Shown: positions 1 to 64,000 of the stretch, one piece after another | Numbering within the stretch: position 1 is the stretch's first letter | How the letters are laid out: every line of letters begins with the position of its first letter | Source of the DNA: Microbacterium sp. 5K110 | GTDB lineage: Bacteria > Actinomycetota > Actinomycetes > Actinomycetales > Microbacteriaceae | Direction of reading: 5' to 3' | Length of the DNA stretch: 64,000 nucleotides | Assembly (NCBI RefSeq): GCF_005774735.1 | Contig: NZ_VBUM01000006.1 | Span: 1-64,000, forward strand | The notes under the pieces: model-generated | What the model was told of the DNA's origin: nothing | The model's database searches: none | The model's input: the letters and a program-made list of their open reading frames with translations, nothing else | Position numbers and translations under genes: made by a program

Positions 1-75
1 GGTCAGGGCGAGGGCCGCGAGCGCGAGCAGGAGAGTGGAGCGCGTGAGGATCTTCACTCGTCGATCGTCTCGCAT
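1..75 (-). CDS. Partial secreted or membrane protein (N-terminus only)
   Basis: Only the first 25 codons lie in the window, so the function cannot be read. Reading leftward from an ATG at 75 gives a short charged start followed by a hydrophobic run ending LLLALAALALT, which looks like a signal peptide or first membrane helix. A GTG seven codons in (position 57) is an equally plausible start and gives a more typical signal peptide beginning VKILTRS. It lies 61 bases downstream of the LCP gene on the same strand and may share its transcript. No clear ribosome binding site decides the start. Confidence 0.5.
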   Translation of the reverse strand, partial: MRDDRRVKILTRSTLLLALAALALT

Positions 76-136
76 GCGCCGCGCGTCCGTGGCGAAGCGG
101 TCCGGGGTTGACGCCCTCGCGAGGCGGGATGCCGGA

Positions 137-1389
137 TCAGCCGTTGCCGGCCGAGCAGGTGGCCTGGGTGGCCTTCGAGCCGTTGACGTTGCTCGGCAGC
201 TCGACGACGTCCGGCCCGGCCGTCGCGTCCGTGGCATCCGGGGCCGGGGTGGTCTCGACGGGCGCCGACTCGGTCGGGGCGGGTGCCGACGGGTCGGCGA
301 TCACGCCGCCGTTGGATCCGGCCTCACCGGTGAGCGCGAGCGGCGCGTTGCGCGCGAGCGCATCCCACAGCACGGCGGCGGAGGCCTCGTCGGGCACGAC
401 GCGGTTGGGGTCGTCGGGGTCGTCGAGGACGGGGAACTGCACGAACGTGATGTCGTCGAACGGGACGTCCTTCAGCGTGTAGGCCAGCTGAGCGATGCGG
501 ATCGGGTCGGCCAGGCTCTCGCTGGGCGTGATGTTGTTCACCGCGGTGTTGGCCAAGCCGATGAGCGTGCCGGGGTTGGAGAGCACCTCGTCGCTGCGGA
601 GCTTGTTCACCAAGCGCGACAGGTACTGCTGCTGGTTGCCGATGCGGGCGAGGTCGCTTCCGTCGCCGATGCCCTTGCGCGTGCGCAGGAACGCGAGAGC
701 GTCGTAGCCGGTCACCACGCGCGGACCCGGCTCCCAGTCGATGCCCGCGTCGGGGTCGTCGATGCCCTCACCGCCGATGCACACTTCGACGCCACCGATC
801 GCGTCGGTGATGTTCACGACGTTGCCGAAGCTGACCTTCGCGGCGAAGGGGATGCTCTGCCCGCTGAGCTCGGACACGGTATCGGCCACGCACGTCAGGC
901 CGCCGTACTCGTACGCTCTGTTGATCGGGGCCTTGAACGTGCCGCCGAACACCGATCCGTCCGGGGCGGTGCACTCGGGGATCGTCAGCTGAAGATCGCG
1001 GGGGAAGGACACGACCGTGACCCGGCGGGGGTTGGTCGAGACGTGGACGAGCATGTTGACGTCGTTGCGCGTGCCCTCGTTCTCGGGGTCGGAGCAGCGC
1101 GCCCCGAAGGCCTCTCGCACTTGGTCGTCGCACTCGTCGGTGCCGACGACCAGCACCGCGAAGGAATCCGCGTAGGCGCTCAGCGCCGGTGGCTGCGCCG
1201 GGGCGTCCTTGAGGGGCACGGCCGCCTCCTGCAGCCGCTGCGTCAGCGACCAGGCGTAGAAGCCGCCGACGGCGACGGCGGCCACGACGACGACCGTCAC
1301 GACGATGGCGAGCGCCTTGGCTCCGCGTCGCCAGCCCGAGGTCGGCTGACGGCGCGCGTGCTGGGCCGGGGGCTGCGTCATCCGGGTAG

Positions 1390-1393
<4 letters not shown>
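137..1393 (-). CDS. LytR-CpsA-Psr (LCP) family cell wall glycopolymer ligase
   Basis: LCP enzymes transfer undecaprenyl-linked glycopolymers onto peptidoglycan outside the membrane. The 418-residue product has a short basic cytoplasmic start, one membrane helix (about residues 27-49) and an extracytoplasmic LCP domain. Visible family motifs are VGTD, the RND after it, SFPRD, and the arginine/aspartate stretch RTRKGIGDGSDLARIGNQQQ. The C-terminal 60 residues are Pro/Thr/Ala-rich and probably disordered. I chose a TTG start at 1393 because GGGAGG stands six bases before it; the next candidate, ATG at 1381, has no such site. The TTG overlaps the stop codon of the degraded ORF upstream (TTGA). 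Confidence 0.85.
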
Positions 1394-4447
<3,054 letters not shown>

Positions 4448-4520
4448 GGACCCGTCTGCTCTGGCCGACCCGCCCGTCCTCGGCCAGGATGTGGGATACC
4501 CGACGCTCGAGGAGGAGCCC

Positions 4521-5612
4521 ATGTCCGCGCACGCCATTCCCGACACTCCAGAGATCCGCGCCCGGATGGATGCCGCCCAGGGCGAGGGGATGGCCGCCCT
4601 CGGCCTCCACGGCGCCGTGGTCGAACCGTGGGAGGACGGCTATCGCGCCGCGGCGGCCGCCGACTCGACGTTCGAGTGGTGGTACTTCGACTGTCAGTTC
4701 GACGACGGCTCGACCCTGGTCGTGACGTTCTCGAACAAGCCCCACACCGATCCCGGCGGCCCGCTCGCGCCGACGGTGCTCGTGATCCGCCAGCACGCCG
4801 ACGGAACGCGGACGCACGTGGAGCCCGTCTTCCCGGCTGAGACGTTCTCGGCGGCCACGGAGGGCTGCGACGTCCGCATCGGCTCGAACACCGTCGTGGG
4901 CGACCTCGACACCTATCGCCTGCACCTCGATGTCGAGGGACTGTCCGCCGAGGTCACGATCCGGCGTGCCGCACCCTCCTGGCGGCCGGGCGCGGGGATC
5001 ACGTTCTTCGACGCCGCGAAGTCGCACTACCTCGCGTGGGTCGTCCCGGTGCCGTACGGCACCGTGGAGGCGACGATCACGGAGGGCGTCGAGACCGTGA
5101 CCCTCGCGGGCACGGCTTACCACGATCACAACTGGGGCAACCACCTCATGGGGTCGTTCCTCGACCACTGGTTCTGGGGTCGGGCACACATCGGCGACTA
5201 CACGCTGGTGTACGTCCAGATGACCACGAAGGGTCTGTTCGGGCTGGGGCAGATCCAGATCCCGACGTTCTACCTCGCGCGCGGCGAAGAGACCCTCACC
5301 GACGATCTGCTTCCCCTGCGTCTGTCCACGAGCGGCGAGGTCGACGGTCCGGGACAGCAGACGTACCCTACGCGCCTCGAATGGACGTGGGAGCGCGGCG
5401 ACGACCGGATCTCCTTCACGGTGACCGAGCCTCGGCTCATCGAGGCGCTCGACATGCGCCCGCATCGCACGCCGCTCTCCGCGGTGCTGCACGCCGGCGA
5501 GCACCCGGAGTACTACGACTTCACCGCCGACGCCGAACTCGACATCCGCCTCGGCGGCCTCGCCGATCACGTCCGCGGTCGCACCCTCTACGAGAAGATG
5601 ATGTTCCGCTGA
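4521..5612 (+). CDS. CrtC-like lipocalin-fold protein (hydroxyneurosporene synthase family)
   Basis: A 363-residue soluble protein resembling the CrtC/AttH-type double lipocalin family. CrtC hydrates carotenoids, but many homologs have no known reaction. Visible hallmarks are FEWWYFDCQFDDGS near residue 54, the HDHNWGNH stretch near residue 198 and WFWGRAHIGDYTLVYVQ just after, which are typical of this fold. No signal peptide is present. A strong ribosome binding site (GAGGAGGAG) precedes the ATG. No carotenoid genes are nearby, so a carotenoid hydratase role is not supported by context. It is monocistronic by position, with a hairpin right after it. Confidence 0.75.
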   Translation: MSAHAIPDTPEIRARMDAAQGEGMAALGLHGAVVEPWEDGYRAAAAADSTFEWWYFDCQFDDGSTLVVTFSNKPHTDPGGPLAPTVLVIRQHADGTRTHVEPVFPAETFSAATEGCDVRIGSNTVVGDLDTYRLHLDVEGLSAEVTIRRAAPSWRPGAGITFFDAAKSHYLAWVVPVPYGTVEATITEGVETVTLAGTAYHDHNWGNHLMGSFLDHWFWGRAHIGDYTLVYVQMTTKGLFGLGQIQIPTFYLARGEETLTDDLLPLRLSTSGEVDGPGQQTYPTRLEWTWERGDDRISFTVTEPRLIEALDMRPHRTPLSAVLHAGEHPEYYDFTADAELDIRLGGLADHVRGRTLYEKMMFR

Positions 5613-5626
5613 GCCGGGGCCCGGGG

Positions 5627-5645
5627 GCGCGTCCCTTCGACGCGC
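5627..5645. terminator. Hairpin between convergent genes
   Basis: Perfect 7-bp stem GCGCGTC / GACGCGC with a five-base loop, lying between the convergent CrtC-like and AAA ATPase genes. There is no T-run on either strand, so it is a weak or Rho-assisted bidirectional terminator at best. Confidence 0.45.
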
Positions 5646-5651
5646 GCTCCG

Positions 5652-6413
5652 TCAGTCCAGGAGGTGCCGCAGGTATCGGCCGGGCGAGTCGAGGAACCCC
5701 CGGTGCAGTCGCACGATCTCCAGGTCTTCCCACGCGCTCTCGCGGATGCCCCACTCGCCGAGCTCGAGGATGGTCGCGCCGGGGAGGGCCGCGAGCACGG
5801 GGGAGTGCGTCGCGCAGATCACCTGGGTACCCCGGGAGCGCATGCGGTCGAGGGAGGCCAACCACCGCAGGGTCGACGAGAACGACAGGGCCGCCTCGGG
5901 CTCGTCGAGGCACGCCAGACCGGCGACGTAGTGCGGGTGGTCGAGCGCCTCGTCGAGCAGGGCGTTGAAGGACTCCCCGTGGCTCATCGGATGCAGGCTC
6001 GGCGGGGCATCAGGCAGATCGTCGCGCCACGAGTAGTAGCCGTGCATGGTCTCGGCGCGCAGGAAGAACCCGAAGCGGGGAGCGCGGGGGCTCCGCTCCA
6101 GCCGCAGCCACTCGCCGAGCGGGCTCTCGGTGCGGCGGGTCTGCCCGCCCCCGTTCGTCGACCCGCCCTCGGCGGGCAGACCGTAGGCCTCCGCGATGCC
6201 CTCGATGAGCGTCGACTTGCCCGAGCCGTTCTCACCGACGAGGAACGTCACGCCCGGGCCGAACTCCCAGCCGTCGCGGTCCGCGACCTCGAGGAACTGC
6301 GCGACGGCGGGGATCGCGGCGGGCCACGCCCGGGGATCGACCGCGGCGTCGTCGAACAGGCGCACCCGCTGGACCGGCCGCGGGTCATGCAGCCACTCGT
6401 CGCCGCGGCTCAC
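5652..6413 (-). CDS. AAA/ABC-type ATPase
   Basis: A 253-residue stand-alone ATPase of the AAA_21/AAA_23 type (SMC/ABC-like head without coiled coil). The Walker A is VGENGSGKST near residue 60, the signature-like stretch is MSHGESFNALL, Walker B is AGLACLDEPEAALS and the switch histidine lies in VICATHSPVLAALPG. It lacks membrane segments and a nuclease domain, so it is not a complete transporter or OLD-type defence protein. The role is unknown. It starts four bases after the stop of the mannosyltransferase gene on the same strand, so it is probably translated from that transcript. Confidence 0.8.
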   Translation of the reverse strand: MSRGDEWLHDPRPVQRVRLFDDAAVDPRAWPAAIPAVAQFLEVADRDGWEFGPGVTFLVGENGSGKSTLIEGIAEAYGLPAEGGSTNGGGQTRRTESPLGEWLRLERSPRAPRFGFFLRAETMHGYYSWRDDLPDAPPSLHPMSHGESFNALLDEALDHPHYVAGLACLDEPEAALSFSSTLRWLASLDRMRSRGTQVICATHSPVLAALPGATILELGEWGIRESAWEDLEIVRLHRGFLDSPGRYLRHLLD

Positions 6414-6417
6414 GATG

Positions 6418-7983
6418 TCAGATCCAGCTCGGCAGCCAGTTGTGCAGGCGCCAGAACTCGTAGGGCACCGGGAGCGCCGTCCAGACCGGGTACCAGAAGG
6501 CCGAGAGCAGCACGCACAGCGCGAGGAACACCACGACCCACGCCTGACCGCTGGCGCGTGTCATCGACCCCGGCCCGCGGGCGATGTCGCGCAGCGCGAA
6601 TGCCAGGGCCAGCACGAGGAAGGGCACCATCGCCACCGTGTAGAACTGGAAGATCGTGCGCTCGGGGTACAGCAGCCACGGCACATAGGTCGCCGCGAGC
6701 CCCGTCAGCACGAGCGCGTAGCGTCCGTCACGGAAGAGCACGAAGCGCACGAGCAGGTACACCGACGCGGCGATGCCGGCCCACCACAGCAGCGGGTTGT
6801 CGATGCTCGAGATCGCCTCGGTGCAGCCGCCGGGGAGCTGGCATCCGTTCTGCCCGACCGTGTCCTGGTGCCAGTACATCGAGGTGGGCCGAACGAGAAG
6901 CGGCCACTGCCACGCGGGGCTCGCGTAACTGTGCGGCGTCGCGAGCCCGACGTGGAAGGTGTACATCGCCTCGTGGTAGGCCCAGAGGTTCTGCAGCGGC
7001 AGCGGCACCCACGCCCAGAATCCCTCGGCCGGCATCGTGTCGAGGGCATGCCGCGAGTAGCCGCCGTCGGTGAACAGCCACCCCGACCAGCTCGTCAGAT
7101 AGACCACCGCGGAGATCGGGACGAGCAGCACGAACGACACGAGCCCCTGGCGGACGGCATCCATGGGCCACTGCGTGACGCCCGCGCGGCGGCGGGCCAG
7201 GGCATCCGAGACGACGACGTACACGCCGATCGCGGCGATGACGTAGAGCCCCGACCACTTCACGGCGGTCGCCGCGCCCGCCGCGGCCCCGGCCGCCACG
7301 AGCCACGGCCGGTTCCAGAACACCGGGCCCCACGTCGCGCCCACCGCCTGGCGGGAGGCCCAGCGGTCGAGCGCGCGACGCCGATCGAGCGCCACGAACC
7401 ACAGGGCGAGCACGATGAAGAACGTCAGGAAGACATCGAGCAGCGCCACGCGGCTCAGCACGATCCCGAGTCCGTCGATGGCCATGAGCCCGGATGCCAC
7501 GGAGGCGAAGACGATCGATCCGGTCAGCGTCCGCGCGAAGAGGTACACCGCGAGGACCGTGGCCGTGCCGAACACGACCGCGGCGATCCGCCAGCCGGTC
7601 GCCGTGTCCGCGCCGAAGACGGCCATGCCCGCCCCGATGAACACGCGGCCGAGCGGGGGATGCACCACGTAGCTGCCGACGCCGGTGAAGAAACCGGTGT
7701 CGCCGGCGGCGAAGCGTTCGTCCGCGCCCTCGGGCCACGTCGACGGGAAGCCGAGCACCCACTGGCTCCACGAGTCCTTGACGTAGTACGTCTCGTCGAA
7801 GATCAGCTGGTGCGGGTCGCCGAGGTTGACCACGCGCACGACGAAGGCGAACACCGTGATCAGCGCGGGAGCCAGCCAGCGCCACACCCGCAGGCCGCCG
7901 GGACTCTCCAGCAGTGCTTCGCGCCAGCGGTCGAGGCGCGTCGCCGGCTCCGCGGTCGTAGCGGGCGGCAGGACGGCACTCAC
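6418..7983 (-). CDS. Protein O-mannosyltransferase (PMT family)
   Basis: Integral membrane glycosyltransferase that moves mannose from polyprenyl phosphate to Ser/Thr of exported proteins on the outer face of the membrane. The 521-residue product has about ten hydrophobic helices. The first external loop carries the acidic family motif near LIFDETYYVKDSW; its DE pair is the usual catalytic site. The GTG at 7983 is chosen because TATGCT stands six bases before it, giving a leaderless start; longer upstream frames run into rsmI. The short C-terminal stretch PYEFWRLHNWLPSW is typical of actinobacterial Pmt proteins. Confidence 0.88.
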   Translation of the reverse strand: MSAVLPPATTAEPATRLDRWREALLESPGGLRVWRWLAPALITVFAFVVRVVNLGDPHQLIFDETYYVKDSWSQWVLGFPSTWPEGADERFAAGDTGFFTGVGSYVVHPPLGRVFIGAGMAVFGADTATGWRIAAVVFGTATVLAVYLFARTLTGSIVFASVASGLMAIDGLGIVLSRVALLDVFLTFFIVLALWFVALDRRRALDRWASRQAVGATWGPVFWNRPWLVAAGAAAGAATAVKWSGLYVIAAIGVYVVVSDALARRRAGVTQWPMDAVRQGLVSFVLLVPISAVVYLTSWSGWLFTDGGYSRHALDTMPAEGFWAWVPLPLQNLWAYHEAMYTFHVGLATPHSYASPAWQWPLLVRPTSMYWHQDTVGQNGCQLPGGCTEAISSIDNPLLWWAGIAASVYLLVRFVLFRDGRYALVLTGLAATYVPWLLYPERTIFQFYTVAMVPFLVLALAFALRDIARGPGSMTRASGQAWVVVFLALCVLLSAFWYPVWTALPVPYEFWRLHNWLPSWI

Positions 7984-7989
7984 GCCCCC

Positions 7990-7999
7990 AGCATAAGGT
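7990..7999. promoter_or_regulatory. Overlapping divergent -10 elements for the PMT gene and rsmI
   Basis: The 22 bases between the two starts hold TAAGGT (7994-7999) six bases before the rsmI GTG, and on the other strand TATGCT (7995-7990) six bases before the PMT GTG. The two -10 boxes share two base pairs. The -35 region of each promoter must lie inside the opposite gene. Confidence 0.6.
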
Positions 8000-8005
8000 G
8001 GGGCG

Positions 8006-8824
8006 GTGATCATCCTCGCGGCGACCCCCATCGGCAACCTGGGTGATGCGTCTCGTCGCCTGGTCGAGGCCCTCGAGAACGCGAGCGTCATCGCCGCCGA
8101 GGACACCCGCACGACGCAGCGCCTGCTCGCGGGTCTCGGCGTGAGCAATCGGCCCCGTCTGCTGGCCCTGCACGACCACAACGAGAAGGAACGCGCCGCC
8201 GAGCTGGTGGAGCTGGCCCGCGAGGACGACCTGCTCGTCCTGAGCGACGCCGGCATGCCCACCGTGAGCGACCCCGGCTACGGTCTGGTCGCCGCGGCCG
8301 CCGCCGCGGGCGTCACCGTCACGGTCCTTCCGGGACCGAGCGCCGTGGTCGCGGCCCTCGCGGTCTCGGGGCTGCCGACCGACCGTTTCGCTTTCGAGGG
8401 GTTCCCTCGCCGCAAGCCCGGCGACCGCCGCAAGGCCTTCGCACAGCTGGCGTCGGAGGAGCGGACCCTCGTCTTCTTCGAGTCGCCCTCGCGGCTGGCA
8501 TCCACCCTCGACGACATGGCGACCGCCTTCGGCGCCGATCGCCCTGCCGCCATCTGCCGCGAGCTGACCAAGCTGTACGAAGAGGTGAAGCGCGGCACTC
8601 TGGCCGAGCTCGCCGCCTGGGCGGCCGAGGGCGTGCGGGGCGAGATCGCGATCGTCGTCGGCGGGGCAACCGCACGCGAGGTGGCGTTCCCGGATGCCGT
8701 GACCCAGGTGCTCGAACTGGTTCGCACCGGGACGCGGCTCAAGGAGGCCGCGGCCGAGGTCGCATCGCTCACGGGGCATTCCTCGCGCGAGCTGTACCAG
8801 GCGGCGCTCGCGGTCAAGGGCTGA
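8006..8824 (+). CDS. rsmI: 16S rRNA (cytidine(1402)-2'-O)-methyltransferase
   Basis: RsmI uses S-adenosylmethionine to methylate the ribose of C1402 in the 16S decoding centre. The 272-residue protein begins directly with the tetrapyrrole-methylase fold motif ATPIGNLGDASRR, followed by AAEDTRTTQRLL, LSDAGMPTVSDPGY and the glycine-rich VTVLPGPSAVVAALAVSG. FEGFPRRKPGDRRK and FFESPSRL are also typical. The length fits the family. It appears leaderless and is divergent from the PMT gene. The next gene on the strand is metG, as in many actinobacteria. Confidence 0.95.
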   Translation: MIILAATPIGNLGDASRRLVEALENASVIAAEDTRTTQRLLAGLGVSNRPRLLALHDHNEKERAAELVELAREDDLLVLSDAGMPTVSDPGYGLVAAAAAAGVTVTVLPGPSAVVAALAVSGLPTDRFAFEGFPRRKPGDRRKAFAQLASEERTLVFFESPSRLASTLDDMATAFGADRPAAICRELTKLYEEVKRGTLAELAAWAAEGVRGEIAIVVGGATAREVAFPDAVTQVLELVRTGTRLKEAAAEVASLTGHSSRELYQAALAVKG

Positions 8825-8860
8825 CGCGTCACACCGGCCGGAGGGCGGAGCCGTCCCCCG

Positions 8861-8866
8861 TAGAAT
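8861..8866 (+). promoter_or_regulatory. -10 element of metG (leaderless)
   Basis: TAGAAT is followed by six bases and then the metG GTG, so the transcript should begin at or next to the start codon. No ribosome binding site is present, which supports 8873 as the start. Confidence 0.6.
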
Positions 8867-8872
8867 CCTGGG

Positions 8873-10447
8873 GTGACTTCCGGCCGATCTTTCTACATCA
8901 CCACGCCGATCTACTACCCGAGCGACGTGCCCCACATCGGCCACGGCTACACGACCGTGGCGGTCGACGCTCTCGCGCGCTGGCACCGTCAGGCCGGTGA
9001 CGACACCTGGATGCTGACGGGCACCGACGAGCACGGCCAGAAGATGATGCGCGCCGCCGCCGCCAACGGCCACACGCCGCAGGAATGGGTCGACAAGCTC
9101 GTGGGCGAGTCGTGGTTCCCGCTGCTGAAGACGCTCGACGTCGCCAACGACGACTTCATCCGCACGAGCCAGCCGCGTCACGAGGAGCGCGTGGCCAAGT
9201 TCGTGCAGGCGCTGTACGACCGGGGCTACATCTACGCGGGCGAGTTCGAGGCGCTGTACTGCGTCGGGTGCGAGGAGTTCAAGACCGAGGCCGAGATCGT
9301 CGATGGCGAGGGCCCGTTCGAGGGGCTGAAGGTCTGCGCGATCCACTCCAAGCCGCTCGAGCTGCTGCAGGAGAAGAACTACTTCTTCAAGCTCAGCGAG
9401 TTCCAGGAGCCGCTGTTGGAGCTCTACCGCTCGGTGCCCGACTTCGTGCGCCCCGATTCGGCGCGCAACGAGGTCGTGTCGTTCGTCAAGAACGGCCTGA
9501 AGGACCTCTCGATCTCGCGATCGACCTTCGACTGGGGCATCCAGGTGCCGTGGGACGAGTCGCACGTCATCTACGTGTGGGTCGACGCGCTGCTCAACTA
9601 CGCCACGGCCATCGGTTACGGCACCGATCCCGAGGAGTTCGCCCGCCGCTGGCCCGCGTACCACGTGGTCGGCAAGGACATCCTCCGCTTCCACGCGGTG
9701 ATCTGGCCCGCGATGCTCATGGCCGCCGGCCTCGAGGTGCCCCGCGGAGTCTTCGCCCACGGCTGGCTGCTCGTCGGCGGCGAGAAGATGTCGAAGTCCA
9801 AGCTCACCGGCATCGCGCCGACCGAGATCACCGACGTCTTCGGCTCCGACGCCTACCGGTTCTACTTCCTCTCGGCGATCGCGTTCGGCCAGGACGGCTC
9901 CTTCTCGTGGGAGGACCTCTCGGCCCGCTACCAGGCCGAACTCGCCAACGGGTTCGGCAACCTGGCATCCCGCACGGTCGCGATGATCGAGCGCTACTTC
10001 GAGGGGATCGTCCCCCCGGCAGGCGCCTACACCGAGGCCGACCTGGCGATCCAGAAGACGGTGGCGGATGCCGCGACCCACGCCGACGCGGCGATGGAGC
10101 GGTTCCGCATCGACGAGGCGATCGACGCGATCTGGACGATCGTGACGGCGCTGAACGCCTACATCACCGAGAACGAGCCGTGGGCGCTCGCCAAGGACGA
10201 GACGCAGCGCGAGCGCCTCGGCACGGTGCTCTATACCGCGGCCGAGGGCCTGCGCGCCCTGGCCGTGCTGCTGTCGCCGGTCATGCCGATCGCGACCGAG
10301 AAGTTGTGGGTCGCGCTGGGTGCCGCCGAGAGCATCGGCCGTCTGCACGACCAGCCCCTCCGCGAGGCGGGGGCGTGGGGCGTGCTGCGTCCGGGCGCAT
10401 CGGTCAACGGCCTGTCGCCGCTGTTCCCGCGCGTCGAGCAGGCATGA
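8873..10447 (+). CDS. metG: Methionine--tRNA ligase
   Basis: Class I aminoacyl-tRNA synthetase that charges tRNA-Met. The HIGH signature is intact (PSDVPHIGHGYTT, near residue 18) and the KMSKS loop reads GGEKMSKSKLTG near residue 300. Cysteines at CVGCEE mark a zinc knuckle half. At 524 residues it is the short form without the C-terminal dimerising tRNA-binding domain. The anticodon-binding helical domain follows residue 350. The start is GTG, leaderless. The stop overlaps the tatD start as ATGA, so the two are translationally coupled. Confidence 0.97.
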   Translation: MTSGRSFYITTPIYYPSDVPHIGHGYTTVAVDALARWHRQAGDDTWMLTGTDEHGQKMMRAAAANGHTPQEWVDKLVGESWFPLLKTLDVANDDFIRTSQPRHEERVAKFVQALYDRGYIYAGEFEALYCVGCEEFKTEAEIVDGEGPFEGLKVCAIHSKPLELLQEKNYFFKLSEFQEPLLELYRSVPDFVRPDSARNEVVSFVKNGLKDLSISRSTFDWGIQVPWDESHVIYVWVDALLNYATAIGYGTDPEEFARRWPAYHVVGKDILRFHAVIWPAMLMAAGLEVPRGVFAHGWLLVGGEKMSKSKLTGIAPTEITDVFGSDAYRFYFLSAIAFGQDGSFSWEDLSARYQAELANGFGNLASRTVAMIERYFEGIVPPAGAYTEADLAIQKTVADAATHADAAMERFRIDEAIDAIWTIVTALNAYITENEPWALAKDETQRERLGTVLYTAAEGLRALAVLLSPVMPIATEKLWVALGAAESIGRLHDQPLREAGAWGVLRPGASVNGLSPLFPRVEQA

Positions 10448-11361
10448 GCACGCCCGTCGAGCGCCCCCGCGGCACCATCGAGGGCGGCGACCCGAGTCAG
10501 TACGTGCGCGAGCGGTCGGCGGACGGCCGCCGCGACGTGAGCTACCCGCCCGCGCCCGAGCCGCTGGGCGTCGCCGTCTACGACAACCACTGCCACCTCG
10601 AGATCGAGGACGGCGAGACCGGACTCTCTCTCGACGAACAGCTCGAGCGCGCGGTCGCGGTCGGGGTCCACGGGGTCGTTCAGGCCGGCGGCGACATCGA
10701 CTCGTCGCGCTGGTCGGCGTGGGCGGCCGAGCAGCACCCGCGCGTCCTCGCCGCCGTCGCGATCCACCCGAACGAAGCGCCGGCGTACGACGAGGCCGGG
10801 GAGCTGGATGCCGCGATCGCGGTCATCGACGAGCTCGCGGCCCAGCCGCGGGTGCGGGCGATCGGCGAGACGGGCCTGGACTTCTTCCGCACCGAGGCCG
10901 ACGGCATCCCGGCCCAGATGCGCTCCTTCGAGGCGCACATCGCCCTCGCCAAGAAGCACGGGATCGGGATGCAGATCCACGATCGCGACGCGCACGACGC
11001 GGTCCTCGAGACGCTCGAGCGCGTCGGCGCCCCCGAGCGGACGGTGTTCCACTGCTTCTCGGGCGATGTCGAGATGGCGCGGGTCGCCGCCGACCGCGGC
11101 TACTACCTCTCGTTCGCGGGCAACGTCACGTTCAAGAACGCGCAGAACCTGCGCGACGCCCTCGCCGTCACCCCGCGCGAGCGCATCCTCGTCGAGACCG
11201 ACGCGCCGTTCCTCACGCCCACGCCCTTCCGCGGTCGCCCGAATGCGCCGTACCTGATCCCGGTGACGCTGCGCTTCCTCGCCGCCGAGCTCGGGACGGA
11301 TGCCGATGAGCTCGCGGCGCAGGTCGCGGCGAACACGCTCGAGGTCTACGGGGAGTTCTGA
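10444..11361 (+). CDS. tatD: TatD family metal-dependent DNase
   Basis: Cytoplasmic TIM-barrel hydrolase of the TatD/YcfH family, which removes nucleotides from DNA 3' ends. The first metal site is DNHCHLEIEDG near residue 48; further ligands are seen in GETGLDFFR, MQIHDRDAHD, VFHCFSG and ETDAPFLTP. A 40-residue polar extension precedes the barrel, longer than in E. coli TatD. ATG at 10444 overlaps the metG stop by four bases. The metG-tatD-rsmA order is common in actinobacteria; here an inverted MFS gene has been placed between tatD and rsmA. Confidence 0.92.
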   Translation: MSTPVERPRGTIEGGDPSQYVRERSADGRRDVSYPPAPEPLGVAVYDNHCHLEIEDGETGLSLDEQLERAVAVGVHGVVQAGGDIDSSRWSAWAAEQHPRVLAAVAIHPNEAPAYDEAGELDAAIAVIDELAAQPRVRAIGETGLDFFRTEADGIPAQMRSFEAHIALAKKHGIGMQIHDRDAHDAVLETLERVGAPERTVFHCFSGDVEMARVAADRGYYLSFAGNVTFKNAQNLRDALAVTPRERILVETDAPFLTPTPFRGRPNAPYLIPVTLRFLAAELGTDADELAAQVAANTLEVYGEF

Positions 11362-11365
11362 TCCG

Positions 11366-11421
11366 CGCCTCACGATCGACGGCCGGCCTCCCGCGGGAGG
11401 CCGGCCGTCGATCGTGAGGCG
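11366..11421. terminator. 56-bp perfect palindrome between convergent genes
   Basis: Two 28-base halves are exact reverse complements with no loop, centred on CCCGCGGG at 11393/11394. It starts four bases after the tatD stop and ends nine bases before the MFS stop. It probably ends transcription in both directions, although there is no T-run. Confidence 0.65.
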
Positions 11422-11430
11422 GAGCGGGTG

Positions 11431-12888
11431 TCAGGCCCGGGTCTTGGGCTTCTTCACGAAGAGCGTCTCGGTCTGCTCGAGCTCCATGCCCTTGGTCTCG
11501 GGGATCTTCCACAACACGAAGACGAACGACAGTGCCGCGAAGAACGCATACGCACCGTACGTGATCGTCAGCGACCAGTCCGCCAGCGCCGGGAAGGTCC
11601 ACGACACGAGGAAGTTCGCCAACCACTGCGCACCGGCGGCGACACCGAGCGCCTTGCCACGGATGCGGCTCGGGAAGATCTCTCCGAGGAGCACCCACAC
11701 GAGCGGGCCCCACGAGGCGCCGAAGCCGACGACGAACAGGTTGGCGGCCACGAGCGCGACGGGGCCCCAGGCGCCCGGGAGCGAGACGTCCTGACCCTCA
11801 CCGACCGCGAACGAGAAGGCCAGCGCCATCGTTCCCAGTGAGATCGCCATGAGCGCGGAGCCCACGAGCAGGAGGGGCTTACGTCCTACTCGGTCGACGA
11901 GCCAGATCGCGATGAGCGTCACGAGCACGTTGGTGACGGAGGTGATGACGCCGATGAGGAGCGAGTTGCTCTCGTCGAAACCGACCGCGCGCCACAGGCT
12001 CGTCGAGTAGTAGAAGATGACGTTGATCCCGACGAACTGCTGGAACACCGACAGGATGATGCCGATCCACACGATCGGCTGCAGCCCCAGGGCGGGACCG
12101 GCGAGCGAGGCGCCCTTGTTCTTCCGGTCGCTCTCGATGGCGCTGGTGAGGTCCTTGACGGTCTTCTCGAGGTCGGCCGGGGGGACGAGGCGGGCGAAGA
12201 TCTCGCGTGCTTCCTCCGTGCGCCCGCGGGCCAGAAGGTACCGGGGCGACTCGGGCATCGTGAAAGCGAGGAAACCGTACACGGCGGCGGGGATCACCCC
12301 GATGAGGAACATCCAGCGCCACGCGTCCAAGCCCCACCACAGCATGTTGTCGGCGCTGCCGCCGGCGGCCGCCACGAGCAGGGCGTTGCTGAGGAGGGCG
12401 GCGAAGATGCCGAGTGTGATGGCGAGCTGCTGGAGGGAGGCGAGGCTTCCGCGGATCTGCCGAGGGGCGACCTCGGCGATGTACGCCGGGGCGACGACGG
12501 AGGCGATGCCGATGCCGAGTCCGCCGAGCACGCGCCAGACGATGAGATCGGGAACGCTGAAGGTCAGCGCGGATCCGATCGACGAGATGAGGAAGAGACC
12601 GCTGCCGACCATCATGACCTTCAGCCGGCCGTAGCGATCGGACAGCGCTCCCGCGGCGATCGCGCCGACGGCGCAGCCGATCAGGGCGATCGCGACGACG
12701 AAGCCGGTGAGGATCGGCTCCTTCGTGTAGTCCGACTCGATCGAGCGGACGGCGCCGTTGATCACCGAAGAGTCGAATCCGAACAGGAAGCCGCCCACCG
12801 CCGCCGCGATCGAGAGGACGATCGCTCGTCGCCCGTAGGGGCTGCGGATGGTGAAGGCGTTGGCGGGTATCGACTGCGTCTGGCTCAC
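11431..12888 (-). CDS. MFS sugar porter
   Basis: Twelve-helix major facilitator of the sugar porter family, probably a proton-linked monosaccharide importer. Family marks are GGFLFGFDSSVINGA in helix 1, SDRYGRLK after helix 2, PESPRYLLARGR before the central loop, FQQFVGINVIFYYS in helix 7 and the C-terminal PETKGMELEQ. The 485-residue length is normal. A TACCGT box (12900-12895) lies six bases before the GTG start, so it is probably leaderless. It is divergent from rsmA and convergent with tatD. The substrate is not evident; no sugar catabolic gene is adjacent. Confidence 0.9.
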   Translation of the reverse strand: MSQTQSIPANAFTIRSPYGRRAIVLSIAAAVGGFLFGFDSSVINGAVRSIESDYTKEPILTGFVVAIALIGCAVGAIAAGALSDRYGRLKVMMVGSGLFLISSIGSALTFSVPDLIVWRVLGGLGIGIASVVAPAYIAEVAPRQIRGSLASLQQLAITLGIFAALLSNALLVAAAGGSADNMLWWGLDAWRWMFLIGVIPAAVYGFLAFTMPESPRYLLARGRTEEAREIFARLVPPADLEKTVKDLTSAIESDRKNKGASLAGPALGLQPIVWIGIILSVFQQFVGINVIFYYSTSLWRAVGFDESNSLLIGVITSVTNVLVTLIAIWLVDRVGRKPLLLVGSALMAISLGTMALAFSFAVGEGQDVSLPGAWGPVALVAANLFVVGFGASWGPLVWVLLGEIFPSRIRGKALGVAAGAQWLANFLVSWTFPALADWSLTITYGAYAFFAALSFVFVLWKIPETKGMELEQTETLFVKKPKTRA

Positions 12889-12945
12889 CCGTTCACGGTA
12901 CTCCCAGGAAAGGGACGGTGGTCCGAGGCTGGCTACAGTGGAACA

Positions 12946-13785
12946 ATGCCCGTTTCGCTCCTCGGTGCCGCCGAGATCCGCCGGCTCGCCGCCGACCTCG
13001 ACGTCACCCCGACGAAGAAGCTGGGGCAGAACTTCGTCGTCGACGCGAACACGGTGCGCAAGATCGTGCACGCCGCCCGGGTCGAGGCATCCGACCGTGT
13101 CGTCGAGATCGGTCCCGGTCTCGGTTCGTTGACCCTCGCGATCCTCGAGACCGGCGCCTCCGTCGTCGCGGTCGAGATCGACCACCGCCTGGCCGCGCGT
13201 CTTCCCGAGACGGCTGCGGTGCACGGCGTCGCGGACGACCGCCTCACCGTCATCGACGCCGACGCCCTGCAGGTGCGCTCGCTCCCGGGAGAGCCGGAAG
13301 TCCTGGTGGCGAACCTTCCGTACAACGTGTCCGTGCCGGTGCTGCTGCACTTCCTCGAGACGTTCCCGTTCCTGCAGCGCGGTGTCGTGATGGTCCAGGC
13401 CGAGGTGGGGGAGCGTCTGGCGGCCCCGTCCGGGTCGAAGGTCTACGGCGCGCCGAGCGTCAAGGCCGCGTGGTACGGCGCGTGGCGCCTGGCCGGAACC
13501 GTCTCGCGCCAGGTGTTCTGGCCGGTGCCCAACGTCGACAGCGTACTCGTGGGCTTCGAACGGGATGCCGAGCCGCGTGGCAGCGAAGAACTCCGGCGCC
13601 GCACGTTCGAGATCGTGGATGCCGCCTTCCAGCAGCGTCGCAAGATGCTGCGGCAGGCCCTGTCCGCTGTCCTGGGTGGATCGGCGGCCGTCGCATCGGA
13701 GACGCTCGAGCGTGCCGGAGTGGACCCGACCCTGCGGGGCGAGCAGCTCTCGATCGACGATTTCGTGCGGATCGCCGCTCTCTGA
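12946..13785 (+). CDS. rsmA: 16S rRNA (adenine(1518)/adenine(1519)-N6)-dimethyltransferase
   Basis: RsmA (KsgA) dimethylates the two adjacent adenines in helix 45 of 16S rRNA late in small-subunit assembly. Motifs are KKLGQNFVVDANTVRKI near residue 25, the SAM-binding VVEIGPGLGSLT near residue 50 and the catalytic NLPYNVS near residue 124. The C-terminal helical domain contains FQQRRKMLRQAL. At 279 residues it is normal in size. TACAGT stands six bases before the ATG, giving a leaderless start. A hairpin follows the stop. Confidence 0.95.
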   Translation: MPVSLLGAAEIRRLAADLDVTPTKKLGQNFVVDANTVRKIVHAARVEASDRVVEIGPGLGSLTLAILETGASVVAVEIDHRLAARLPETAAVHGVADDRLTVIDADALQVRSLPGEPEVLVANLPYNVSVPVLLHFLETFPFLQRGVVMVQAEVGERLAAPSGSKVYGAPSVKAAWYGAWRLAGTVSRQVFWPVPNVDSVLVGFERDAEPRGSEELRRRTFEIVDAAFQQRRKMLRQALSAVLGGSAAVASETLERAGVDPTLRGEQLSIDDFVRIAAL

Positions 13786-13803
13786 GGGTCGGCCCCGGGG
13801 CCG

Positions 13804-13826
13804 ACGTCGGGGTGATTTCCCGACGT
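13804..13826 (+). terminator. Hairpin after rsmA
   Basis: ACGTCGGG and CCCGACGT pair perfectly around a seven-base loop 19 bases after the rsmA stop. There is no T-tract. Confidence 0.45.
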
Positions 13827-13861
13827 GTTCACCACGCGTTCCGGAAACATGTCTGTAACAT
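13827..13861 (+). promoter_or_regulatory. Candidate PHO/GlnR-type boxes and promoter before the phosphodiesterase
   Basis: GTTCACCACGC and GTTCCGGAAAC form two 11-base repeats in phase (13827-13848), resembling actinobacterial PhoP boxes. Overlapping them, GAAAC and GTAAC are six bases apart (13844-13859), which fits the GnnAC-n6-GnAAC pattern of GlnR sites. TAACAT (13856-13861) could be the -10. These are pattern matches only. Confidence 0.35.
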
Positions 13862-13924
13862 TTCAGCCCAACCGGGAGCATCACGCCGGGGAGAGGTCGC
13901 ACCCGACGACCCGAAGGGAACGAG

Positions 13925-14860
13925 ATGCGCTACTCCGAATACCCGCGCGCCGAACGCGTGCTGCTGCACTTGAGCGACACCCATCTTCGGGCGGGGGGAG
14001 CACCGCTCTACGACCGCGTGGACTCGGAGGCGCACCTCGCTCAGGCGATCGCCGCGATCGAGGCCTCCGGCGTCCGCCCCGACGGTCTCATCTTTACCGG
14101 CGACCTCGCCGACTTCGGCGAGGGTGACGCCTACGCGCGCGTCCGGGAGCTCGTCGAGCCGGTCGCGGAGCGCCTGGGTGCCCCGGTCATCTGGGTCATG
14201 GGCAACCACGACGACCGGGCGACCTTCCGTTCGCATCTGCTCCCCTCCGACCACGGCGACCCGACGGCGCCCGTCGACCGGGTGGACGAGCTGAACGGGC
14301 TGCGCATCGTGACGCTGGACACGTCCGTTCCGGGGCAGCACCACGGCGAGGTCAGCGCCGGGCAACGCGAGTGGCTCACCGACGTGCTGTCGGTCCCCGC
14401 TCCGCTCGGGACGATCCTGGCCATGCACCACCCGCCGGTGCCGAGCGTCCTCGATCTCGCCGCGACCGTCGAGCTGCGCGAACAGCGCCTGCTCGCGGAC
14501 GTGCTGCGGGGGAGCGACGTGCGCACGATCCTCGCCGGGCACCTGCACTACTCCACGTTCGCGACCTTCGCCGGCATCCCTGTCTCGGTGGCATCCGCGA
14601 CGTGCTACACGCAGGACCTCATGGTGCCCGTCGGCGGGACGCGGCCGCAGGACGGTGCGCAGGGGTTCAACCTCGTGCACGTCTACGACGAGACGATCGT
14701 GCACTCGGTCGTGCCGGTCGTCGCCGCCGAGGTGCTGCAGTACGTCGACGCCGCCGAATCGCAGGAACGCCTGCGCTCGGCGGGAATCGTCGTGCCGACG
14801 AACCGCGAGCTCAGCGGGCGGGTGTCGCCGCCGACGACACCGATGCCGATCCTGCGCTGA
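13925..14860 (+). CDS. Metallophosphoesterase, CpdA-like phosphodiesterase
   Basis: Cytoplasmic calcineurin-fold phosphodiesterase resembling CpdA/Icc cyclic-nucleotide phosphodiesterases. All five metal-binding blocks are present in order: LSDTHL (near residue 17), TGDLAD, MGNHDD, MHHPP and GHLHYS. The 311-residue length fits. SD GAAGGGA precedes the ATG. Whether it cleaves cAMP, a nucleotide or a glycerophosphodiester cannot be told from sequence. The last 50 bases overlap the end of the convergent Stealth gene. Confidence 0.85.
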   Translation: MRYSEYPRAERVLLHLSDTHLRAGGAPLYDRVDSEAHLAQAIAAIEASGVRPDGLIFTGDLADFGEGDAYARVRELVEPVAERLGAPVIWVMGNHDDRATFRSHLLPSDHGDPTAPVDRVDELNGLRIVTLDTSVPGQHHGEVSAGQREWLTDVLSVPAPLGTILAMHHPPVPSVLDLAATVELREQRLLADVLRGSDVRTILAGHLHYSTFATFAGIPVSVASATCYTQDLMVPVGGTRPQDGAQGFNLVHVYDETIVHSVVPVVAAEVLQYVDAAESQERLRSAGIVVPTNRELSGRVSPPTTPMPILR

Positions 14861-16391
14861 CCGTTGTCTTCTCCCACGGGGCTGCGACCGGGAAGTAGCG
14901 CTCCAGGCACGCGCGCAGCGCGGGGACCCGCACCTCTTCGGGGATCTCGGGAACGCTGCCGTCGTTGAGGCAGAACATGTCGGTGTCGCGACGCGACACC
15001 AGACGCTCCATGCGGCGCAGCGAATCGAGCTGCGTGGTCTGAACGTACCGAGTGCGCGGCTCCGTGGTCACGACCGCGCGACCGGTCGCCAGTGCGTAGT
15101 AGTGGTACAGGCTGTTGGTCACCGAGATGTCGGAGGCGGAGCGGAACCGACTCGCCGCCGTGCGCGCGTAGTCCTCGGCGAACTCCTGCTCGAGCTCGTA
15201 CGCGACCGACCGCCGCAGCGGGGTGGCGCAGTGCTCGAGGTCGAGAGTGATCACCCGACCGAAGCGCTCCTTGAGCAGCGCCCGGTTGACCCGCAGGCCG
15301 TTGTCGTGGCCCGAGCGGTCGACGTGCGCCGCGCCGCTGCCGATGCGGATGCCGCTCTCGACGAAACGGCTGATGCCGGCTCCGCTGAAGAACAGTTCGG
15401 GGGTCACCGGCCGCCCGAAGAACATGTCGTCGTTGCTGTAGAGGAAGTGCTCGGCCAGCCCCGGGATGCGGTGCAGCTGAGCTTCGACCGCGTGAGAGTT
15501 GTGCGTGGGCAGCACCGTCGGGTCGGCGAAGAACTCCTCGCTGCGCACGATCGTGACCTTGGGGTGGTCGGCCAGCCACTCGGGTGTGGGGGAGTCGGTC
15601 GCGATGAAGATGCGGCGCACCCACGGGGCATACATGTGGACGCTGCGCAGCGCGTAGCGCAGTTCGTCGACCTGGCGGTACCGGGCGGCGTTGTCGTCGC
15701 CGTCGCCCACGACGTACCCCTTCATGCGGGCAGCGCGCTGCCGCTGGAAGTCGCTCGAGGAACCGTCGACCCACGAGAAGACCATGTCGACGTCGTGCGT
15801 GAACTCGTTCGGGTGCGGGTCGAACATGCCCGCGACCGTCCGCCAGCGGCGCCCGTAGCGCTCGATCTCGACGAGGTCCAGATCGGCCGCGGCGAAGGTC
15901 CGGCGCGTCAGCGCGCTCGGGCGCGGGGCCTCGACGGTCTGCGCGCCGAAACGCCACAGCTCCAGGCGCGGCGCCAGTGCAGAGCCGTAGCGGTACGAGC
16001 CCTCGGTCGAGGTGCGCGGACGGAAGACGGCGTAGGCCTCGACGGCGTGCGGGGTCGGCACCACGCTGTGCGCGGGCACCGGGTCGTCGCCGCGTGCCTT
16101 GAGGTACACGGGACCGAGCTCGGGATCGCGCAGCGCCGCGAGCGCGGCATCCGCGTGAACGGTGTCGACGACGAGCTTCGGTCGGCGGTTCGCGTCGCGC
16201 ACGAGCAGGACGGGAACACCCGCGGTCTCGATGGCGGATGCCACCGTGAGCAGATCGTCGCGCTCGGCGTCGGCGGGGGTCGAGGTGTCGTCGACGAGGT
16301 GCAGGATGCCGTCCACCATGCGGATGTCCGCCCGGGAGAGGAGTGCGCGCCAGGGGTCGGTCTCGACAGAAAGGGGGACCATCGATCGCAT
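14811..16391 (-). CDS. Stealth-family sugar-phosphate transferase
   Basis: Stealth proteins transfer hexose-1-phosphate to exopolysaccharide, as in capsule polymerases and the eukaryotic GlcNAc-phosphotransferase. Conserved regions run in order: CR1 DMVFSWVDGSSSDFQ (near residue 180), CR2 from RYALRSVHMYAPWVRRIFIA to THNSHAVEAQLHRIPGL and LYSNDDMFF, then CR3/CR4 near RNxLYHYYA and YFPVAAPWE. About 170 residues precede CR1. I chose the ATG at 16391 because GAGGAGG stands six bases before it; the ATG-like start at 16430 has none. There are no other polysaccharide genes nearby. The 3' end overlaps the phosphodiesterase by 50 bases. Confidence 0.85.
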   Translation of the reverse strand: MRSMVPLSVETDPWRALLSRADIRMVDGILHLVDDTSTPADAERDDLLTVASAIETAGVPVLLVRDANRRPKLVVDTVHADAALAALRDPELGPVYLKARGDDPVPAHSVVPTPHAVEAYAVFRPRTSTEGSYRYGSALAPRLELWRFGAQTVEAPRPSALTRRTFAAADLDLVEIERYGRRWRTVAGMFDPHPNEFTHDVDMVFSWVDGSSSDFQRQRAARMKGYVVGDGDDNAARYRQVDELRYALRSVHMYAPWVRRIFIATDSPTPEWLADHPKVTIVRSEEFFADPTVLPTHNSHAVEAQLHRIPGLAEHFLYSNDDMFFGRPVTPELFFSGAGISRFVESGIRIGSGAAHVDRSGHDNGLRVNRALLKERFGRVITLDLEHCATPLRRSVAYELEQEFAEDYARTAASRFRSASDISVTNSLYHYYALATGRAVVTTEPRTRYVQTTQLDSLRRMERLVSRRDTDMFCLNDGSVPEIPEEVRVPALRACLERYFPVAAPWEKTTVSAGSASVSSAATPAR

Positions 16392-16505
16392 ACTGTGCCT
16401 CCTCGGGGGTGATGGGGACGGTTGATACACCGTAGGGAGCCGTCGTTACGGCTGCGTTTCGGCGACGGCGCCGGACGGCGGTGGGCGGCGCGCTACTGTC
16501 GAAGA

Positions 16506-16637
16506 GTGACTGAGATCGCCCGTTCCGGCCCGGCCGCCGTCCACCCGTCTCTCGCGGGTCGGACGCTTTCGGGTCGACGTTCCAGTTTCGCACACGGCGA
16601 GGCACTTCGGTTCCGCGGGCGGCGGGCCGTCCGATGA
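16506..16637 (+). CDS. Putative leaderless 43-residue upstream ORF of ispE
   Basis: TACTGT (16494-16499) lies six bases before a GTG, the same spacing as at rsmI, metG and rsmA in this window, so a transcript would start on this codon. The reading frame encodes 43 residues, begins [11 protein letters not shown] and is Arg-rich towards its end. Its TGA overlaps the ispE ATG as ATGA. There is no ribosome binding site in front of ispE, so ispE would depend on ribosomes arriving from this ORF. I recognise no domain. Whether the peptide matters or only its translation does is unknown. Confidence 0.55.
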
Positions 16638-17566
16638 GGGGGCCCACGCCGCCGTCCGTCCGCGTGCGCGCGCCGGGGAAGATCAACGTCTTCCTCGAGG
16701 TCGGCGACGTCCACGACGACGGTTATCACGAGGTCGCCACGGCGTATCAGGCCGTCTCGCTGTACGAGGAGATCACCGCCACGGCGGCCGACGACATCAC
16801 GATCGAGATCGCGGGCACCTCGACGGTCGACGTCGACGGAGTCCCCACCGACGGCAGCAATCTCGCCGTCCGTGCCGCGCGGTTGCTCGCCCGGGTCGCC
16901 GGCGTCGACCGGGGCGTGCACTTGTCCGTGCGCAAGGCCGTTCCGGTGGCCGGAGGAATGGGGGGCGGGTCTGCGGACGCGGCGGCGGCGCTCGTGGCGT
17001 GCGATGCGCTGTGGGGCATCGGGATGCCGACCGCCGACCTCACGCGTCTGGCGGCGCAGTTGGGTGCGGACGTGCCGTTCGCCCTCCTCGGCGGCACCGC
17101 GATCGGCACGGGACGCGGAGACGAACTGAATCCCGCGCTGGCCTCGGGGCGATTCGACTGGGTGCTCGTGACCAACGACGTGGGGCTGTCGACACCGGTG
17201 GTCTACGGCGAACTGGACGCCCACCGGGAGCGCCACATGGTGGACATCGGTCCGGCACCGCGTGTCCCCGCCGTGGCCCCCGATGTGCTGCACGCGCTCC
17301 GGCAAGGCGACGCCCGCATGCTGGCGGCGACCGTCCGCAACGATCTGCAGGCCCCGGCGCTGCACTTGCGCCCCGATCTGGCGCGCATCCTCGAGCGCGG
17401 CGAACGATCGGGTGCCTTGACCGGGATCGTCTCGGGATCGGGGCCGACCTTGGCCTTCCTCACCGCCGACGAGACGGCGGCGATCGATCTCCAGGTGACG
17501 CTCAGCGCCGCCGGGCACCACGCCCTGCACGCCCACGGTCCCGTGGCCGGGGCCCGGCTGGTCTGA
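16634..17566 (+). CDS. ispE: 4-diphosphocytidyl-2-C-methyl-D-erythritol kinase
   Basis: IspE is the GHMP kinase of the MEP pathway to isoprenoids, phosphorylating CDP-methylerythritol. [21 protein letters not shown] near residue 12 is the substrate-binding start, [18 protein letters not shown] near residue 105 is the ATP-binding GHMP loop, and GSGPTLAFL near residue 270 is the C-terminal motif. Its 310 residues are usual for actinobacteria. The start overlaps the small upstream ORF and no other start makes sense of the N-terminal motif. Confidence 0.95.
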
Positions 17567-17646
17567 CGGGCCCGCACCATAGCCCAGGTCGTCACACGCA
17601 GCAATCTGCCGGTTCGTGTCGGAGGCCCTCGCTAGCCTCGACCGCA

Positions 17647-17706
17647 GTGGTTTCGTGCCGGCGGATGCCGTGTCCGCCAGCGGCCACGAAAGGGGAGTTC
17701 CCATGA
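17647..17706 (+). CDS. Putative 19-residue leader ORF before the DUF427 gene
   Basis: TAGCCT (17633-17638) is followed after eight bases by a GTG that opens a 19-codon frame with two cysteines (VVSCRRMPCPP at its start). Its TGA overlaps the ATG of the DUF427 gene as ATGA. Unlike the ispE case, the next gene has its own ribosome binding site (AAAGGGGAG) inside this ORF. It could be a regulatory leader peptide or chance. Confidence 0.35.
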   Translation: MVSCRRMPCPPAATKGEFP

Positions 17707-18005
17707 AGGCAGTACTCGACGGCGTCGTCATCGCCGAAGCCGACCGCGACGACCTGGTCTCCATCGAAGGAAACTGGTACTTCCCGCCGCGCGCGGTGCG
17801 CGAGGGCGCGCTCTCCCAGAGCCCGACGCCGTACACCTGCCCGTGGAAGGGCGCGGCCCAGTACTGGAACGTCTCCCTCGATGGCGCCGAGCTGACCGAC
17901 GGTGCGTGGTCCTACCCCGACCTCCGCCCCGGTGCGGTCGATCGCGTGGGCACCGACTTCGCGGGATACGTCGCGTTCGATCGCAAGGTCGTGGTCTCCG
18001 ACTGA
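17703..18005 (+). CDS. DUF427 domain protein
   Basis: A 100-residue single-domain protein of the DUF427 family (beta-tent fold), whose biochemical role is not established. Typical elements are GVVIAEADRDDLVSIEGNWYFP, the TPYTCPWKGAAQYWNV core and WSYPDLRPGA. SD AAAGGGGAG precedes the ATG. Longer in-frame starts exist upstream but lack a ribosome site. It lies 13 bases before the osmoprotectant transporter ATPase gene and may share its transcript. Confidence 0.85.
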   Translation: MKAVLDGVVIAEADRDDLVSIEGNWYFPPRAVREGALSQSPTPYTCPWKGAAQYWNVSLDGAELTDGAWSYPDLRPGAVDRVGTDFAGYVAFDRKVVVSD

Positions 18006-18018
18006 GTCGGGCACGCGC

Positions 18019-18843
18019 ATGATCGAGTTCTCGACCGTCTCGAAGGTCTTCCCGGACGGCACGAAGGCCGTCGACGATTTCAGCCTCGTCATCCCTTCGC
18101 GCAAGACCACCGTCTTCGTGGGCTCCTCCGGGTGCGGCAAGACGACGCTGCTGCGCATGATCAATCGCATGGTCGAGCCCTCCGCCGGCTCGATCACGAT
18201 CGACGGCGAGGACATCGCCGCGCAGCCACCCGTCCAGTTGCGACGACGTATCGGCTACGTCATGCAGAACTCCGGTCTTCTGCCGCACTTCACGGTCGCC
18301 GAGAACATCGCCACCGTGCCCGTACTCCAGGGCGAGAACCGCAAGAAGGCGCGCACCCGCGCACTCGAGCTCATGGAGACCGTGGGGCTCGATACCGCGA
18401 TGGCCGATCGCTACCCCAGCCAGCTCTCGGGCGGTCAGCAGCAGCGCGTGGGCGTGGCCCGTGGCCTCGCGGCCGACCCCAACATCCTCCTGATGGACGA
18501 ACCGTTCGGGGCCGTCGACCCGATCGTCCGTGACGAGCTGCAGCAAGAGCTCATCCGTCTGCAGAGCGACATCGGCAAGACCATCGTGTTCGTCACGCAC
18601 GACATCGACGAAGCGTTCCTTCTGGGCGACCAGGTGGTCCTGCTCGAGAAGGGTGCGCAGATCGCCCAGGTCGGAGCGCCCAGCGAGATCATCGCGAACC
18701 CGGCCAACGATTTCGTCGCAAGCTTCATCGGTGCGGTCAAGGGCAAACGCGCACTGCGCCTCAAGCAGACTGCGCACGGCACGGTCGTCGTGGATGCCGA
18801 GGGGCGCACGCAGGGTGCTCTCGTGGAGGAGCCGCGCCCGTGA
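18019..18843 (+). CDS. Osmoprotectant ABC transporter, ATP-binding protein
   Basis: ATPase of an OpuC/ProV-type glycine betaine/choline/carnitine importer. Walker A is VGSSGCGKTT near residue 37, the signature LSGGQQQRVGVARGLA near residue 136, and Walker B NILLMDEPFGAVDP. At 274 residues it lacks the tandem CBS domains that sense ionic strength in OpuA/OpuCA, so osmotic sensing would have to lie elsewhere. The ATG at 18019 begins the conserved MIEF start. Its stop overlaps the permease GTG. Confidence 0.88.
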   Translation: MIEFSTVSKVFPDGTKAVDDFSLVIPSRKTTVFVGSSGCGKTTLLRMINRMVEPSAGSITIDGEDIAAQPPVQLRRRIGYVMQNSGLLPHFTVAENIATVPVLQGENRKKARTRALELMETVGLDTAMADRYPSQLSGGQQQRVGVARGLAADPNILLMDEPFGAVDPIVRDELQQELIRLQSDIGKTIVFVTHDIDEAFLLGDQVVLLEKGAQIAQVGAPSEIIANPANDFVASFIGAVKGKRALRLKQTAHGTVVVDAEGRTQGALVEEPRP

Positions 18844-19520
18844 CCTGGGTGATCAACAACCTCGGCCTGATCGGCGAGATGACGCTGCTGCATCTGCGGC
18901 AGAGCCTCATCGCGCTGCTGGTGGGTTTCGTGCTCAGCATCCCGCTCGGGTGGTTCGCCTGGCGGTACCGCCTCGTGCGCAGCAGCGTCATCACGATCAC
19001 GGGGCTCCTGTACACGATCCCCTCGCTCGCGCTGCTGATCCTGATGCCGGTCGTCACCGGCTGGTACTCGATCGTGAGTGAGACGAACCTCATCGTGGCG
19101 CTCGCGATCTACGCGGTCGCGATCCTCGTCCGCGCCGTCGCCGACGGACTCGATTCGGTCGACGCGGGAGTGCGCCAGGCGTCCACCGCGATGGGCTACG
19201 GCTCGTTCCGGCGGTTCTGGGCGGTCGAATTCCCGCTCGCCGGGCCCGTGATCCTCGCCGGGCTGCGGGTGGCGTCGGCGAGCACGATCGCCCTGGCGAC
19301 GGTCGGCATCCTGGTCGGCATCCAGAACATCGGATATCTGTTCACGAACGGTCTGCAGCGACGGATCATCCCCGAAGTGTTCGCCGGTGTGGTCGCGGTC
19401 GTCGTGTTGGCCCTCGTGATCGACCTGCTGCTGGTGATCGCCGGTCGCCTGCTCATGCCGTGGACGCGCCGGGTGAAGACCCCCGCGCGTCGCGCGACCC
19501 GGACGGCGGTGACCGCATGA
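18840..19520 (+). CDS. Osmoprotectant ABC transporter permease 1
   Basis: Integral membrane subunit of 226 residues with about five to six helices, like OpuCB. The EAA-like loop that contacts the ATPase is QASTAMGYGSFRRFWAVEFPLAGPV. It starts with GTG in a GTGA overlap with the ATPase gene and ends in an ATGA overlap with the second permease, so all three are coupled. Confidence 0.88.
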   Translation: MTWVINNLGLIGEMTLLHLRQSLIALLVGFVLSIPLGWFAWRYRLVRSSVITITGLLYTIPSLALLILMPVVTGWYSIVSETNLIVALAIYAVAILVRAVADGLDSVDAGVRQASTAMGYGSFRRFWAVEFPLAGPVILAGLRVASASTIALATVGILVGIQNIGYLFTNGLQRRIIPEVFAGVVAVVVLALVIDLLLVIAGRLLMPWTRRVKTPARRATRTAVTA

Positions 19521-20272
19521 ACCTCTTCGGCGACGCCATCGCCTGGATCTTCTCGGGGGACTCCGGCCAGTTCGACTCCATCCCGGCCGCCATCGGCGTG
19601 CAGCTGCTCTACACCGTCGTTTCCGTGCTCATCGCCGCGGCGATCGCCGTGCCGCTCGGCTGGTACATCGGGCACACCGGAAGGGGCCGCGAGGTGGCGG
19701 TGGCCATCTCGGGCGCCGCGCGCGCGATCCCGTCGTTCGGCCTGCTGATCCTGCTGACGCTGCTGCTCGGAGTGCTGCACAAGCCCGAAGCCGCGGTCAT
19801 CTCGTTCGTCGTCCTCGCGATCCCCTCGCTCCTCGCCGGCGCGTACACGGGCTTCGAGGCGATCGACCGCCGTGTCATCGACGCGGGCCGGTCGATGGGC
19901 ATGACCGAGGCCCAGATCCTGTGGCGCATCGAAGTGCCGCTCGGCCTCCCGCTCCTGGTCGGCGGTATCCGCGCCGCGACGCTGCAGGTGCTGGCGACCG
20001 TGACGATCGCGGCCTACATCGGCCTCGGCGGACTCGGGCAGTACATCATCGCCGCCATCCCGCTCCGTCGCTTCGACATCCTCATCGGCGGTGCTCTCCT
20101 CGTCGCCGTCCTCGCGCTGGTCATCGACGGGCTGTTCGCCCTGCTCCAGCACCTCGTCGTGCCCCGTGGCATCCGTGCCGCCGGTGCCGCCTCGCCGCGC
20201 GCGCGTTCTGCGCGCGAGCGGCGTGCCGAGGCCCTCGCCGTCGGCGCACCCGCGTCGTCGACGACCTCCTGA
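19517..20272 (+). CDS. Osmoprotectant ABC transporter permease 2
   Basis: Second membrane subunit, like OpuCD, of 251 residues and about six helices. Its EAA loop reads DAGRSMGMTEAQILWRIEVP followed by LPLLVGGIRAATLQV and the AYIGLGGLGQYI motif common in this subfamily. The tail of about 30 residues is Ala/Arg-rich and cytoplasmic. ATG at 19517 overlaps the previous stop. Confidence 0.88.
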   Translation: MNLFGDAIAWIFSGDSGQFDSIPAAIGVQLLYTVVSVLIAAAIAVPLGWYIGHTGRGREVAVAISGAARAIPSFGLLILLTLLLGVLHKPEAAVISFVVLAIPSLLAGAYTGFEAIDRRVIDAGRSMGMTEAQILWRIEVPLGLPLLVGGIRAATLQVLATVTIAAYIGLGGLGQYIIAAIPLRRFDILIGGALLVAVLALVIDGLFALLQHLVVPRGIRAAGAASPRARSARERRAEALAVGAPASSTTS

Positions 20273-20306
20273 CTCACCCGACTCCCACCACCAGAAAGAG
20301 GAACCC

Positions 20307-21218
20307 ATGTTCACAGCACGAACTCGCAAGGGTCTCGGCGTCTTCGCCGGACTCGCGGTCGCCTCGCTCGCCCTCGCCGGTTGCGGCGCCTCGAGCGATC
20401 CCCTGAGCGGCGGCGGCGACGCCAGCGCCTCGTCCGACGAGATCGTCGTCGGCTCGCAGGCGTACTTCTCGAACGAGATCATCGCCGAGATCTACGCCCA
20501 GGCCCTCGAGAACTCCGGGCTCACGGTCAAGCGCCAGTTCCAGATCGGTCAGCGCGACGCCTACATCCCGCTGCTCGAGGACGGCACCGTCACGGTCTTC
20601 CCGGAGTACAGCGGCAACCTGCTGCAGTTCTTTGACAAAGAGACCACGGCGCGCACGGCCGACGAGGTCTACGCCGCGCTGCCGGCCGCCCTGCCCGAGG
20701 GCCTCGAGGTGCTCGATCAGTCGACGGCCACCGACCAGGACTCGTACACCGTCACCGCCGCGTTCGCACAGGCCAACGGCCTGACGTCGATCGCCGACCT
20801 CGCGAAGGTCACGACCCCGCTGACCCTCGGCGGCAACGCCGAGCTCGCGGAGCGTCCCTACGGCCCGCAGGGCCTGAAGTCGACGTACGGCGTGGACGTG
20901 CAGTTCTCGCCGACCGGCGAGACCACCGTCGACGACCTCATCGCCGGGACCGTCCAGATCGCGAACGTCTACACCGCCGATCCGCGCATCCAGACCGACG
21001 ACCTCGTCACGCTGGAAGACCCCGAGGGTCTCTTCCTCGCGTCGAACGTCGTGCCCGTGGTGAACTCCAAGGTCGCGTCGCAGGTCTCCGACGTCCTGAA
21101 CAAGGTCTCCGCCGCCCTGACCCCCGCGGGTCTGGTGGAACTGAACGTGAAGTCGACGGTGGACCAGCAGTCCTCCGAGGACATCGCGAAGGCCTGGCTC
21201 GCCGACAACAACCTCTGA
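20307..21218 (+). CDS. Osmoprotectant ABC transporter, substrate-binding lipoprotein
   Basis: OpuCC/ProX-like binding protein for quaternary ammonium compounds, anchored outside the membrane. The lipobox LAGC puts the lipidated cysteine at residue 26. The mature part begins IVVGSQAYFSNEIIAEIYAQ and has FPEYSGNLLQFF and the RPYGPQGLKSTYG hinge region typical of OpuAC. Length 303 residues. SD AGAAAGAGG precedes the ATG. It closes the four-gene operon; a GC-rich hairpin follows. Confidence 0.9.
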   Translation: MFTARTRKGLGVFAGLAVASLALAGCGASSDPLSGGGDASASSDEIVVGSQAYFSNEIIAEIYAQALENSGLTVKRQFQIGQRDAYIPLLEDGTVTVFPEYSGNLLQFFDKETTARTADEVYAALPAALPEGLEVLDQSTATDQDSYTVTAAFAQANGLTSIADLAKVTTPLTLGGNAELAERPYGPQGLKSTYGVDVQFSPTGETTVDDLIAGTVQIANVYTADPRIQTDDLVTLEDPEGLFLASNVVPVVNSKVASQVSDVLNKVSAALTPAGLVELNVKSTVDQQSSEDIAKAWLADNNL

Positions 21219-21232
21219 GCCGAAGCCACACC

Positions 21233-21266
21233 AGCGGGGCCGTCCGGGAGTCCGGGCGGCCCCGCT
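21233..21266 (+). terminator. Terminator hairpin after the osmoprotectant operon
   Basis: AGCGGGGCCGTCCGGGA pairs with GTCCGGGCGGCCCCGCT, with one G-T pair and a mispair next to the turn. No T-run follows. It directly abuts the repeat element downstream. Confidence 0.55.
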
Positions 21267-21424
21267 GCGCGTTCGGGTACCGCCGCTGCGCGTCTGGGCA
21301 CCGCCGTCCACCGAGACTGCTTCTGACTGACATCCCCACTGCAGAGTGCAGTGGAGATGTCAGGCGGATGCAGTCTCGCGGTCCGAACAGCGCGCAACCC
21401 TCGGTCCGAGTAGCGCGCGACCCG
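21264..21424. repeat. Composite palindromic element: tandem repeats flanking a long hairpin
   Basis: Two adjacent 21-base units (21264-21284, 21285-21305; three differences) are followed by a hairpin (21313-21377) and two 23-base units (21379-21401, 21402-21424). The hairpin has outer arms GAGACTGC/GCAGTCTC and inner arms TGACATC-C-CCACTGCA / TGCAGTGG-A-GATGTCA. The right units resemble the reverse complement of the left ones (CGGTnCCGAAC...GCGCA), so the whole element is roughly symmetrical. It looks like a REP/MITE-type element. Confidence 0.6.
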
Positions 21425-21505
21425 GGGCGCGGGCGAGCGCCCCGCGGACCGTCCGAGCGCAGCGCGGAGCGCCGGGGTGCCCGAGCCGCGTAGCCTGGGA
21501 CGGAT

Positions 21506-23305
<1,800 letters not shown>

Positions 23306-23320
23306 GATCCGTTCGCGGCC

Positions 23321-23833
23321 TCAGTGGAAGCCGTACTCGAGGATCACGATGAACAGTCCCAGCATCGCGGTGGCCAAAGCCCCGAAGATCCGGGCCAGCA
23401 GTGGCGCGCGACGGCTCTGGAACGCGTGGTATCCGAGGATCGCCAACACGATGAACGCCGCGAACATGCAGTAATCCACCCCGTCCGAGACCGTGGCGCC
23501 GCTGAAACCCGCGATCACGAGCACGAGGATCGAGGGGACCGAGGCGTACAGCATCCCCGCACCGTGCCGCACGGCGTTCCTCGTCGCCGCGCGGAAGCCG
23601 TGCTCGGAATGCTCGGTGAGCGTGTGCGCGAAGACGTGGGCGATGAAGAACACGATCAGGCTGGCGACGGACGTCGCGAGCATGTCCTCGATGCTCTCGG
23701 CGTGGTCCTCCGCGATCGTGACGAACGCCGTGAAGACGATGAGCCCGTAGATGGCCGCCGGGGAGCGGAACCGGACGTCGAACCAGTTCAGCACCCGGCG
23801 TCCCACCGACGGCGGTGCGGCGGGGGCGCTCAT
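23321..23833 (-). CDS. Membrane protein of unknown function
   Basis: A 170-residue protein with four to five predicted helices; I recognise no named family. A cytoplasmic start (VGRRVLNWFDVRFRSPAAI) leads into the first helix. Its ATG overlaps the stop of the MarR gene by four bases, so it is probably its regulatory partner or target and shares the MarR promoter. Confidence 0.75.
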   Translation of the reverse strand: MSAPAAPPSVGRRVLNWFDVRFRSPAAIYGLIVFTAFVTIAEDHAESIEDMLATSVASLIVFFIAHVFAHTLTEHSEHGFRAATRNAVRHGAGMLYASVPSILVLVIAGFSGATVSDGVDYCMFAAFIVLAILGYHAFQSRRAPLLARIFGALATAMLGLFIVILEYGFH

Positions 23834-24327
23834 GCGTCGAACCCTAGGCTCAGCTTGCGCAGCAGGGTCGCCAGTCGCTCGCGGTCGCCGCGCGAGAGGC
23901 TCTCCAGCAGCACCGCCTCGGCGTCCACGAGGCGCGTGATCGCGGCATCCACGCGCACACGTCCGTCATCTGTCAGGGTCACCAGGATGCTCCGTCCGTC
24001 GCCGGGGTCGGCCTCGCGTCGTACGAACCGGCGGGCGACGAGCCGGTCGATGCGGTTGGTCATGGTGCCGCTGGAGACGAGCGTCTGCTGCAGCAGCTGC
24101 TTCGGGCTGAGCTGGTACGGCTCACCTGCGCGGCGGAGGGCCGAGAGCACGTCCCACTCCCACGACTCGATGTCGCTGCGGCGGAACGCCTCTTTGCGCG
24201 CGATGTCGAGGTGGCGGGACAAGCGTGCGACCCGCGAGAGCACCTCGAGCGGCGAGAAGTCGAGGTCGGGTCGTTGGCGCACCCAGGCCTCGACGATGCG
24301 ATCGACTTCGTCGCTGTCCCGGCTCAC
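23830..24327 (-). CDS. MarR family transcriptional regulator
   Basis: Winged-helix dimeric regulator of 165 residues. Typical stretches are WEWDVLSALRRAG, LSPKQLLQQTLVSSGTMTNR (recognition helix) and the wing DPGDGRSILVTLTDDG. The start is GTG at 24327 with CATAAT six bases before it, so leaderless. CGAGA-ACG-TCTCG (24341-24353) just upstream of the -10 could be its own operator. It is co-transcribed with the membrane protein behind it, and probably controls that pair. Confidence 0.88.
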   Translation of the reverse strand: MSRDSDEVDRIVEAWVRQRPDLDFSPLEVLSRVARLSRHLDIARKEAFRRSDIESWEWDVLSALRRAGEPYQLSPKQLLQQTLVSSGTMTNRIDRLVARRFVRREADPGDGRSILVTLTDDGRVRVDAAITRLVDAEAVLLESLSRGDRERLATLLRKLSLGFDA

Positions 24328-24333
24328 GTCTTC

Positions 24334-24353
24334 ATTATGTCGAGAACGTCTCG
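24334..24353 (-). promoter_or_regulatory. Leaderless -10 and candidate operator of the MarR gene
   Basis: CATAAT (24339-24334, minus strand) lies six bases from the GTG. The inverted repeat CGAGA-n3-TCTCG at 24341-24353 sits between the -10 and -35 positions, a usual place for autorepression. Confidence 0.45.
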
Positions 24354-24395
24354 GCGCCGCGGTCTGGCAGACTTGACCGGCGCCCCTTGGCGCGG

Positions 24396-24467
24396 TCCGC
24401 CGTGGTGTAACGGCAGCACGACAGCCTTTGGAGCTGTTAGGTCCAGGTTCGAATCCTGGCGGCGGAG
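24396..24467 (+). tRNA. tRNA-Gln (anticodon TTG)
   Basis: A full cloverleaf can be folded: acceptor TCCGCCG/CGGCGGA, D-arm GTGT/GCAC, anticodon stem ACAGC/GCTGT with loop CTTTGGA giving anticodon TTG, T-arm CCAGG-TTCGAAT-CCTGG, discriminator G. The CCA end is not encoded. The glmU ATG begins two bases after the discriminator base. Confidence 0.95.
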
Positions 24468-24468
24468 C

Positions 24469-25917
24469 ATGACATCACCGACCGAGTTGGCCGTCGTCGT
24501 CCTCGCTGCGGGTCAGGGAACGCGTATGCGTTCGCGTACGCCGAAGATCCTCCACGCCGTGGGCGGCCGTCCCCTCGTCGGGCACGTGCTCGACACGGCG
24601 GCATCCCTCGACCCGTCCCGCATCGTCGTGGTCGTCCGTCACGAGCGCGAGCGCGTGGCCGAGACGGTCAGCGAACTGGCCCCGGGCGTCGTGATCGTCG
24701 ACCAGGACGAGGTGCCCGGCACCGGGCGTGCGGTCGAGGCTGCGCTCGGCGCGCTCGAGGACTTCGCCGGCGACGTCCTCGTGCTCAGCGGCGACGTGCC
24801 GCTCCTGCAGTCGCACACCCTCGCCGAGCTGGTCGAGACGCATCGCGCGGGCGGTACCGCCGTGACGCTCCTCACCGCGCGCGTCGACGACCCCCGGGGG
24901 TACGGGCGCATCATCCGCGACGGCGACGACGGCGTGCAGCGCATCGTCGAGCAGAAGGATGCCACGGCCGACGAGGCCGCGGTCAGCGAGATCAACGTCG
25001 GCGTCTACGTCTTCCGCGCGGCGCCGTTGCGCGAGCAGCTCGCGCTCGTCGGCACCGCCAACGCGCAGGGCGAGAAGTACCTCACCGACGTCGTGGCGCT
25101 GCTGCGCGACGCGCGCCTGGGGGTCGCGGCATCCGTCACGCCCGATGCGGGCGCCGCACTCGGGGTGAACGACCGCGTCCAGCTGTCCGAGGCCGGCCGC
25201 ACGCTCAACGCCCGCACGGTCCGCCGCTGGCAGCTCGAGGGCGTCACCGTCGTCGACCCCGCCACGACCTGGATCGACGTCACCGCCGTGCTCGCCCCCG
25301 ATGTGACGATCCTCCCGAACACGCACGTGCGCGGGGCGACGGTCGTCGCGGCGGGTGCCACGATCGGACCCGACACCTCTCTCGTGGACTGCGAGATCGG
25401 CGAGGATGCCACGGTCACCCGCACCGACGGGACGCTCGCCGTCGTCGCGGCGGGGGCCACGGTCGGACCCTTCGCCTACCTCCGGGCGAACGCCCGCGTC
25501 GGCGTGAACGGCAAGGTCGGCACGTTCGTCGAGGTGAAGAACTCCTCCATCGGCGAGGGCAGCAAGGTCCCGCACCTGTCCTACATCGGCGACACCGACA
25601 TCGGTCGCGGCGTCAACCTCGGGGCAGGGGCCATCACCGCCAATTACGACGACATCACCAAGCACCGCACCGTGATCGGCGACGAAGTGCACAGCGGCTC
25701 GCACAACGTCTTCGTCGCGCCCGTTACGATTGGGGATGGCGCCAAGACCGGCGCCGGCGCTGTGATCCGCAAGGATGTCCCGGCCGGTGCGCTGGCCCTG
25801 AGCGTCGCACCCCAGCGGAACATCGAGGGGTGGGTCGAGAAGAATCGACCGGGCACCGGAGCGGCCGATGTGGCTGCGCGGGCTCGGGGTGAACAGGAAG
25901 CGCGCGATGGCTCGTAA
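24469..25917 (+). CDS. glmU: Bifunctional UDP-GlcNAc pyrophosphorylase / GlcN-1-P acetyltransferase
   Basis: GlmU makes UDP-N-acetylglucosamine for peptidoglycan in two steps. The N-terminal uridyltransferase starts VVLAAGQGTRMRSRTPKILH near residue 9, with the metal aspartate in LSGDVPLL. The C-terminal left-handed beta-helix acetyltransferase carries the VGPFAYLRANARVG, EVKNSSIGEGSKVPHLSYIGD and AGAITANYD motifs; the catalytic histidine is in KVPHLSYIGD. Length 482. The ATG is only two bases after tRNA-Gln with no ribosome site, so mature tRNA release would leave a nearly leaderless message. It overlaps prs by 11 bases. Confidence 0.96.
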   Translation: MTSPTELAVVVLAAGQGTRMRSRTPKILHAVGGRPLVGHVLDTAASLDPSRIVVVVRHERERVAETVSELAPGVVIVDQDEVPGTGRAVEAALGALEDFAGDVLVLSGDVPLLQSHTLAELVETHRAGGTAVTLLTARVDDPRGYGRIIRDGDDGVQRIVEQKDATADEAAVSEINVGVYVFRAAPLREQLALVGTANAQGEKYLTDVVALLRDARLGVAASVTPDAGAALGVNDRVQLSEAGRTLNARTVRRWQLEGVTVVDPATTWIDVTAVLAPDVTILPNTHVRGATVVAAGATIGPDTSLVDCEIGEDATVTRTDGTLAVVAAGATVGPFAYLRANARVGVNGKVGTFVEVKNSSIGEGSKVPHLSYIGDTDIGRGVNLGAGAITANYDDITKHRTVIGDEVHSGSHNVFVAPVTIGDGAKTGAGAVIRKDVPAGALALSVAPQRNIEGWVEKNRPGTGAADVAARARGEQEARDGS

Positions 25918-26941
25918 GAAGAACCGTGTAGATCTCGACCGCGACAACGGCATCGCCCCCGGGCTCGTCGCCAAGACCAAGAAGCGGCTCGTCGTCGCCT
26001 CGGGTCGGTCGCACCCCGAACTGGCCGAGGAGGTCGCGCGGCACCTGGGCACCGAACTCGCGCCCACCGAGCACCGCACGTTCGCGTCCGGTGAGATCTA
26101 CACGCGCTTCGAGGTGTCGATCCGCGGGTGCGACGTCTTCGTGGTCCAGTCCTTCGGTCCGCCGGTCAACGAGTGGCTCATGGAGCTGCTCATCATGCTC
26201 GACGCGCTCAAGCGCGCGTCTGCCAAGCGTGTGACGGTCGTCGCGCCGTACTTCCCGTACTCGCGCCAGGACAAGAAGGGCCGCGGCCGCGAACCGATCA
26301 GCGCGCGCCTCGTCGCCGACCTGCTCAAGACCGCCGGTGCCGACCGCATCATGAGCGTCGACCTGCACGCGGCGCAGATCCAGGGCTTCTTCGACGGTCC
26401 CGTGGACCACTTGTTCGCCAAGCCCGTGCTGCTCGAGCACTTCGAGCAGGGCCTGACCGGCGAGGACCGCGAGACCCTGACCGTCGTCTCGCCCGACATG
26501 GGGCGCGTGCGCGTCGCCGACACCTGGTCCGACAGCCTCGGCGCGCCGCTCGCGATCATCCACAAGCGCCGCGACCCGAAGGTCGCCAACCAGGTCTCGG
26601 TGCACGAGATCGTCGGCGACGTCCACGGGCGCACGTGCCTGCTCGTCGACGACATGATCGACACCGGCGGCACGATCCAGAAGGCGGCGCAGGCGCTCAA
26701 GGCCAGCGGCGCGCGCAAGGTCATCGTCGCCGCGACCCACGCGATCTTCAGCGATCCCGCGAGCGTGCGCCTGCAGGATCCCGCGATCGACGAGGTCGTG
26801 GTCACCGATACGGTTCCGCTCCCGCCGGAGCGCCGATTCCCGGGCCTGACCGTCCTGCCGATCGCGCCGCTGCTCGCTCGCGCGATCCACGAGGTCTTCC
26901 AGGACGGGTCGGTCACGAGCATGTTCGGCGGCGACGCCTGA
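25907..26941 (+). CDS. prs: Ribose-phosphate pyrophosphokinase
   Basis: PRPP synthase transfers pyrophosphate from ATP to ribose-5-phosphate, feeding nucleotide, histidine and tryptophan synthesis. Motifs: RTFASGEIYTRFEVS, the Mg/ATP-binding SVDLHAAQIQGFF (near residue 148), and the PRPP-binding loop CLLVDDMIDTGGTI (near residue 246). The N-terminus is about 20 residues longer than in E. coli Prs, with a basic start MARKKNR. AGGAAG precedes the ATG at 25907. The glmU-prs pair is conserved in actinobacteria. Confidence 0.95.
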   Translation: MARKKNRVDLDRDNGIAPGLVAKTKKRLVVASGRSHPELAEEVARHLGTELAPTEHRTFASGEIYTRFEVSIRGCDVFVVQSFGPPVNEWLMELLIMLDALKRASAKRVTVVAPYFPYSRQDKKGRGREPISARLVADLLKTAGADRIMSVDLHAAQIQGFFDGPVDHLFAKPVLLEHFEQGLTGEDRETLTVVSPDMGRVRVADTWSDSLGAPLAIIHKRRDPKVANQVSVHEIVGDVHGRTCLLVDDMIDTGGTIQKAAQALKASGARKVIVAATHAIFSDPASVRLQDPAIDEVVVTDTVPLPPERRFPGLTVLPIAPLLARAIHEVFQDGSVTSMFGGDA

Positions 26942-27052
26942 GATTCATCGGCGGCTCAGAGGTTCGCCCAAGACTGAACCAGGGTCGGGTCGAGATCGTG
27001 TCCTCATCGTGAGCACGACCGCGCCGAGAGGCACGACCGAAAGAGGACCCGC

Positions 27053-27529
27053 ATGATCCGTACGACCGCCGTCCCCCGCCCCGTCCGCGTCGGCACCGCC
27101 CTGCTGGGCGTCGCCGGGATCGTGACCCTCGCCGGATGCTCCGGCGGGACCACCGACGCCGCGGCGCCGGCACCCGCCGCGTCGTCGGCACCGAGCACGA
27201 GCGCCGCCGCCGGTGGCTCGTCGTCCTCGGGCACGTACACCGACGGCACGTACGAGGCCACGGGCCAGTACGCCACGCCCGAGAGCGTCGAGACCGTCGA
27301 CGTCACCCTGACGCTCGCCGGCGACACCGTCACCGACGTCACCGTCACGGGCGACCCGCAGGCCGCGGAGTCCCGCCGGTACCAGGGCGAGTTCATCGGC
27401 GGCATCAAGGACGAGGTCGTGGGCAAGAAGCTCGACGAGATCTCCGTCAGCAAGGTCGCCGGATCCTCGCTGACCAGCGGCGGCTTCATGAAGGCTGTCG
27501 ACGCGATCAAGTCCCAGGCCCAGGCCTGA
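27053..27529 (+). CDS. FMN-binding domain lipoprotein
   Basis: Exported electron carrier of 158 residues. The signal ends in a lipobox LAGC with Cys29 as the likely lipid site, followed by a 30-residue Ser/Ala/Pro linker. The FMN-binding domain starts at YTDGTYEATGQYATPES; its C-terminal flavin attachment region reads VAGSSLTSGGFMKAV, a variant of the usual SGAT motif, where a Ser would carry the phosphoester-linked FMN. ApbE, the enzyme that attaches FMN, is encoded four bases downstream. SD GAAAGAGGA precedes the ATG. Confidence 0.85.
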   Translation: MIRTTAVPRPVRVGTALLGVAGIVTLAGCSGGTTDAAAPAPAASSAPSTSAAAGGSSSSGTYTDGTYEATGQYATPESVETVDVTLTLAGDTVTDVTVTGDPQAAESRRYQGEFIGGIKDEVVGKKLDEISVSKVAGSSLTSGGFMKAVDAIKSQAQA

Positions 27530-27533
27530 CCCC

Positions 27534-28409
27534 ATGACCGCGGCGACCACGACCGGTTCGGTCTGGACGTTCGACGCGATCGGCACCTCGTGGGCGATCG
27601 AGACGGCGCACCCGCTGTCGGCGGTCGCCCGCGCGGGGGTCGCGGTCGCCGTCGACGGTTTCGACCGGGAGTGGTCGCGGTTCCGCGACGATTCGCTGGT
27701 CTCGGCGCTCGCGGAGGGACGCACGGCCTCCGTCGTCGCTCCCGCGGACACGGATGCCATGCTCGCGCTGTACGACGAGCTCGATGCCGCGACCCGGGGT
27801 GCCGTGAACCCCCTCGTGGGCGATGCCCTGGCCCGGCTCGGGTACGACGCCCGGCTCACGCTCGCGCCGCGGGGAGCGGCGGAGCCGGCGCCGGCCTGGC
27901 GTGACGTGCTGACGTGGGGGAGCGGCATCCTGTCGATGTCCCGACCGGCGATGCTCGACGTGGGTGCGCTCGGCAAGGGGCGTCTGGTCGACCGCGTCCT
28001 CGACATCGTTCGCGCCCACACCGCCGGTGACGTCATCGTGGACGGCTCGGGGGATCTCGCGGTGCGCGGTGCGCCCGTCCGCATCGGCCTGGAGCATCCC
28101 TACGATCCCGAGCGCGCGATCGGTGTCGTCACGGTGCGCGACGGTGCTCTATGCGCGTCGGCGATCACGCGCCGCGCGTGGGGCGACGGGCTGCACCACG
28201 TCCTGGATGCGCGGACCGGGGCTCCCGTGCGCGCGTACGCCGCGACCTGGGCGGTCGCCGACACGGCGATGCGGGCCGACGCGCTCGCCACCGCGCTGTT
28301 CTTCGACGGCGGCGCCGAGCTCGCGGCCGCCTGGGGCGCGACGTGGGTACGCATCCGCACCGACGGCCGCGTGGAATGGTCGCCCGGATTCGAAGGAGAG
28401 ATCTTCTGA
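27534..28409 (+). CDS. apbE: FAD:protein FMN transferase
   Basis: ApbE transfers FMN from FAD to Ser/Thr of partner proteins. The family motifs are visible: IGTSWAIET start, DREWSRFRDDSLVS (flavin-binding start), the ALGKGRLVDRV helix, and VDGSGDLAVRG (the GDI-like motif), followed by HHVLDARTGAP. No signal peptide or lipobox is seen, so flavinylation would occur inside the cell before export or require another route. At 291 residues it is normal. It sits between the FMN-binding lipoprotein and the RnfD-like fusion. Confidence 0.9.
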   Translation: MTAATTTGSVWTFDAIGTSWAIETAHPLSAVARAGVAVAVDGFDREWSRFRDDSLVSALAEGRTASVVAPADTDAMLALYDELDAATRGAVNPLVGDALARLGYDARLTLAPRGAAEPAPAWRDVLTWGSGILSMSRPAMLDVGALGKGRLVDRVLDIVRAHTAGDVIVDGSGDLAVRGAPVRIGLEHPYDPERAIGVVTVRDGALCASAITRRAWGDGLHHVLDARTGAPVRAYAATWAVADTAMRADALATALFFDGGAELAAAWGATWVRIRTDGRVEWSPGFEGEIF

Positions 28410-29962
28410 TGAGCGCCACCCTCACCGCGGGCTCCACCCGCGTGCGCGGCCTGCTCGGCCGCGTGTCGATGTACCGCCTCGTCCTCGCGTCGCTGGGGCT
28501 TCTGGCGGTCATTGCCCTCGCGCTGTCGTTCGCGGGTCTCGTGGGTCCGGACCCGCTCGAGATCGTCGTGAGCGCCGCGGTGCTCACGGCCGCGTGCGCG
28601 CTCACCGACCTCGCCGCGCAGAGCGTGCTCCGGATGCCGCGTCGCCTGGAGTCCTCGTTCATCACCGCCGCGATCCTGCTGTTCGTCGTGCGGCCCACGC
28701 TCGATCCCCTCGGCCTGGCCGGACTCGTGCTCGCCGGGGTCGTGGCATCCCTGTCGAAGTACCTTCTCGTGTGGCGCGGTCGGCACATCTTCAACCCGGC
28801 GGCGACCGGCGCGACCGTGCTGACGATCGTGAGCGTGTGGGCGCCCGACCTCGGCGGCTCGGCGTGGTGGGTGGGCACGCCGTGGCTGGCGGGGCCCGTC
28901 CTGGTCCTCGGGCTGCTGCTGCTCGCTCGTACCGACCGTCTCGCGATCGTCGCGGTCTTCTGGGTCGTCGCCGTGGCGGTGGCCTTCGTCCGCACGACGG
29001 TGCAGTTCCAGGCCGCGGGGTTCCCTGTCGACGTGCCGGCGGTACTGCTGCAGGTGGCGTTCTCGTCGCCCTTCCTGTTCCTCGGCGCCTTCATGCTGTC
29101 CGAGCCCCTGACGCTGCCGCCGCGCCGTCGTCAGCAGTTCCTCGTGGCGGTGGTGGTCGGTGTGCTCGCCGGCTGGCCGATCGCCCTCGGCGGGATCACC
29201 CTCGGCCAGGAGCGGGCGCTGCTGATCGGCAATCTCGTGGCGTTCCTGTTCTGTCTGCGCGCGGCCGTGCGGCTGCGCGTCGAAGGCCGACGCGACCTCA
29301 CCCCGACGGTACGCGAGCTGACCTTCCGCGCCGCGCGGCCCTTCTCCTTCTCGCCGGGCCAGTACCTCGAGCTCGACGTCCCGCATCGGCGCGTCGACGC
29401 GCGCGGCACGCGCCGCGAGTTCTCGATCGCCTCGGCGCCGGAGGATCTGCCGATCGTGCGCATCGCGTTCAAGGACGGCTCGCAGTCCTCGTACAAGCGC
29501 GCCCTGGCCGAGGTCCCCGTCGGCGGCACGCTCGCGGTCACCGGCGTCTGGGGCGACTTCGTGCTGCCCGCGCGTCCGACCGCGCCCGTGCTGCTCGTGG
29601 CCGCCGGCATCGGGGTGACACCGTTCGTCTCGCAACTGCGTCACCTCGCTGCGACCGGTCAGACCCGCGACGTCGTGCTCGTGTACGTCGTCTCGGCGGC
29701 GAGCGAGCTGGCCTTCCGCGACGACATCGCCGCGAGCGGCATCCCCGTGGTCGTGTTCTGCCGCGACGAGCCGCGGGATCTGCCCGCGGGCTGGGTATGG
29801 GCCGGTCCCGACCGGGTGGACGCCGAGGCGCTCGAGCGCGCGGTTCCCGACCTCGCACAGCGCGCCGCGTACGTGTCGGGTCCGCCGCGGCTGATCGCGG
29901 CTCTGGCTCCGGCTCTCGCGAAAGCGACCTCGCTCACGACGGACGCGTTCGCGGGCTACTGA
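28409..29962 (+). CDS. RnfD/NqrB-like membrane domain fused to ferredoxin-NADP reductase domain
   Basis: A 517-residue fusion. Residues about 20-280 carry eight to ten helices in the NQR2/RnfD fold, with the signature RGRHIFNPAATGATVLTI near residue 120; in RnfD and NqrB the nearby SGAT threonine binds FMN. Residues about 290-517 form a flavoprotein reductase: RREFSIASAPED for FAD binding and AAGIGVTPFVSQLR for NAD(P)H. The protein could pass electrons from NAD(P)H across the membrane to the FMN lipoprotein. Its ATG overlaps the apbE stop (TGATG). The last seven bases overlap the convergent histidine kinase. Confidence 0.85.
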   Translation: MSATLTAGSTRVRGLLGRVSMYRLVLASLGLLAVIALALSFAGLVGPDPLEIVVSAAVLTAACALTDLAAQSVLRMPRRLESSFITAAILLFVVRPTLDPLGLAGLVLAGVVASLSKYLLVWRGRHIFNPAATGATVLTIVSVWAPDLGGSAWWVGTPWLAGPVLVLGLLLLARTDRLAIVAVFWVVAVAVAFVRTTVQFQAAGFPVDVPAVLLQVAFSSPFLFLGAFMLSEPLTLPPRRRQQFLVAVVVGVLAGWPIALGGITLGQERALLIGNLVAFLFCLRAAVRLRVEGRRDLTPTVRELTFRAARPFSFSPGQYLELDVPHRRVDARGTRREFSIASAPEDLPIVRIAFKDGSQSSYKRALAEVPVGGTLAVTGVWGDFVLPARPTAPVLLVAAGIGVTPFVSQLRHLAATGQTRDVVLVYVVSAASELAFRDDIAASGIPVVVFCRDEPRDLPAGWVWAGPDRVDAEALERAVPDLAQRAAYVSGPPRLIAALAPALAKATSLTTDAFAGY

Positions 29963-31449
29963 ACTCCGGCCGGGTCCCGGGGCTTGGCGGGCAGCCTGAC
30001 CTCGAAGGTCGTGTCGCCGGGAGCGCTGCGCACGGTGAGCGTGCCCTGGTGCGCCTCCACGATCGCCTTCGCGATGGAGAGCCCGAGACCCGTGCCGCCC
30101 GTCTTGCGGTCGCGCGAGCGATCCGCGCGGGCGAACCGCTCGAACAGCTGCGGTGTCACCGCCGGGTCGATGCCCGGCCCGTCGTCGTGCACGCGCAGCA
30201 CCGCGTCGTGACCCTCTCGCGTCACCGACACCGTCACCTCGGTACCCGCCGGGGTGTGCGTGCGGGCGTTGGCGAGCAGGTTGGCGACGACCTGGTTGAG
30301 GCGCGACGTGTCGCCGGCCAGTTCGACCGGCTCGTCGTCCACGTCGATCGACCACGCGTGGTCGGGACCGGCCGGTCGGGCGTCGCCGACGGCTTCGACC
30401 GCGAGGCGCGTGAGGTCGACCGTGCCGTAGACGAGCTCCTGACCCTCGTCGAGGCGCGCGAGCAGCAGCAGGTCCTCGACGAGCGTCGTCATGCGCAGCG
30501 ACTGCGCCTGGATGCGCTCGAGCGACTGCTCGGTCGTCTCGACGGCCATCGCGATGCGCTGTCGGCTCTCGTCGTCCTGCGCTTGGCGCATCGCGCGCAG
30601 CGAGAGCTCCGAGAACCCGCGGATGGATGCCAGGGGCGTGCGCAGTTCGTGACTGGCATCCGCCACGAATCGGCGCATGAGCTCTTCGTTGCGCTGACGA
30701 GCGGCGAGCGAGGCGTCGACCTTGTCGAGGAGCGTGTTCAACGCCGCGCCGACTCGGCCGATCTCGGTGTGCTCGTCGACCTGATCCGCCGGCACGCGCT
30801 CGTCGATGGCGACATCGCCCTGGTCCATGCGGATGGATGCCACCCGGGCGGCGGTCTCGGCCACGGAGCGCAGAGGCCGCAGACCCACCCGGATGACGAT
30901 GGCGATGATCGCCGCGAGCAGGAAGAGACCGCCCGCCGTGACCAGCGCGACCGTGGTCAGGATCGCCCCGATCGTCGCGGTCACTTGACTGAGCGGCAAC
31001 CCCAGGACCGCCACCGTGCCGGTCTGGTTGGCCGTCACCCCGATGCGGTAGTCCCCGAGGCCCGGCAGGTCGATGGTGTCGGAGTCCGGCAGCCCCGTGG
31101 CCACGGCATCCCGGATCTCATCGACTTGCGCCTCGTCGAGCGCCCGCACCGACCGCCCGTCGACGTACGCCCCGGTGTCGCCCCGGCCGGGGGTGCGCAG
31201 CACCAGCACGGTGCCATCCGGGAACGGGCCTCCGGCCAGCGCGTCGATGGCGCTCGTCGAGGGCCCCACCTGCTGGACATTGCGCACGGCCGCGGCGACC
31301 TGGGTGTTCAGGTTGCTCTGCAGGACCCCCGAGATGATCGCCGCGGTGGACACCGCGATCATCACCAGGATGAATGCCACCATTCCGATGACCGCGGCCA
31401 TCAGCCGCGACTGCAGCGTCCAGCGGTGGCGAGCCTCGACCCGTCTCAC
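29956..31449 (-). CDS. Two-component sensor histidine kinase
   Basis: Membrane kinase of 497 residues. Helix 1 spans about residues 15-40, an extracytoplasmic sensor of about 115 residues follows, then helix 2 (about 157-185), a HAMP linker, the HisKA domain with DASHELRTPLASI (phospho-accepting His near residue 263), and an ATPase domain with NLLANARTH, DDGPGIDP and TGLGLSI. It resembles the TcrY/TrcS group of actinobacteria. Its start overlaps the response regulator stop by four bases. The signal is unknown; position facing the flavin operon gives no proof of a link. Confidence 0.92.
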   Translation of the reverse strand: MRRVEARHRWTLQSRLMAAVIGMVAFILVMIAVSTAAIISGVLQSNLNTQVAAAVRNVQQVGPSTSAIDALAGGPFPDGTVLVLRTPGRGDTGAYVDGRSVRALDEAQVDEIRDAVATGLPDSDTIDLPGLGDYRIGVTANQTGTVAVLGLPLSQVTATIGAILTTVALVTAGGLFLLAAIIAIVIRVGLRPLRSVAETAARVASIRMDQGDVAIDERVPADQVDEHTEIGRVGAALNTLLDKVDASLAARQRNEELMRRFVADASHELRTPLASIRGFSELSLRAMRQAQDDESRQRIAMAVETTEQSLERIQAQSLRMTTLVEDLLLLARLDEGQELVYGTVDLTRLAVEAVGDARPAGPDHAWSIDVDDEPVELAGDTSRLNQVVANLLANARTHTPAGTEVTVSVTREGHDAVLRVHDDGPGIDPAVTPQLFERFARADRSRDRKTGGTGLGLSIAKAIVEAHQGTLTVRSAPGDTTFEVRLPAKPRDPAGVQ

Positions 31450-32180
31450 TGAGGGGCTTTGATCATGTAGCCGACGCCGCGGACGGTGTGGATGAGCGGC
31501 TCGTGGCCCGCGTCGATCTTCTTGCGCAGGTACGAGATGTACAGCTCGACGACGCTCGAACGTCCGCCGAAGTCGTAGTTCCAGACGCGGTCGAGGATCT
31601 GCGCCTTGGACACGACGCGGCGCTGGTTGCGCATGAGGAAGCGCAGCAGCTCGAACTCCGTCGCGGTCAGCTCGATCTCGGTTCCCGCGCGCACCACCTC
31701 GTGGCTGTCCTCGTTGAGCGAGAGGTCGCCCACGCGCAGGATCGGCTCGGAGTCGCGCGTGAGCGCGGTGCCCGCGCGACGCATCAGTCCGCGTAGGCGC
31801 GCCACGACCTCCTCGAGGCTGAAGGGCTTCGTGACGTAGTCGTCGCCGCCGGCGGTGAGCCCGGCGACGCGGTCGGCGACGGCGTCCTTCGCGGTGAGGA
31901 AGAGCACCGGCACGTCATTGCCCGAGTGACGCAGCCGCTGCAGCACGGCCATGCCGTCGAGGTCGGGCATCATGATGTCGAGCACCATGGCATCCGGTTC
32001 GAAGTCCCGGGCCGCCTGCAGCGCGTCGAAGCCGGAACCGGCCGTGCGCACCTCCCACCCCTCCATGCGCAACGCCATCGACAGCAGGTCGGTGAGCATC
32101 TGCTCGTCGTCGACGACGAGGACGCGGAGGGCGCTGCCGTCCGGGCGGGTGAAAGCGGGGGCGCTGGCGGTCGCGGTCAT
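31446..32180 (-). CDS. OmpR-family response regulator
   Basis: DNA-binding partner of the kinase downstream, 244 residues. The receiver has VVDDEQ, the phospho-accepting Asp in MVLDIMMPDLDG and the Lys in DDYVTKPFS. The winged helix contains ELTATEFELLRFL and SVVELYISYLRKKID. An 18-residue extension precedes the receiver. CACAAT stands six bases before the ATG. Three CATAG repeats 11-12 bases apart lie just upstream, suggesting it binds its own promoter. Confidence 0.93.
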   Translation of the reverse strand: MTATASAPAFTRPDGSALRVLVVDDEQMLTDLLSMALRMEGWEVRTAGSGFDALQAARDFEPDAMVLDIMMPDLDGMAVLQRLRHSGNDVPVLFLTAKDAVADRVAGLTAGGDDYVTKPFSLEEVVARLRGLMRRAGTALTRDSEPILRVGDLSLNEDSHEVVRAGTEIELTATEFELLRFLMRNQRRVVSKAQILDRVWNYDFGGRSSVVELYISYLRKKIDAGHEPLIHTVRGVGYMIKAPQ

Positions 32181-32186
32181 GAACTC

Positions 32187-32229
32187 ATTGTGTCGGCGTA
32201 TCTATGAGCTTTCTATGGCACTCGCTATG
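32187..32229 (-). promoter_or_regulatory. Promoter and direct-repeat operator of the two-component system
   Basis: On the minus strand, CATAG occurs at 32229-32225, 32217-32213 and 32206-32202 (12 and 11 bases apart, one helical turn), then CACAAT at 32192-32187, six bases before the regulator ATG. In-phase direct repeats next to the -35 are the usual form of an OmpR/PhoB-type site. The repeats overlap the last codons of the VanZ-like gene. Confidence 0.5.
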
Positions 32230-32663
32230 CGCTCGCTGTGAAGTCGACCTGTGCGGGCGATCAGGACGGCCGCCATCACGCCGAGAGTCGCGCCGAGCGT
32301 GTTCGCCACGACGTCGCGCAGATCTGCGACACGGGTGGGGAGGAACAGCAGCTGCGCGGTCTCGATTGTCGCGCTGAGCGCGAGACCCGCCAGGATGCCG
32401 TGCCACGGGCGCCCGCCCCAGGCCACGACGAGCAGGCCGAGGGGGAGGAACATCGCGACGTTGGCCGAGAACTCCACGAGGTCGAACGTCACCCACGCGG
32501 TCAGCGGCCACCCCGAGAGGAGGTCGAGGAGCCCACGCACGAGACCTCCGGTTTCGGGCCCGTACGGCTCTGGCCGCAACGTCATCCACCACAGCCCGAC
32601 GGTGTACGACGCCGAAGCGGCGACGAGCAGTGCCCGTCGCCGCTTCGCTGAGAGCTGGCTCAG
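32202..32663 (-). CDS. VanZ-like membrane protein, CTG start
   Basis: VanZ-domain protein with four predicted helices; VanZ gives low-level teicoplanin resistance in enterococci, but most relatives have no known role. WMTLRPEPYG after helix 1, FDLVEFSANVAMFLPLG, and VADLRDVVANTLGATLGV are typical. No in-frame ATG, GTG or TTG precedes helix 1 without running deep into gnd; a CTG at 32663 overlaps the gnd stop as CTGA, giving 153 residues. The first internal ATG would cut off helix 1. Confidence 0.75.
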   Translation of the reverse strand: MSQLSAKRRRALLVAASASYTVGLWWMTLRPEPYGPETGGLVRGLLDLLSGWPLTAWVTFDLVEFSANVAMFLPLGLLVVAWGGRPWHGILAGLALSATIETAQLLFLPTRVADLRDVVANTLGATLGVMAAVLIARTGRLHSERIASAIESS

Positions 32664-34255
32664 TGCGTGTCCTCGGCCTCGATCTCGGTGCGGTCGCCCG
32701 ACCAGAGGGTGTGGAACGTCCCCTCCTTGTCGATCCGGCGGTACGTGTGCGCCCCGAAGAAGTCGCGCTGGCCCTGGATGAGGGCGGCCGGCAGACGCTC
32801 CGCGCGCAGGCCGTCGTAGTACGCCAGCGACGAGCTGAAGGCGGGGGCGGGGATGCCGCTCGCCGCCGACAGCGCGACGATGTGGCGCCACGCGTCCTGT
32901 GCCCGGCCGAGGGCCTCGACGAAGTAGGGGGCGGTCAGCAGCACGGGAAGCTCGGCCTCGGCGTCGTACGCCTCGGCGATGCGGTTGAGGAACTGCGCGC
33001 GGATGATGCAGCCGCCGCGCCAGATCTTCGACACCGCCCCGAGGTCGATGTTCCAGCCGTACTGGGCGGCACCCGCGCGGATCTCGTCGAAGCCCTGGCT
33101 GTACGCGACGATCTTCGAGGCGTACAGGGCCAGACGCACCTGCTCGATGAACGCGTCGGCATCCTCGCCCGAGAGCACGTCGGTGCCCGCGGGGCCGGGG
33201 AGCTCGCGGGACACCTCGCGCTGCTCGGGGTGGCTGGACAGCGAGCGGGCGAACGTGGCTTCCGCGATACCCGACACGGGGACGCCGAGGTCGAGCGCGG
33301 TCTGCACCGTCCAGGCGCCCGTGCCCTTGGCGCCGGCCTGGTCGAGGATGACGTCGACGAGGGGCGTGCCGGTCTCGGCATCCGTCTGGCGCAGCACCTC
33401 GGCGGTGATCTCGATGAGGTAGGACTCCAGCTCGCCGCGGTTCCACTCGGCGAAGACGTCGGCGATCTCGGCCGGGGTCTTGCCGGTGGCGCGGCGGATG
33501 AGGTCGTAGGCCTCGGCGATGAGCTGCATGTCGGCGTACTCGATACCGTTGTGCACCATCTTGACGAAGTGGCCGGCACCGTCGTGGCCGACGTGGGTGA
33601 CGCAGGCCTCGCCCTCGGCGACCGCGGCGATCGACGTCAGGATCGGGCCGAGCGTCTGCCACGACTCGTCGGAGCCGCCGGGCATGAGGGACGGTCCGAG
33701 GAGGGCGCCCTCCTCGCCGCCGGAGACGCCCATGCCGACGTAGTTGATTCCGGTCTCGCGGACCGCCTTCTCGCGGCGGATGGTGTCGGTGAACAGCGCG
33801 TTGCCGCCGTCGACGATGATGTCGCCGGGCTCGAACACCTTCACGAGCTCGTCGATGACGAAGTCCGTCGCGCGACCGGCCTTGACCATGATGATCGCGG
33901 TGCGCGGCCGCGACAGCGACGCGGCGAAGTCGGCGTAGGAGTACGCGTCCACGAACCCGGCTTCGGGGTGCGCGGCCACGAGGTGCTCGGTCTTGTCGGC
34001 GCTGCGGTTGAACACGGCGACGGTGTTGCCCTCGCGGCTGGCGAGGTTGCGGGCCAGGTTCGAGCCCATGACCGCCAGCCCGACGACACCGATGTTCGCG
34101 TTGGCGTCTCCCTGACCCTCGGGACGGGAATCGGCCTCCGCGGTGGGGCGATCGACCTCCTCCGGGGCGGGCGCACCCTCGTGGTGCGGAGCGGCCTCGT
34201 GCGGTGCCTGGTCCTGGTCGGTCGAGGGTCCGGTCGGGGAGGGGGTCGACGTCAT
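32660..34255 (-). CDS. gnd: 6-phosphogluconate dehydrogenase, decarboxylating
   Basis: Oxidises 6-phosphogluconate to ribulose-5-phosphate and CO2, producing NADPH or NADH. The Rossmann start is IGVVGLAVMGSNLARNLASR near residue 55, the substrate motif is YVGMGVSGGEEGA, the catalytic Lys and Asn lie in GHFVKMVHNGIEY, and the C-terminal half has IWRGGCIIRAQFLNRI. About 54 residues rich in Pro, Glu, Ala and His precede the usual start. ATG at 34255 has GGAG six bases ahead; a GTG at 34273 is the alternative. It is downstream of gntK and its regulator and completes gluconate breakdown. Confidence 0.95.
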   Translation of the reverse strand: MTSTPSPTGPSTDQDQAPHEAAPHHEGAPAPEEVDRPTAEADSRPEGQGDANANIGVVGLAVMGSNLARNLASREGNTVAVFNRSADKTEHLVAAHPEAGFVDAYSYADFAASLSRPRTAIIMVKAGRATDFVIDELVKVFEPGDIIVDGGNALFTDTIRREKAVRETGINYVGMGVSGGEEGALLGPSLMPGGSDESWQTLGPILTSIAAVAEGEACVTHVGHDGAGHFVKMVHNGIEYADMQLIAEAYDLIRRATGKTPAEIADVFAEWNRGELESYLIEITAEVLRQTDAETGTPLVDVILDQAGAKGTGAWTVQTALDLGVPVSGIAEATFARSLSSHPEQREVSRELPGPAGTDVLSGEDADAFIEQVRLALYASKIVAYSQGFDEIRAGAAQYGWNIDLGAVSKIWRGGCIIRAQFLNRIAEAYDAEAELPVLLTAPYFVEALGRAQDAWRHIVALSAASGIPAPAFSSSLAYYDGLRAERLPAALIQGQRDFFGAHTYRRIDKEGTFHTLWSGDRTEIEAEDTH

Positions 34256-34338
34256 TCGTTGCTCCGTGTTCACGTGCGGAAGAGGGGGACGGACGGGATC
34301 GGGTCCCCCGCCACTGTATCGGCTCGGTCCGACGCGGT

Positions 34339-34854
34339 TCAGGCGCCGCGGGACAGGTGCAGTCGGGCGATGACGGCGTCGACCTGGTCTTGCGGCGTCA
34401 TGTCGAGGTCGACGCGGATCGCCTGCTCATCGGCATCCGGGATCTCGAGGGCGTCGAACTGCGACGTGAGCAGCGACGGCGGCATGAAGTGCCCCTGCCG
34501 GCGGAGCAGCCGTTCGAGGACGAGCGCGGGGTCGCCCATCAGCAGCACGAACGTCACGTCGTCGCGGCGCAGCACGTCGCGGTACCGGCGCTTGAGGGCG
34601 GAGCACGTGATGACGCCGGGCCGGCCCGCGGCGATCTGTCCGTCGATCCAGGCCGCGACGCGGTCGAGCCAGGGCCCCCGATCGTCGTCGTTCAGCGCGT
34701 GACCGGCGGCCATCTTGGCGACGTTGGCGGCGGGATGCAGATCGTCGCCTTCCTGCAGGTCCCACCCGAGGCGGCCGGCCAGAAGCGCGGCGACGGTGGA
34801 TTTCCCGGTCCCTGCCGGGCCCATGAAGACGAGGACGGGTGCGGTGCTGTCCAA
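34339..34854 (-). CDS. gntK: Gluconokinase
   Basis: Phosphorylates gluconate with ATP. The 171-residue protein has the P-loop FMGPAGTGKSTVA near residue 10, the substrate region GDDLHPAANVAKMAAGHALND, and the family block TCSALKRRYRDVLR. The frame before the P-loop offers no ATG; TTG at 34854, preceded by a purine-rich GAGAGAG, gives the conserved start. It lies 32 bases after the GntR-type regulator gene on the same strand, with gnd downstream. Confidence 0.92.
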   Translation of the reverse strand: MDSTAPVLVFMGPAGTGKSTVAALLAGRLGWDLQEGDDLHPAANVAKMAAGHALNDDDRGPWLDRVAAWIDGQIAAGRPGVITCSALKRRYRDVLRRDDVTFVLLMGDPALVLERLLRRQGHFMPPSLLTSQFDALEIPDADEQAIRVDLDMTPQDQVDAVIARLHLSRGA

Positions 34855-34886
34855 GAGGCTCTCTCTTCGTCGATGTGCGGGGGCGA

Positions 34887-35582
34887 TCAGATGGTGTGGC
34901 GGACTTCCGAGAGCACAGCGGCGACGTAGCGACGGGTGTGCTCTTCGGCGGCGTCGGGATCGGCGCGCCCGATGGCTGCCGCGGTCTCGACGTGGTTGTG
35001 CAAGGCGTCGGGGTTCGGCACGCCCGGGGTCAATCCGTGGAGCGCGCGCCCCTCGATCGCCGCGGCGATGGGCGCGCGGGCGGCGGCGAGCATGAGGTTG
35101 CCGCTCGAGACGAGGATGAGGTCGTGGAAGGCGATGTCGGCCTCCAGGTATTCGGCGGAATTGCCGAGCCCCGCTGCTCCGAGTCGGGCCAGCTCTTCGG
35201 CCAGGCGCAGGATCTCGCCCCGCTGCACGTCCGTGGAGCGCTGCGCGCTCAGGCGGGCGGCGATGGGCTCGATGGCGGCGCGCAGTTCCGTGGTGTTGAC
35301 GATGAGCTGGTCGCGGCGGGGTCCGGCGAGCTGCCAGCCGATCAGACGCGTGTCCAGCGCGCTCCAGGCGCTCGGTGGACGCACGGTGACACCCACGCGA
35401 CGGCGCTGTTCGACCAGACCCATCGCCTCGAGGACGCGCACGGCCTCGCGGACGACCGTCCGGGAGACGCCGTACTCGGCCTCCAGCCCGCCGAGCGTGA
35501 GGACCGTGCCCGGGACGAGGACACCGTCCGCGATCCGTCGGCCGATCGCATCGGTGACGGAGCCGTGTGAGGCTCGGGCCAT
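34887..35582 (-). CDS. GntR/FadR family transcriptional regulator
   Basis: A 231-residue regulator with an N-terminal winged helix (YGVSRTVVREAVRVLEAMGLV) and a C-terminal FCD effector domain of helices. AAGGAGG precedes the ATG. Placed between gntK and the divergent gntP, it most probably represses this cluster and is released by gluconate or 6-phosphogluconate; that effector is inferred. A perfect CATAT-n10-ATATG inverted repeat lies just upstream of its start. Confidence 0.9.
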   Translation of the reverse strand: MARASHGSVTDAIGRRIADGVLVPGTVLTLGGLEAEYGVSRTVVREAVRVLEAMGLVEQRRRVGVTVRPPSAWSALDTRLIGWQLAGPRRDQLIVNTTELRAAIEPIAARLSAQRSTDVQRGEILRLAEELARLGAAGLGNSAEYLEADIAFHDLILVSSGNLMLAAARAPIAAAIEGRALHGLTPGVPNPDALHNHVETAAAIGRADPDAAEEHTRRYVAAVLSEVRHTI

Positions 35583-35602
35583 GACCCCTCCTTAGGTACG
35601 AC

Positions 35603-35622
35603 CATATCTTGTCAAAAATATG
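35603..35622. promoter_or_regulatory. Candidate operator and -35 between the GntR-type regulator and gntP
   Basis: CATAT and ATATG form an inverted repeat in an unusually A+T-rich stretch. On the minus strand the repeat encloses a consensus -35, TTGACA (35614-35609), so a bound regulator would block its own promoter. gntP starts 86 bases downstream on the other strand. Confidence 0.5.
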
Positions 35623-35708
35623 ATCATTGTGTGAAGATCGTGCGACGCCTCGCGGCAGGAGCCGATCGAGGCAGCCGCGCACGGCGCACGACCGACCATC
35701 GTTAATCA

Positions 35709-37109
35709 ATGGAGATCTTCTTGGACGACTGGACTCAGACACTCGGAACGGCCCCGCTGCTGGCCATCGCGGCGGGAGCGATCGCCCTCATCCTCGTCCT
35801 GATCATCTGGCTGAAAGTGCACGCCTTCCTGGCACTGATCATCGTGTCGCTGGTGACGGCGTTCGTCGCCGGCATCCCGGTGTCGGCGATCGTGAGCACT
35901 CTCACCGGAGGGTTCGGCGGAACGCTCGGCACCGTCGCACTGCTCGTCGCCCTCGGAGCCATGCTGGGGCGCTTGATCGAGCATTCCGGTGGTGCCCGGT
36001 CGCTCGCGGAGATGTTCGTGCGGGTGTTCGGCGAGAAGCGGGCCCCGTTCGCGCTCGGCATCACGTCGCTCGTCCTGGGCTTCCCGATGTTCTTCGACGC
36101 GGGCCTGGTGATGATGCTGCCGATCATCTTCGCGATCGCGCGGCGCGTCTCGCGCACGAACGTGCTGCTGTTCGGCCTTCCCGCCGCCGCGGCCTTCTCC
36201 GTCATGCACGTCTTCCTGCCGCCCCACCCCGGCCCCGTCAGTGCGAGCGAGTTGTACGGCGCCAACCTCGGAATCGTCCTGCTGGTCGGCCTCATCATCG
36301 CCTTCCCCGTCTGGTACGTCTCGGGCTACCTGTGGGGCAAATTCGTCGCGCAGCGGATCCAGCTGCCGGTTCCCGCCCTCTTCGGCGAGATCGACGACGA
36401 CCAGCCGGTCAACGCCCCGAAGCCAGGGACCGTCATCGCGGTCCTGCTGCTGCCGATGCTGCTGATCTTCCTCAACACCGGGCTCTCGACCCTCGCGAGC
36501 GCGGGTGCCGTCTCGACGGACGACACCTGGGTGCAGGTGCTCATCCTGCTCGGCAACTCCGCCGTCGCCCTGCTCATCACCGTGATCGTGGCCACCATCG
36601 TCTTCGGCTTCCGCCGCGGCGAGAAGGGCACGGCGATCGAGAAGGTCGTCGACTCGTCGCTCGGCCCGGTGGCATCCGTCATCCTCATCACCGGCGCCGG
36701 AGGCATGTTCGGCGCGGTCCTGCGCGCCTCGGGCATCGGCGACGCCCTCGCCGACAGCTTGAGCGACCTCGGCCTGCCGATCATCTTCGCGGCCTACATC
36801 ATCGCCGTGGTCCTCCGCCTCGCGCAGGGATCGGCGACGGTCGCGCTCGTCACCGCCGCGGGCCTTGCCGCCCCCGCCGTCATGGCCGGCGACTTCTCGC
36901 CCCTGCAGGTCGCCGCCATCACCCTGGCCACCGCGGCCGGCTCGGTGTTCGCCGGCCACGTGAACGACTCCGGCTTCTGGCTCGTCGGCCGCCTCATGGG
37001 CATGGACGTCAAGACCACCCTGAAGACCTGGACCGTGCAGCAGGCGATCGAGTCGGTCCTCGGCTTCCTCGCCGCGCTCGCCGTCTTCGGCGTCGGCGCG
37101 CTGATCTGA
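35709..37109 (+). CDS. gntP: Gluconate:proton symporter, GntP family
   Basis: Imports gluconate with a proton. The 466-residue protein has about 12 to 14 helices. Family stretches include LTGGFGGTLGTVALLVALGA, GFPMFFDAGLVMMLPII, PPHPGPVSAS, and the C-terminal GSVFAGHVNDSGFWLV. There is no ribosome site before the ATG; CATCGT six bases upstream could be a weak leaderless -10. It leads the rightward operon with the SDR and idnD and is divergent from the regulator. Confidence 0.94.
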   Translation: MEIFLDDWTQTLGTAPLLAIAAGAIALILVLIIWLKVHAFLALIIVSLVTAFVAGIPVSAIVSTLTGGFGGTLGTVALLVALGAMLGRLIEHSGGARSLAEMFVRVFGEKRAPFALGITSLVLGFPMFFDAGLVMMLPIIFAIARRVSRTNVLLFGLPAAAAFSVMHVFLPPHPGPVSASELYGANLGIVLLVGLIIAFPVWYVSGYLWGKFVAQRIQLPVPALFGEIDDDQPVNAPKPGTVIAVLLLPMLLIFLNTGLSTLASAGAVSTDDTWVQVLILLGNSAVALLITVIVATIVFGFRRGEKGTAIEKVVDSSLGPVASVILITGAGGMFGAVLRASGIGDALADSLSDLGLPIIFAAYIIAVVLRLAQGSATVALVTAAGLAAPAVMAGDFSPLQVAAITLATAAGSVFAGHVNDSGFWLVGRLMGMDVKTTLKTWTVQQAIESVLGFLAALAVFGVGALI

Positions 37110-37122
37110 CCGGGCGGGACGC

Positions 37123-37893
37123 ATGAGTACTTCGCTCTTCGACGTCAGCGACCGTCTGGCGCTCGTGACCGGGTCGTCGCGCGGACTCGGCCGCTCCCTC
37201 GCGACCGCGCTGGCCCGCGCCGGCGCGCGCGTCATCGTGCACGGGCGCGACCGGGATGCCGTCGAGGCCACCCGTCGCGACCTGGCGGCCCTCTCGGGCC
37301 GCGAGGCCGCATCCGTCGTGTTCGACGTGACGGATGCCGCGGCCGCACAGGCGCAGCTCGAGACCCTCATCGAGCGGGTCGGGGTCCCCGACATCCTCGT
37401 CAACAACGCCGGCATCCAGCGTCGCGCTCCGATCCACGAGTTCGCGGTGCAGGACTGGGACGAGCTCATGGCGGCGAACCTGTCCGGTGTGTTCTACGTG
37501 ACGCGCTTCGTCGCTCCGGCGATGGTGGCCCGCGGCTCGGGCAAGATCGTCAACATCGCGTCCGTCCAGTCGCGTCTGGCGCGGCAGACCATCGCGCCGT
37601 ACTCGGCCGCCAAGGGGGGCGTCGCCCAGCTGACGGCCGGAATGGCCGCGGACCTCGCTCGCCACGGCATCCAGGTCAATGCGCTGTCGCCGGGCTACTT
37701 CGCGACCGAGATGAATCGCGACCTCGTCGACGACGCCGAGTTCACGGCCTGGCTCACCCAGCGCACGCCCGCGCGCCGGTGGGGCGATTTCGCCGAGCTC
37801 GACGGGGCGCTGCTCTTCCTCGCCTCGGATGCCTCGAGCTTCGTGTCGGGCCAGAACATCTTCGTCGACGGCGGAATGACCGCGGTCGTCTGA
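37123..37893 (+). CDS. SDR oxidoreductase, gluconate 5-dehydrogenase type
   Basis: Short-chain dehydrogenase of 256 residues, close to IdnO/gluconate 5-dehydrogenase, which interconverts 5-ketogluconate and gluconate. The cofactor motif is TGSSRGLGRSLA near residue 17, NNAG near residue 90, and the active site is Ser/Tyr/Lys with YSAAKGGVAQLT near residue 160. Context between gntP and an idonate-type dehydrogenase supports the idonate-5-ketogluconate-gluconate route. An exact substrate cannot be fixed by sequence. Confidence 0.88.
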   Translation: MSTSLFDVSDRLALVTGSSRGLGRSLATALARAGARVIVHGRDRDAVEATRRDLAALSGREAASVVFDVTDAAAAQAQLETLIERVGVPDILVNNAGIQRRAPIHEFAVQDWDELMAANLSGVFYVTRFVAPAMVARGSGKIVNIASVQSRLARQTIAPYSAAKGGVAQLTAGMAADLARHGIQVNALSPGYFATEMNRDLVDDAEFTAWLTQRTPARRWGDFAELDGALLFLASDASSFVSGQNIFVDGGMTAVV

Positions 37894-37907
37894 CGGAAGG
37901 ACGAGAC

Positions 37908-38909
37908 ATGCAGGCACTCTTCATCGACGCCGCCCGCGAGGCGGCGGTGCGCGACATCGCCGTTCCGGAGCCCGGGGCGGACGAGGTCCGGATCCGGGTC
38001 GACTACGTCGGGATCTGCGGTTCGGATCTGCACTACTACTTCCACGGGGCCAACGGAGCGTTCGTCGTGCGCGAGCCGCTCATCCCCGGTCACGAGCTCT
38101 CGGGGCGGATCGATCACGACCCCGCGGGTCGCTGGGCCGCCGGAACCCCGGTGACCGTGCACCCTGCCCGGTTCGGCCGACCTCGTCCCGGAATCGAGGA
38201 CGACCCGCACCTGTGGCCCGGGGGCTCCTACTTGGGGAGCGCCTCGACGTGGCCGCACACCCAGGGCGCGGCCGCGGAGTATCTCGTCGTCGACCGTCGC
38301 ATGGTCAGGCCTCTGCCGGACGGCCTCACGGTGCGCCGGGCGGCGCTCGCGGAGCCGCTCGCGGTCGCTCTGCACGCGCTCGGAAAGGCCGGACCCGTCG
38401 AGGGCCGGAGCGTGCTCGTCACGGGATCCGGTCCGATCGGGCTCATGGCCGTGGCCGCCTCCGCGGCGGCCGGAGCGCGGGTCACCGCCACGGACGTCCT
38501 GCCCGGACCGCTCGCCCGGGCGCGAGAGCTGGGCGCGGCCGAGACCGTGGACGTGCGGGCGGAGGAGCTCTCCGCGGGAGCGTTCGACGTCGTCCTGGAG
38601 TGTTCGGGTGTGCCGCAGTCCATCTCGGCGGCCCTGCGGGCGGTGCGGATCGCGGGGACCGTGGTGCAGGTCGGGATGCTCCCCGACGCGGAGCGATCCG
38701 TGAACCTCGCCCCCTTCATCGCCAAGGAAGTGCGCTATCTGGGCAGCTTCCGCTTCGCCGACGAGATCGATCAGGCGATTCGCCTCCTGGTCGAACGGCC
38801 CGACATCGAGGCCGCGATCACGCACGAGTTCCCGCTCGCGGAGGCCGAGACCGCCTTCGCCACCGCTCGGGACTCCGATGCGTCCGGAAAGGTGCTGTTC
38901 GCGCTGTAG
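37908..38909 (+). CDS. idnD: L-idonate 5-dehydrogenase-like zinc alcohol dehydrogenase
   Basis: MDR dehydrogenase of 333 residues that would oxidise L-idonate to 5-ketogluconate. The catalytic zinc ligands are present: Cys in YVGICGSDLHYYFHG and His-Glu in IPGHELSG. The coenzyme fold has VLVTGSGPIGLMAV. The lobe that normally holds four cysteines for the structural zinc has none; it reads RFGRPRPGIEDDPHLWPGG. The following YLGSASTWPHTQG matches IdnD homologs. GGAAGGA precedes the ATG. It ends the operon; a strong hairpin follows. Confidence 0.88.
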   Translation: MQALFIDAAREAAVRDIAVPEPGADEVRIRVDYVGICGSDLHYYFHGANGAFVVREPLIPGHELSGRIDHDPAGRWAAGTPVTVHPARFGRPRPGIEDDPHLWPGGSYLGSASTWPHTQGAAAEYLVVDRRMVRPLPDGLTVRRAALAEPLAVALHALGKAGPVEGRSVLVTGSGPIGLMAVAASAAAGARVTATDVLPGPLARARELGAAETVDVRAEELSAGAFDVVLECSGVPQSISAALRAVRIAGTVVQVGMLPDAERSVNLAPFIAKEVRYLGSFRFADEIDQAIRLLVERPDIEAAITHEFPLAEAETAFATARDSDASGKVLFAL

Positions 38910-38932
38910 AGCGCGGTATCCGCCGGCACGCA

Positions 38933-38965
38933 GACGGCGCCGGGCCGCTCGGGCCCGGCGCCGTC
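38933..38965 (+). terminator. Terminator after the gluconate/idonate operon
   Basis: A perfect 14-bp stem GACGGCGCCGGGCC / GGCCCGGCGCCGTC with a five-base loop is followed by a T-rich stretch (CGTCGTTTCTTC). Confidence 0.75.
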
Positions 38966-38988
38966 CGTCGTTTCTTCGGCGGAAGCGG

Positions 38989-39114
38989 TCAGTGCTTCTT
39001 GTAGTCGGCGGTGCGCCCGAGCGAGAAGAGGGCGCCGATCGCGCCGACGGCGCCGATCGCGGAGATCACGCCGATCGTCCAGAGCACGACGTGAGAGAAG
39101 AGGCCGCTGTCCAT
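38989..39114 (-). CDS. Small membrane protein, 41 residues
   Basis: A short ORF with one hydrophobic helix (about residues 9-31, Gly/Ala/Ile-rich) and a basic end RTADYKKH. Support is strong for its size: GGAGGA five bases before the ATG and a TAGGAT -10 box (39150-39145) about 30 bases upstream. I recognise no family. It lies between the idnD terminator and the L25 promoter, on its own transcript. Confidence 0.65.
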   Translation of the reverse strand: MDSGLFSHVVLWTIGVISAIGAVGAIGALFSLGRTADYKKH

Positions 39115-39208
39115 GAAGTTCCTCCGGTCGGTGGGGCTCACCAAATCCTACCGGTGCGTCTCGCGCAGCCGGTGCGGCAGCCCGGTCGAACGCGGAGCGC
39201 GTCGCTGG

Positions 39209-39401
39209 TAGACTTCCGGGGAACTTCGGCGAGGGATGCAACCTCGTGCGCCCGGGTGGTGCGCGTGGCATCCGTGATCGACGCGGTGATGCAGGCTCCC
39301 GGCTTTCCTCACGCGCTCGCGTTCGAGTCGAATCCAGACCACATACGTGCGGACACCGTCCGCTCACAAGCTGCGGGACCCGTGCCCGCGAGGAGAACAT
39401 C
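39209..39401 (+). promoter_or_regulatory. Promoter and long leader of the L25 gene
   Basis: TAGACT (39209-39214) is a good -10, which would give a leader of about 180 bases, long for this genome. Within it, GATGC (39236-39240) and GCATC (39268-39272) enclose a pairable CGTGCGC/GTGCGCG region, so it may fold. A ribosomal protein leader of this kind could be autoregulatory. Confidence 0.35.
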
Positions 39402-40019
39402 ATGTCGGAAGACAACAAGGTCGTCGCGGAACTCCGCGAGAACTTCGGCAAGGGCTTCGCCCGTCGCCTCCGCGCCGCGGGCAAGATCCCGGCCGTCATC
39501 TACGGTCACGGCACCGACCCGCAGCACGTCGCGCTGCCGGGCCACCAGGTCGCTCTGCTGATCCGTCGCGCCAACGCGCTGCTCGACCTCGACATCGCGG
39601 GCAAGAGCCAGCTCGTGCTCGTGAAGGACGTGCAGAAGGACCCCGTGCGTCAGATCATCGAGCACATCGACCTCCTCGTCGTCCGCAAGGGCGAGAAGGT
39701 CCAGGTCGACATCCCCGTCACGGTCGTCGGCGAGCCCTTCCCCGGCACGATCGTCAACCTCGAGAACACGACGGTGTCGCTCGAGGTCGAGGCCACCCAC
39801 ATCCCGCAGAACGTCGAGGTCTCGGTCGAGGGCGCCGAGGACGGCACGCAGATCACCGCTGCCGACCTGACGCTGCCCGCCGGTGCCGCGCTGCTGACCG
39901 ACCCCGAGACGCTCGTCGTCGGTGTCTCGGTGCCGCTGGACACCCTCGCTGCCGAGGAGGAGATCGCGGAGGCCGACGCCGAGGTCGCCGAGGAGCAGTC
40001 CGAGGGCGACCAGAACTGA
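39402..40019 (+). CDS. rplY: 50S ribosomal protein L25/general stress protein Ctc
   Basis: Binds 5S rRNA in the large subunit. This is the long CTC/TL5 form of 205 residues: the L25 domain ([21 protein letters not shown], then IYGHG) is followed by the beta-rich C-terminal domain and an acidic tail of Glu/Ala. GAGGAG precedes the ATG; the frame runs far upstream but has no ribosome site there. A Rho-independent terminator follows. pth is next, as is usual. Confidence 0.95.
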
Positions 40020-40052
40020 TCTCAGCGGACCGCGCGAGCGGTCCGCGACCGA

Positions 40053-40085
40053 CGAGGGGGCGTGCATCCACGCCCCCTCGTTTTT
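40053..40085 (+). terminator. Rho-independent terminator of rplY
   Basis: CGAGGGGGCGTG / CACGCCCCCTCG with a four-base loop is followed by TTTTT. A second perfect stem, GCGGACCGC/GCGGTCCGC, lies just before it (40025-40046). Confidence 0.9.
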
Positions 40086-40125
40086 GCTGTCAGGGTCCGC
40101 GTGCGGATCCGGAAGGATGGATGCC

Positions 40126-40707
40126 ATGGCGGACACGTGGTTGATCGTCGGGCTCGGCAACCCCGGTCCGCGGTACGAGGCGACGCGGCACAACATCGGT
40201 CAGATGGTGGTCGATGAGTTGGCCGGACGGCGTCGCGAGTCGTTCCGCGCGCAAAAGGCGAACGCGCGCGTCGTGGAGACGTGGCTGCGTCCCGGGGGAG
40301 CGAAGCTGGTCCTGGCCAAGCCGAACAGTTTCATGAACGTCTCGGGCGGTCCCGTCGCCGGGCTCGCGCGGTTCTACGCCGTGGAGCCCGAACGCGTGGT
40401 GGTCGTGCACGACGAGCTCGACATTCCCTTCGACACCCTCAAGCTCAAGACCGGCGGCGGCCACGGGGGGCACAACGGTGTGCGCGACGTCGCGAAGGCG
40501 CTGGGGACCCCCGACTTCCCGCGCGTGCGCGTCGGCATCGGTCGACCCATCGGGCGGCAGGACCCGGCCGACTGGGTACTCGATCCGTTCGGCTCGAAAG
40601 AGCGCGAAACTTTGCCCATCCTGATCTCCGACGCCGCGGACGCGGTCGAGCTGCTGGTCGAGGACGGATTGGTCGCCGCCCAGCAGCGATTCCACGCCCC
40701 GCGCTGA
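40126..40707 (+). CDS. pth: Peptidyl-tRNA hydrolase
   Basis: Recycles peptidyl-tRNA dropped by ribosomes. The 193-residue protein has [20 protein letters not shown] with the catalytic His, [10 protein letters not shown], and [25 protein letters not shown]. An ATG three codons earlier (40117) is in frame; GGAAGG fits 40126 better by spacing, and the conserved start is [11 protein letters not shown]. It has its own start region after the rplY terminator. Confidence 0.95.
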
Positions 40708-40720
40708 GCCCGCGCGCGCG

Positions 40721-41152
40721 TCACTCCGGGCCGTTCGAGCGACCCCGTGCCGGCGACGGGCGTCGTCTCGCGACGGGACGCCCCGGATGCGGGGGAGGAG
40801 CGGACCGGTTCGTCCCTCCGGGAGGTCGGTGGGCGGTGCGCGAGCGACGGAAGGCGATCGCCATGCCGATCGCGCCGGCCACGCACGCGGCGAGACCCAC
40901 CGCTGCGCCGATGAGTACCCAGACTCCTCCGAGGTGTCCGACGGCGGGGTCGGGGCTGTCGCGAAGGACGTTGCCCACCGCCCACGCCGCCACGGCGATT
41001 CCCGCGAGAACGGCGAAGACGGCGAGCCACGGACCCGAGGGCTCTTCCTCTTCGCGTCGGCCCGCGCCCGCACCGGGCGATCTCGACGCGGCCCGTTCGA
41101 AGGACGGGGTGCTCCGGGTGGGGCCGGTCGATTTCGTGGAGGGGTCCCTCAT
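40721..41152 (-). CDS. Small membrane protein of unknown function
   Basis: A 143-residue protein with about 40 polar residues, two helices (about 43-62 and 75-103) and a basic Pro/Arg-rich C-terminal tail. No family recognised. SD GGAAAGG precedes the ATG. The composition of both ends is low-complexity, so the call rests on the helices, the ribosome site and strand context. Confidence 0.55.
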   Translation of the reverse strand: MRDPSTKSTGPTRSTPSFERAASRSPGAGAGRREEEEPSGPWLAVFAVLAGIAVAAWAVGNVLRDSPDPAVGHLGGVWVLIGAAVGLAACVAGAIGMAIAFRRSRTAHRPPGGTNRSAPPPHPGRPVARRRPSPARGRSNGPE

Positions 41153-41305
41153 CGCGTGCCTTTCCGCTGGGCGAGTCGATCGAAGTCAGGTTCGAAAGCT
41201 AGCGCCATCGTTCGGTGCCCCGCGGGGCTCGTGGTGACATCCGTGGATAACTCGTCCGACCGGCGGCCTCACCCGGGTGCGGCGCGGTGCGCACGTCGCC
41301 CCGAA

Positions 41306-41343
41306 ACGACGATGGCCCCGGTCCGCGGACCGGGGCCATCGTC
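41306..41343 (-). terminator. 38-bp perfect palindrome after a membrane protein gene
   Basis: Two 19-base halves are exact reverse complements meeting at TCCGCGGA. It begins eight bases beyond the stop of the minus-strand gene upstream of it, so it probably ends that transcript. Confidence 0.6.
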
Positions 41344-41350
41344 GCGAGTG

Positions 41351-41866
41351 CTACTGCACGTAGGGCGCCGCGCCGATGGCGGCTCCGATGCCGAAGAACA
41401 CGAAGACCACTCCTCCGCCGACGACGGCGAGCACGATCGCGGCGATGGCCCAGCCGCGCCCGCGGTTCTTCACCGCGGCGACGATTCCCTGGATGAAGCC
41501 CCACAGGGCGAGCACGCCCCACGCGAGGAAGGCCGACACCGACAGGATGCCGGCGGCGAGACCGATCTGGTTCGCCGCGGCGGGGAGGGCGTCGGGGTCG
41601 ATGGAGGCTGTCCCGTCGGTGATCGCGGCGAACTGCGTCAGGCTTCCGCTCTGGATCCCACCGAGGATGCCGAGGACCGAACCGATCACGATGGCGGCCA
41701 GCGACACGACGAACGCGATGAGCCCGAGGCCGCGGGGGCCCTTCGCCGACAGCGCGCGTCCGTGCGGCTCGGCGATGGGGGGTGCGGCGTAGGAGGCTTG
41801 AGCGGCCTCGGCGCGGGTGGCGGGCGGCGTGCGATCGGGCTCGAAGGGCGGCGGTGTGCTGCTCAC
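41351..41866 (-). CDS. DUF4190-like membrane protein
   Basis: A 171-residue protein: a 45-residue Pro/Ala-rich cytoplasmic start, then three helices arranged as LGLIAFVVSLAAIVIGSVLG, an alanine-rich middle helix, and GWAIAAIVLAVVGGGVVFVF. This layout matches DUF4190-type proteins of unknown role. GAGGAGGA lies before the GTG start and TAGGCT is found about 45 bases upstream. The next gene on the strand encodes a similar protein, suggesting an old duplication. Confidence 0.7.
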   Translation of the reverse strand: MSSTPPPFEPDRTPPATRAEAAQASYAAPPIAEPHGRALSAKGPRGLGLIAFVVSLAAIVIGSVLGILGGIQSGSLTQFAAITDGTASIDPDALPAAANQIGLAAGILSVSAFLAWGVLALWGFIQGIVAAVKNRGRGWAIAAIVLAVVGGGVVFVFFGIGAAIGAAPYVQ

Positions 41867-41980
41867 GGTGTCCTCCTCTGGTCGGCGAGGGCCTGGTCAC
41901 CCCCGTCCCGGTCAGCCTACGGACGGAGCCGCACACGCCCGCGGGGGTGGACGCGCGGGGGCGGGAGCGGGTAACGAGCC

Positions 41981-42469
41981 TCAGACCGGAGAACCGACGC
42001 TGCCGACGGAGGTGCTCGCGCCTGCCGTGAGGGCCAGGAAGACCAGCGCCGCGAAGAGGAACGGACCGAGCGCCGAGACGACGATGGCCGCGATGCCTGC
42101 GGCGCGACCGCGATCGCGTGCGGTCGCGACGATCCCCAGCACGAACGCCGTCACGCCGAGGACGGTCCCGGCCCAGAAGCACACCTCCGCCAGCAGGACG
42201 AGGTCGCGAACCGGCGACAGGATTCGCCAGTCCACGGACTGCCCTCCGCGGGCGAGGAACTCCGCCCCGGCACCTCGAGCGACCCGGAAGGCGGCGAATC
42301 CGCCGATCGCGGACGCCACGACCCCGGCGAGGATCGAGAGAAGGAGGGCCAGCGCACCCAGCGGACGCCGCCGCTTCGCGGCCGGGGGAGCGGTGAGGAA
42401 GGTACCGGCCGGCGGCGCCGTGTGGGGAGCCGCGAACGAGGGCTCGCCGGGAACGCGGGGCGAGGTCAT
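41981..42469 (-). CDS. Membrane protein related to its downstream neighbour
   Basis: A 162-residue protein with the same design: Pro-rich start, helix LGALALLLSILAGVVASAIG, a middle helix and the paired ending RGRAAGIAAIVVSALGPFLF. TAGGGT (42481-42476) stands six bases before the ATG, so it appears leaderless. It is divergent from mfd. No function is known. Confidence 0.7.
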   Translation of the reverse strand: MTSPRVPGEPSFAAPHTAPPAGTFLTAPPAAKRRRPLGALALLLSILAGVVASAIGGFAAFRVARGAGAEFLARGGQSVDWRILSPVRDLVLLAEVCFWAGTVLGVTAFVLGIVATARDRGRAAGIAAIVVSALGPFLFAALVFLALTAGASTSVGSVGSPV

Positions 42470-42515
42470 GAAGCCACCCTACGGGGCGTTCGGAGCCGGT
42501 GTCGGTGCCTCCGCG

Positions 42516-42521
42516 TAGGAT
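42516..42521 (+). promoter_or_regulatory. -10 element of mfd (leaderless)
   Basis: TAGGAT ends seven bases before GTG 42529. This argues for starting Mfd there and not at the in-frame GTG ten codons upstream, which would lie before the promoter. Confidence 0.6.
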
Positions 42522-42528
42522 GTGTCGA

Positions 42529-45500
42529 GTGACAGTTCCCGGGATCGTGCGCGCCCTCGAGCAGGCTGAGTCGTACCGGGAGGCCGCGTCGGCGGCATCC
42601 TCCGATCTGTCTCTCTCCGTCGTCGATGGACTCGACGCCCCCGTCATCGCGGCTCTCCTCGAGCACCGCCGCACCGCGGGCTCGCCCGGCGCCGTTCTGG
42701 TGATCGCTCCGACCGGTCGTCGCGCCGAGTCTCTCGGCCCCGCCCTGGATGCCGTGCTCCCGGGCGCGCAGGTCATGCACTTCCCGGCGTGGGAGACGCT
42801 GCCGCACGAGCGCTTGAGCCCGAGCCCCGAGACAGTCGGGCGTCGCCTCGACGTGCTGCGCCGGATCGCCGCGTGGGACGGTGCCGCGCCACTCGTGGTC
42901 ACCGCGTCGGTACGCAGCGCGTTGCAGCCGCTGGCCCCGGGCCTCGGCGACGTCGAGCCGGTCGACCTGCGGGTCGGGGGCCGCGGCAGCGAGCTCGACG
43001 AGGTCTCCGCGCGTCTGGTCGAACTGGCCTACCACCGCGTCGACATGGTCTCGCGCCGGGGGGAGTTCGCCGTGCGCGGCGGCATCCTGGACGTCTTCCC
43101 GCCGGTCGCCGACCACCCGTACCGCGTCGAGTTCTTCGGCGACGAGGTCGATCAGATCCGTGCCTTCTCGGTCGCCGACCAGCGTTCGCTGCCCGGCGAG
43201 GTGCTCGAGGTCTCCCTCGTGCCGAGCCGCGAGCTGCTCCTGACGCCCGCCGTGCGGGCGCGGGCCGCCGAACTGCGCGACGGCTACCCCGGTCTGCGCC
43301 AGTTGCTCGAGAAGATGGCCGAAGGCATTCCGGCCGAGGGCATGGAGTCGCTGATCCCGGTCCTGATCGACGGCCTCACCACGATCGTCGACTACCTGCC
43401 CGGGGGGACCGCCGTCGCCCTGGTCGACCCGGAACGTTCGCTGGCGCGTGCCACGACGCTCGGCGACACGAACCGCGAGTTCCTCGAGGCGGCGTGGTCG
43501 GCGGCCACCGCCGGTGCCGACACCCCGGTCGACCTCGGCGCGGGCGACTTCCTCACCCTCGACGACCTGCGCGAGATCGCCGGCGGCCGCGGTGGGGTGT
43601 GGTGGCGCCTGAGCGCGTTCGACTCCGGAGCGGCGGATGCCGAGGCCGAGGGCCTCGCGGTCGGCGACGACTCCGCGCATCGGGTGAAGGCCGACCCGGT
43701 GCCGTCCTTCCAGGGCAACGTCGACGGGGCCACCGCCCACGTCGGCGGACTACTCACCGAGGGGTGGTCCGTGGTCGTGACGGCATCCGGACCCGGTCTG
43801 GTGGACCGCGCGCGCGACGTCCTCGCCGAGCGCGGGATCGCGGCTCGCCGCGTCGACGCCGTGCTGTCCCCGCCCGAACCCGGTGTCGCGCACGTGGTGT
43901 GCGCACCGCTGGAGCGCGGTTTCGAACTGACAGAGACGAAGTTCGCCGTCATCACCGAGACGGAGTTCTACGGCCGCGCGGTCGGCGGCGACAACCGCGG
44001 TGTGAAGAAGCTCGCGTCGCGGCGACGCAACGTCGTCGACCCCCTGCAGCTCAAGCCCGGCGACGTCGTCGTCCATGCCACGCACGGCATCGGCAAGTTC
44101 CTCGAACTGACCCGCCGCGAGGTCTCGAGCGGCGGACGCAACGCCGTGAAGACGACCAAGGAGTACCTGGTCCTGGAGTACGCGCCGTCGAAGCGCGGAT
44201 ATCCGGGCGACAAGCTGTTCGTCCCGACCGACCAGCTCGACCTGCTGTCGAAGTACGTCGGCGGCGAGGCCCCGACTCTGTCCAAGATGGGCGGCGGCGA
44301 CTGGGCCGCGGCGAAGGGCCGTGCTCGCAAGGCCGTCCGCGACATCGCGGTCGAGCTGGTGAAGCTGTATTCGGCGCGCATGGCATCCAAGGGGTACGCC
44401 TTCGGTCCCGACACCCCGTGGCAGCGTGAGCTCGAAGAGGCGTTCCCGTTCGCCGAGACGCTCGACCAGCTCCAGACGATCGACGAGATCAAGGCCGACA
44501 TGGAGAAGCCGATTCCGATGGATCGTCTGCTCTCGGGCGACGTCGGTTTCGGAAAGACCGAGGTCGCGGTGCGCGCGGCGTTCAAGGCGATCCAGGACGG
44601 CAAGCAGGTCGCGATGCTCGTGCCCACGACCCTCCTCGTCAAGCAGCACCTCGAGACCTTCGCCGAGCGTTTCGCCGGCTTCCCCGTCACCGTGCGACCG
44701 CTCTCGCGGTTCCAGACCGACAAAGAGGCCAAGGCCACCCTGGCGGGCCTCACCGACGGCACGGTCGACATGGTCATCGGCACGCACCGCATCCTTACCG
44801 AGAAGGTCATCTTCAAAGATCTCGGCCTGATGATCATCGACGAGGAGCAGCGCTTCGGTGTCGAGCACAAGGACTCGCTGAAGAAGCTCAAGACCAACGT
44901 CGACATCCTCGCGATGAGCGCCACGCCCATTCCCCGCACGCTCGAGATGGCCGTCACCGGTATCCGCGAGATGTCGACCCTGGCCACCCCGCCCGAGGAT
45001 CGGCATCCGATCCTCTCGTACGTCGGCCCCCGCAACGACAAGCAGATCGCCGCGGCCATCCGTCGCGAGCTGCTGCGCGAGGGGCAGGTGTTCTACGTGC
45101 ACAACCGCGTGTCGTCGATCCAGCGCGTCGCCGCGCACCTGGCCGAACTCGTGCCCGAGGCCCGAATCGTCGTCGCGCACGGCCAGATGGGGGAGCACGC
45201 CCTCGAGCAGGTCGTCGACGACTTCTGGGAGCGCCGGGCCGATGTGCTCGTGTCGACGACGATCATCGAGACGGGCCTGGACATTGCCAACGCGAACACG
45301 ATCATCATCGATCGCGCCGACAAATACGGTCTGTCGCAGCTGCACCAGTTGCGCGGTCGCGTCGGCCGCGGTCGCGAGCGTGCGTATGCGTACTTCCTGT
45401 ACGACGAGATGAAGCCGCTGTCCGAGACCGCCGCCGACCGTCTCGAGACGATCGCGGTCAACAACGACCTCGGCAGCGGCATGCAGGTGGCCCTGAAAGA

Positions 45501-46116
45501 CCTGGAGCTGCGCGGTGCGGGAAACCTGCTCGGTGCCGAGCAGGCCGGCCATATCGCCGGCGTCGGGTTCGACCTGTACCTGCGCATGATCGGCGAGGCC
45601 GTGGCGACCTTCCGCGGCGAAGACACCGAGGGGCCGACCGAGTTGCGGCTCGAGCTGCCCGTGGATGCGCGTCTGCCCGAGACCTACATCGACAGCGAGC
45701 GCTTGCGGCTCGAGGCGTACCAGAAGCTCTCGGCCGCGGCATCCGCCACCGCCAAGGACGACGCCATCGACCTCGTCGTCGACGAGCTCCGCGATCGGTA
45801 CGGCGAGCCGCCGGCCGAAGTGGAGGGTCTCATCGCCGTCGCGCGGCTGCGCCGCCGTGCCGCGCAAGCGGGCCTCGCCGATGTCGTCGCGATGGGCTCG
45901 AACCTCCGCATCGCTCCCGCGAACCTCCCCGACTCGATGCGCGTGCGCCTGCAGCGGCTCTACCCGAAGGCGAAGCTCGTCGCGAACGGCGACGCGATGG
46001 TCGTCCCGCTCCCGTCGGACACCGCCGACGGGAACCTCATCGCGTGGGTGCGTCAGTTGCTCGACGCCCTGTGGCCGCTTCCCGCGGCCAAGGAGTCCGA
46101 GACCGCGCCGGCGTGA
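42529..46116 (+). CDS. mfd: Transcription-repair coupling factor
   Basis: Mfd removes RNA polymerase stalled at DNA damage and recruits UvrA. The 1195-residue protein has the UvrB-like N-terminal domains (PAWETLPHERLSPSPETVGRR, VRGGILDVFPPVADHPYRVE), the CarD-like polymerase-binding domain (LKPGDVVVHATHGIGKFLEL), the RecG-like translocase with SGDVGFGKTEVAVRAAFKA, DEEQRFGVEHKD and SATPIPRTLEMA, the TRG region, and the C-terminal UvrA-inhibiting domain. All helicase motifs look intact. The leaderless promoter fixes the GTG start at 42529. Confidence 0.96.
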   Translation: MTVPGIVRALEQAESYREAASAASSDLSLSVVDGLDAPVIAALLEHRRTAGSPGAVLVIAPTGRRAESLGPALDAVLPGAQVMHFPAWETLPHERLSPSPETVGRRLDVLRRIAAWDGAAPLVVTASVRSALQPLAPGLGDVEPVDLRVGGRGSELDEVSARLVELAYHRVDMVSRRGEFAVRGGILDVFPPVADHPYRVEFFGDEVDQIRAFSVADQRSLPGEVLEVSLVPSRELLLTPAVRARAAELRDGYPGLRQLLEKMAEGIPAEGMESLIPVLIDGLTTIVDYLPGGTAVALVDPERSLARATTLGDTNREFLEAAWSAATAGADTPVDLGAGDFLTLDDLREIAGGRGGVWWRLSAFDSGAADAEAEGLAVGDDSAHRVKADPVPSFQGNVDGATAHVGGLLTEGWSVVVTASGPGLVDRARDVLAERGIAARRVDAVLSPPEPGVAHVVCAPLERGFELTETKFAVITETEFYGRAVGGDNRGVKKLASRRRNVVDPLQLKPGDVVVHATHGIGKFLELTRREVSSGGRNAVKTTKEYLVLEYAPSKRGYPGDKLFVPTDQLDLLSKYVGGEAPTLSKMGGGDWAAAKGRARKAVRDIAVELVKLYSARMASKGYAFGPDTPWQRELEEAFPFAETLDQLQTIDEIKADMEKPIPMDRLLSGDVGFGKTEVAVRAAFKAIQDGKQVAMLVPTTLLVKQHLETFAERFAGFPVTVRPLSRFQTDKEAKATLAGLTDGTVDMVIGTHRILTEKVIFKDLGLMIIDEEQRFGVEHKDSLKKLKTNVDILAMSATPIPRTLEMAVTGIREMSTLATPPEDRHPILSYVGPRNDKQIAAAIRRELLREGQVFYVHNRVSSIQRVAAHLAELVPEARIVVAHGQMGEHALEQVVDDFWERRADVLVSTTIIETGLDIANANTIIIDRADKYGLSQLHQLRGRVGRGRERAYAYFLYDEMKPLSETAADRLETIAVNNDLGSGMQVALKDLELRGAGNLLGAEQAGHIAGVGFDLYLRMIGEAVATFRGEDTEGPTELRLELPVDARLPETYIDSERLRLEAYQKLSAAASATAKDDAIDLVVDELRDRYGEPPAEVEGLIAVARLRRRAAQAGLADVVAMGSNLRIAPANLPDSMRVRLQRLYPKAKLVANGDAMVVPLPSDTADGNLIAWVRQLLDALWPLPAAKESETAPA

Positions 46117-46129
46117 TCGGACGGATGCC

Positions 46130-46504
46130 GTGATCCCCACTCTCGTCATCGTCAGCGTGTCGATGCTCGCCCTGGCGGGGGTCGCGTCGTGGACCGCGCG
46201 CCGCTCGGCGGCGGGAACGCTCGCGCGCAACGACCTCATCGGCATCCGGACCGTCGCCACTCAGGCGTCCGACGCCGCTTGGATCGCCGCGCATCGCGCC
46301 GGGGCGGCCGATCTCCGCCGGAGCGCGATCGTCGCCGTCGTCACGGCCGTGCTGCCGTGGTGTGCTCTCCTCCTACCCGGGGCCGCGCAGGAGCCGGTGA
46401 TGGCCGCCGTGATCGTGCTCGGCGCCGTGACGGTGATCGGCTTCTCCGTGCGCGCGGCAGTGGTCGGCGGACGCGCGGCGCGCGAGGTGACCGACCGGAC
46501 GTGA
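46130..46504 (+). CDS. SdpI family membrane protein
   Basis: A 124-residue protein with three helices. The conserved SdpI segment after the first helix reads RNDLIGIRTVATQASDAAWIAAHRAG. SdpI of Bacillus gives immunity to the SdpC toxin and acts as a signal receptor; most relatives have no assigned role. The GTG at 46130 lies 13 bases after the mfd stop, probably in the same transcript. A much longer upstream frame is only the shadow of mfd. Confidence 0.75.
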   Translation: MIPTLVIVSVSMLALAGVASWTARRSAAGTLARNDLIGIRTVATQASDAAWIAAHRAGAADLRRSAIVAVVTAVLPWCALLLPGAAQEPVMAAVIVLGAVTVIGFSVRAAVVGGRAAREVTDRT

Positions 46505-46589
46505 TCCGGCGCGGCGGTGCCGTGCCCCCCCTCGCCCCGTCTCGTGCCCCGGCGCTACGCTGACGGCACCGACGGGAAGGACGCCGCTC

Positions 46590-47189
46590 ATGCGCTTCGC
46601 TCATCTGGGGGCCGAGCCCCGTATCCATCCCGACGCCGTCGTCGCCCCGACCGCCGTCATCAGCGGCGACGTCACGATCGGTCCCGGATGCCAAGTCCTC
46701 CACGGCGCCGTGCTCACCGCCGAGGGGAGTCGGATCGTGCTGGGAGAGCACACGGTCGTGATGGAGAACGCGCTGGTGCGGGCGAGCTCGACCCACGCGG
46801 TGCACGTCGGGGCCCACACTCTGATCGGTCCCATGGCCAGCGTGGCGGGAGCCGACATCGGCGCGGAGGTGTTCCTGGCCACCGGCACGCGGGTCTTCAA
46901 CGGTGCCGAGGTCGGCGACAGGTGCGAGGTGCGCATCAACGCGGTGGTCCACTTGCGTACCGTCCTTGCGCCCGAGACGGTGGTGCCGATCGGATGGGTC
47001 GCGGTGGGCGATCCGGTGCAGCTGCTCTCGCCCGACCGGCACGACGAGATCTGGGCCGCCCAGAAGGAGCTCGACTTCCCGGGATACGTCTTCGGCCTCG
47101 ACCGTGAGACCCCCGACCTCATGATCCAGCTCACCGAGCGGTACGGCCGGAGTCTCGCGCGGCACGCCCACGACCGCCGACTCGACTGA
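46590..47189 (+). CDS. Hexapeptide-repeat protein, gamma carbonic anhydrase-like
   Basis: A 199-residue left-handed beta-helix protein of the gamma-CA/PaaY group. Hexapeptide repeats run through residues 15-140. The metal histidines of gamma carbonic anhydrases would lie near STHAVHVGAHTLIG and INAVVHL, so a metal site is possible. The C-terminal helix contains AAQKELDFPGYVFGLDR. GGGAAGGA precedes the ATG and TACGCT lies about 25 bases further up. Substrate unknown. Confidence 0.75.
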   Translation: MRFAHLGAEPRIHPDAVVAPTAVISGDVTIGPGCQVLHGAVLTAEGSRIVLGEHTVVMENALVRASSTHAVHVGAHTLIGPMASVAGADIGAEVFLATGTRVFNGAEVGDRCEVRINAVVHLRTVLAPETVVPIGWVAVGDPVQLLSPDRHDEIWAAQKELDFPGYVFGLDRETPDLMIQLTERYGRSLARHAHDRRLD

Positions 47190-47267
47190 GACGGGGCGGG
47201 GGCCCCGGCATCCGATGCTGTTCACGTCCACCGGCCGCGGGAGGGTGGCGCGGACCGCTGATCATCA

Positions 47268-48161
47268 TCACACGTGGCGGTGTGCGCCCGGGACGAGGGG
47301 AATGTCGGGGCCTGTCCAGAACGCCTCCAAGAGGGCAACCCCCGCGTCGGCCAGGGCCAACGACGGTTCGGCGTCCGAGGCGAAGCTCTCGTCCAATGAA
47401 CCGACCGCCGCGCACGCGTAGACAAAGCCGCCCGTGCGCCAGCGCACGATCCCGGCGTCGACGCGGGTCCCGGGGACGAATCCCGTCTTGGACGCCACCG
47501 TCAGAGGCGCCAGCGCGGCGAGCTCCGCAGCGTACGGGTTGACCTTGTAGAACTTCGTCACCTGATCGAGATAGAGCTGAGTCGTGAGGATCTGCTCCGC
47601 CCTGCCCGACACCCACGGCGAAACGGCCGTGCGGGACTGGACAGCGTCCATCAGAGCGCGCAGCTGGTTTACCGGAGCCACGCCCAGCAGTTCCGGGTCG
47701 TCCGCGATGAGGTCCAGGTCGACGGGGTTCCGCAGCCGGATGCGTCGCAGGCCGACGGCGTCCATCATCCGATTGACCTCGTCCACGCCCCCCGGGATCT
47801 CAGCGAGCACGGCGTTGGTGGCAATGTTGTCGCTCGTCGCGATCATGAGCACGAGCAGGTCCTCGAAGGTGACCTGTAGGTCGCTTCGCAGCAGGCGGAG
47901 AATCCCCGAGCCCTGCACCCCGTGGTCTCGAGCGGGTGAGCTGACACGATCGAGGTCGATCCGGCCCAGCTCCGCGTGGCGCAGAGCGGTCAGCAGAATC
48001 GGGATCTTGATGACGCTCGCGGTGGCCACGGGGGCGGTGGAGTTGAGCTCCACCGCCCCCGTACCGTTCAGGCTCCGAGCCGACACGTGCAGAGAGCCGG
48101 AGAAGCGCTCGTCGATGTCGGTGAGGGTGCCCATGAGGTCATCGCGCTGCGCTGGGGTCAT
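47268..48161 (-). CDS. Cytoplasmic serine hydrolase of the class A beta-lactamase fold (copy 1)
   Basis: A 297-residue hydrolase of the Beta-lactamase2 type. Catalytic blocks are SVIK (ASVIKIPILLT, near residue 50), SDN (MIATSDNIATN) and KTG (VASKTGFVPG). There is no signal peptide, unlike secreted beta-lactamases. In the omega-loop region LIADDPELLGVAPVN the glutamate is not matched in the second copy at 53.6 kb, so it is unlikely to serve as Glu166. It overlaps the binding-protein gene by four bases at the end of the importer operon, so it probably acts on what is imported: an amide, ester or D-peptide. Confidence 0.8.
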   Translation of the reverse strand: MTPAQRDDLMGTLTDIDERFSGSLHVSARSLNGTGAVELNSTAPVATASVIKIPILLTALRHAELGRIDLDRVSSPARDHGVQGSGILRLLRSDLQVTFEDLLVLMIATSDNIATNAVLAEIPGGVDEVNRMMDAVGLRRIRLRNPVDLDLIADDPELLGVAPVNQLRALMDAVQSRTAVSPWVSGRAEQILTTQLYLDQVTKFYKVNPYAAELAALAPLTVASKTGFVPGTRVDAGIVRWRTGGFVYACAAVGSLDESFASDAEPSLALADAGVALLEAFWTGPDIPLVPGAHRHV

Positions 48162-49300
48162 TCCACGCCCTCGACGTTGCCCATCGCCTTCAGGAACCCC
48201 GTGTCGCCGAGGAACCGGTTGTCCTCGTTGAGCGGGGGGAGCTTCGCGACCGCGGTGGTGCCGTCCGGGTGGTAGGTGGCCAGCTGCTCCTTGTTCATCA
48301 CGAGCTGGGGGAGCGGGGTCACATCGGCGGGAGGCTTGACGCCGTCGGCGAGAGCCTGCGCCATGGCCACCGCGTACTCGCCCCAGTAGGACACGAAGAT
48401 GTCGCCCTCAGCGACCCATCGGGGATCGTTCTTGAGTGAGGCGAGCCCGGTCTCGTCACCGCCGAGGCCGGCGATGAGCAGCTTGTCCGCTCCCCCGCGA
48501 CCCGCGTCCTCCAGTGCGCGGAGAGCGCCGTTGGTGGAGTCGTTGTTCACCGTGTAGAGGATGATGTTCCGATCCGCGGGGATGCTCGCGATGAGACCTT
48601 GGACGGCTTCGAAGCTCGGCTGCAGCGTCGACCCGCCGTCGAACTGGATGCCGTTCGTCCCGATCGTGGTCGTGGTCGCGCTGATCGCGTCGGGCGCGAC
48701 GGCCTCGAAGCCGAGGACGTCGGCCACCGTCGAATAGAAGTGGTGGACGGCGGCGTTCACCCCCTCGCCGGCGGCGGCGTTCTGACCGATCAGGACGGTG
48801 GTGTTCGACGCGTCCCACCCCCGCTGCTTGGCGATTTCTCCGACGATCGTCGCGCTCTCGTCTCCCAGCGCGGCGTTGTCGATGTTGAGGAAGGAGCATG
48901 CGCTCGCGTCGATGTTGAGGGCCACACACGGGATGCCGCTGTCGGCGATGAGCTTGGAGACTCCGTCGGTGGCGGACGAGACGGGGTAGAGCACCATGGC
49001 ATTCGGCTGCTCCACGATCATCTGCTGCACGTTCTGGAGCATGGTCGAGGCGTCGCCCTTGTTGTCGAACCATGTGACATCCACACCCTTGGATGCGGGG
49101 TCGAGCCCGTCGAGGGTCGTGTGGATCACCTGGAAGAACGGCACGCTCTCGTTGTAGTTGGCGAAGGTGACCGTCATCGTGCCGTCGGACGCGTCGGCGG
49201 TCGACCCGCCCGAGCACCCGGAGAGGGCAAGTGCGGTGATCGCCGTGACACTCGTGCCGAGAGCGAGTCGGCGTAACACGGATGCGCTGTGTGCGGACAT
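48158..49300 (-). CDS. ABC transporter substrate-binding lipoprotein, RbsB-like
   Basis: Binding protein of 380 residues in the periplasmic-binding-protein 4 fold (ribose/galactose/autoinducer-2 group). The lipobox LSGC marks Cys29. Domain features include VTFANYNESVPFFQVI, VQQMIVEQPNAMVLYPV and IILYTVNNDSTNGALRALED. This fold usually binds sugars or sugar-like ligands, but amino-acid-like or muropeptide ligands cannot be excluded and the neighbours all concern D-amino acids. No ribosome site conflict: the ATG is 42 bases after the permease stop. Confidence 0.88.
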   Translation of the reverse strand: MSAHSASVLRRLALGTSVTAITALALSGCSGGSTADASDGTMTVTFANYNESVPFFQVIHTTLDGLDPASKGVDVTWFDNKGDASTMLQNVQQMIVEQPNAMVLYPVSSATDGVSKLIADSGIPCVALNIDASACSFLNIDNAALGDESATIVGEIAKQRGWDASNTTVLIGQNAAAGEGVNAAVHHFYSTVADVLGFEAVAPDAISATTTTIGTNGIQFDGGSTLQPSFEAVQGLIASIPADRNIILYTVNNDSTNGALRALEDAGRGGADKLLIAGLGGDETGLASLKNDPRWVAEGDIFVSYWGEYAVAMAQALADGVKPPADVTPLPQLVMNKEQLATYHPDGTTAVAKLPPLNEDNRFLGDTGFLKAMGNVEGVE

Positions 49301-49342
49301 GGGATTCCTTTCGGGTGTGATGGTGCAGAGGGGTGAACGCGG

Positions 49343-50311
49343 TCAGCGCAGTCGGCGCCGAATCTGGCTCAGACCCACCGCCGCGAGCAGCACGAGTCCG
49401 GTCGCGATGGTCTGATAGAAGGACGGCACGTGGGTGAGGGCCATGCCGTTGGAGAGCGCGCCGAGGATCAGTACGCCGAGAACCGTTCCCGGAACGCCGC
49501 CCACGCCGCCCGTGAGGGCCGCCCCGCCGAGAATGACGGCGGTGATCGACTGAAGGTTCGTGTTGATGCCGGCCGTGCCCGAGCCGGTCAGCAGCTGACT
49601 GGCGAGGACGACACCGGCCAAAGCCGCCAGCATCGAGCAGAGGACGTAGACCGAGGAGGTCACGGAGTTCACCCGGATGCCGGCGAGCCGGGCCGCCTCC
49701 ACGTTGCCGCCGACGGCGTAGATGCGTCGACCGTATGAGGTGTACGACAGGACGATGTGAACCACGATCGCGAGACCGACGAACAGCCACACCTGGTTGT
49801 TCACACCGAACAGGCCTCGTGAGGTCAAGGCACCGACATCGGGGTTGGTAAAGGGGATCTGCAATCCGTTGGAGATGACGAGGGCGAGCCCGCCCACCAC
49901 GGAAAGGGTTCCGAGGGTGGCGATCAAGGGATTGATGCGAGCCCGGGTGATGAGCAAGCCGTTGACCAGCCCGACAACGCCCCCGGCAGCCAGCACGACG
50001 ACCAGGGCGGGTACGAGGCCGAGCCCGGCATTCGTCAGGAGCGCGAACAGCACGCCCGCCAGAGGGACGACGCCACTGACGGACAGATCGAAGCCACCCG
50101 AGATGAGCGGGAGGACCTGTCCGAGGGAGACGAGCCCGATAACAGCCGAGATCGACAGGATGTTGAGGACGTTCGCGGTGCTGAGAAAGTTCGCACTCAT
50201 GCTCGCGAACACCCCGACGACCACGACGAGGAACCCCCCCAATACCAGGAGCTGAGACGAGAGGCGGGGGAGCCGTACACGTCTGGTGGGGCGGATGGAG
50301 CTCTCGGTCAT
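49343..50311 (-). CDS. ABC transporter permease, RbsC-like
   Basis: Membrane subunit of 322 residues with about ten helices in the BPD_transp_2 family. VLPLISGGFDLSVSGVVPLAGV and the GGAALTGGVGGVPGTVLGVLI loop are typical of sugar-type (CUT2) permeases. It overlaps the ATPase gene by four bases and is followed by the binding protein. Confidence 0.9.
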   Translation of the reverse strand: MTESSIRPTRRVRLPRLSSQLLVLGGFLVVVVGVFASMSANFLSTANVLNILSISAVIGLVSLGQVLPLISGGFDLSVSGVVPLAGVLFALLTNAGLGLVPALVVVLAAGGVVGLVNGLLITRARINPLIATLGTLSVVGGLALVISNGLQIPFTNPDVGALTSRGLFGVNNQVWLFVGLAIVVHIVLSYTSYGRRIYAVGGNVEAARLAGIRVNSVTSSVYVLCSMLAALAGVVLASQLLTGSGTAGINTNLQSITAVILGGAALTGGVGGVPGTVLGVLILGALSNGMALTHVPSFYQTIATGLVLLAAVGLSQIRRRLR

Positions 50312-51813
50312 TGGATACCTCCGGCGGCTTCGAGGGCGCGGGCTTGATCTGCTCGGGTGGGGAACGCGATGTCATCGACGATGCGACCGCGGTGCACGAT
50401 AAGGAGCCGGTCACACAGGAGGACCGCTTCCTCGATGTCCGAGGTGACCACCAGCTGCGCGGTACCGCCGTCGGCGAGGCCGCGCAGGATGTCGTGGATC
50501 TCCTCACGTGCCCCGACGTCGACGCCGCGACTCGGTTCGTGCAGGACGAGAACAGGTGCGTCTGCGAGCAGACGGTTTCCGACCAGCACCTTCTGCTGGT
50601 TTCCCCCCGAAAGCTCACCGACGGTCTGGTCGATCGATCGGGCCCGTACCCGCACACGGGTATAGAGATTCTGAGCGACGGCCCTCTCGCGGCGGCGGAG
50701 AATCCAGCCCGCACGAGACACGCGGCGCAGGTCGGGCAACGTGAAATTTCGGCGGATCGAGTCGATGAGGACGAGTCCTTGGGACTTCCGATCTGCGGGA
50801 ACATAGGCGATGCCGGCCCGCCAGCTCTGGCGGGGGTTGCGTAGACGGTTCATCGTGGCGCCGGCCACAGCGATGCGACCGACCGCGTCAGGGTGCAGGC
50901 CGCCCAGGGTCTCCGCAAGAGTGTCGGCGCCACTACCGCGGAGCCCGTAAAGTCCGACGATCTCGCCCTCACGCACGACCAGATCAACATCATCGAGAAT
51001 CGGGGCTTGAGTGCGCCGGAGGCCCCGCACTTCCAGCCGGGGCGGCGCGTCGCTGGGGCAGCGGTCGACCTTCGCCGTCGATGACTGCTCATGGCCGAGC
51101 ATGTCGGCGATCGCCTGCGAGGGGGTCAGATCCGCGGTGCGACTGGAGCGTACGAGTGCACCGTTGCGCAGGACGTGCACGGTGTCGCACGTTGCGAAAA
51201 CCTCCTCGAGACGGTGGCTGATGAGGATGACGGCGACCCCGGAGGCCGACAGGCGTCCCAGCAGTTCGTGCAGTCGCGCGCTGTCCTCGGACTCGAGCGC
51301 GGCGGTCGGCTCGTCGAGGATCAGGATGCGGGCCTGGCGCGTGACGGCTTTGGCGATTTCGACGAGTTGACGTTGCGCGAGCGAGATGTCGGCCATCGGA
51401 GTGTCGAGCGGAAGATCGAAGCCGGCGATGTCGGCGTACTTGCGAGCGGCGCGGATCATCGCCGAGGGCGATGTAAACCCGAAGCGCGACGGTGGTGCAC
51501 CCAGGCTGATGTTCTCGGCGACGGTCAGCGCCGGCACGTAGACGAGTTCCTGGGGGATGAACGACACCCCCGCGGCCAGCGCATCGCGAGGAACGGTGAA
51601 CCGTACGCCACGGCCGTCCACGGCGATGCCGCCGTCGTCGGGACGCGTCGACCCGGCGATGATCTTGGCGAGGGTCGACTTGCCCGCGCCGTTCTCGCCG
51701 AGCAATGCCGTGCGCTCTCCGGCCGCGAGGGAGAAGGTGATGCCGTCCAGGACGACATTCTCGCCGTACCGCTTTGTCACGCCGTCGACGGACAAAACCG
51801 GGGTGGGATCCAT
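50308..51813 (-). CDS. ABC transporter twin ATP-binding protein, RbsA/MglA-like
   Basis: A 501-residue protein with two ATPase cassettes, the CUT2 arrangement. The first has LLGENGAGKSTLAKII near residue 36, DISLAQRQLVEIAKAV and ILILDEPTAAL. The second is degenerate in Walker A (LYGLRGSGADTLAETLGG), as in RbsA, with GELSGGNQQKVLVGNRLL. SD GGAAGG precedes the ATG. The upstream gap carries a motif shared with the divergent control region, which suggests joint regulation by the PucR protein. Confidence 0.92.
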   Translation of the reverse strand: MDPTPVLSVDGVTKRYGENVVLDGITFSLAAGERTALLGENGAGKSTLAKIIAGSTRPDDGGIAVDGRGVRFTVPRDALAAGVSFIPQELVYVPALTVAENISLGAPPSRFGFTSPSAMIRAARKYADIAGFDLPLDTPMADISLAQRQLVEIAKAVTRQARILILDEPTAALESEDSARLHELLGRLSASGVAVILISHRLEEVFATCDTVHVLRNGALVRSSRTADLTPSQAIADMLGHEQSSTAKVDRCPSDAPPRLEVRGLRRTQAPILDDVDLVVREGEIVGLYGLRGSGADTLAETLGGLHPDAVGRIAVAGATMNRLRNPRQSWRAGIAYVPADRKSQGLVLIDSIRRNFTLPDLRRVSRAGWILRRRERAVAQNLYTRVRVRARSIDQTVGELSGGNQQKVLVGNRLLADAPVLVLHEPSRGVDVGAREEIHDILRGLADGGTAQLVVTSDIEEAVLLCDRLLIVHRGRIVDDIAFPTRADQARALEAAGGIQ

Positions 51814-51890
51814 CGCGTACCTTCCGGGTCGGTGTTGTCGATAGTGGGTCCAGGTTAGGAAGCGGCGACGGGGTCACCTATGTCCAGTTC

Positions 51891-51906
51891 GCCAGCGTTG
51901 TGGCCG
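51891..51906. promoter_or_regulatory. Candidate PucR operator, importer operon
   Basis: GCCAGCGTTG-TGGCCG is nearly the same as the core of the palindrome at 53526-53543 (GCCAGCGTTGGCCGG), with one extra base. It lies 78 bases upstream of the ATPase ATG on the minus strand. Confidence 0.45.
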
Positions 51907-51950
51907 AGCGAGTATGCGGGCGCACACTGCGGCGCCTCGCCATGACCCGC

Positions 51951-53471
51951 TCAGCGCGACTTCAGGGGGCGTCCGGCTGTGCCCGTCCGTAGCGCGCCCT
52001 CTATGACGACCGGCTCCCCGCCGACGATCACGTGACGCACGCCGACTGATGCCTCGATCCTGATCGCACTGGCCCGATCGTTGATGCGATGAGGGTCGAA
52101 GACGGTGATGTCCGCGTCGAATCCGGGTGCCACGCGGCCCTTCGTCCGCATCCGCGGTACGAAGGGGGCGAGGATCTCGGCGGGGATCGTCGAGGTGCGC
52201 AGGACCGCATCCGGCAGGGACAGTGCGCCGAGGTCGCGCACCAGCCAGCCGAACGTGCGCGCGAACGTTCCGACGCTGCGCGGATGCACGCGCGAACCCT
52301 CCGGGAGCGGGCTCCGCCCGGAGAGATAGCGACCGTCGGGGCCGACGATCGGCATGGCATCCGAGGCCACGACTGTTCCCGGCACATCGAAGCTGCGCAG
52401 GAGCGTTCTCACGTCGACGGGGTCGTCGCCGTCGAGATAGTCGATCAGACACAGTCCCCCCGGGTCGGTCGCGCGCAAGTGTGCGAGCTCGTCGACGTCA
52501 CGGACTCGTGTACCCGTCGGAAGGTAGGTGATGGCGGAGGCCTCGATGCCGAGGCGGTCGAGGCGGTCGGGGGCGAGAAAGGCGGCGCCGATCCCCGTAC
52601 TGGACATCGTGTACGGGTAGGCCTCCGTCGTGATCTGGTTGCCCCGCGATTGCGCCTTCGTCACGGCGCGGGCGACATCGTCGATGCGTCGCAACGAGGT
52701 GCTGTTGATGTGACACATGTGCATACGGGCTCCGCTGCCTGCGGCGGCAGCGATCACCTCGAGTGCCCCGTCGACGGATGAGCCCGGTTCCTGATTGGAC
52801 ATCTGACGCGAGTGCGTGAAGACCGCTACTCCGGCCGACTCGGCGAGCTCAGCCACGCGGAAGTACTCCTCACGGCCTGAGGCGGGTGCATAGCCGAGGA
52901 GTACCCCGATCCCGATGGCGCCCTGACTCACCGCATCGGCGAGCACACCGATGATCGAGTCCACCTCTGCCCGGGTCGCGATCCGATGCCACGCAGGCAG
53001 CCGCTGGTTGCGTTGGAAAACTTCCATGGCGGTGGTCAGCGTGCCGTCCTCAGCGGGGGTGGGAAGAGGGATCCCCGCCATGACATGCATGCGGGCGACG
53101 GCCCACGAAGCGGCGAACCCGAAGTTGATCGGGCGACCCTCGGTGACGGCGGCGGCGTACTGCGCCTGCACCGGAAGAGTGCCCGATTCGAGGTCCAGTG
53201 CCGTAGTGACGCCGTCGAGCGCCTGGAATCCGAGTCCGATAGGTGTCTGAGCATGACTGTGCAGGTCGATGAACCCGGGTGCGACGACAAGCCCGCGCGC
53301 GTCGATCGTGGAGCGTGCCGTCGCGGAGACCTGGCCGACGGCGATGATCCTGCCGTCACGAACGGCGACATCGGCGATGCCGTCCTGCGCGGATCGCGGG
53401 TCGACGACGCGCCCCCCGCGGATGACGATATCGGCGGGAGCCGGAGTGTGTGCGGCGTCTTCGGGTGTCAT
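51951..53471 (-). CDS. N-acyl-D-amino-acid deacylase family amidohydrolase
   Basis: Metal-dependent amidohydrolase of 506 residues (COG3653 type), cleaving N-acyl groups from D-amino acids. The metal-binding start is APGFIDLHSHAQTP with His71 and His73; LQALDGVTTALDLESGTLPV resembles the branch annotated as D-glutamate deacylase, with Glu where classic D-aminoacylases have Cys. HMCHINSTS and VASDAMPI provide further ligands. No signal peptide. GGAGG precedes the ATG at 53471. It faces copy 2 of the serine hydrolase across a shared control region and lies upstream of the importer operon. Confidence 0.85.
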   Translation of the reverse strand: MTPEDAAHTPAPADIVIRGGRVVDPRSAQDGIADVAVRDGRIIAVGQVSATARSTIDARGLVVAPGFIDLHSHAQTPIGLGFQALDGVTTALDLESGTLPVQAQYAAAVTEGRPINFGFAASWAVARMHVMAGIPLPTPAEDGTLTTAMEVFQRNQRLPAWHRIATRAEVDSIIGVLADAVSQGAIGIGVLLGYAPASGREEYFRVAELAESAGVAVFTHSRQMSNQEPGSSVDGALEVIAAAAGSGARMHMCHINSTSLRRIDDVARAVTKAQSRGNQITTEAYPYTMSSTGIGAAFLAPDRLDRLGIEASAITYLPTGTRVRDVDELAHLRATDPGGLCLIDYLDGDDPVDVRTLLRSFDVPGTVVASDAMPIVGPDGRYLSGRSPLPEGSRVHPRSVGTFARTFGWLVRDLGALSLPDAVLRTSTIPAEILAPFVPRMRTKGRVAPGFDADITVFDPHRINDRASAIRIEASVGVRHVIVGGEPVVIEGALRTGTAGRPLKSR

Positions 53472-53525
53472 ATGTGAGCCTCCACCACAAGGATGCGCAG
53501 ACACGCTCCTCGGAGCGATGTGCAA

Positions 53526-53543
53526 CCGGCCAGCGTTGGCCGG
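53526..53543. promoter_or_regulatory. Candidate PucR operator, divergent control region
   Basis: CCGGCCA and TGGCCGG form an 18-base inverted repeat with a four-base spacer (GCGT). A second perfect palindrome, CGCTCC-TC-GGAGCG, is at 53504-53517. Both lie in the 153-base gap between the deacylase and the second hydrolase. Confidence 0.5.
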
Positions 53544-53624
53544 CGAACACTGTTCAGGCCATGGTGTCGCGCGCGGGAGCACGTCGTCGAGAATGAGGGT
53601 TCCGAGCGAAGGAAGAGGTGCCTC

Positions 53625-54542
53625 ATGGGGGCCGCGGAGGACATTCAGGCCGAGATCGCGCGTATCGCTGACGAGTTCAGCGGCGAGATCAGTGTGGCGG
53701 CGACCAATCTCCGTACCGGTGAGCACGTGGAGTTCAATTCGCGCGAAGCGTTCCCCGCGTCCAGCGTCATCAAGGTGCCGATCCTCGTGACGCTCTTTCA
53801 CCGAGCCGAACGGGGTGCGGTGCACCTGGACCGCCGCCTGACGATGCACGAGGAGGACCGCGTGCCCGGCTCCGGGGTCCTGAAGCTGCTGTCGGGCGGT
53901 CTGACACTGACGGTCGCCGACGCGGCTGCCCTCATGATCGCCGTGAGCGACAACACGGCCGCGAACCTGGTCATCGATCAGCTCGGCGGGATCGCTGAGG
54001 TCAATCGGGCGATGACCGAGCTCGGACTGCACAGCATCCGGTTGAAGAACAGGCTCGATTTCGACGTCATAGGTCGCGACATCGCCCACCTGGGCGTGGC
54101 GAGCACGAACGACCTCGACACTCTCGCCCAAGCCATAGCTCACCGGACGGCTTTCTCGCCGGCCGTGTCCGAGGCGTGCGAGAAGCTGCTGTCGCAGCAG
54201 CAGTATCTCGACCAGGTGCTGCGGTACGTGAGCGTGGCACCGTATGCGGAGGAGCTTCGCATCGTTCAGCCCGTGGTATCGGCCAGCAAGACCGGGTTCT
54301 ACCCCGGGGTACGTAATGACATGGGCATCGTCCGGTTCCGTGGCACGGGGTTCACGTACGCTGCCTGCACGCGGGGGTCGGACGATACGCTCTTCGCGCC
54401 CGAGGACGAGGGCGAAGTCACCAACGGACGCATCGGCCACCTGCTCCTGCGGCACTGGTGGCCTGAGGACGCCGGTCCGGCCCCCGTCGCGGATTCCCCG
54501 TATTTGCGGCGCGGAGGCGGCTCGATGAGGTCGTCGACATGA
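53625..54542 (+). CDS. Cytoplasmic serine hydrolase of the class A beta-lactamase fold (copy 2)
   Basis: A 305-residue relative of the hydrolase at 47.3 kb. It keeps SVIK (SSVIKVPILVT), SDN (VSDNTAANLVID) and KTG (SASKTGFYPG) and also shares VPGSGVLKLL and the LGVASTNDLD region. The residue matching Glu in copy 1 is Ala here (GRDIAHLGVA), so no general base of the class A kind is present. No signal peptide. GGAAGAGG precedes the ATG. The stop overlaps the PucR gene as ATGA. It probably cleaves an amide or ester from an imported D-amino-acid compound; it is unlikely to be a resistance enzyme. Confidence 0.8.
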   Translation: MGAAEDIQAEIARIADEFSGEISVAATNLRTGEHVEFNSREAFPASSVIKVPILVTLFHRAERGAVHLDRRLTMHEEDRVPGSGVLKLLSGGLTLTVADAAALMIAVSDNTAANLVIDQLGGIAEVNRAMTELGLHSIRLKNRLDFDVIGRDIAHLGVASTNDLDTLAQAIAHRTAFSPAVSEACEKLLSQQQYLDQVLRYVSVAPYAEELRIVQPVVSASKTGFYPGVRNDMGIVRFRGTGFTYAACTRGSDDTLFAPEDEGEVTNGRIGHLLLRHWWPEDAGPAPVADSPYLRRGGGSMRSST

Positions 54543-56140
54543 GCGCGTCTGCGGGGGTGCCGCTCAACAAGGTGCTCGGCGAGCTGGGGACGACCGTGGT
54601 TGAACTGGCGCTCGGACGTGTACAGCCGACCTCGACGGTGTCGTCGGTGACGATCTTCGATCCGTTGGATCCCTCGCTGATCATCCCCGGTTCCCTCGTG
54701 CTCGGGGTGGGTGTCGCGGGTGGCGAACCCACGCTCGAGCTCGTGCGCCAGCTGGCGGAGCGCAGAGCGGCAGCCCTCGTCCTGCGCGAGCCGGTATCCG
54801 TGGACCGCGATGCGGCCGCCGTCCTCGATAGTGCGGGGGTCCCGGTCATCGGTCTCGTGCGCGGCGTGCCGTGGAATCAGATCGCCGCGGCCGCGACATT
54901 GGCGATCTCGCGCCAAGCGATCGACGGCTTCGGCGACGACACGGACATCATCGGCGAAGCGACCGATCTGCGCTCGCTCGCCAACTCCGTCGCGGCCCTC
55001 CTCGATGCCGCGGTGACCATCGAGGACGTCAACTCCCGCATCGTGGCGTTCTCCTCCGGCGAGCAGAAGACCGATAAATCGCGACGGGCGGCGGTACTCG
55101 GACAGCGGGTGCCGGAGTCCTCCCAGCAGCGTCTGCGTGACGCGGGGATCTTCCACCGCGTCTACGCCGAGCCGCTTCCGATCTTCATCAAGCCGGGAGA
55201 CGTCTACGAGCGCGGCCGAGCCGTCGTTCGGGTGACCGCGGGAGATTCTCTGCTGGGGTCCATCTGGGCGGTGGTGGACGAGCCGCTCGACGCGAGCCGT
55301 CAGCGCGTGATGGTGGAGGCTGCGAGGATCGTCGCCGTCCAGATGCTGCGGGAGCGAGTCGAGGCGGATGCGTCACGTCGGCATCGACGGCGCCAGCTCG
55401 CGGCCCTCCTGAACGGCGGTGACCAGGCGCGGAGCGCGGCGACCGAGCTGGGCCTGCGCTCGCGAAAGTACATCGTCTTCGGCGTCTCCTCGGTAGACGG
55501 AGGAACCGACGACCCGGCCGACATCGTGCGAATGGAGCGCATCAGCCGGACATTCGAACTGCACCTCGTGACCTACCACCCGCACAGCCTCGCCGGTTCG
55601 GTCGGCGACATCGTCTACGGCATCCTGCCGGTGGACGAGGAGCACGGGGCCGAGGGGGCGTACCTCTCGGCGGTGGGCACGGCGTTCGTCGCTCAGCGTG
55701 CAACCCGCCTTCCGGTTCGGCTGGGAATCGGTGAATCCGTTCGCGACATCGGCGATCTGCACCGCTCCAAGGCTGGTGCCGATCGCGTGCTGCGGGTCAT
55801 CGGGCTTCGTGAGCGGGGTGCGTACCGCATCGACGAGGTGCGACACGACGTCATGCTCGCCGAGATGAAGGATCGGTGGACGGACGAGCAGAGCTCTCTT
55901 CTGCACCAGGTCGATCAGCTCACGGATTGGGACGCCGTCCACGGGACGCAGCTGCTGCTCACCCTCGACCGATATCTCGAGAACTTCGGCGACGTGCGTG
56001 CGGGAGCAGAGGAACTCATCGTGCACCCGAACACCTTCCGACTGCGGCTCCGCCGCATCCAGGAACTCCTCGGCGTCGACCTGGACAACCCCGATGACCG
56101 CTTCAATCTCATGCTCCAGCTCCGATTGCGGCGACTGTGA
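54539..56140 (+). CDS. PucR family transcriptional regulator
   Basis: A 533-residue regulator with the PucR ligand domain (about residues 5-125), a GGDEF-like central domain and a C-terminal HTH_30 (DRYLENFGDVRAGAEELIVH then PNTFRLRLRRIQELLGVD). PucR-type proteins usually activate purine, amino acid or amine catabolic genes in response to a small ligand. Coupled by ATGA to the hydrolase and by TGATG to the racemase, it is the probable regulator of both gene sets, acting at the shared motif upstream of each. Confidence 0.9.
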   Translation: MSASAGVPLNKVLGELGTTVVELALGRVQPTSTVSSVTIFDPLDPSLIIPGSLVLGVGVAGGEPTLELVRQLAERRAAALVLREPVSVDRDAAAVLDSAGVPVIGLVRGVPWNQIAAAATLAISRQAIDGFGDDTDIIGEATDLRSLANSVAALLDAAVTIEDVNSRIVAFSSGEQKTDKSRRAAVLGQRVPESSQQRLRDAGIFHRVYAEPLPIFIKPGDVYERGRAVVRVTAGDSLLGSIWAVVDEPLDASRQRVMVEAARIVAVQMLRERVEADASRRHRRRQLAALLNGGDQARSAATELGLRSRKYIVFGVSSVDGGTDDPADIVRMERISRTFELHLVTYHPHSLAGSVGDIVYGILPVDEEHGAEGAYLSAVGTAFVAQRATRLPVRLGIGESVRDIGDLHRSKAGADRVLRVIGLRERGAYRIDEVRHDVMLAEMKDRWTDEQSSLLHQVDQLTDWDAVHGTQLLLTLDRYLENFGDVRAGAEELIVHPNTFRLRLRRIQELLGVDLDNPDDRFNLMLQLRLRRL

Positions 56141-57339
56141 TGGCATCCTCATCCGGTCAACGGCCGGAGGCGACGATCACCGCCGGCAGTGGTGCGGAGC
56201 GTTGGGTCGATGTGGACCTCGACGCGATCGCCGACAACGTCGCCGCGGTCGCGCGGTGGGTGGCACCTGCAGCGGTCATGGCGGTGGTCAAGGCGGACGC
56301 TTACGGGCACGGCGACGTGCAGGTGGCCCGCGCGGCCCTGCGAGCGGGTGCTGACACGCTGGGGGTCGCCCACGTCGAGGAAGCGTTGAAGCTCCGACGC
56401 GCCGGCATCGGCGCGCCGGTCCTGGCATGGCTCCACACGCCGCGCACCGACATGACGGGAGCCGTGAGAGCCGCTGTCGACCTCGGCGTCTCCTCCTTGG
56501 CGGAGTTGCACTCGGTGGCCCGCGCGGTCGAGACGGCGGGCGGCCGCGCAGGAGTGCACCTCAAGGTCGACACGGGGCTCGGACGCAACGGAGCCTCGCC
56601 CGCCGACCTGGACGAGATCCTCGGTTGGGCCGCGGCCTACGAGGCGCAAGGGCGCATCGAGGTGAAGGGGATGATGTCGCACCTTTCGGCCGCGGAGGAT
56701 CCCGAGCAGGACGAGAGGACGCGTGCGCAGGCACGGACGTTCGTTGCGACGGTCGAGCTCGCCCGTCGCCACGGCATCCGGCCGCACCGTCGGCATATCG
56801 CCAACACGGCAGCGGCCCTTCGTCACCGCGAGCTGCACTTCGACATGGTCCGGCTGGGGCTGGGCACCTACGGGCTGTCTCCCCTGGGGGTGAACGCGCG
56901 CGAGCCCATCGACCTGCGTCCCGCCCTTTCGGTCTCGACCGTCCTTTCGAGCGTGCGCGTCCTTCCCGCTGGCCACGGGATCTCCTACGGCGCACAGTTC
57001 GTGACATCGAGACCGACCCGAATCGGGCTCGTCCCGCTCGGGTACGGAGACGGTTTGCCTCAAACAGCCGACGGCATGAGCGTTCTCATCGGCGGGGCCA
57101 CCTTCCCCGTGCGGGGGAGGATCGCCATGGATCAGCTGGTCGTGGACCTCGGGCCTGCGGAATCAGCCGTCCCGGTCGAGGTCGGTGACACCGTCACGGT
57201 GCTCGGGGGTTCTCGGGGACAGTCCGCAGCGCGATGGGCGCAGGCAGCGGCCACCATCCCGTACGAGGTCGTCACGGGACTGTCGGTACGCGGTCCTCGC
57301 CTCCACTCCCACCTGCCCGCCCCCGACCCCGCGGAGTGA
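56140..57339 (+). CDS. Alanine racemase (catabolic, cluster-encoded)
   Basis: PLP enzyme interconverting L- and D-alanine. The PLP lysine is Lys51 in VVKADAYGHG, and the second catalytic base is Tyr in GHGISYGAQF. The beta-domain motif RIAMDQLVVDLG is present. ATG at 56140 overlaps the PucR stop; a GTG one codon earlier is possible. It lies in a D-amino-acid gene set and not with the cell wall genes, so I read it as a secondary racemase; whether it is the only Alr of the genome cannot be seen here. Length 399. Confidence 0.9.
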   Translation: MASSSGQRPEATITAGSGAERWVDVDLDAIADNVAAVARWVAPAAVMAVVKADAYGHGDVQVARAALRAGADTLGVAHVEEALKLRRAGIGAPVLAWLHTPRTDMTGAVRAAVDLGVSSLAELHSVARAVETAGGRAGVHLKVDTGLGRNGASPADLDEILGWAAAYEAQGRIEVKGMMSHLSAAEDPEQDERTRAQARTFVATVELARRHGIRPHRRHIANTAAALRHRELHFDMVRLGLGTYGLSPLGVNAREPIDLRPALSVSTVLSSVRVLPAGHGISYGAQFVTSRPTRIGLVPLGYGDGLPQTADGMSVLIGGATFPVRGRIAMDQLVVDLGPAESAVPVEVGDTVTVLGGSRGQSAARWAQAAATIPYEVVTGLSVRGPRLHSHLPAPDPAE

Positions 57340-57346
57340 GGGCAGC

Positions 57347-60019
57347 TCAGCCGGTGTTCTGCAGACCGGCGGCCACGCCGCTGACCGACAGCAACAGCAG
57401 GCGCTGGTGCTCGGGATCGGTCTTGGGGGCGTCGGCGGGTGCGTCGCGCAGAGCCCGCAGGGCCCGCAGCTGCAGAAGCGACAGGGCGTCGACGTACGGG
57501 CTGCGCATCTTGACCGCGCGCTGCAGCACGGGCTTGTTGCCCAGCAGCCCGCCACCGGTGATCCGCTCGACCCACGAGCGGGTCAGGAGCATCTCGTCCA
57601 TCACGAGGCCGGCGAGGTCGTCGCGGTCGCCGAGAGCGAGGTACCGACGCGCGATGCGCTCGTCGGCCTTCGCCAGGCTCATCGCGACGTTGTCGATCAT
57701 CGTCCGGAACAGCGGCCACTGCTCGTACGCCTCGCGCAGGCGCTGCTCGTCACCGACGGCATCCAGCGCCGTTCCGAGGCCGAACCACCCGGCGAGGTTG
57801 ATGCGGGCCTGGGTCCACGAGAACACCCACGGAATCGCGCGGAGGTCTTCGAGCGACTCGACCGACAGGCCGCGGCGCGCCGGGCGCGAGCCGAGCGCGA
57901 GGTGCCCGAGCTCTTCCATCGGGGTGACGGTGGCGAACCACGGCGCGAAGCCGGGGGCCTTCACCAGGGCGAAGAACCGTTCGCGTGACGCGACGTCCAT
58001 CGTGGCGGCGACGTCGGCGAACGCTTCGGCCGCCCCGCGGTTGCGGCGTTCGATCGAGGGGGAGGATGCCGTGAGCACCGCGGCCGCGACCTGATCGATG
58101 TGGCGCATCGCGATGTCCGGGTCGCCGTAGCGGGCGAAGATGACCTCGCCCTGTTCGGTGAGCTTGAACCGGCCGTCGACCGAGTGCGGCGGCTGCGCGA
58201 GGATCGCGGAGTTCGCCGGACCGCCGCCGCGCCCGAGGGCGCCGCCGCGGCCGTGGAAGAGGGTCAGCTCGATGCCCTCGGCCTCGGCCCACGTCGAGAT
58301 CAACGCCTGGGCCTCGTACAGCGCGAGGTTCGCGGCGACGGGGCCGACGTCCTTCGACGAGTCGGAGTAGCCGAGCATCACTTCGAGGCGGCGACCCGTG
58401 GCATCCAGTCGACGGACGAAAGCGGGGTGCGAGACGATCTCGGCGAGGATGCCGGGAGCGGCCTGCAGGTCGGCGAAGGTCTCGAACAGCGGGATGACGT
58501 CGAGCACCGGCGGCTGCTCGCCCGGGCCCATCGCGTACGACGCGAGCTCGTGCACGGCGGCCAGGTCGTCGGCGGACTGCGTGAACGACACGATGTACCG
58601 GCCGGCGGCGCGCGGCCCGAAACGCTCCTGCACGTAGGCGATCGAGCGGAAGACCTCGAGCACTTCTTCGGTCTGCTCGCTGCGCTCGCCGCCGGCGCGG
58701 AGCTCGGCGAGGACCTTCGCGTGCACGGCCGAGTGCTGGCGCACCTCGAGCTCGGTCAAGTGGAAGCCGTACGTCTCGACCTGCCAGACGAGGCGCTGGA
58801 GCGAACCGTAGGCCTGGCGTGCGGCGCCGGCCGCGACGAGGGAGTCCTGCACCGTGCGCAGATCGGCGAGCAGGTGCTCGGGATCGCGGTAGGCGAGGTC
58901 GGCGTTGCGCGTGCGCGTCGCGGCGATCTTGCGGGCCAGGAGCAGCAGGATGCGGCGGTGCGGCTCGTCGGGGGAGCGCTCGGCGATCTCGGCCGCGGCG
59001 TCTTCGTCGGCGGCGCGGAGGCGGTGCCACAGCGCAACGAGCGCGTCGCTCGGCGGGGTGGTCTCGGCATCCAGCGTCAGTCCGCGACCCACGCGCTGCG
59101 TCGTGCGCTCGAGGCCGATCAGCACGTGCTCGCTCGCGATCGCGGCGGCCTTGCGGGTGACGGATGCCGTGACGAAGGGGTTGCCGTCGCGGTCACCACC
59201 GACCCAGGAGCCGACGCGCACGAAGGGCTTCACGATCGGCGCGCGGGCACCGGCGTTCTCGCCCTGCAGGATATCGTCGATGCGGCGGTACACCCGTGGG
59301 ACGGCGGTGTAGAGCGTCTCGTCGAAGACGGCCATGACCGAGCGCACCTCGTCGACCGGTGACGGCTTCTCGCGGCGGAGGGGCGCGGTGCGCCACAGCG
59401 TGTCGATCTCCTCGAGCATGCGGCGCTCGGTGCGCCGGGTCTCGGTGTCGTTCTCGCCGGCGTCGTCGTGCTCGGCGAGCAGCTCGGACAGCCGGCGGAT
59501 GCTCGTGGAGATCGCGCGGCGGCGGGCCTCGGTGGGGTGCGCGGTGAAGACCGGGTGGAACCGCAGCGCCTGCAGACGCGCCAGCGCGCCCTCCTCGCCG
59601 ATCTCGCTCGACAGGCGCTCGAAGGCCGTCGCGATCGTGTCGGGGGTGCCGCCGCGCGACGGACGGTCGCCGCGCTCGCGGAGCACGCGCACACGCTGGT
59701 GCTCCTCGACGAGGTTGACGAGGTGGAAGTACGCCGTGAAGGCGCGCGCCACTTCGTCGGCGCGGGCGATCGAGAAGCCGTCGGCGATCGCCGCAGCCCG
59801 CTCGAACGCCTCGGGCGTCTCGTCGGTGTAGGCCTGGATCGTCGCCGTCCGCAGTTTCTCGACGTCGTCGTAGAGGCCGGGGGAGCCGCTCTCGCGAAGC
59901 ACGCGGCCCAGGAGCGAGCCGAGCAGACGCACGTCGGCGCGCATCTGTTCGGGGAGTTCTTGGCCTGCTTCGAAGCGGCCCACGAGGTCGATGGCCTCGG
60001 TCGGGGTCAGTTCACGCAC
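57347..60019 (-). CDS. ppc: Phosphoenolpyruvate carboxylase
   Basis: Anaplerotic enzyme making oxaloacetate from PEP and bicarbonate. The catalytic His is in FHPVFTAHPTEARRR near residue 150, the glycine loop is FHGRGGALGRGGGPAN, and GYSDSSKDVG and the C-terminal QNTG end are intact. With the GTG start at 60019 the protein has 890 residues. TACTCT lies seven bases before that GTG, making it leaderless; an upstream GTG (60058) would precede the promoter. It is convergent with the racemase, seven bases apart. Confidence 0.96.
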   Translation of the reverse strand: MRELTPTEAIDLVGRFEAGQELPEQMRADVRLLGSLLGRVLRESGSPGLYDDVEKLRTATIQAYTDETPEAFERAAAIADGFSIARADEVARAFTAYFHLVNLVEEHQRVRVLRERGDRPSRGGTPDTIATAFERLSSEIGEEGALARLQALRFHPVFTAHPTEARRRAISTSIRRLSELLAEHDDAGENDTETRRTERRMLEEIDTLWRTAPLRREKPSPVDEVRSVMAVFDETLYTAVPRVYRRIDDILQGENAGARAPIVKPFVRVGSWVGGDRDGNPFVTASVTRKAAAIASEHVLIGLERTTQRVGRGLTLDAETTPPSDALVALWHRLRAADEDAAAEIAERSPDEPHRRILLLLARKIAATRTRNADLAYRDPEHLLADLRTVQDSLVAAGAARQAYGSLQRLVWQVETYGFHLTELEVRQHSAVHAKVLAELRAGGERSEQTEEVLEVFRSIAYVQERFGPRAAGRYIVSFTQSADDLAAVHELASYAMGPGEQPPVLDVIPLFETFADLQAAPGILAEIVSHPAFVRRLDATGRRLEVMLGYSDSSKDVGPVAANLALYEAQALISTWAEAEGIELTLFHGRGGALGRGGGPANSAILAQPPHSVDGRFKLTEQGEVIFARYGDPDIAMRHIDQVAAAVLTASSPSIERRNRGAAEAFADVAATMDVASRERFFALVKAPGFAPWFATVTPMEELGHLALGSRPARRGLSVESLEDLRAIPWVFSWTQARINLAGWFGLGTALDAVGDEQRLREAYEQWPLFRTMIDNVAMSLAKADERIARRYLALGDRDDLAGLVMDEMLLTRSWVERITGGGLLGNKPVLQRAVKMRSPYVDALSLLQLRALRALRDAPADAPKTDPEHQRLLLLSVSGVAAGLQNTG

Positions 60020-60086
60020 ACGCCCCAGAGTAGTTGCGTCACGTTGCGGCCATGTCACGCGGGCCGTTCCGTGCCGTTCCGGCGGT

Positions 60087-60178
60087 CACAACGCAGGAGA
60101 TTCTCCGGGCTCTGGCGAGGGATGCCGCAGGATTTCGGGCCGTTCGTGCGTCAGCATCCCGCATTCTCCTGCGTTGTG
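60087..60178. repeat. Inverted-repeat element 1 (CACAAC-type)
   Basis: Perfect 14-base ends CACAACGCAGGAGA and TCTCCTGCGTTGTG, 64 bases apart, with a nested pair GGGATGC (60119-60125) / GCATCCC (60154-60160). It has no coding capacity and looks like a REP or MITE-like element. Confidence 0.6.
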
Positions 60179-60192
60179 TCCCCGTATCGGGC

Positions 60193-60265
60193 GGCACAAC
60201 TCCGGCTGCCCGAGCGCGGTCGAGCGCTCCGGGCGCCGGCGCCCCGGATCTGCAGGAGTTGTGCC
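60193..60265. repeat. Inverted-repeat element 2 (CACAAC-type)
   Basis: Perfect 11-base ends GGCACAACTCC and GGAGTTGTGCC around a GC-rich core containing GGGCGCCGGCGCCC. The ends resemble those of element 1 (CACAAC followed by GC or TC), so the two probably belong to one repeat family placed side by side. Confidence 0.55.
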
Positions 60266-60341
60266 TGCCGCGGGACCGCGCGGCACGGGGGCGGGGCATA
60301 CTCGGGGCAGCGGCTCCGACCGTGCCGCAGGAGGAGGGACC

Positions 60342-60983
60342 GTGAGCGACGACGCGCTGCGCGAGGCCGCCGAGACGATGCGCGCGGTGCGGGAACGCTG
60401 CGCCTGGACGCAGACGATCGACCATCGAGACCTCGTGCCGTACCTCGTCGAGGAGAGCGCCGAGGTGATCGACGCGGTCGAGTCCGGGACGCGCGCGGAC
60501 CTCCGCGAGGAACTCGGCGACCTGCTCTGGCAAGTGCTGTTCCACGCCGAGATCGCCGCCGGCGACCCCGACGAACCGTTCGACATCGACGACGTGGCCC
60601 GCGGCCTCACCGAGAAGATGGTGCGCCGGCATCCGCACGTCTTCGGTGACGCCGTGGCATCCACTCCCGAAGAGGTGCTGGTGCACTGGAACGCGGCGAA
60701 GGCCGCCGAGAAGCGCGAGCGCACGAGTGTGCTCGACGGCGTCAGCGACCACATGCCTTCGCTCGCCCTGGCGCAGAAGGTGCTCGGCAAGGCGGCGCAG
60801 GTCGGGGTGACCGCGGGCCGCGCGCCCCTGGCGCCCACGACGGAGTCCGAGCTCGGCGACGCGCTGCTCGCCCTCGTGCAGCTCGCCCGCGAGCAGGGGT
60901 GGGATGCCGACCGCGCGCTGCGCTCCCGTCTCCGCCACCTGTCCGCCGAGGTGCGGGCGTCTGAGGCGCGCCAGATCACGTGA
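60342..60983 (+). CDS. mazG: Nucleoside triphosphate pyrophosphohydrolase
   Basis: MazG hydrolyses (d)NTPs to monophosphates, cleaning damaged nucleotides. The all-alpha NTP-PPase core shows WTQTIDHRDLVPYLVEESAE, then ELGDLLWQVLFHAEIA with its EExxE-type metal ligands, and a histidine-containing KMVRRHPHVFGD. At 213 residues it holds one full MazG domain and a short second part. GGAGGAGGG precedes the GTG. The last four codons and stop (ending RQIT) fall inside a palindromic repeat. Confidence 0.9.
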   Translation: MSDDALREAAETMRAVRERCAWTQTIDHRDLVPYLVEESAEVIDAVESGTRADLREELGDLLWQVLFHAEIAAGDPDEPFDIDDVARGLTEKMVRRHPHVFGDAVASTPEEVLVHWNAAKAAEKRERTSVLDGVSDHMPSLALAQKVLGKAAQVGVTAGRAPLAPTTESELGDALLALVQLAREQGWDADRALRSRLRHLSAEVRASEARQIT

Positions 60984-61051
60984 TCTGGCCGAGGTCACGC
61001 CTTGCGACGCGCCATAACGGGTGCTGTCGGCGAGTTCACGTGATCTGGCGC
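60968..61051. repeat. Inverted-repeat element covering the mazG stop codon
   Basis: Ends GCGCCAGATCACGTGA (60968-60983) and TCACGTGATCTGGCGC (61036-61051) are exact reverse complements. The first end also forms an 18-base palindrome, CCAGATCACGTGATCTGG (60971-60988). It supplies the final codons and stop of mazG. Confidence 0.65.
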
Positions 61052-61088
61052 CCCACCCGCCCGGACGGACGCGGCGCTCGAGGACTGG

Positions 61089-61094
61089 AACAAT
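61089..61094 (+). promoter_or_regulatory. -10-like element of hisS (leaderless)
   Basis: AACAAT ends six bases before the GTG at 61101, matching the spacing at other leaderless genes here, though its first base is not T. Confidence 0.4.
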
Positions 61095-61100
61095 GGGAGC

Positions 61101-62378
61101 GTGGCATCCGTGAACCCGCCGCGCGGCATGCGCGACTTCCTCCCCGCTGACAAGGCCCGACGCGAGCGCGTGCTCGCCGTGATCCGCGAGCGTTACCGCG
61201 CGCACGGCTTCGACGAGATCGAGACCCCCGTCGTCGAGGAGTACGCGCGTCTGCACGCCGGGATCGGCGGCGACAACGAGAAGCTGTCGTTCAGCGTCCT
61301 CAGGCGCGGACTGGATGCCGAGGCGATCCGCGCCGCGGCCGAGGACCCGGCGGCGCTCGCCGACCTGGGTTTGCGCTACGACCTCACGGTTCCGCTCGCC
61401 CGGTTCTACGCCACCCACCGCGCGTCGCTGCCCTCGGTGTTCCGCGCGATCCAGATCGCACCGGTGTGGCGCGCCGAGCGCCCGCAGAAGGGGCGCTACC
61501 GCCAGTTCGTGCAGTGCGACATCGACATCATCGGCGACGCCACCGCGCGTGCCGAGGCCGAGCTCATGACGGCGAGCCTCGACGTGCTCGACGCCCTGGG
61601 ACTCGAGGGCGGCACGATCCGCGTCAACGACCGTCGCGCGCTGGACGCGATGCTCGACGTCTTCGGGTTCGCCCCCGACGAGCGCCCGGGCGTGCTCATC
61701 ACGATCGACAAGCTCGACAAGATCGGCGCCTCCGGCGTCGTGGCCGAGCTGCGGGGGCGTGGCGCCTCGGCGCCCGCGGTCGACGCTTTCGCCGCGTACC
61801 TCGACCGGCCGCACTCCGACGCCGCGGGGTTCGACGCCGTCGGTATCCGTGCGGCCCTGCCCGACGGCATCCCGGACGAGATCGTCGACCACCTCGTCGC
61901 GCTCGGTGAGACGGTCGCGGCCGCGCGCGGCGGCGACGTCCCCCTGCGGTTCGACCCGTTCCTCGTCCGCGGTATGGGGTACTACACCGGCACGATCTTC
62001 GAACTCGCCCACCCGAGCGTCGACTACTCGCTGGGTGGCGGCGGGCGCTACGACGGCATGATCGGCCGCTTCCTCGGCCAGGACGTGCCGGCGGTCGGTT
62101 TCTCGATCGGCTTCGAGCGCATCGTCGACCTGCTCCCGGATGCCGAGAGCGCGGGCGACCACGCCGTGGTGCTGGTCCACGACCGCGATGTCCCCCTCGT
62201 CGACCTGGTGAGTCTGAAGACGGTGCTCGTGGGCGAAGGACGTCGGGTGCGACTGGAGCAGCGCACCAAGAACCTCAAGGCGCTGCTGGAGCGCGCCAAC
62301 GCAGACGGATACACCGCCTTCGCGACGGTCGGGAGCGCGACCACGCGCGAGAGTCTCGAGATCAAGCCGCTCGGCTGA
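61101..62378 (+). CDS. hisS: Histidine--tRNA ligase
   Basis: Class II synthetase charging tRNA-His. The 425-residue protein starts NPPRGMRDFLPADKARRE, has motif 2 around APVWRAERPQKGRYRQFVQCD, the histidine-specific GGGRYDGMIGRFLG, and motif 3 PAVGFSIGFERI. It belongs to the HisS form common in actinobacteria. A GTG start is taken because it precedes the conserved N-terminus and follows the -10-like box. Confidence 0.95.
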   Translation: MASVNPPRGMRDFLPADKARRERVLAVIRERYRAHGFDEIETPVVEEYARLHAGIGGDNEKLSFSVLRRGLDAEAIRAAAEDPAALADLGLRYDLTVPLARFYATHRASLPSVFRAIQIAPVWRAERPQKGRYRQFVQCDIDIIGDATARAEAELMTASLDVLDALGLEGGTIRVNDRRALDAMLDVFGFAPDERPGVLITIDKLDKIGASGVVAELRGRGASAPAVDAFAAYLDRPHSDAAGFDAVGIRAALPDGIPDEIVDHLVALGETVAAARGGDVPLRFDPFLVRGMGYYTGTIFELAHPSVDYSLGGGGRYDGMIGRFLGQDVPAVGFSIGFERIVDLLPDAESAGDHAVVLVHDRDVPLVDLVSLKTVLVGEGRRVRLEQRTKNLKALLERANADGYTAFATVGSATTRESLEIKPLG

Positions 62379-62411
62379 CCCGACGCAGCCCCGCGGGCGG
62401 GCGTCGCGCCC

Positions 62412-63269
62412 TCACGCCACCGCGCTGATGAGCGCTTGCTCGGGATGCTCGGCCGCGAGTCGTTCCAGGCGCGCCGCCGTCCCGGCATCCCGCGGGGCGA
62501 ACCACACGACGCGAGACCCCAGGCCCTCGTCGACCCACACGCTCGACATCTCCAGGTGGAGTTCGCCGACGCGGGCGCTGACGAGGTGCTTGACGGCGTG
62601 CGGCTCGCCGCCGACGTCACCGCGGCTCCACAGCTCCGCAAAGCGCGGCGAGGCGGCTTCGAGGTCGGCGATGAACCGCTGCCACGCCGGTTCGTCGTGG
62701 TGTCGCCCGTACGCCGAGCGCAGTCGCGCGGCCATGCGCCGCTGCGCATGATCGAGGTCGACGTGCGAGCGCTGCCAGGTCTCGTCGGTGAACAGCAGCA
62801 CGGCGCAGTTCCGACGCGCGGTCGGCATCTCGTCGAGGTCGTCGAAGAGGTAGCGGTACGCCCGGTTGTAGGCGCGGATCTCGAAACGCGAGGTCTGCAG
62901 CGCCGCGGGGTAGGGGAGGAGCTTCTCGAGCAGATCGAGGTGGGGTGTCTCGACGCAGGCCCGCGCCGCGCGTTCGGGTCGGGGGAGGTCGGCGAGGGCG
63001 AACAGGTGGTCGCGCTCGTCATCGGTGAGTCGGAGGGCGCGGGCGATCGCGGCGATGACCTGGACGGATGCCGCGATCGGGCGGCCCTGCTCGAGCCACG
63101 TGTACCAGGTCAGACCCACACCGGCGAGCTGCGCGACTTCTTCGCGGCGCAGTCCCGCGACGCGGCGACGTGCACCGTCCGGAAGTCCCACGTCGGACGG
63201 CTGCAGTCGCGCTCGTCGACTGCGCAGGAACGCGGCGAACTCCGCGCGCGTCTCGTCGGATCGGGTCAT
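62412..63269 (-). CDS. XRE-type regulator with MmyB-like ligand domain
   Basis: A 285-residue regulator: an N-terminal helix-turn-helix (REEVAQLAGVGLTWYTWLEQG near residue 44) and a C-terminal MmyB-type PAS-like domain (FEIRAYNRAYRYLFDDL and FAELWSRGDVGGEPHAVKHL). Such proteins often control an adjacent transporter or oxidoreductase. The divergent MFS gene starts 124 bases away with a clear palindromic site between them, so local control is likely. Confidence 0.9.
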   Translation of the reverse strand: MTRSDETRAEFAAFLRSRRARLQPSDVGLPDGARRRVAGLRREEVAQLAGVGLTWYTWLEQGRPIAASVQVIAAIARALRLTDDERDHLFALADLPRPERAARACVETPHLDLLEKLLPYPAALQTSRFEIRAYNRAYRYLFDDLDEMPTARRNCAVLLFTDETWQRSHVDLDHAQRRMAARLRSAYGRHHDEPAWQRFIADLEAASPRFAELWSRGDVGGEPHAVKHLVSARVGELHLEMSSVWVDEGLGSRVVWFAPRDAGTAARLERLAAEHPEQALISAVA

Positions 63270-63339
63270 GACGTCTCCTTCCGCCGCGAGCCTAGGCTTC
63301 GGCGTGCTCTCCGGAGGGGCTCAGGGTGTTGCTCCGACT

Positions 63340-63370
63340 ACCAGGATCAGGAGACTCCTGGTACCAGGAT
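63340..63370. promoter_or_regulatory. Candidate operator between the XRE regulator and the MFS gene
   Basis: TCCTGGTACCAGGA (63356-63369) is a perfect palindrome, and a further half-site TACCAGGAT (63339-63347) repeats that at 63362-63370 at 23-base spacing. AGGAGACTCCT links the two. Confidence 0.55.
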
Positions 63371-63393
63371 GGGGCACCCTCCATGCTGGCACC

Positions 63394-64000
63394 ATGACGA
63401 CCTCCGCACACCCCGCCAGCGGCACCCTGCCCGTCCCCACGGTCCCGGGCGTCGAGGCGGTCCCGACGTGGCGCTACGTCGGGTTCCTGCTCGGCCCCGG
63501 CGTCGGCACGTTCGCCTTCAACGCGGTCACCGTCATCCTGCCCACACTGCGCGACCGCTTCGGCGCGGACGATGTCTCGCTCGAACTCGTCATCGCGGGT
63601 TACGGCATCCCGTTCGCCGTCCTGCTCATCCTCGGCGGACGTCTGGGCGATCGTTTCGGCCGCCACCGTCTGTACACCGTCGGCATGGGGCTGTTCCTCG
63701 TCTCCGCCGTGGCCTGCGCGCTCGCGCCGTCCGTGTCGACCCTCATCGCCGCGCGCGTCGTCCAGGGCGTGGGAGCCGCGCTGTGCACCCCGCAGGTCCT
63801 CGCGACGATCCAGGCGACCTCGGGTGGCGCCGCCCGCACACGCGCCATCGCGGCCTTCGGCGCGAGCGGCGGCATCGGATCCGCCGTCGGCCAGGTCGCG
63901 GGCGGCGCGCTCGCCGCGACGAGCTTCGGCGTGGTGGACGGCTGGCGCGCGGTGTTCGTCGTCGTGGCGCTGGTGGCCGCGGGGGCGATCGCGCTGGCGC
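63394..64000 (+). CDS. MFS transporter, DHA2-type efflux (3' end outside the window)
   Basis: The first 202 codons of a major facilitator protein run off the window. A 24-residue polar start is followed by helices: WRYVGFLLGPGVGTFAFNAV (helix 1), an outer loop ending DVSLELVIAGYGI, and LLILGGRLGDRFGRHRLYTV with the GRLGDRxGR loop signature. VVQGVGAALCTPQVLATIQA and ASGGIGSAVGQVAGG are typical of the 14-helix drug:proton antiporters. It is divergent from an XRE/MmyB regulator that probably controls it. The substrate is unknown. Confidence 0.88.
   Translation, partial: MTTSAHPASGTLPVPTVPGVEAVPTWRYVGFLLGPGVGTFAFNAVTVILPTLRDRFGADDVSLELVIAGYGIPFAVLLILGGRLGDRFGRHRLYTVGMGLFLVSAVACALAPSVSTLIAARVVQGVGAALCTPQVLATIQATSGGAARTRAIAAFGASGGIGSAVGQVAGGALAATSFGVVDGWRAVFVVVALVAAGAIALA

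Follow-up and report, generated by a model that had tools for sequence, protein, structure and literature searches.

A probable horizontally acquired gene set for D-amino-acid compounds inserted in the genome of Microbacterium sp. 5K110

Eight genes lie in two divergent arms at positions 47268-57339 of the window, the 64,000-nt stretch of Microbacterium sp. 5K110 contig NZ_VBUM01000006.1 analyzed here, and both the positions and the gene families given in the preliminary description were confirmed. The features are:

47268-48161, minus strand: hydA, PF13354 serine hydrolase of the class A beta-lactamase/PBP-A fold family with SxxK, SDN and KTG motifs, cytoplasmic-looking
48158-49300, minus strand: substrate-binding lipoprotein (SBP), Peripla_BP_4, CUT2 type
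49343-50311, minus strand: CUT2-type permease, BPD_transp_2
50308-51813, minus strand: CUT2-type double ABC ATPase
51951-53471, minus strand: amidohydrolase of the PRK09061 subfamily with D-aminoacylase fold, putative N-acyl-D-amino acid or D-peptide amidase
53472-53624, no strand: divergent control region of 153 bases between the arms, holding a candidate operator
53625-54542, plus strand: hydB, the other PF13354 serine hydrolase, with Leu144 occupying the Glu166 site
54539-56140, plus strand: PucR-type regulator, HTH_30
56137-57339, plus strand: additional full-length alanine racemase (Alr), TIGR00492
47195-57346, no strand: extent of the insertion relative to related genomes, in which a hexapeptide gene and ppc are neighbors

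Four of the six within-arm junctions are 4-base overlaps (hydA/SBP, permease/ATPase, hydB/PucR and PucR/Alr). The other two are gaps of 42 bases (SBP-permease) and 137 bases (ATPase-amidohydrolase), which corrects the earlier statement that all genes overlap by 1-4 bases. An imperfect 22-base palindrome at 53531-53552 represents the candidate operator. Scans for promoters and terminators found none, with chance expectations of 0.5 and 3.1, respectively. PADLOC returned no match for the four proteins queried and a defence-system reading was rejected on this basis.

The eight genes constitute one clean insertion. The flanking hexapeptide gene and ppc adjoin each other in 17 of 29 same-genus loci and the alignment to the nearest relative breaks at 47194 and picks up again at 57347, corresponding to an insertion of about 10.15 kb. 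Because the set is cleanly inserted between genes that adjoin in relatives, it represents more than a chance assembly. GC content is 65-70% inside the insertion and 69-74% in the flanking kilobases with one exception of 66% inside mfd. No tRNA is found at the insertion, the sole tRNA of the window being located at 24396. A hydB search across 396 genomes of the order matched only the genome of origin (E 1e-25), while the best hydrolase profile score outside the island among 396 genomes of the phylum was 105 bits, compared to 507 and 521 bits for the window pair.

The combination of importer, hydrolase and amidohydrolase recurs in another phylum. As originally described, the importer is a complete CUT2-type system, its binding protein possessing a lipobox-like N-terminus (by eye). 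The SBP is 39-41% identical to three alphaproteobacterial homologues (loci L039, L163 and L235), with 52-54% identity for the permease and 48-49% for the double ATPase relative to L163 and L235. The order ATPase-permease-SBP-hydrolase is the same in all three. At L235, importer and hydrolase are joined to a PRK09061 amidohydrolase (710 bits), CobW and a DAO-family gene whose product has D-amino acid dehydrogenase as its best NCBIfam match (164 bits, below the cut-off of 383). L039 and L163 carry an M81 protein in place of PRK09061, that of L163 scoring 344 bits against MlrC (cut-off 999). No sugar-catabolic gene was seen in the operons of these three homologues, a small sample, and a serine hydrolase follows the SBP each time; the consistent association with sugar genes that had been named as potential counter-evidence thus did not appear. 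In addition, the sugar-contacting Asp-Arg dyad of RbsB is changed to Asn-Ile in the SBPs of the window and Aureimonas. SBP searches matched 2 of 121 genomes of the G1259 family, none of 329 Pseudomonadota genomes and none of 19 PRK09061-carrying genomes (covering 19 of the 80 loci surveyed below); eleven further plasmid matches show 23-25% identity. Within the Bosea order, one genome out of 347 contains the Aureimonas-type hydrolase. CUT2-like permease and ATPase genes are present at six Microbacterium PRK09061 loci (L095, L108, L115, L116, L125 and L126), but the L125 transporter, the one examined in detail, looks monosaccharide-type with a LacI regulator (by eye) and the six were therefore not counted as window-type importers.

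The amidohydrolase belongs to a sister subfamily that, according to profiles and a structural model, is predicted to share the D-aminoacylase fold, with putative deacylase activity. It scores 567.9 bits against NF006560/PRK09061 (curated cut-off 340). The AF2 model (pLDDT 93.7) shows a (beta/alpha)8 fold with a small beta-domain and is nearest to the subtype V D-aminoacylases 1M7J and 3GIP, with Z values of 42.1 for both the N-acyl-D-Glu deacylase 3gip (423 aligned, rmsd 2.1) and the D-aminoacylase 1v4y. OngB, an amino-sugar deacetylase described in PMC12017989 as a sister of D-aminoacylases, is tied as a fold match (Z 41.3 vs 42.1), but its profile score of 132 bits is below the 163-171 bits of the D-aminoacylase side. 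We compared diagnostic residues in OngB numbering as listed in the same article. The metal-bridging Cys97 is absent, with Ser in the window and an Ala/Ser-type column in the subfamily (profile alignment to 3gip), and an invariant Glu is found one position ahead of this column in PRK09061 amidohydrolases. The alpha-carboxylate Lys254 is replaced by an Asn conserved in at least 90% of 42 sequences. Both of these positions are strictly conserved in proven D-aminoacylases. R398 (HPR, alpha-carboxylate Arg), the substrate-binding Tyr residues Y287 (YPY) and Y194 (GYAP) and the metal His residues H220 and H254 are invariant in the 42 sequences. For the gamma-carboxylate Arg295 of BbDam, the alignment stops five residues short and a gap-free count leads to Phe301 of P0001. 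The original assignment as a D-acylamino-acid deacylase stands with respect to the fold, but the protein falls in a sister subfamily without two diagnostic residues.

hydA and hydB are paralogues (44% identity), in agreement with the relationship first noted. Both contain SxxK, SDN and KTG, and the Glu166 position is non-acidic in each, being Val in hydA and Leu in hydB, which is the PBP-A-like pattern. The hydB fold is tied between PBP-A (2j7v, Z 33.4) and the class A beta-lactamase TLA-3 (Z 32.8), while the class A profile yields 54 and 98.7 bits for the two hydrolases (curated cut-off 200). No signal peptide is present in either protein (by eye) and hydB presumably acts inside the cell. PBP-A, likewise without Glu166, is a DD-peptidase or DD-carboxypeptidase according to PMC11189452. 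The shared absence of Glu166 indicates that hydA and hydB are not ordinary beta-lactamases and that reading was rejected. hydB matched 132 plasmid records, 5 of which had their neighborhoods inspected. A distant PF13354 hydrolase in Deinococcus (34% identical to hydB) is found with Opp, M20, NlpC/P60 and dipeptide epimerase genes, and one in Cetobacterium (25%) with murI, lysA and alanine racemase. The D-amino-acid theme is unsupported on a Granulicella plasmid, where a distant relative adjoins a glycosyl hydrolase, and on a Halorussus plasmid, where no clear gene set surrounds the hydrolase.

To place the amidohydrolase in context, we compared 80 PRK09061 loci (22 of them shorter than 19 kb) with 39 control stretches drawn from ten genomes, leaving murI and XRE out of the counts. 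A beta-lactamase-fold hydrolase is located at 36 of the 80 loci. PF13354 (21), PF00144 (32), NSAR-type racemase (18), GNAT (20), M20 (16) and PucR (15) genes are found, with all of these absent from the controls (0/39 each). NSAR use is discussed in PMC7431475. M55 D-aminopeptidase occurs at 3 loci and a D-amino-acid exit gene of some kind at 20, so that most of the 80 loci lack such partners. A locus with a 58% identical amidohydrolase (L036) contains none of the scanned hydrolase or exit genes, its nearest CUT2-like transporter being about 7 kb from the PRK09061 gene. PRK09061 matched 175 plasmid records. Among the 8 inspected, M81 stands beside PRK09061 on three Rhodobacterales plasmids, which also carry an annotated FAD-dependent oxidoreductase (DAO domain confirmed for L044), and a Tistrella plasmid shows CobW alone. 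A D-to-L conversion fits the repeated presence of NSAR-type, M55 and DAO genes in the vicinity of PRK09061 homologues. Alr itself is found at none of the 80 loci or three importer homologues, so that as an exit it represents a variant of the window locus, on which the D-Ala step rests.

The racemase and regulator families proposed earlier were upheld. Alr scores 314 bits against TIGR00492 (cut-off 168) and contains KADAYGHG and SYGAQ, which we take to be the catalytic Lys and Tyr motifs. Had it been the only Alr of the genome, this would have counted against the original proposal, but another alr, 45% identical, is located between acpS and tsaE. The host encodes an L-alanine dehydrogenase (538 bits), while matches to D-amino acid dehydrogenase in its genome are fragments of up to 26 bits, none convincing. 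The best NCBIfam match of PucR is AdeR (102.9 bits, cut-off 700).

Overall, the insertion probably represents a horizontally acquired catabolic set for D-amino-acid compounds, with substrate and activities predicted from gene content. The lipoprotein and CUT2-type transporter would import a small D-amino-acid compound, a short peptide or N-acyl amide and not a sugar, and the two serine hydrolases and the amidohydrolase would cut amide bonds around the D-residue inside the cell. D-alanine may be among the freed products, which the added Alr could convert to L-alanine for deamination to pyruvate and ammonia by the host L-alanine dehydrogenase. PucR may govern both arms from the divergent region. 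Alr would stand where relatives use a DAO-family dehydrogenase-like enzyme or an N-acyl racemase route as exit. The original proposal of import, opening and racemization thereby gains comparative support from the recurring importer-hydrolase-amidohydrolase combination, while its Alr exit does not recur. More tentatively, a pair of PBP-A-type D-alanyl peptidases could have been taken into cytoplasmic service together with an Alr of their own and a CUT2 importer re-purposed for non-sugar compounds, turning imported D-Ala-containing wall or natural-product peptides into L-alanine. If true, a new question would be how hydA and hydB avoid attacking the D-Ala-D-Ala wall precursor that the cell itself keeps in its cytoplasm. 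The set would offer a candidate function for three families with little description so far: a 'sugar' importer perhaps serving D-amino-acid compounds, a subfamily annotated only as 'amidohydrolase family protein' and cytoplasmic beta-lactamase relatives. The exchange of M81 and PRK09061 beside the same importer, combined with varied exits (dehydrogenase-like, N-acyl-racemase, Alr), suggests interchangeable D-amino-acid modules. A literature search, extending to few subscription journals, found no paper describing this gene set.

Two rival readings are each possible but rather unlikely. In wall-peptide scavenging, hydA and hydB would release D-Ala from an imported stem-peptide fragment, working as DD- or LD-carboxypeptidases in the cytoplasm, with the amidohydrolase cutting an acyl-D-Glu or D-iGln-type bond. 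The carboxypeptidase activity of PBP-A, the suitability of Alr for D-Ala and the wall-peptide-like sets in Deinococcus and Cetobacterium are consistent with this, but those hydrolases are distant, a CUT2-type importer is an unusual peptide carrier and none of the eight genes encodes a DAP or muramic-acid function or a murein-tripeptide recycling enzyme (NlpC/P60, Ala-Glu epimerase, LdcA). Alternatively, the substrate could be a secondary metabolite or plant conjugate, either D-containing nonribosomal peptides or N-acyl-D-amino acids. Such compounds release many D-residues whereas the specificity of Alr is narrow for alanine, and no feature of the window points to a particular peptide. This alternative draws on the presence of M81 with the same importer and beside PRK09061 in Rhodobacterales, given that MlrC, the M81 namesake, cleaves linear microcystin at Adda-Glu and so releases Adda, according to PMC4810221. 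Import of a sugar or amino sugar, with unrelated hydrolases and an OngB-like deacetylase, is very improbable: transporter class and the kinship and fold of OngB point that way, but the lost dyad, the lower OngB profile score and the absence of sugar kinase, isomerase and glycosidase genes from the eight genes and three homologous operons led us to reject a sugar importer. Antibiotic protection by beta-lactamases, with the second Alr as a buffer against cycloserine and other inhibitors of the enzyme, matches the PF13354 fold but is highly implausible given the missing Glu166 and signal peptides, the low class A scores and an importer and amidohydrolase left unexplained.

Several known systems resemble parts of the set. 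CUT2 sugar importers (RbsABC, AraFGH) share the layout of binding protein, one permease and double ATPase, but the window importer has lost the dyad and its kind is partnered with hydrolases, M81 or PRK09061. The D-aminoacylases AfDam (1M7J) and BbDam (3GIP) share with the amidohydrolase the fold, HxH, two later metal His, the HPR Arg, two Tyr and, by eye, an SDxxP motif whose Asp is invariant, in contrast to the lost Cys and Lys of the separate NF006560 subfamily. PBP-A of Thermosynechococcus agrees with hydB in motifs, Leu at the Glu166 position and fold, yet is only 26% identical, and hydB differs in lacking a signal peptide and in having PYAxxL ahead of KTG, a segment missing from the compared actinobacterial PF13354 proteins. 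The N-succinylamino-acid-racemase D-to-L route (GNAT, NSAR, M20), reportedly described by Sakai et al. in 2006, has the same D-to-L theme beside PRK09061, PucR and PF13354 hydrolases in Actinobacteria, while the window has Alr and none of GNAT, NSAR or M20 among its eight genes. The Aureimonas and G1259 operons contain M81 instead of PRK09061, a single hydrolase, no Alr and LysR (from the annotation for Aureimonas and by eye for G1259) where the window has PucR, but possess the same ATPase-permease-binding protein-hydrolase order.

The island is a single insertion of eight genes arranged in two divergent arms (47268-57339) between a hexapeptide gene and ppc, which are adjacent in relatives.

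Genes of the island and its two neighbours
46590-47189, hexapeptide gene, left neighbour, following mfd
48161-47268, minus arm, serine hydrolase hydA
49300-48158, minus arm, substrate-binding lipoprotein (SBP)
50311-49343, minus arm, permease
51813-50308, minus arm, ATPase
53471-51951, minus arm, amidohydrolase
53625-54542, plus arm, serine hydrolase hydB
54539-56140, plus arm, PucR regulator
56137-57339, plus arm, alanine racemase (Alr)
57347-60058, ppc, right neighbour

The hexapeptide gene is present in 32 of 39 same-genus genomes searched (E 1e-40). Among the 29 loci fetched, excluding the window's own, ppc lies within ca. 350 bases of it in 17, including the 16 most similar, and is absent from its 1.5-kb flank in the remaining 12. 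DNA alignment with the nearest relative (L204) ends at 47194 and restarts at 57347 (87% and 89% identity), and in four further relatives the breaks fall at most 8 bases from these positions. The insertion has a GC content of 65-70% compared with 69-74% in the flanking kilobases, apart from one 66% kilobase in mfd. The island is missing from most relatives sampled; of 299 genomes from the family, 3 (the host's included) have the amidohydrolase subfamily PRK09061 above cut-off, and hydB is found in 1 of 396 order genomes. Overlaps of 1-4 bases, initially described for all junctions, hold for four of six within-arm junctions (4 bases each), the other two being gaps of 42 and 137 bases. The SBP carries a lipobox (by eye). 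The best named match of PucR is AdeR (102.9 bits, cut-off 700), a weak sequence-based hint to its role.

The modelled amidohydrolase (pLDDT 93.7) resembles N-acyl-D-glutamate deacylase and D-aminoacylase in fold (Z 42), as well as the sister enzyme OngB (41). According to PMC12017989, strictly conserved residues of D-aminoacylase-type enzymes include an Arg, two Tyr, Cys97 and Lys254; of these, the window enzyme retains Arg and both Tyr and lacks Cys97 and Lys254. The enzyme shares a similar scaffold with the D-acylamino-acid deacylase of the preliminary assignment, but should not be classed as a proven D-aminoacylase. Neither the amidohydrolase nor hydA or hydB has a signal peptide (by eye), so all three should act in the cytoplasm.

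To characterize PRK09061 neighbourhoods, we scanned up to 10 kb on either side of the best 80 of at least 589 confirmed loci and found PF13354 hydrolases in 21, PF00144 hydrolases in 32, N-acylamino-acid-racemase types in 18, GNAT in 20, M20 in 16, PucR in 15, OppA-type proteins in 20 and DAO in 2. Each of these eight families occurs in 0 of 39 control stretches (20 kb, fixed positions, ten actinobacterial genomes). In the 58 of these loci spanning at least 19 kb, PF13354 (21), N-acylamino-acid-racemase types (17) and PucR (14) yield Fisher p-values of 5e-6, 6e-5 and 6e-4, which overstate independence because the loci are related. M55 D-aminopeptidase is found in 3 of the best 80. None of the 80 contains Alr, an SBP of the window's type or a hydrolase of the island's own subfamily, and 60 show no exit gene for D-amino acids. 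The racemase-type gene of L075 exceeds the MenC cut-off (308 bits); its GNAT and M20 neighbours are the basis for taking it as a putative N-acylamino-acid racemase. Two actinobacterial loci (L046 2831-15452, L105 9992-21174) cluster PRK09061, M20, GNAT, a racemase-type enzyme, PucR and MFS with two PF13354 and one PF00144 hydrolases; among the paper titles listed in the literature searches, none describes such a cluster.

The two island hydrolases share 44% identity. Structural matches to the hydB model (pLDDT 80.7; weak at 195-213 and the C-terminus) reach Z 32.9-33.6 for PBP-A, the LRA-5 precursor and one protein each from Chitinophaga and Sphaerobacter. Class A beta-lactamases (TLA-3 among them, Z 32.8) tie with these, so the fold alone does not decide between PBP-A and a beta-lactamase. 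The Glu166 position is Leu in hydB, Val in hydA and Ile in three homologues; PBP-A Leu158, which we take to be equivalent to 166, aligns there. Judged by sequence, this position, unlike the fold, does separate the hydrolases from class A beta-lactamases. PMC11189452 describes PBP-A as having DD-carboxypeptidase and endopeptidase activity, with specificity for amidated muropeptides. A third PF13354 protein of the host genome lies outside the island at a contig edge (G000:C126:18-809; 84 bits to the hydrolase profile). On Deinococcus peraridilitoris pDEIPE01 (L041 2916-7855), a wall-peptide-like set combines Opp, M20, NlpC/P60, dipeptide epimerase, a MurR/RpiR-type regulator and a terminal PF13354 serine hydrolase; no LD-carboxypeptidase is annotated within the stretch, and the hydrolase could take the place of that step. 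A Cetobacterium somerae plasmid (L040 5026-14652) groups glutamate racemase, DAP decarboxylase, M20, serine hydrolase, two amidohydrolases and alanine racemase, with a Tn3 transposase nearby.

The importer-hydrolase module also occurs in another phylum, though rarely (1/347, 0/329 and 2/121 genomes in three scans). Aureimonas plasmid pAU20b encodes M81, ATPase, permease, SBP (40% identical to the window's) and hydrolase, in this order. The same order is found in G1259 (permease 52%, ATPase 48%, SBP 39%, hydrolase 40% to hydB), whose M81 protein hits the Pfam families M81 and MlrC_C and scores 344 bits against MlrC (cut-off 999). In G1785 (ATPase 49%, permease 54%, SBP 41%, hydrolase 42%), the hydrolase is followed by PRK09061 (42%; 710 bits), CobW and a PF01266 DAO protein. 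All three importer homologues thus come with the hydrolase, two with M81 and one with PRK09061. Because a hydrolase query first led to Aureimonas and G1259, the pairing there is partly a matter of selection; G1785 came from a search with the SBP profile instead, so its hydrolase and amidohydrolase count as independent evidence. M81 and PRK09061 also occur together in four plasmid loci. In three of these, an FAD-dependent oxidoreductase is annotated as well, and in L044 its DAO domain was confirmed. A CobW-type GTPase lies immediately 3' of PRK09061 in proteobacterial L044, L047-L051, L235, L099, L109, L118 and L128 and may supply metal to the amidohydrolase.

Comparison with the housekeeping gene, proposed in the preliminary description, showed that the island Alr is not the only one: a separate alr, flanked by acpS and tsaE, shares 45% identity with it. 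The genome also holds two tandem Alr-like genes (L004 8-652 and ca. 650-1707; G000:C124, ca. 8.2-9.9 kb), neither resembling standard Alr, one being mainly C-terminal domain and the other longer and diverged. It encodes one L-alanine dehydrogenase (538 bits), and a search confined to D-amino acid dehydrogenase among the oxidase types returned fragments only (at most 26 bits). Given these findings, the island Alr plus host alanine dehydrogenase would form a plausible exit route.

Overall, the genes and their comparison with other loci suggest a D-amino-acid catabolism set, an argument carried by the Glu166 and operon evidence rather than the hydB fold. The original proposal of D-amino-acid compound use is backed by the other loci, with wall peptides or other D-amino-acid compounds as possible substrates. 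D-amino-acid catabolism is a known theme; new here would be the re-purposed importer, the twin Glu166-less hydrolases and the Alr exit. The G1785 locus (L235), in contrast, carries a DAO enzyme at the presumed exit; in NCBIfam this protein scores highest against D-amino acid dehydrogenase (164 bits, cut-off 383).
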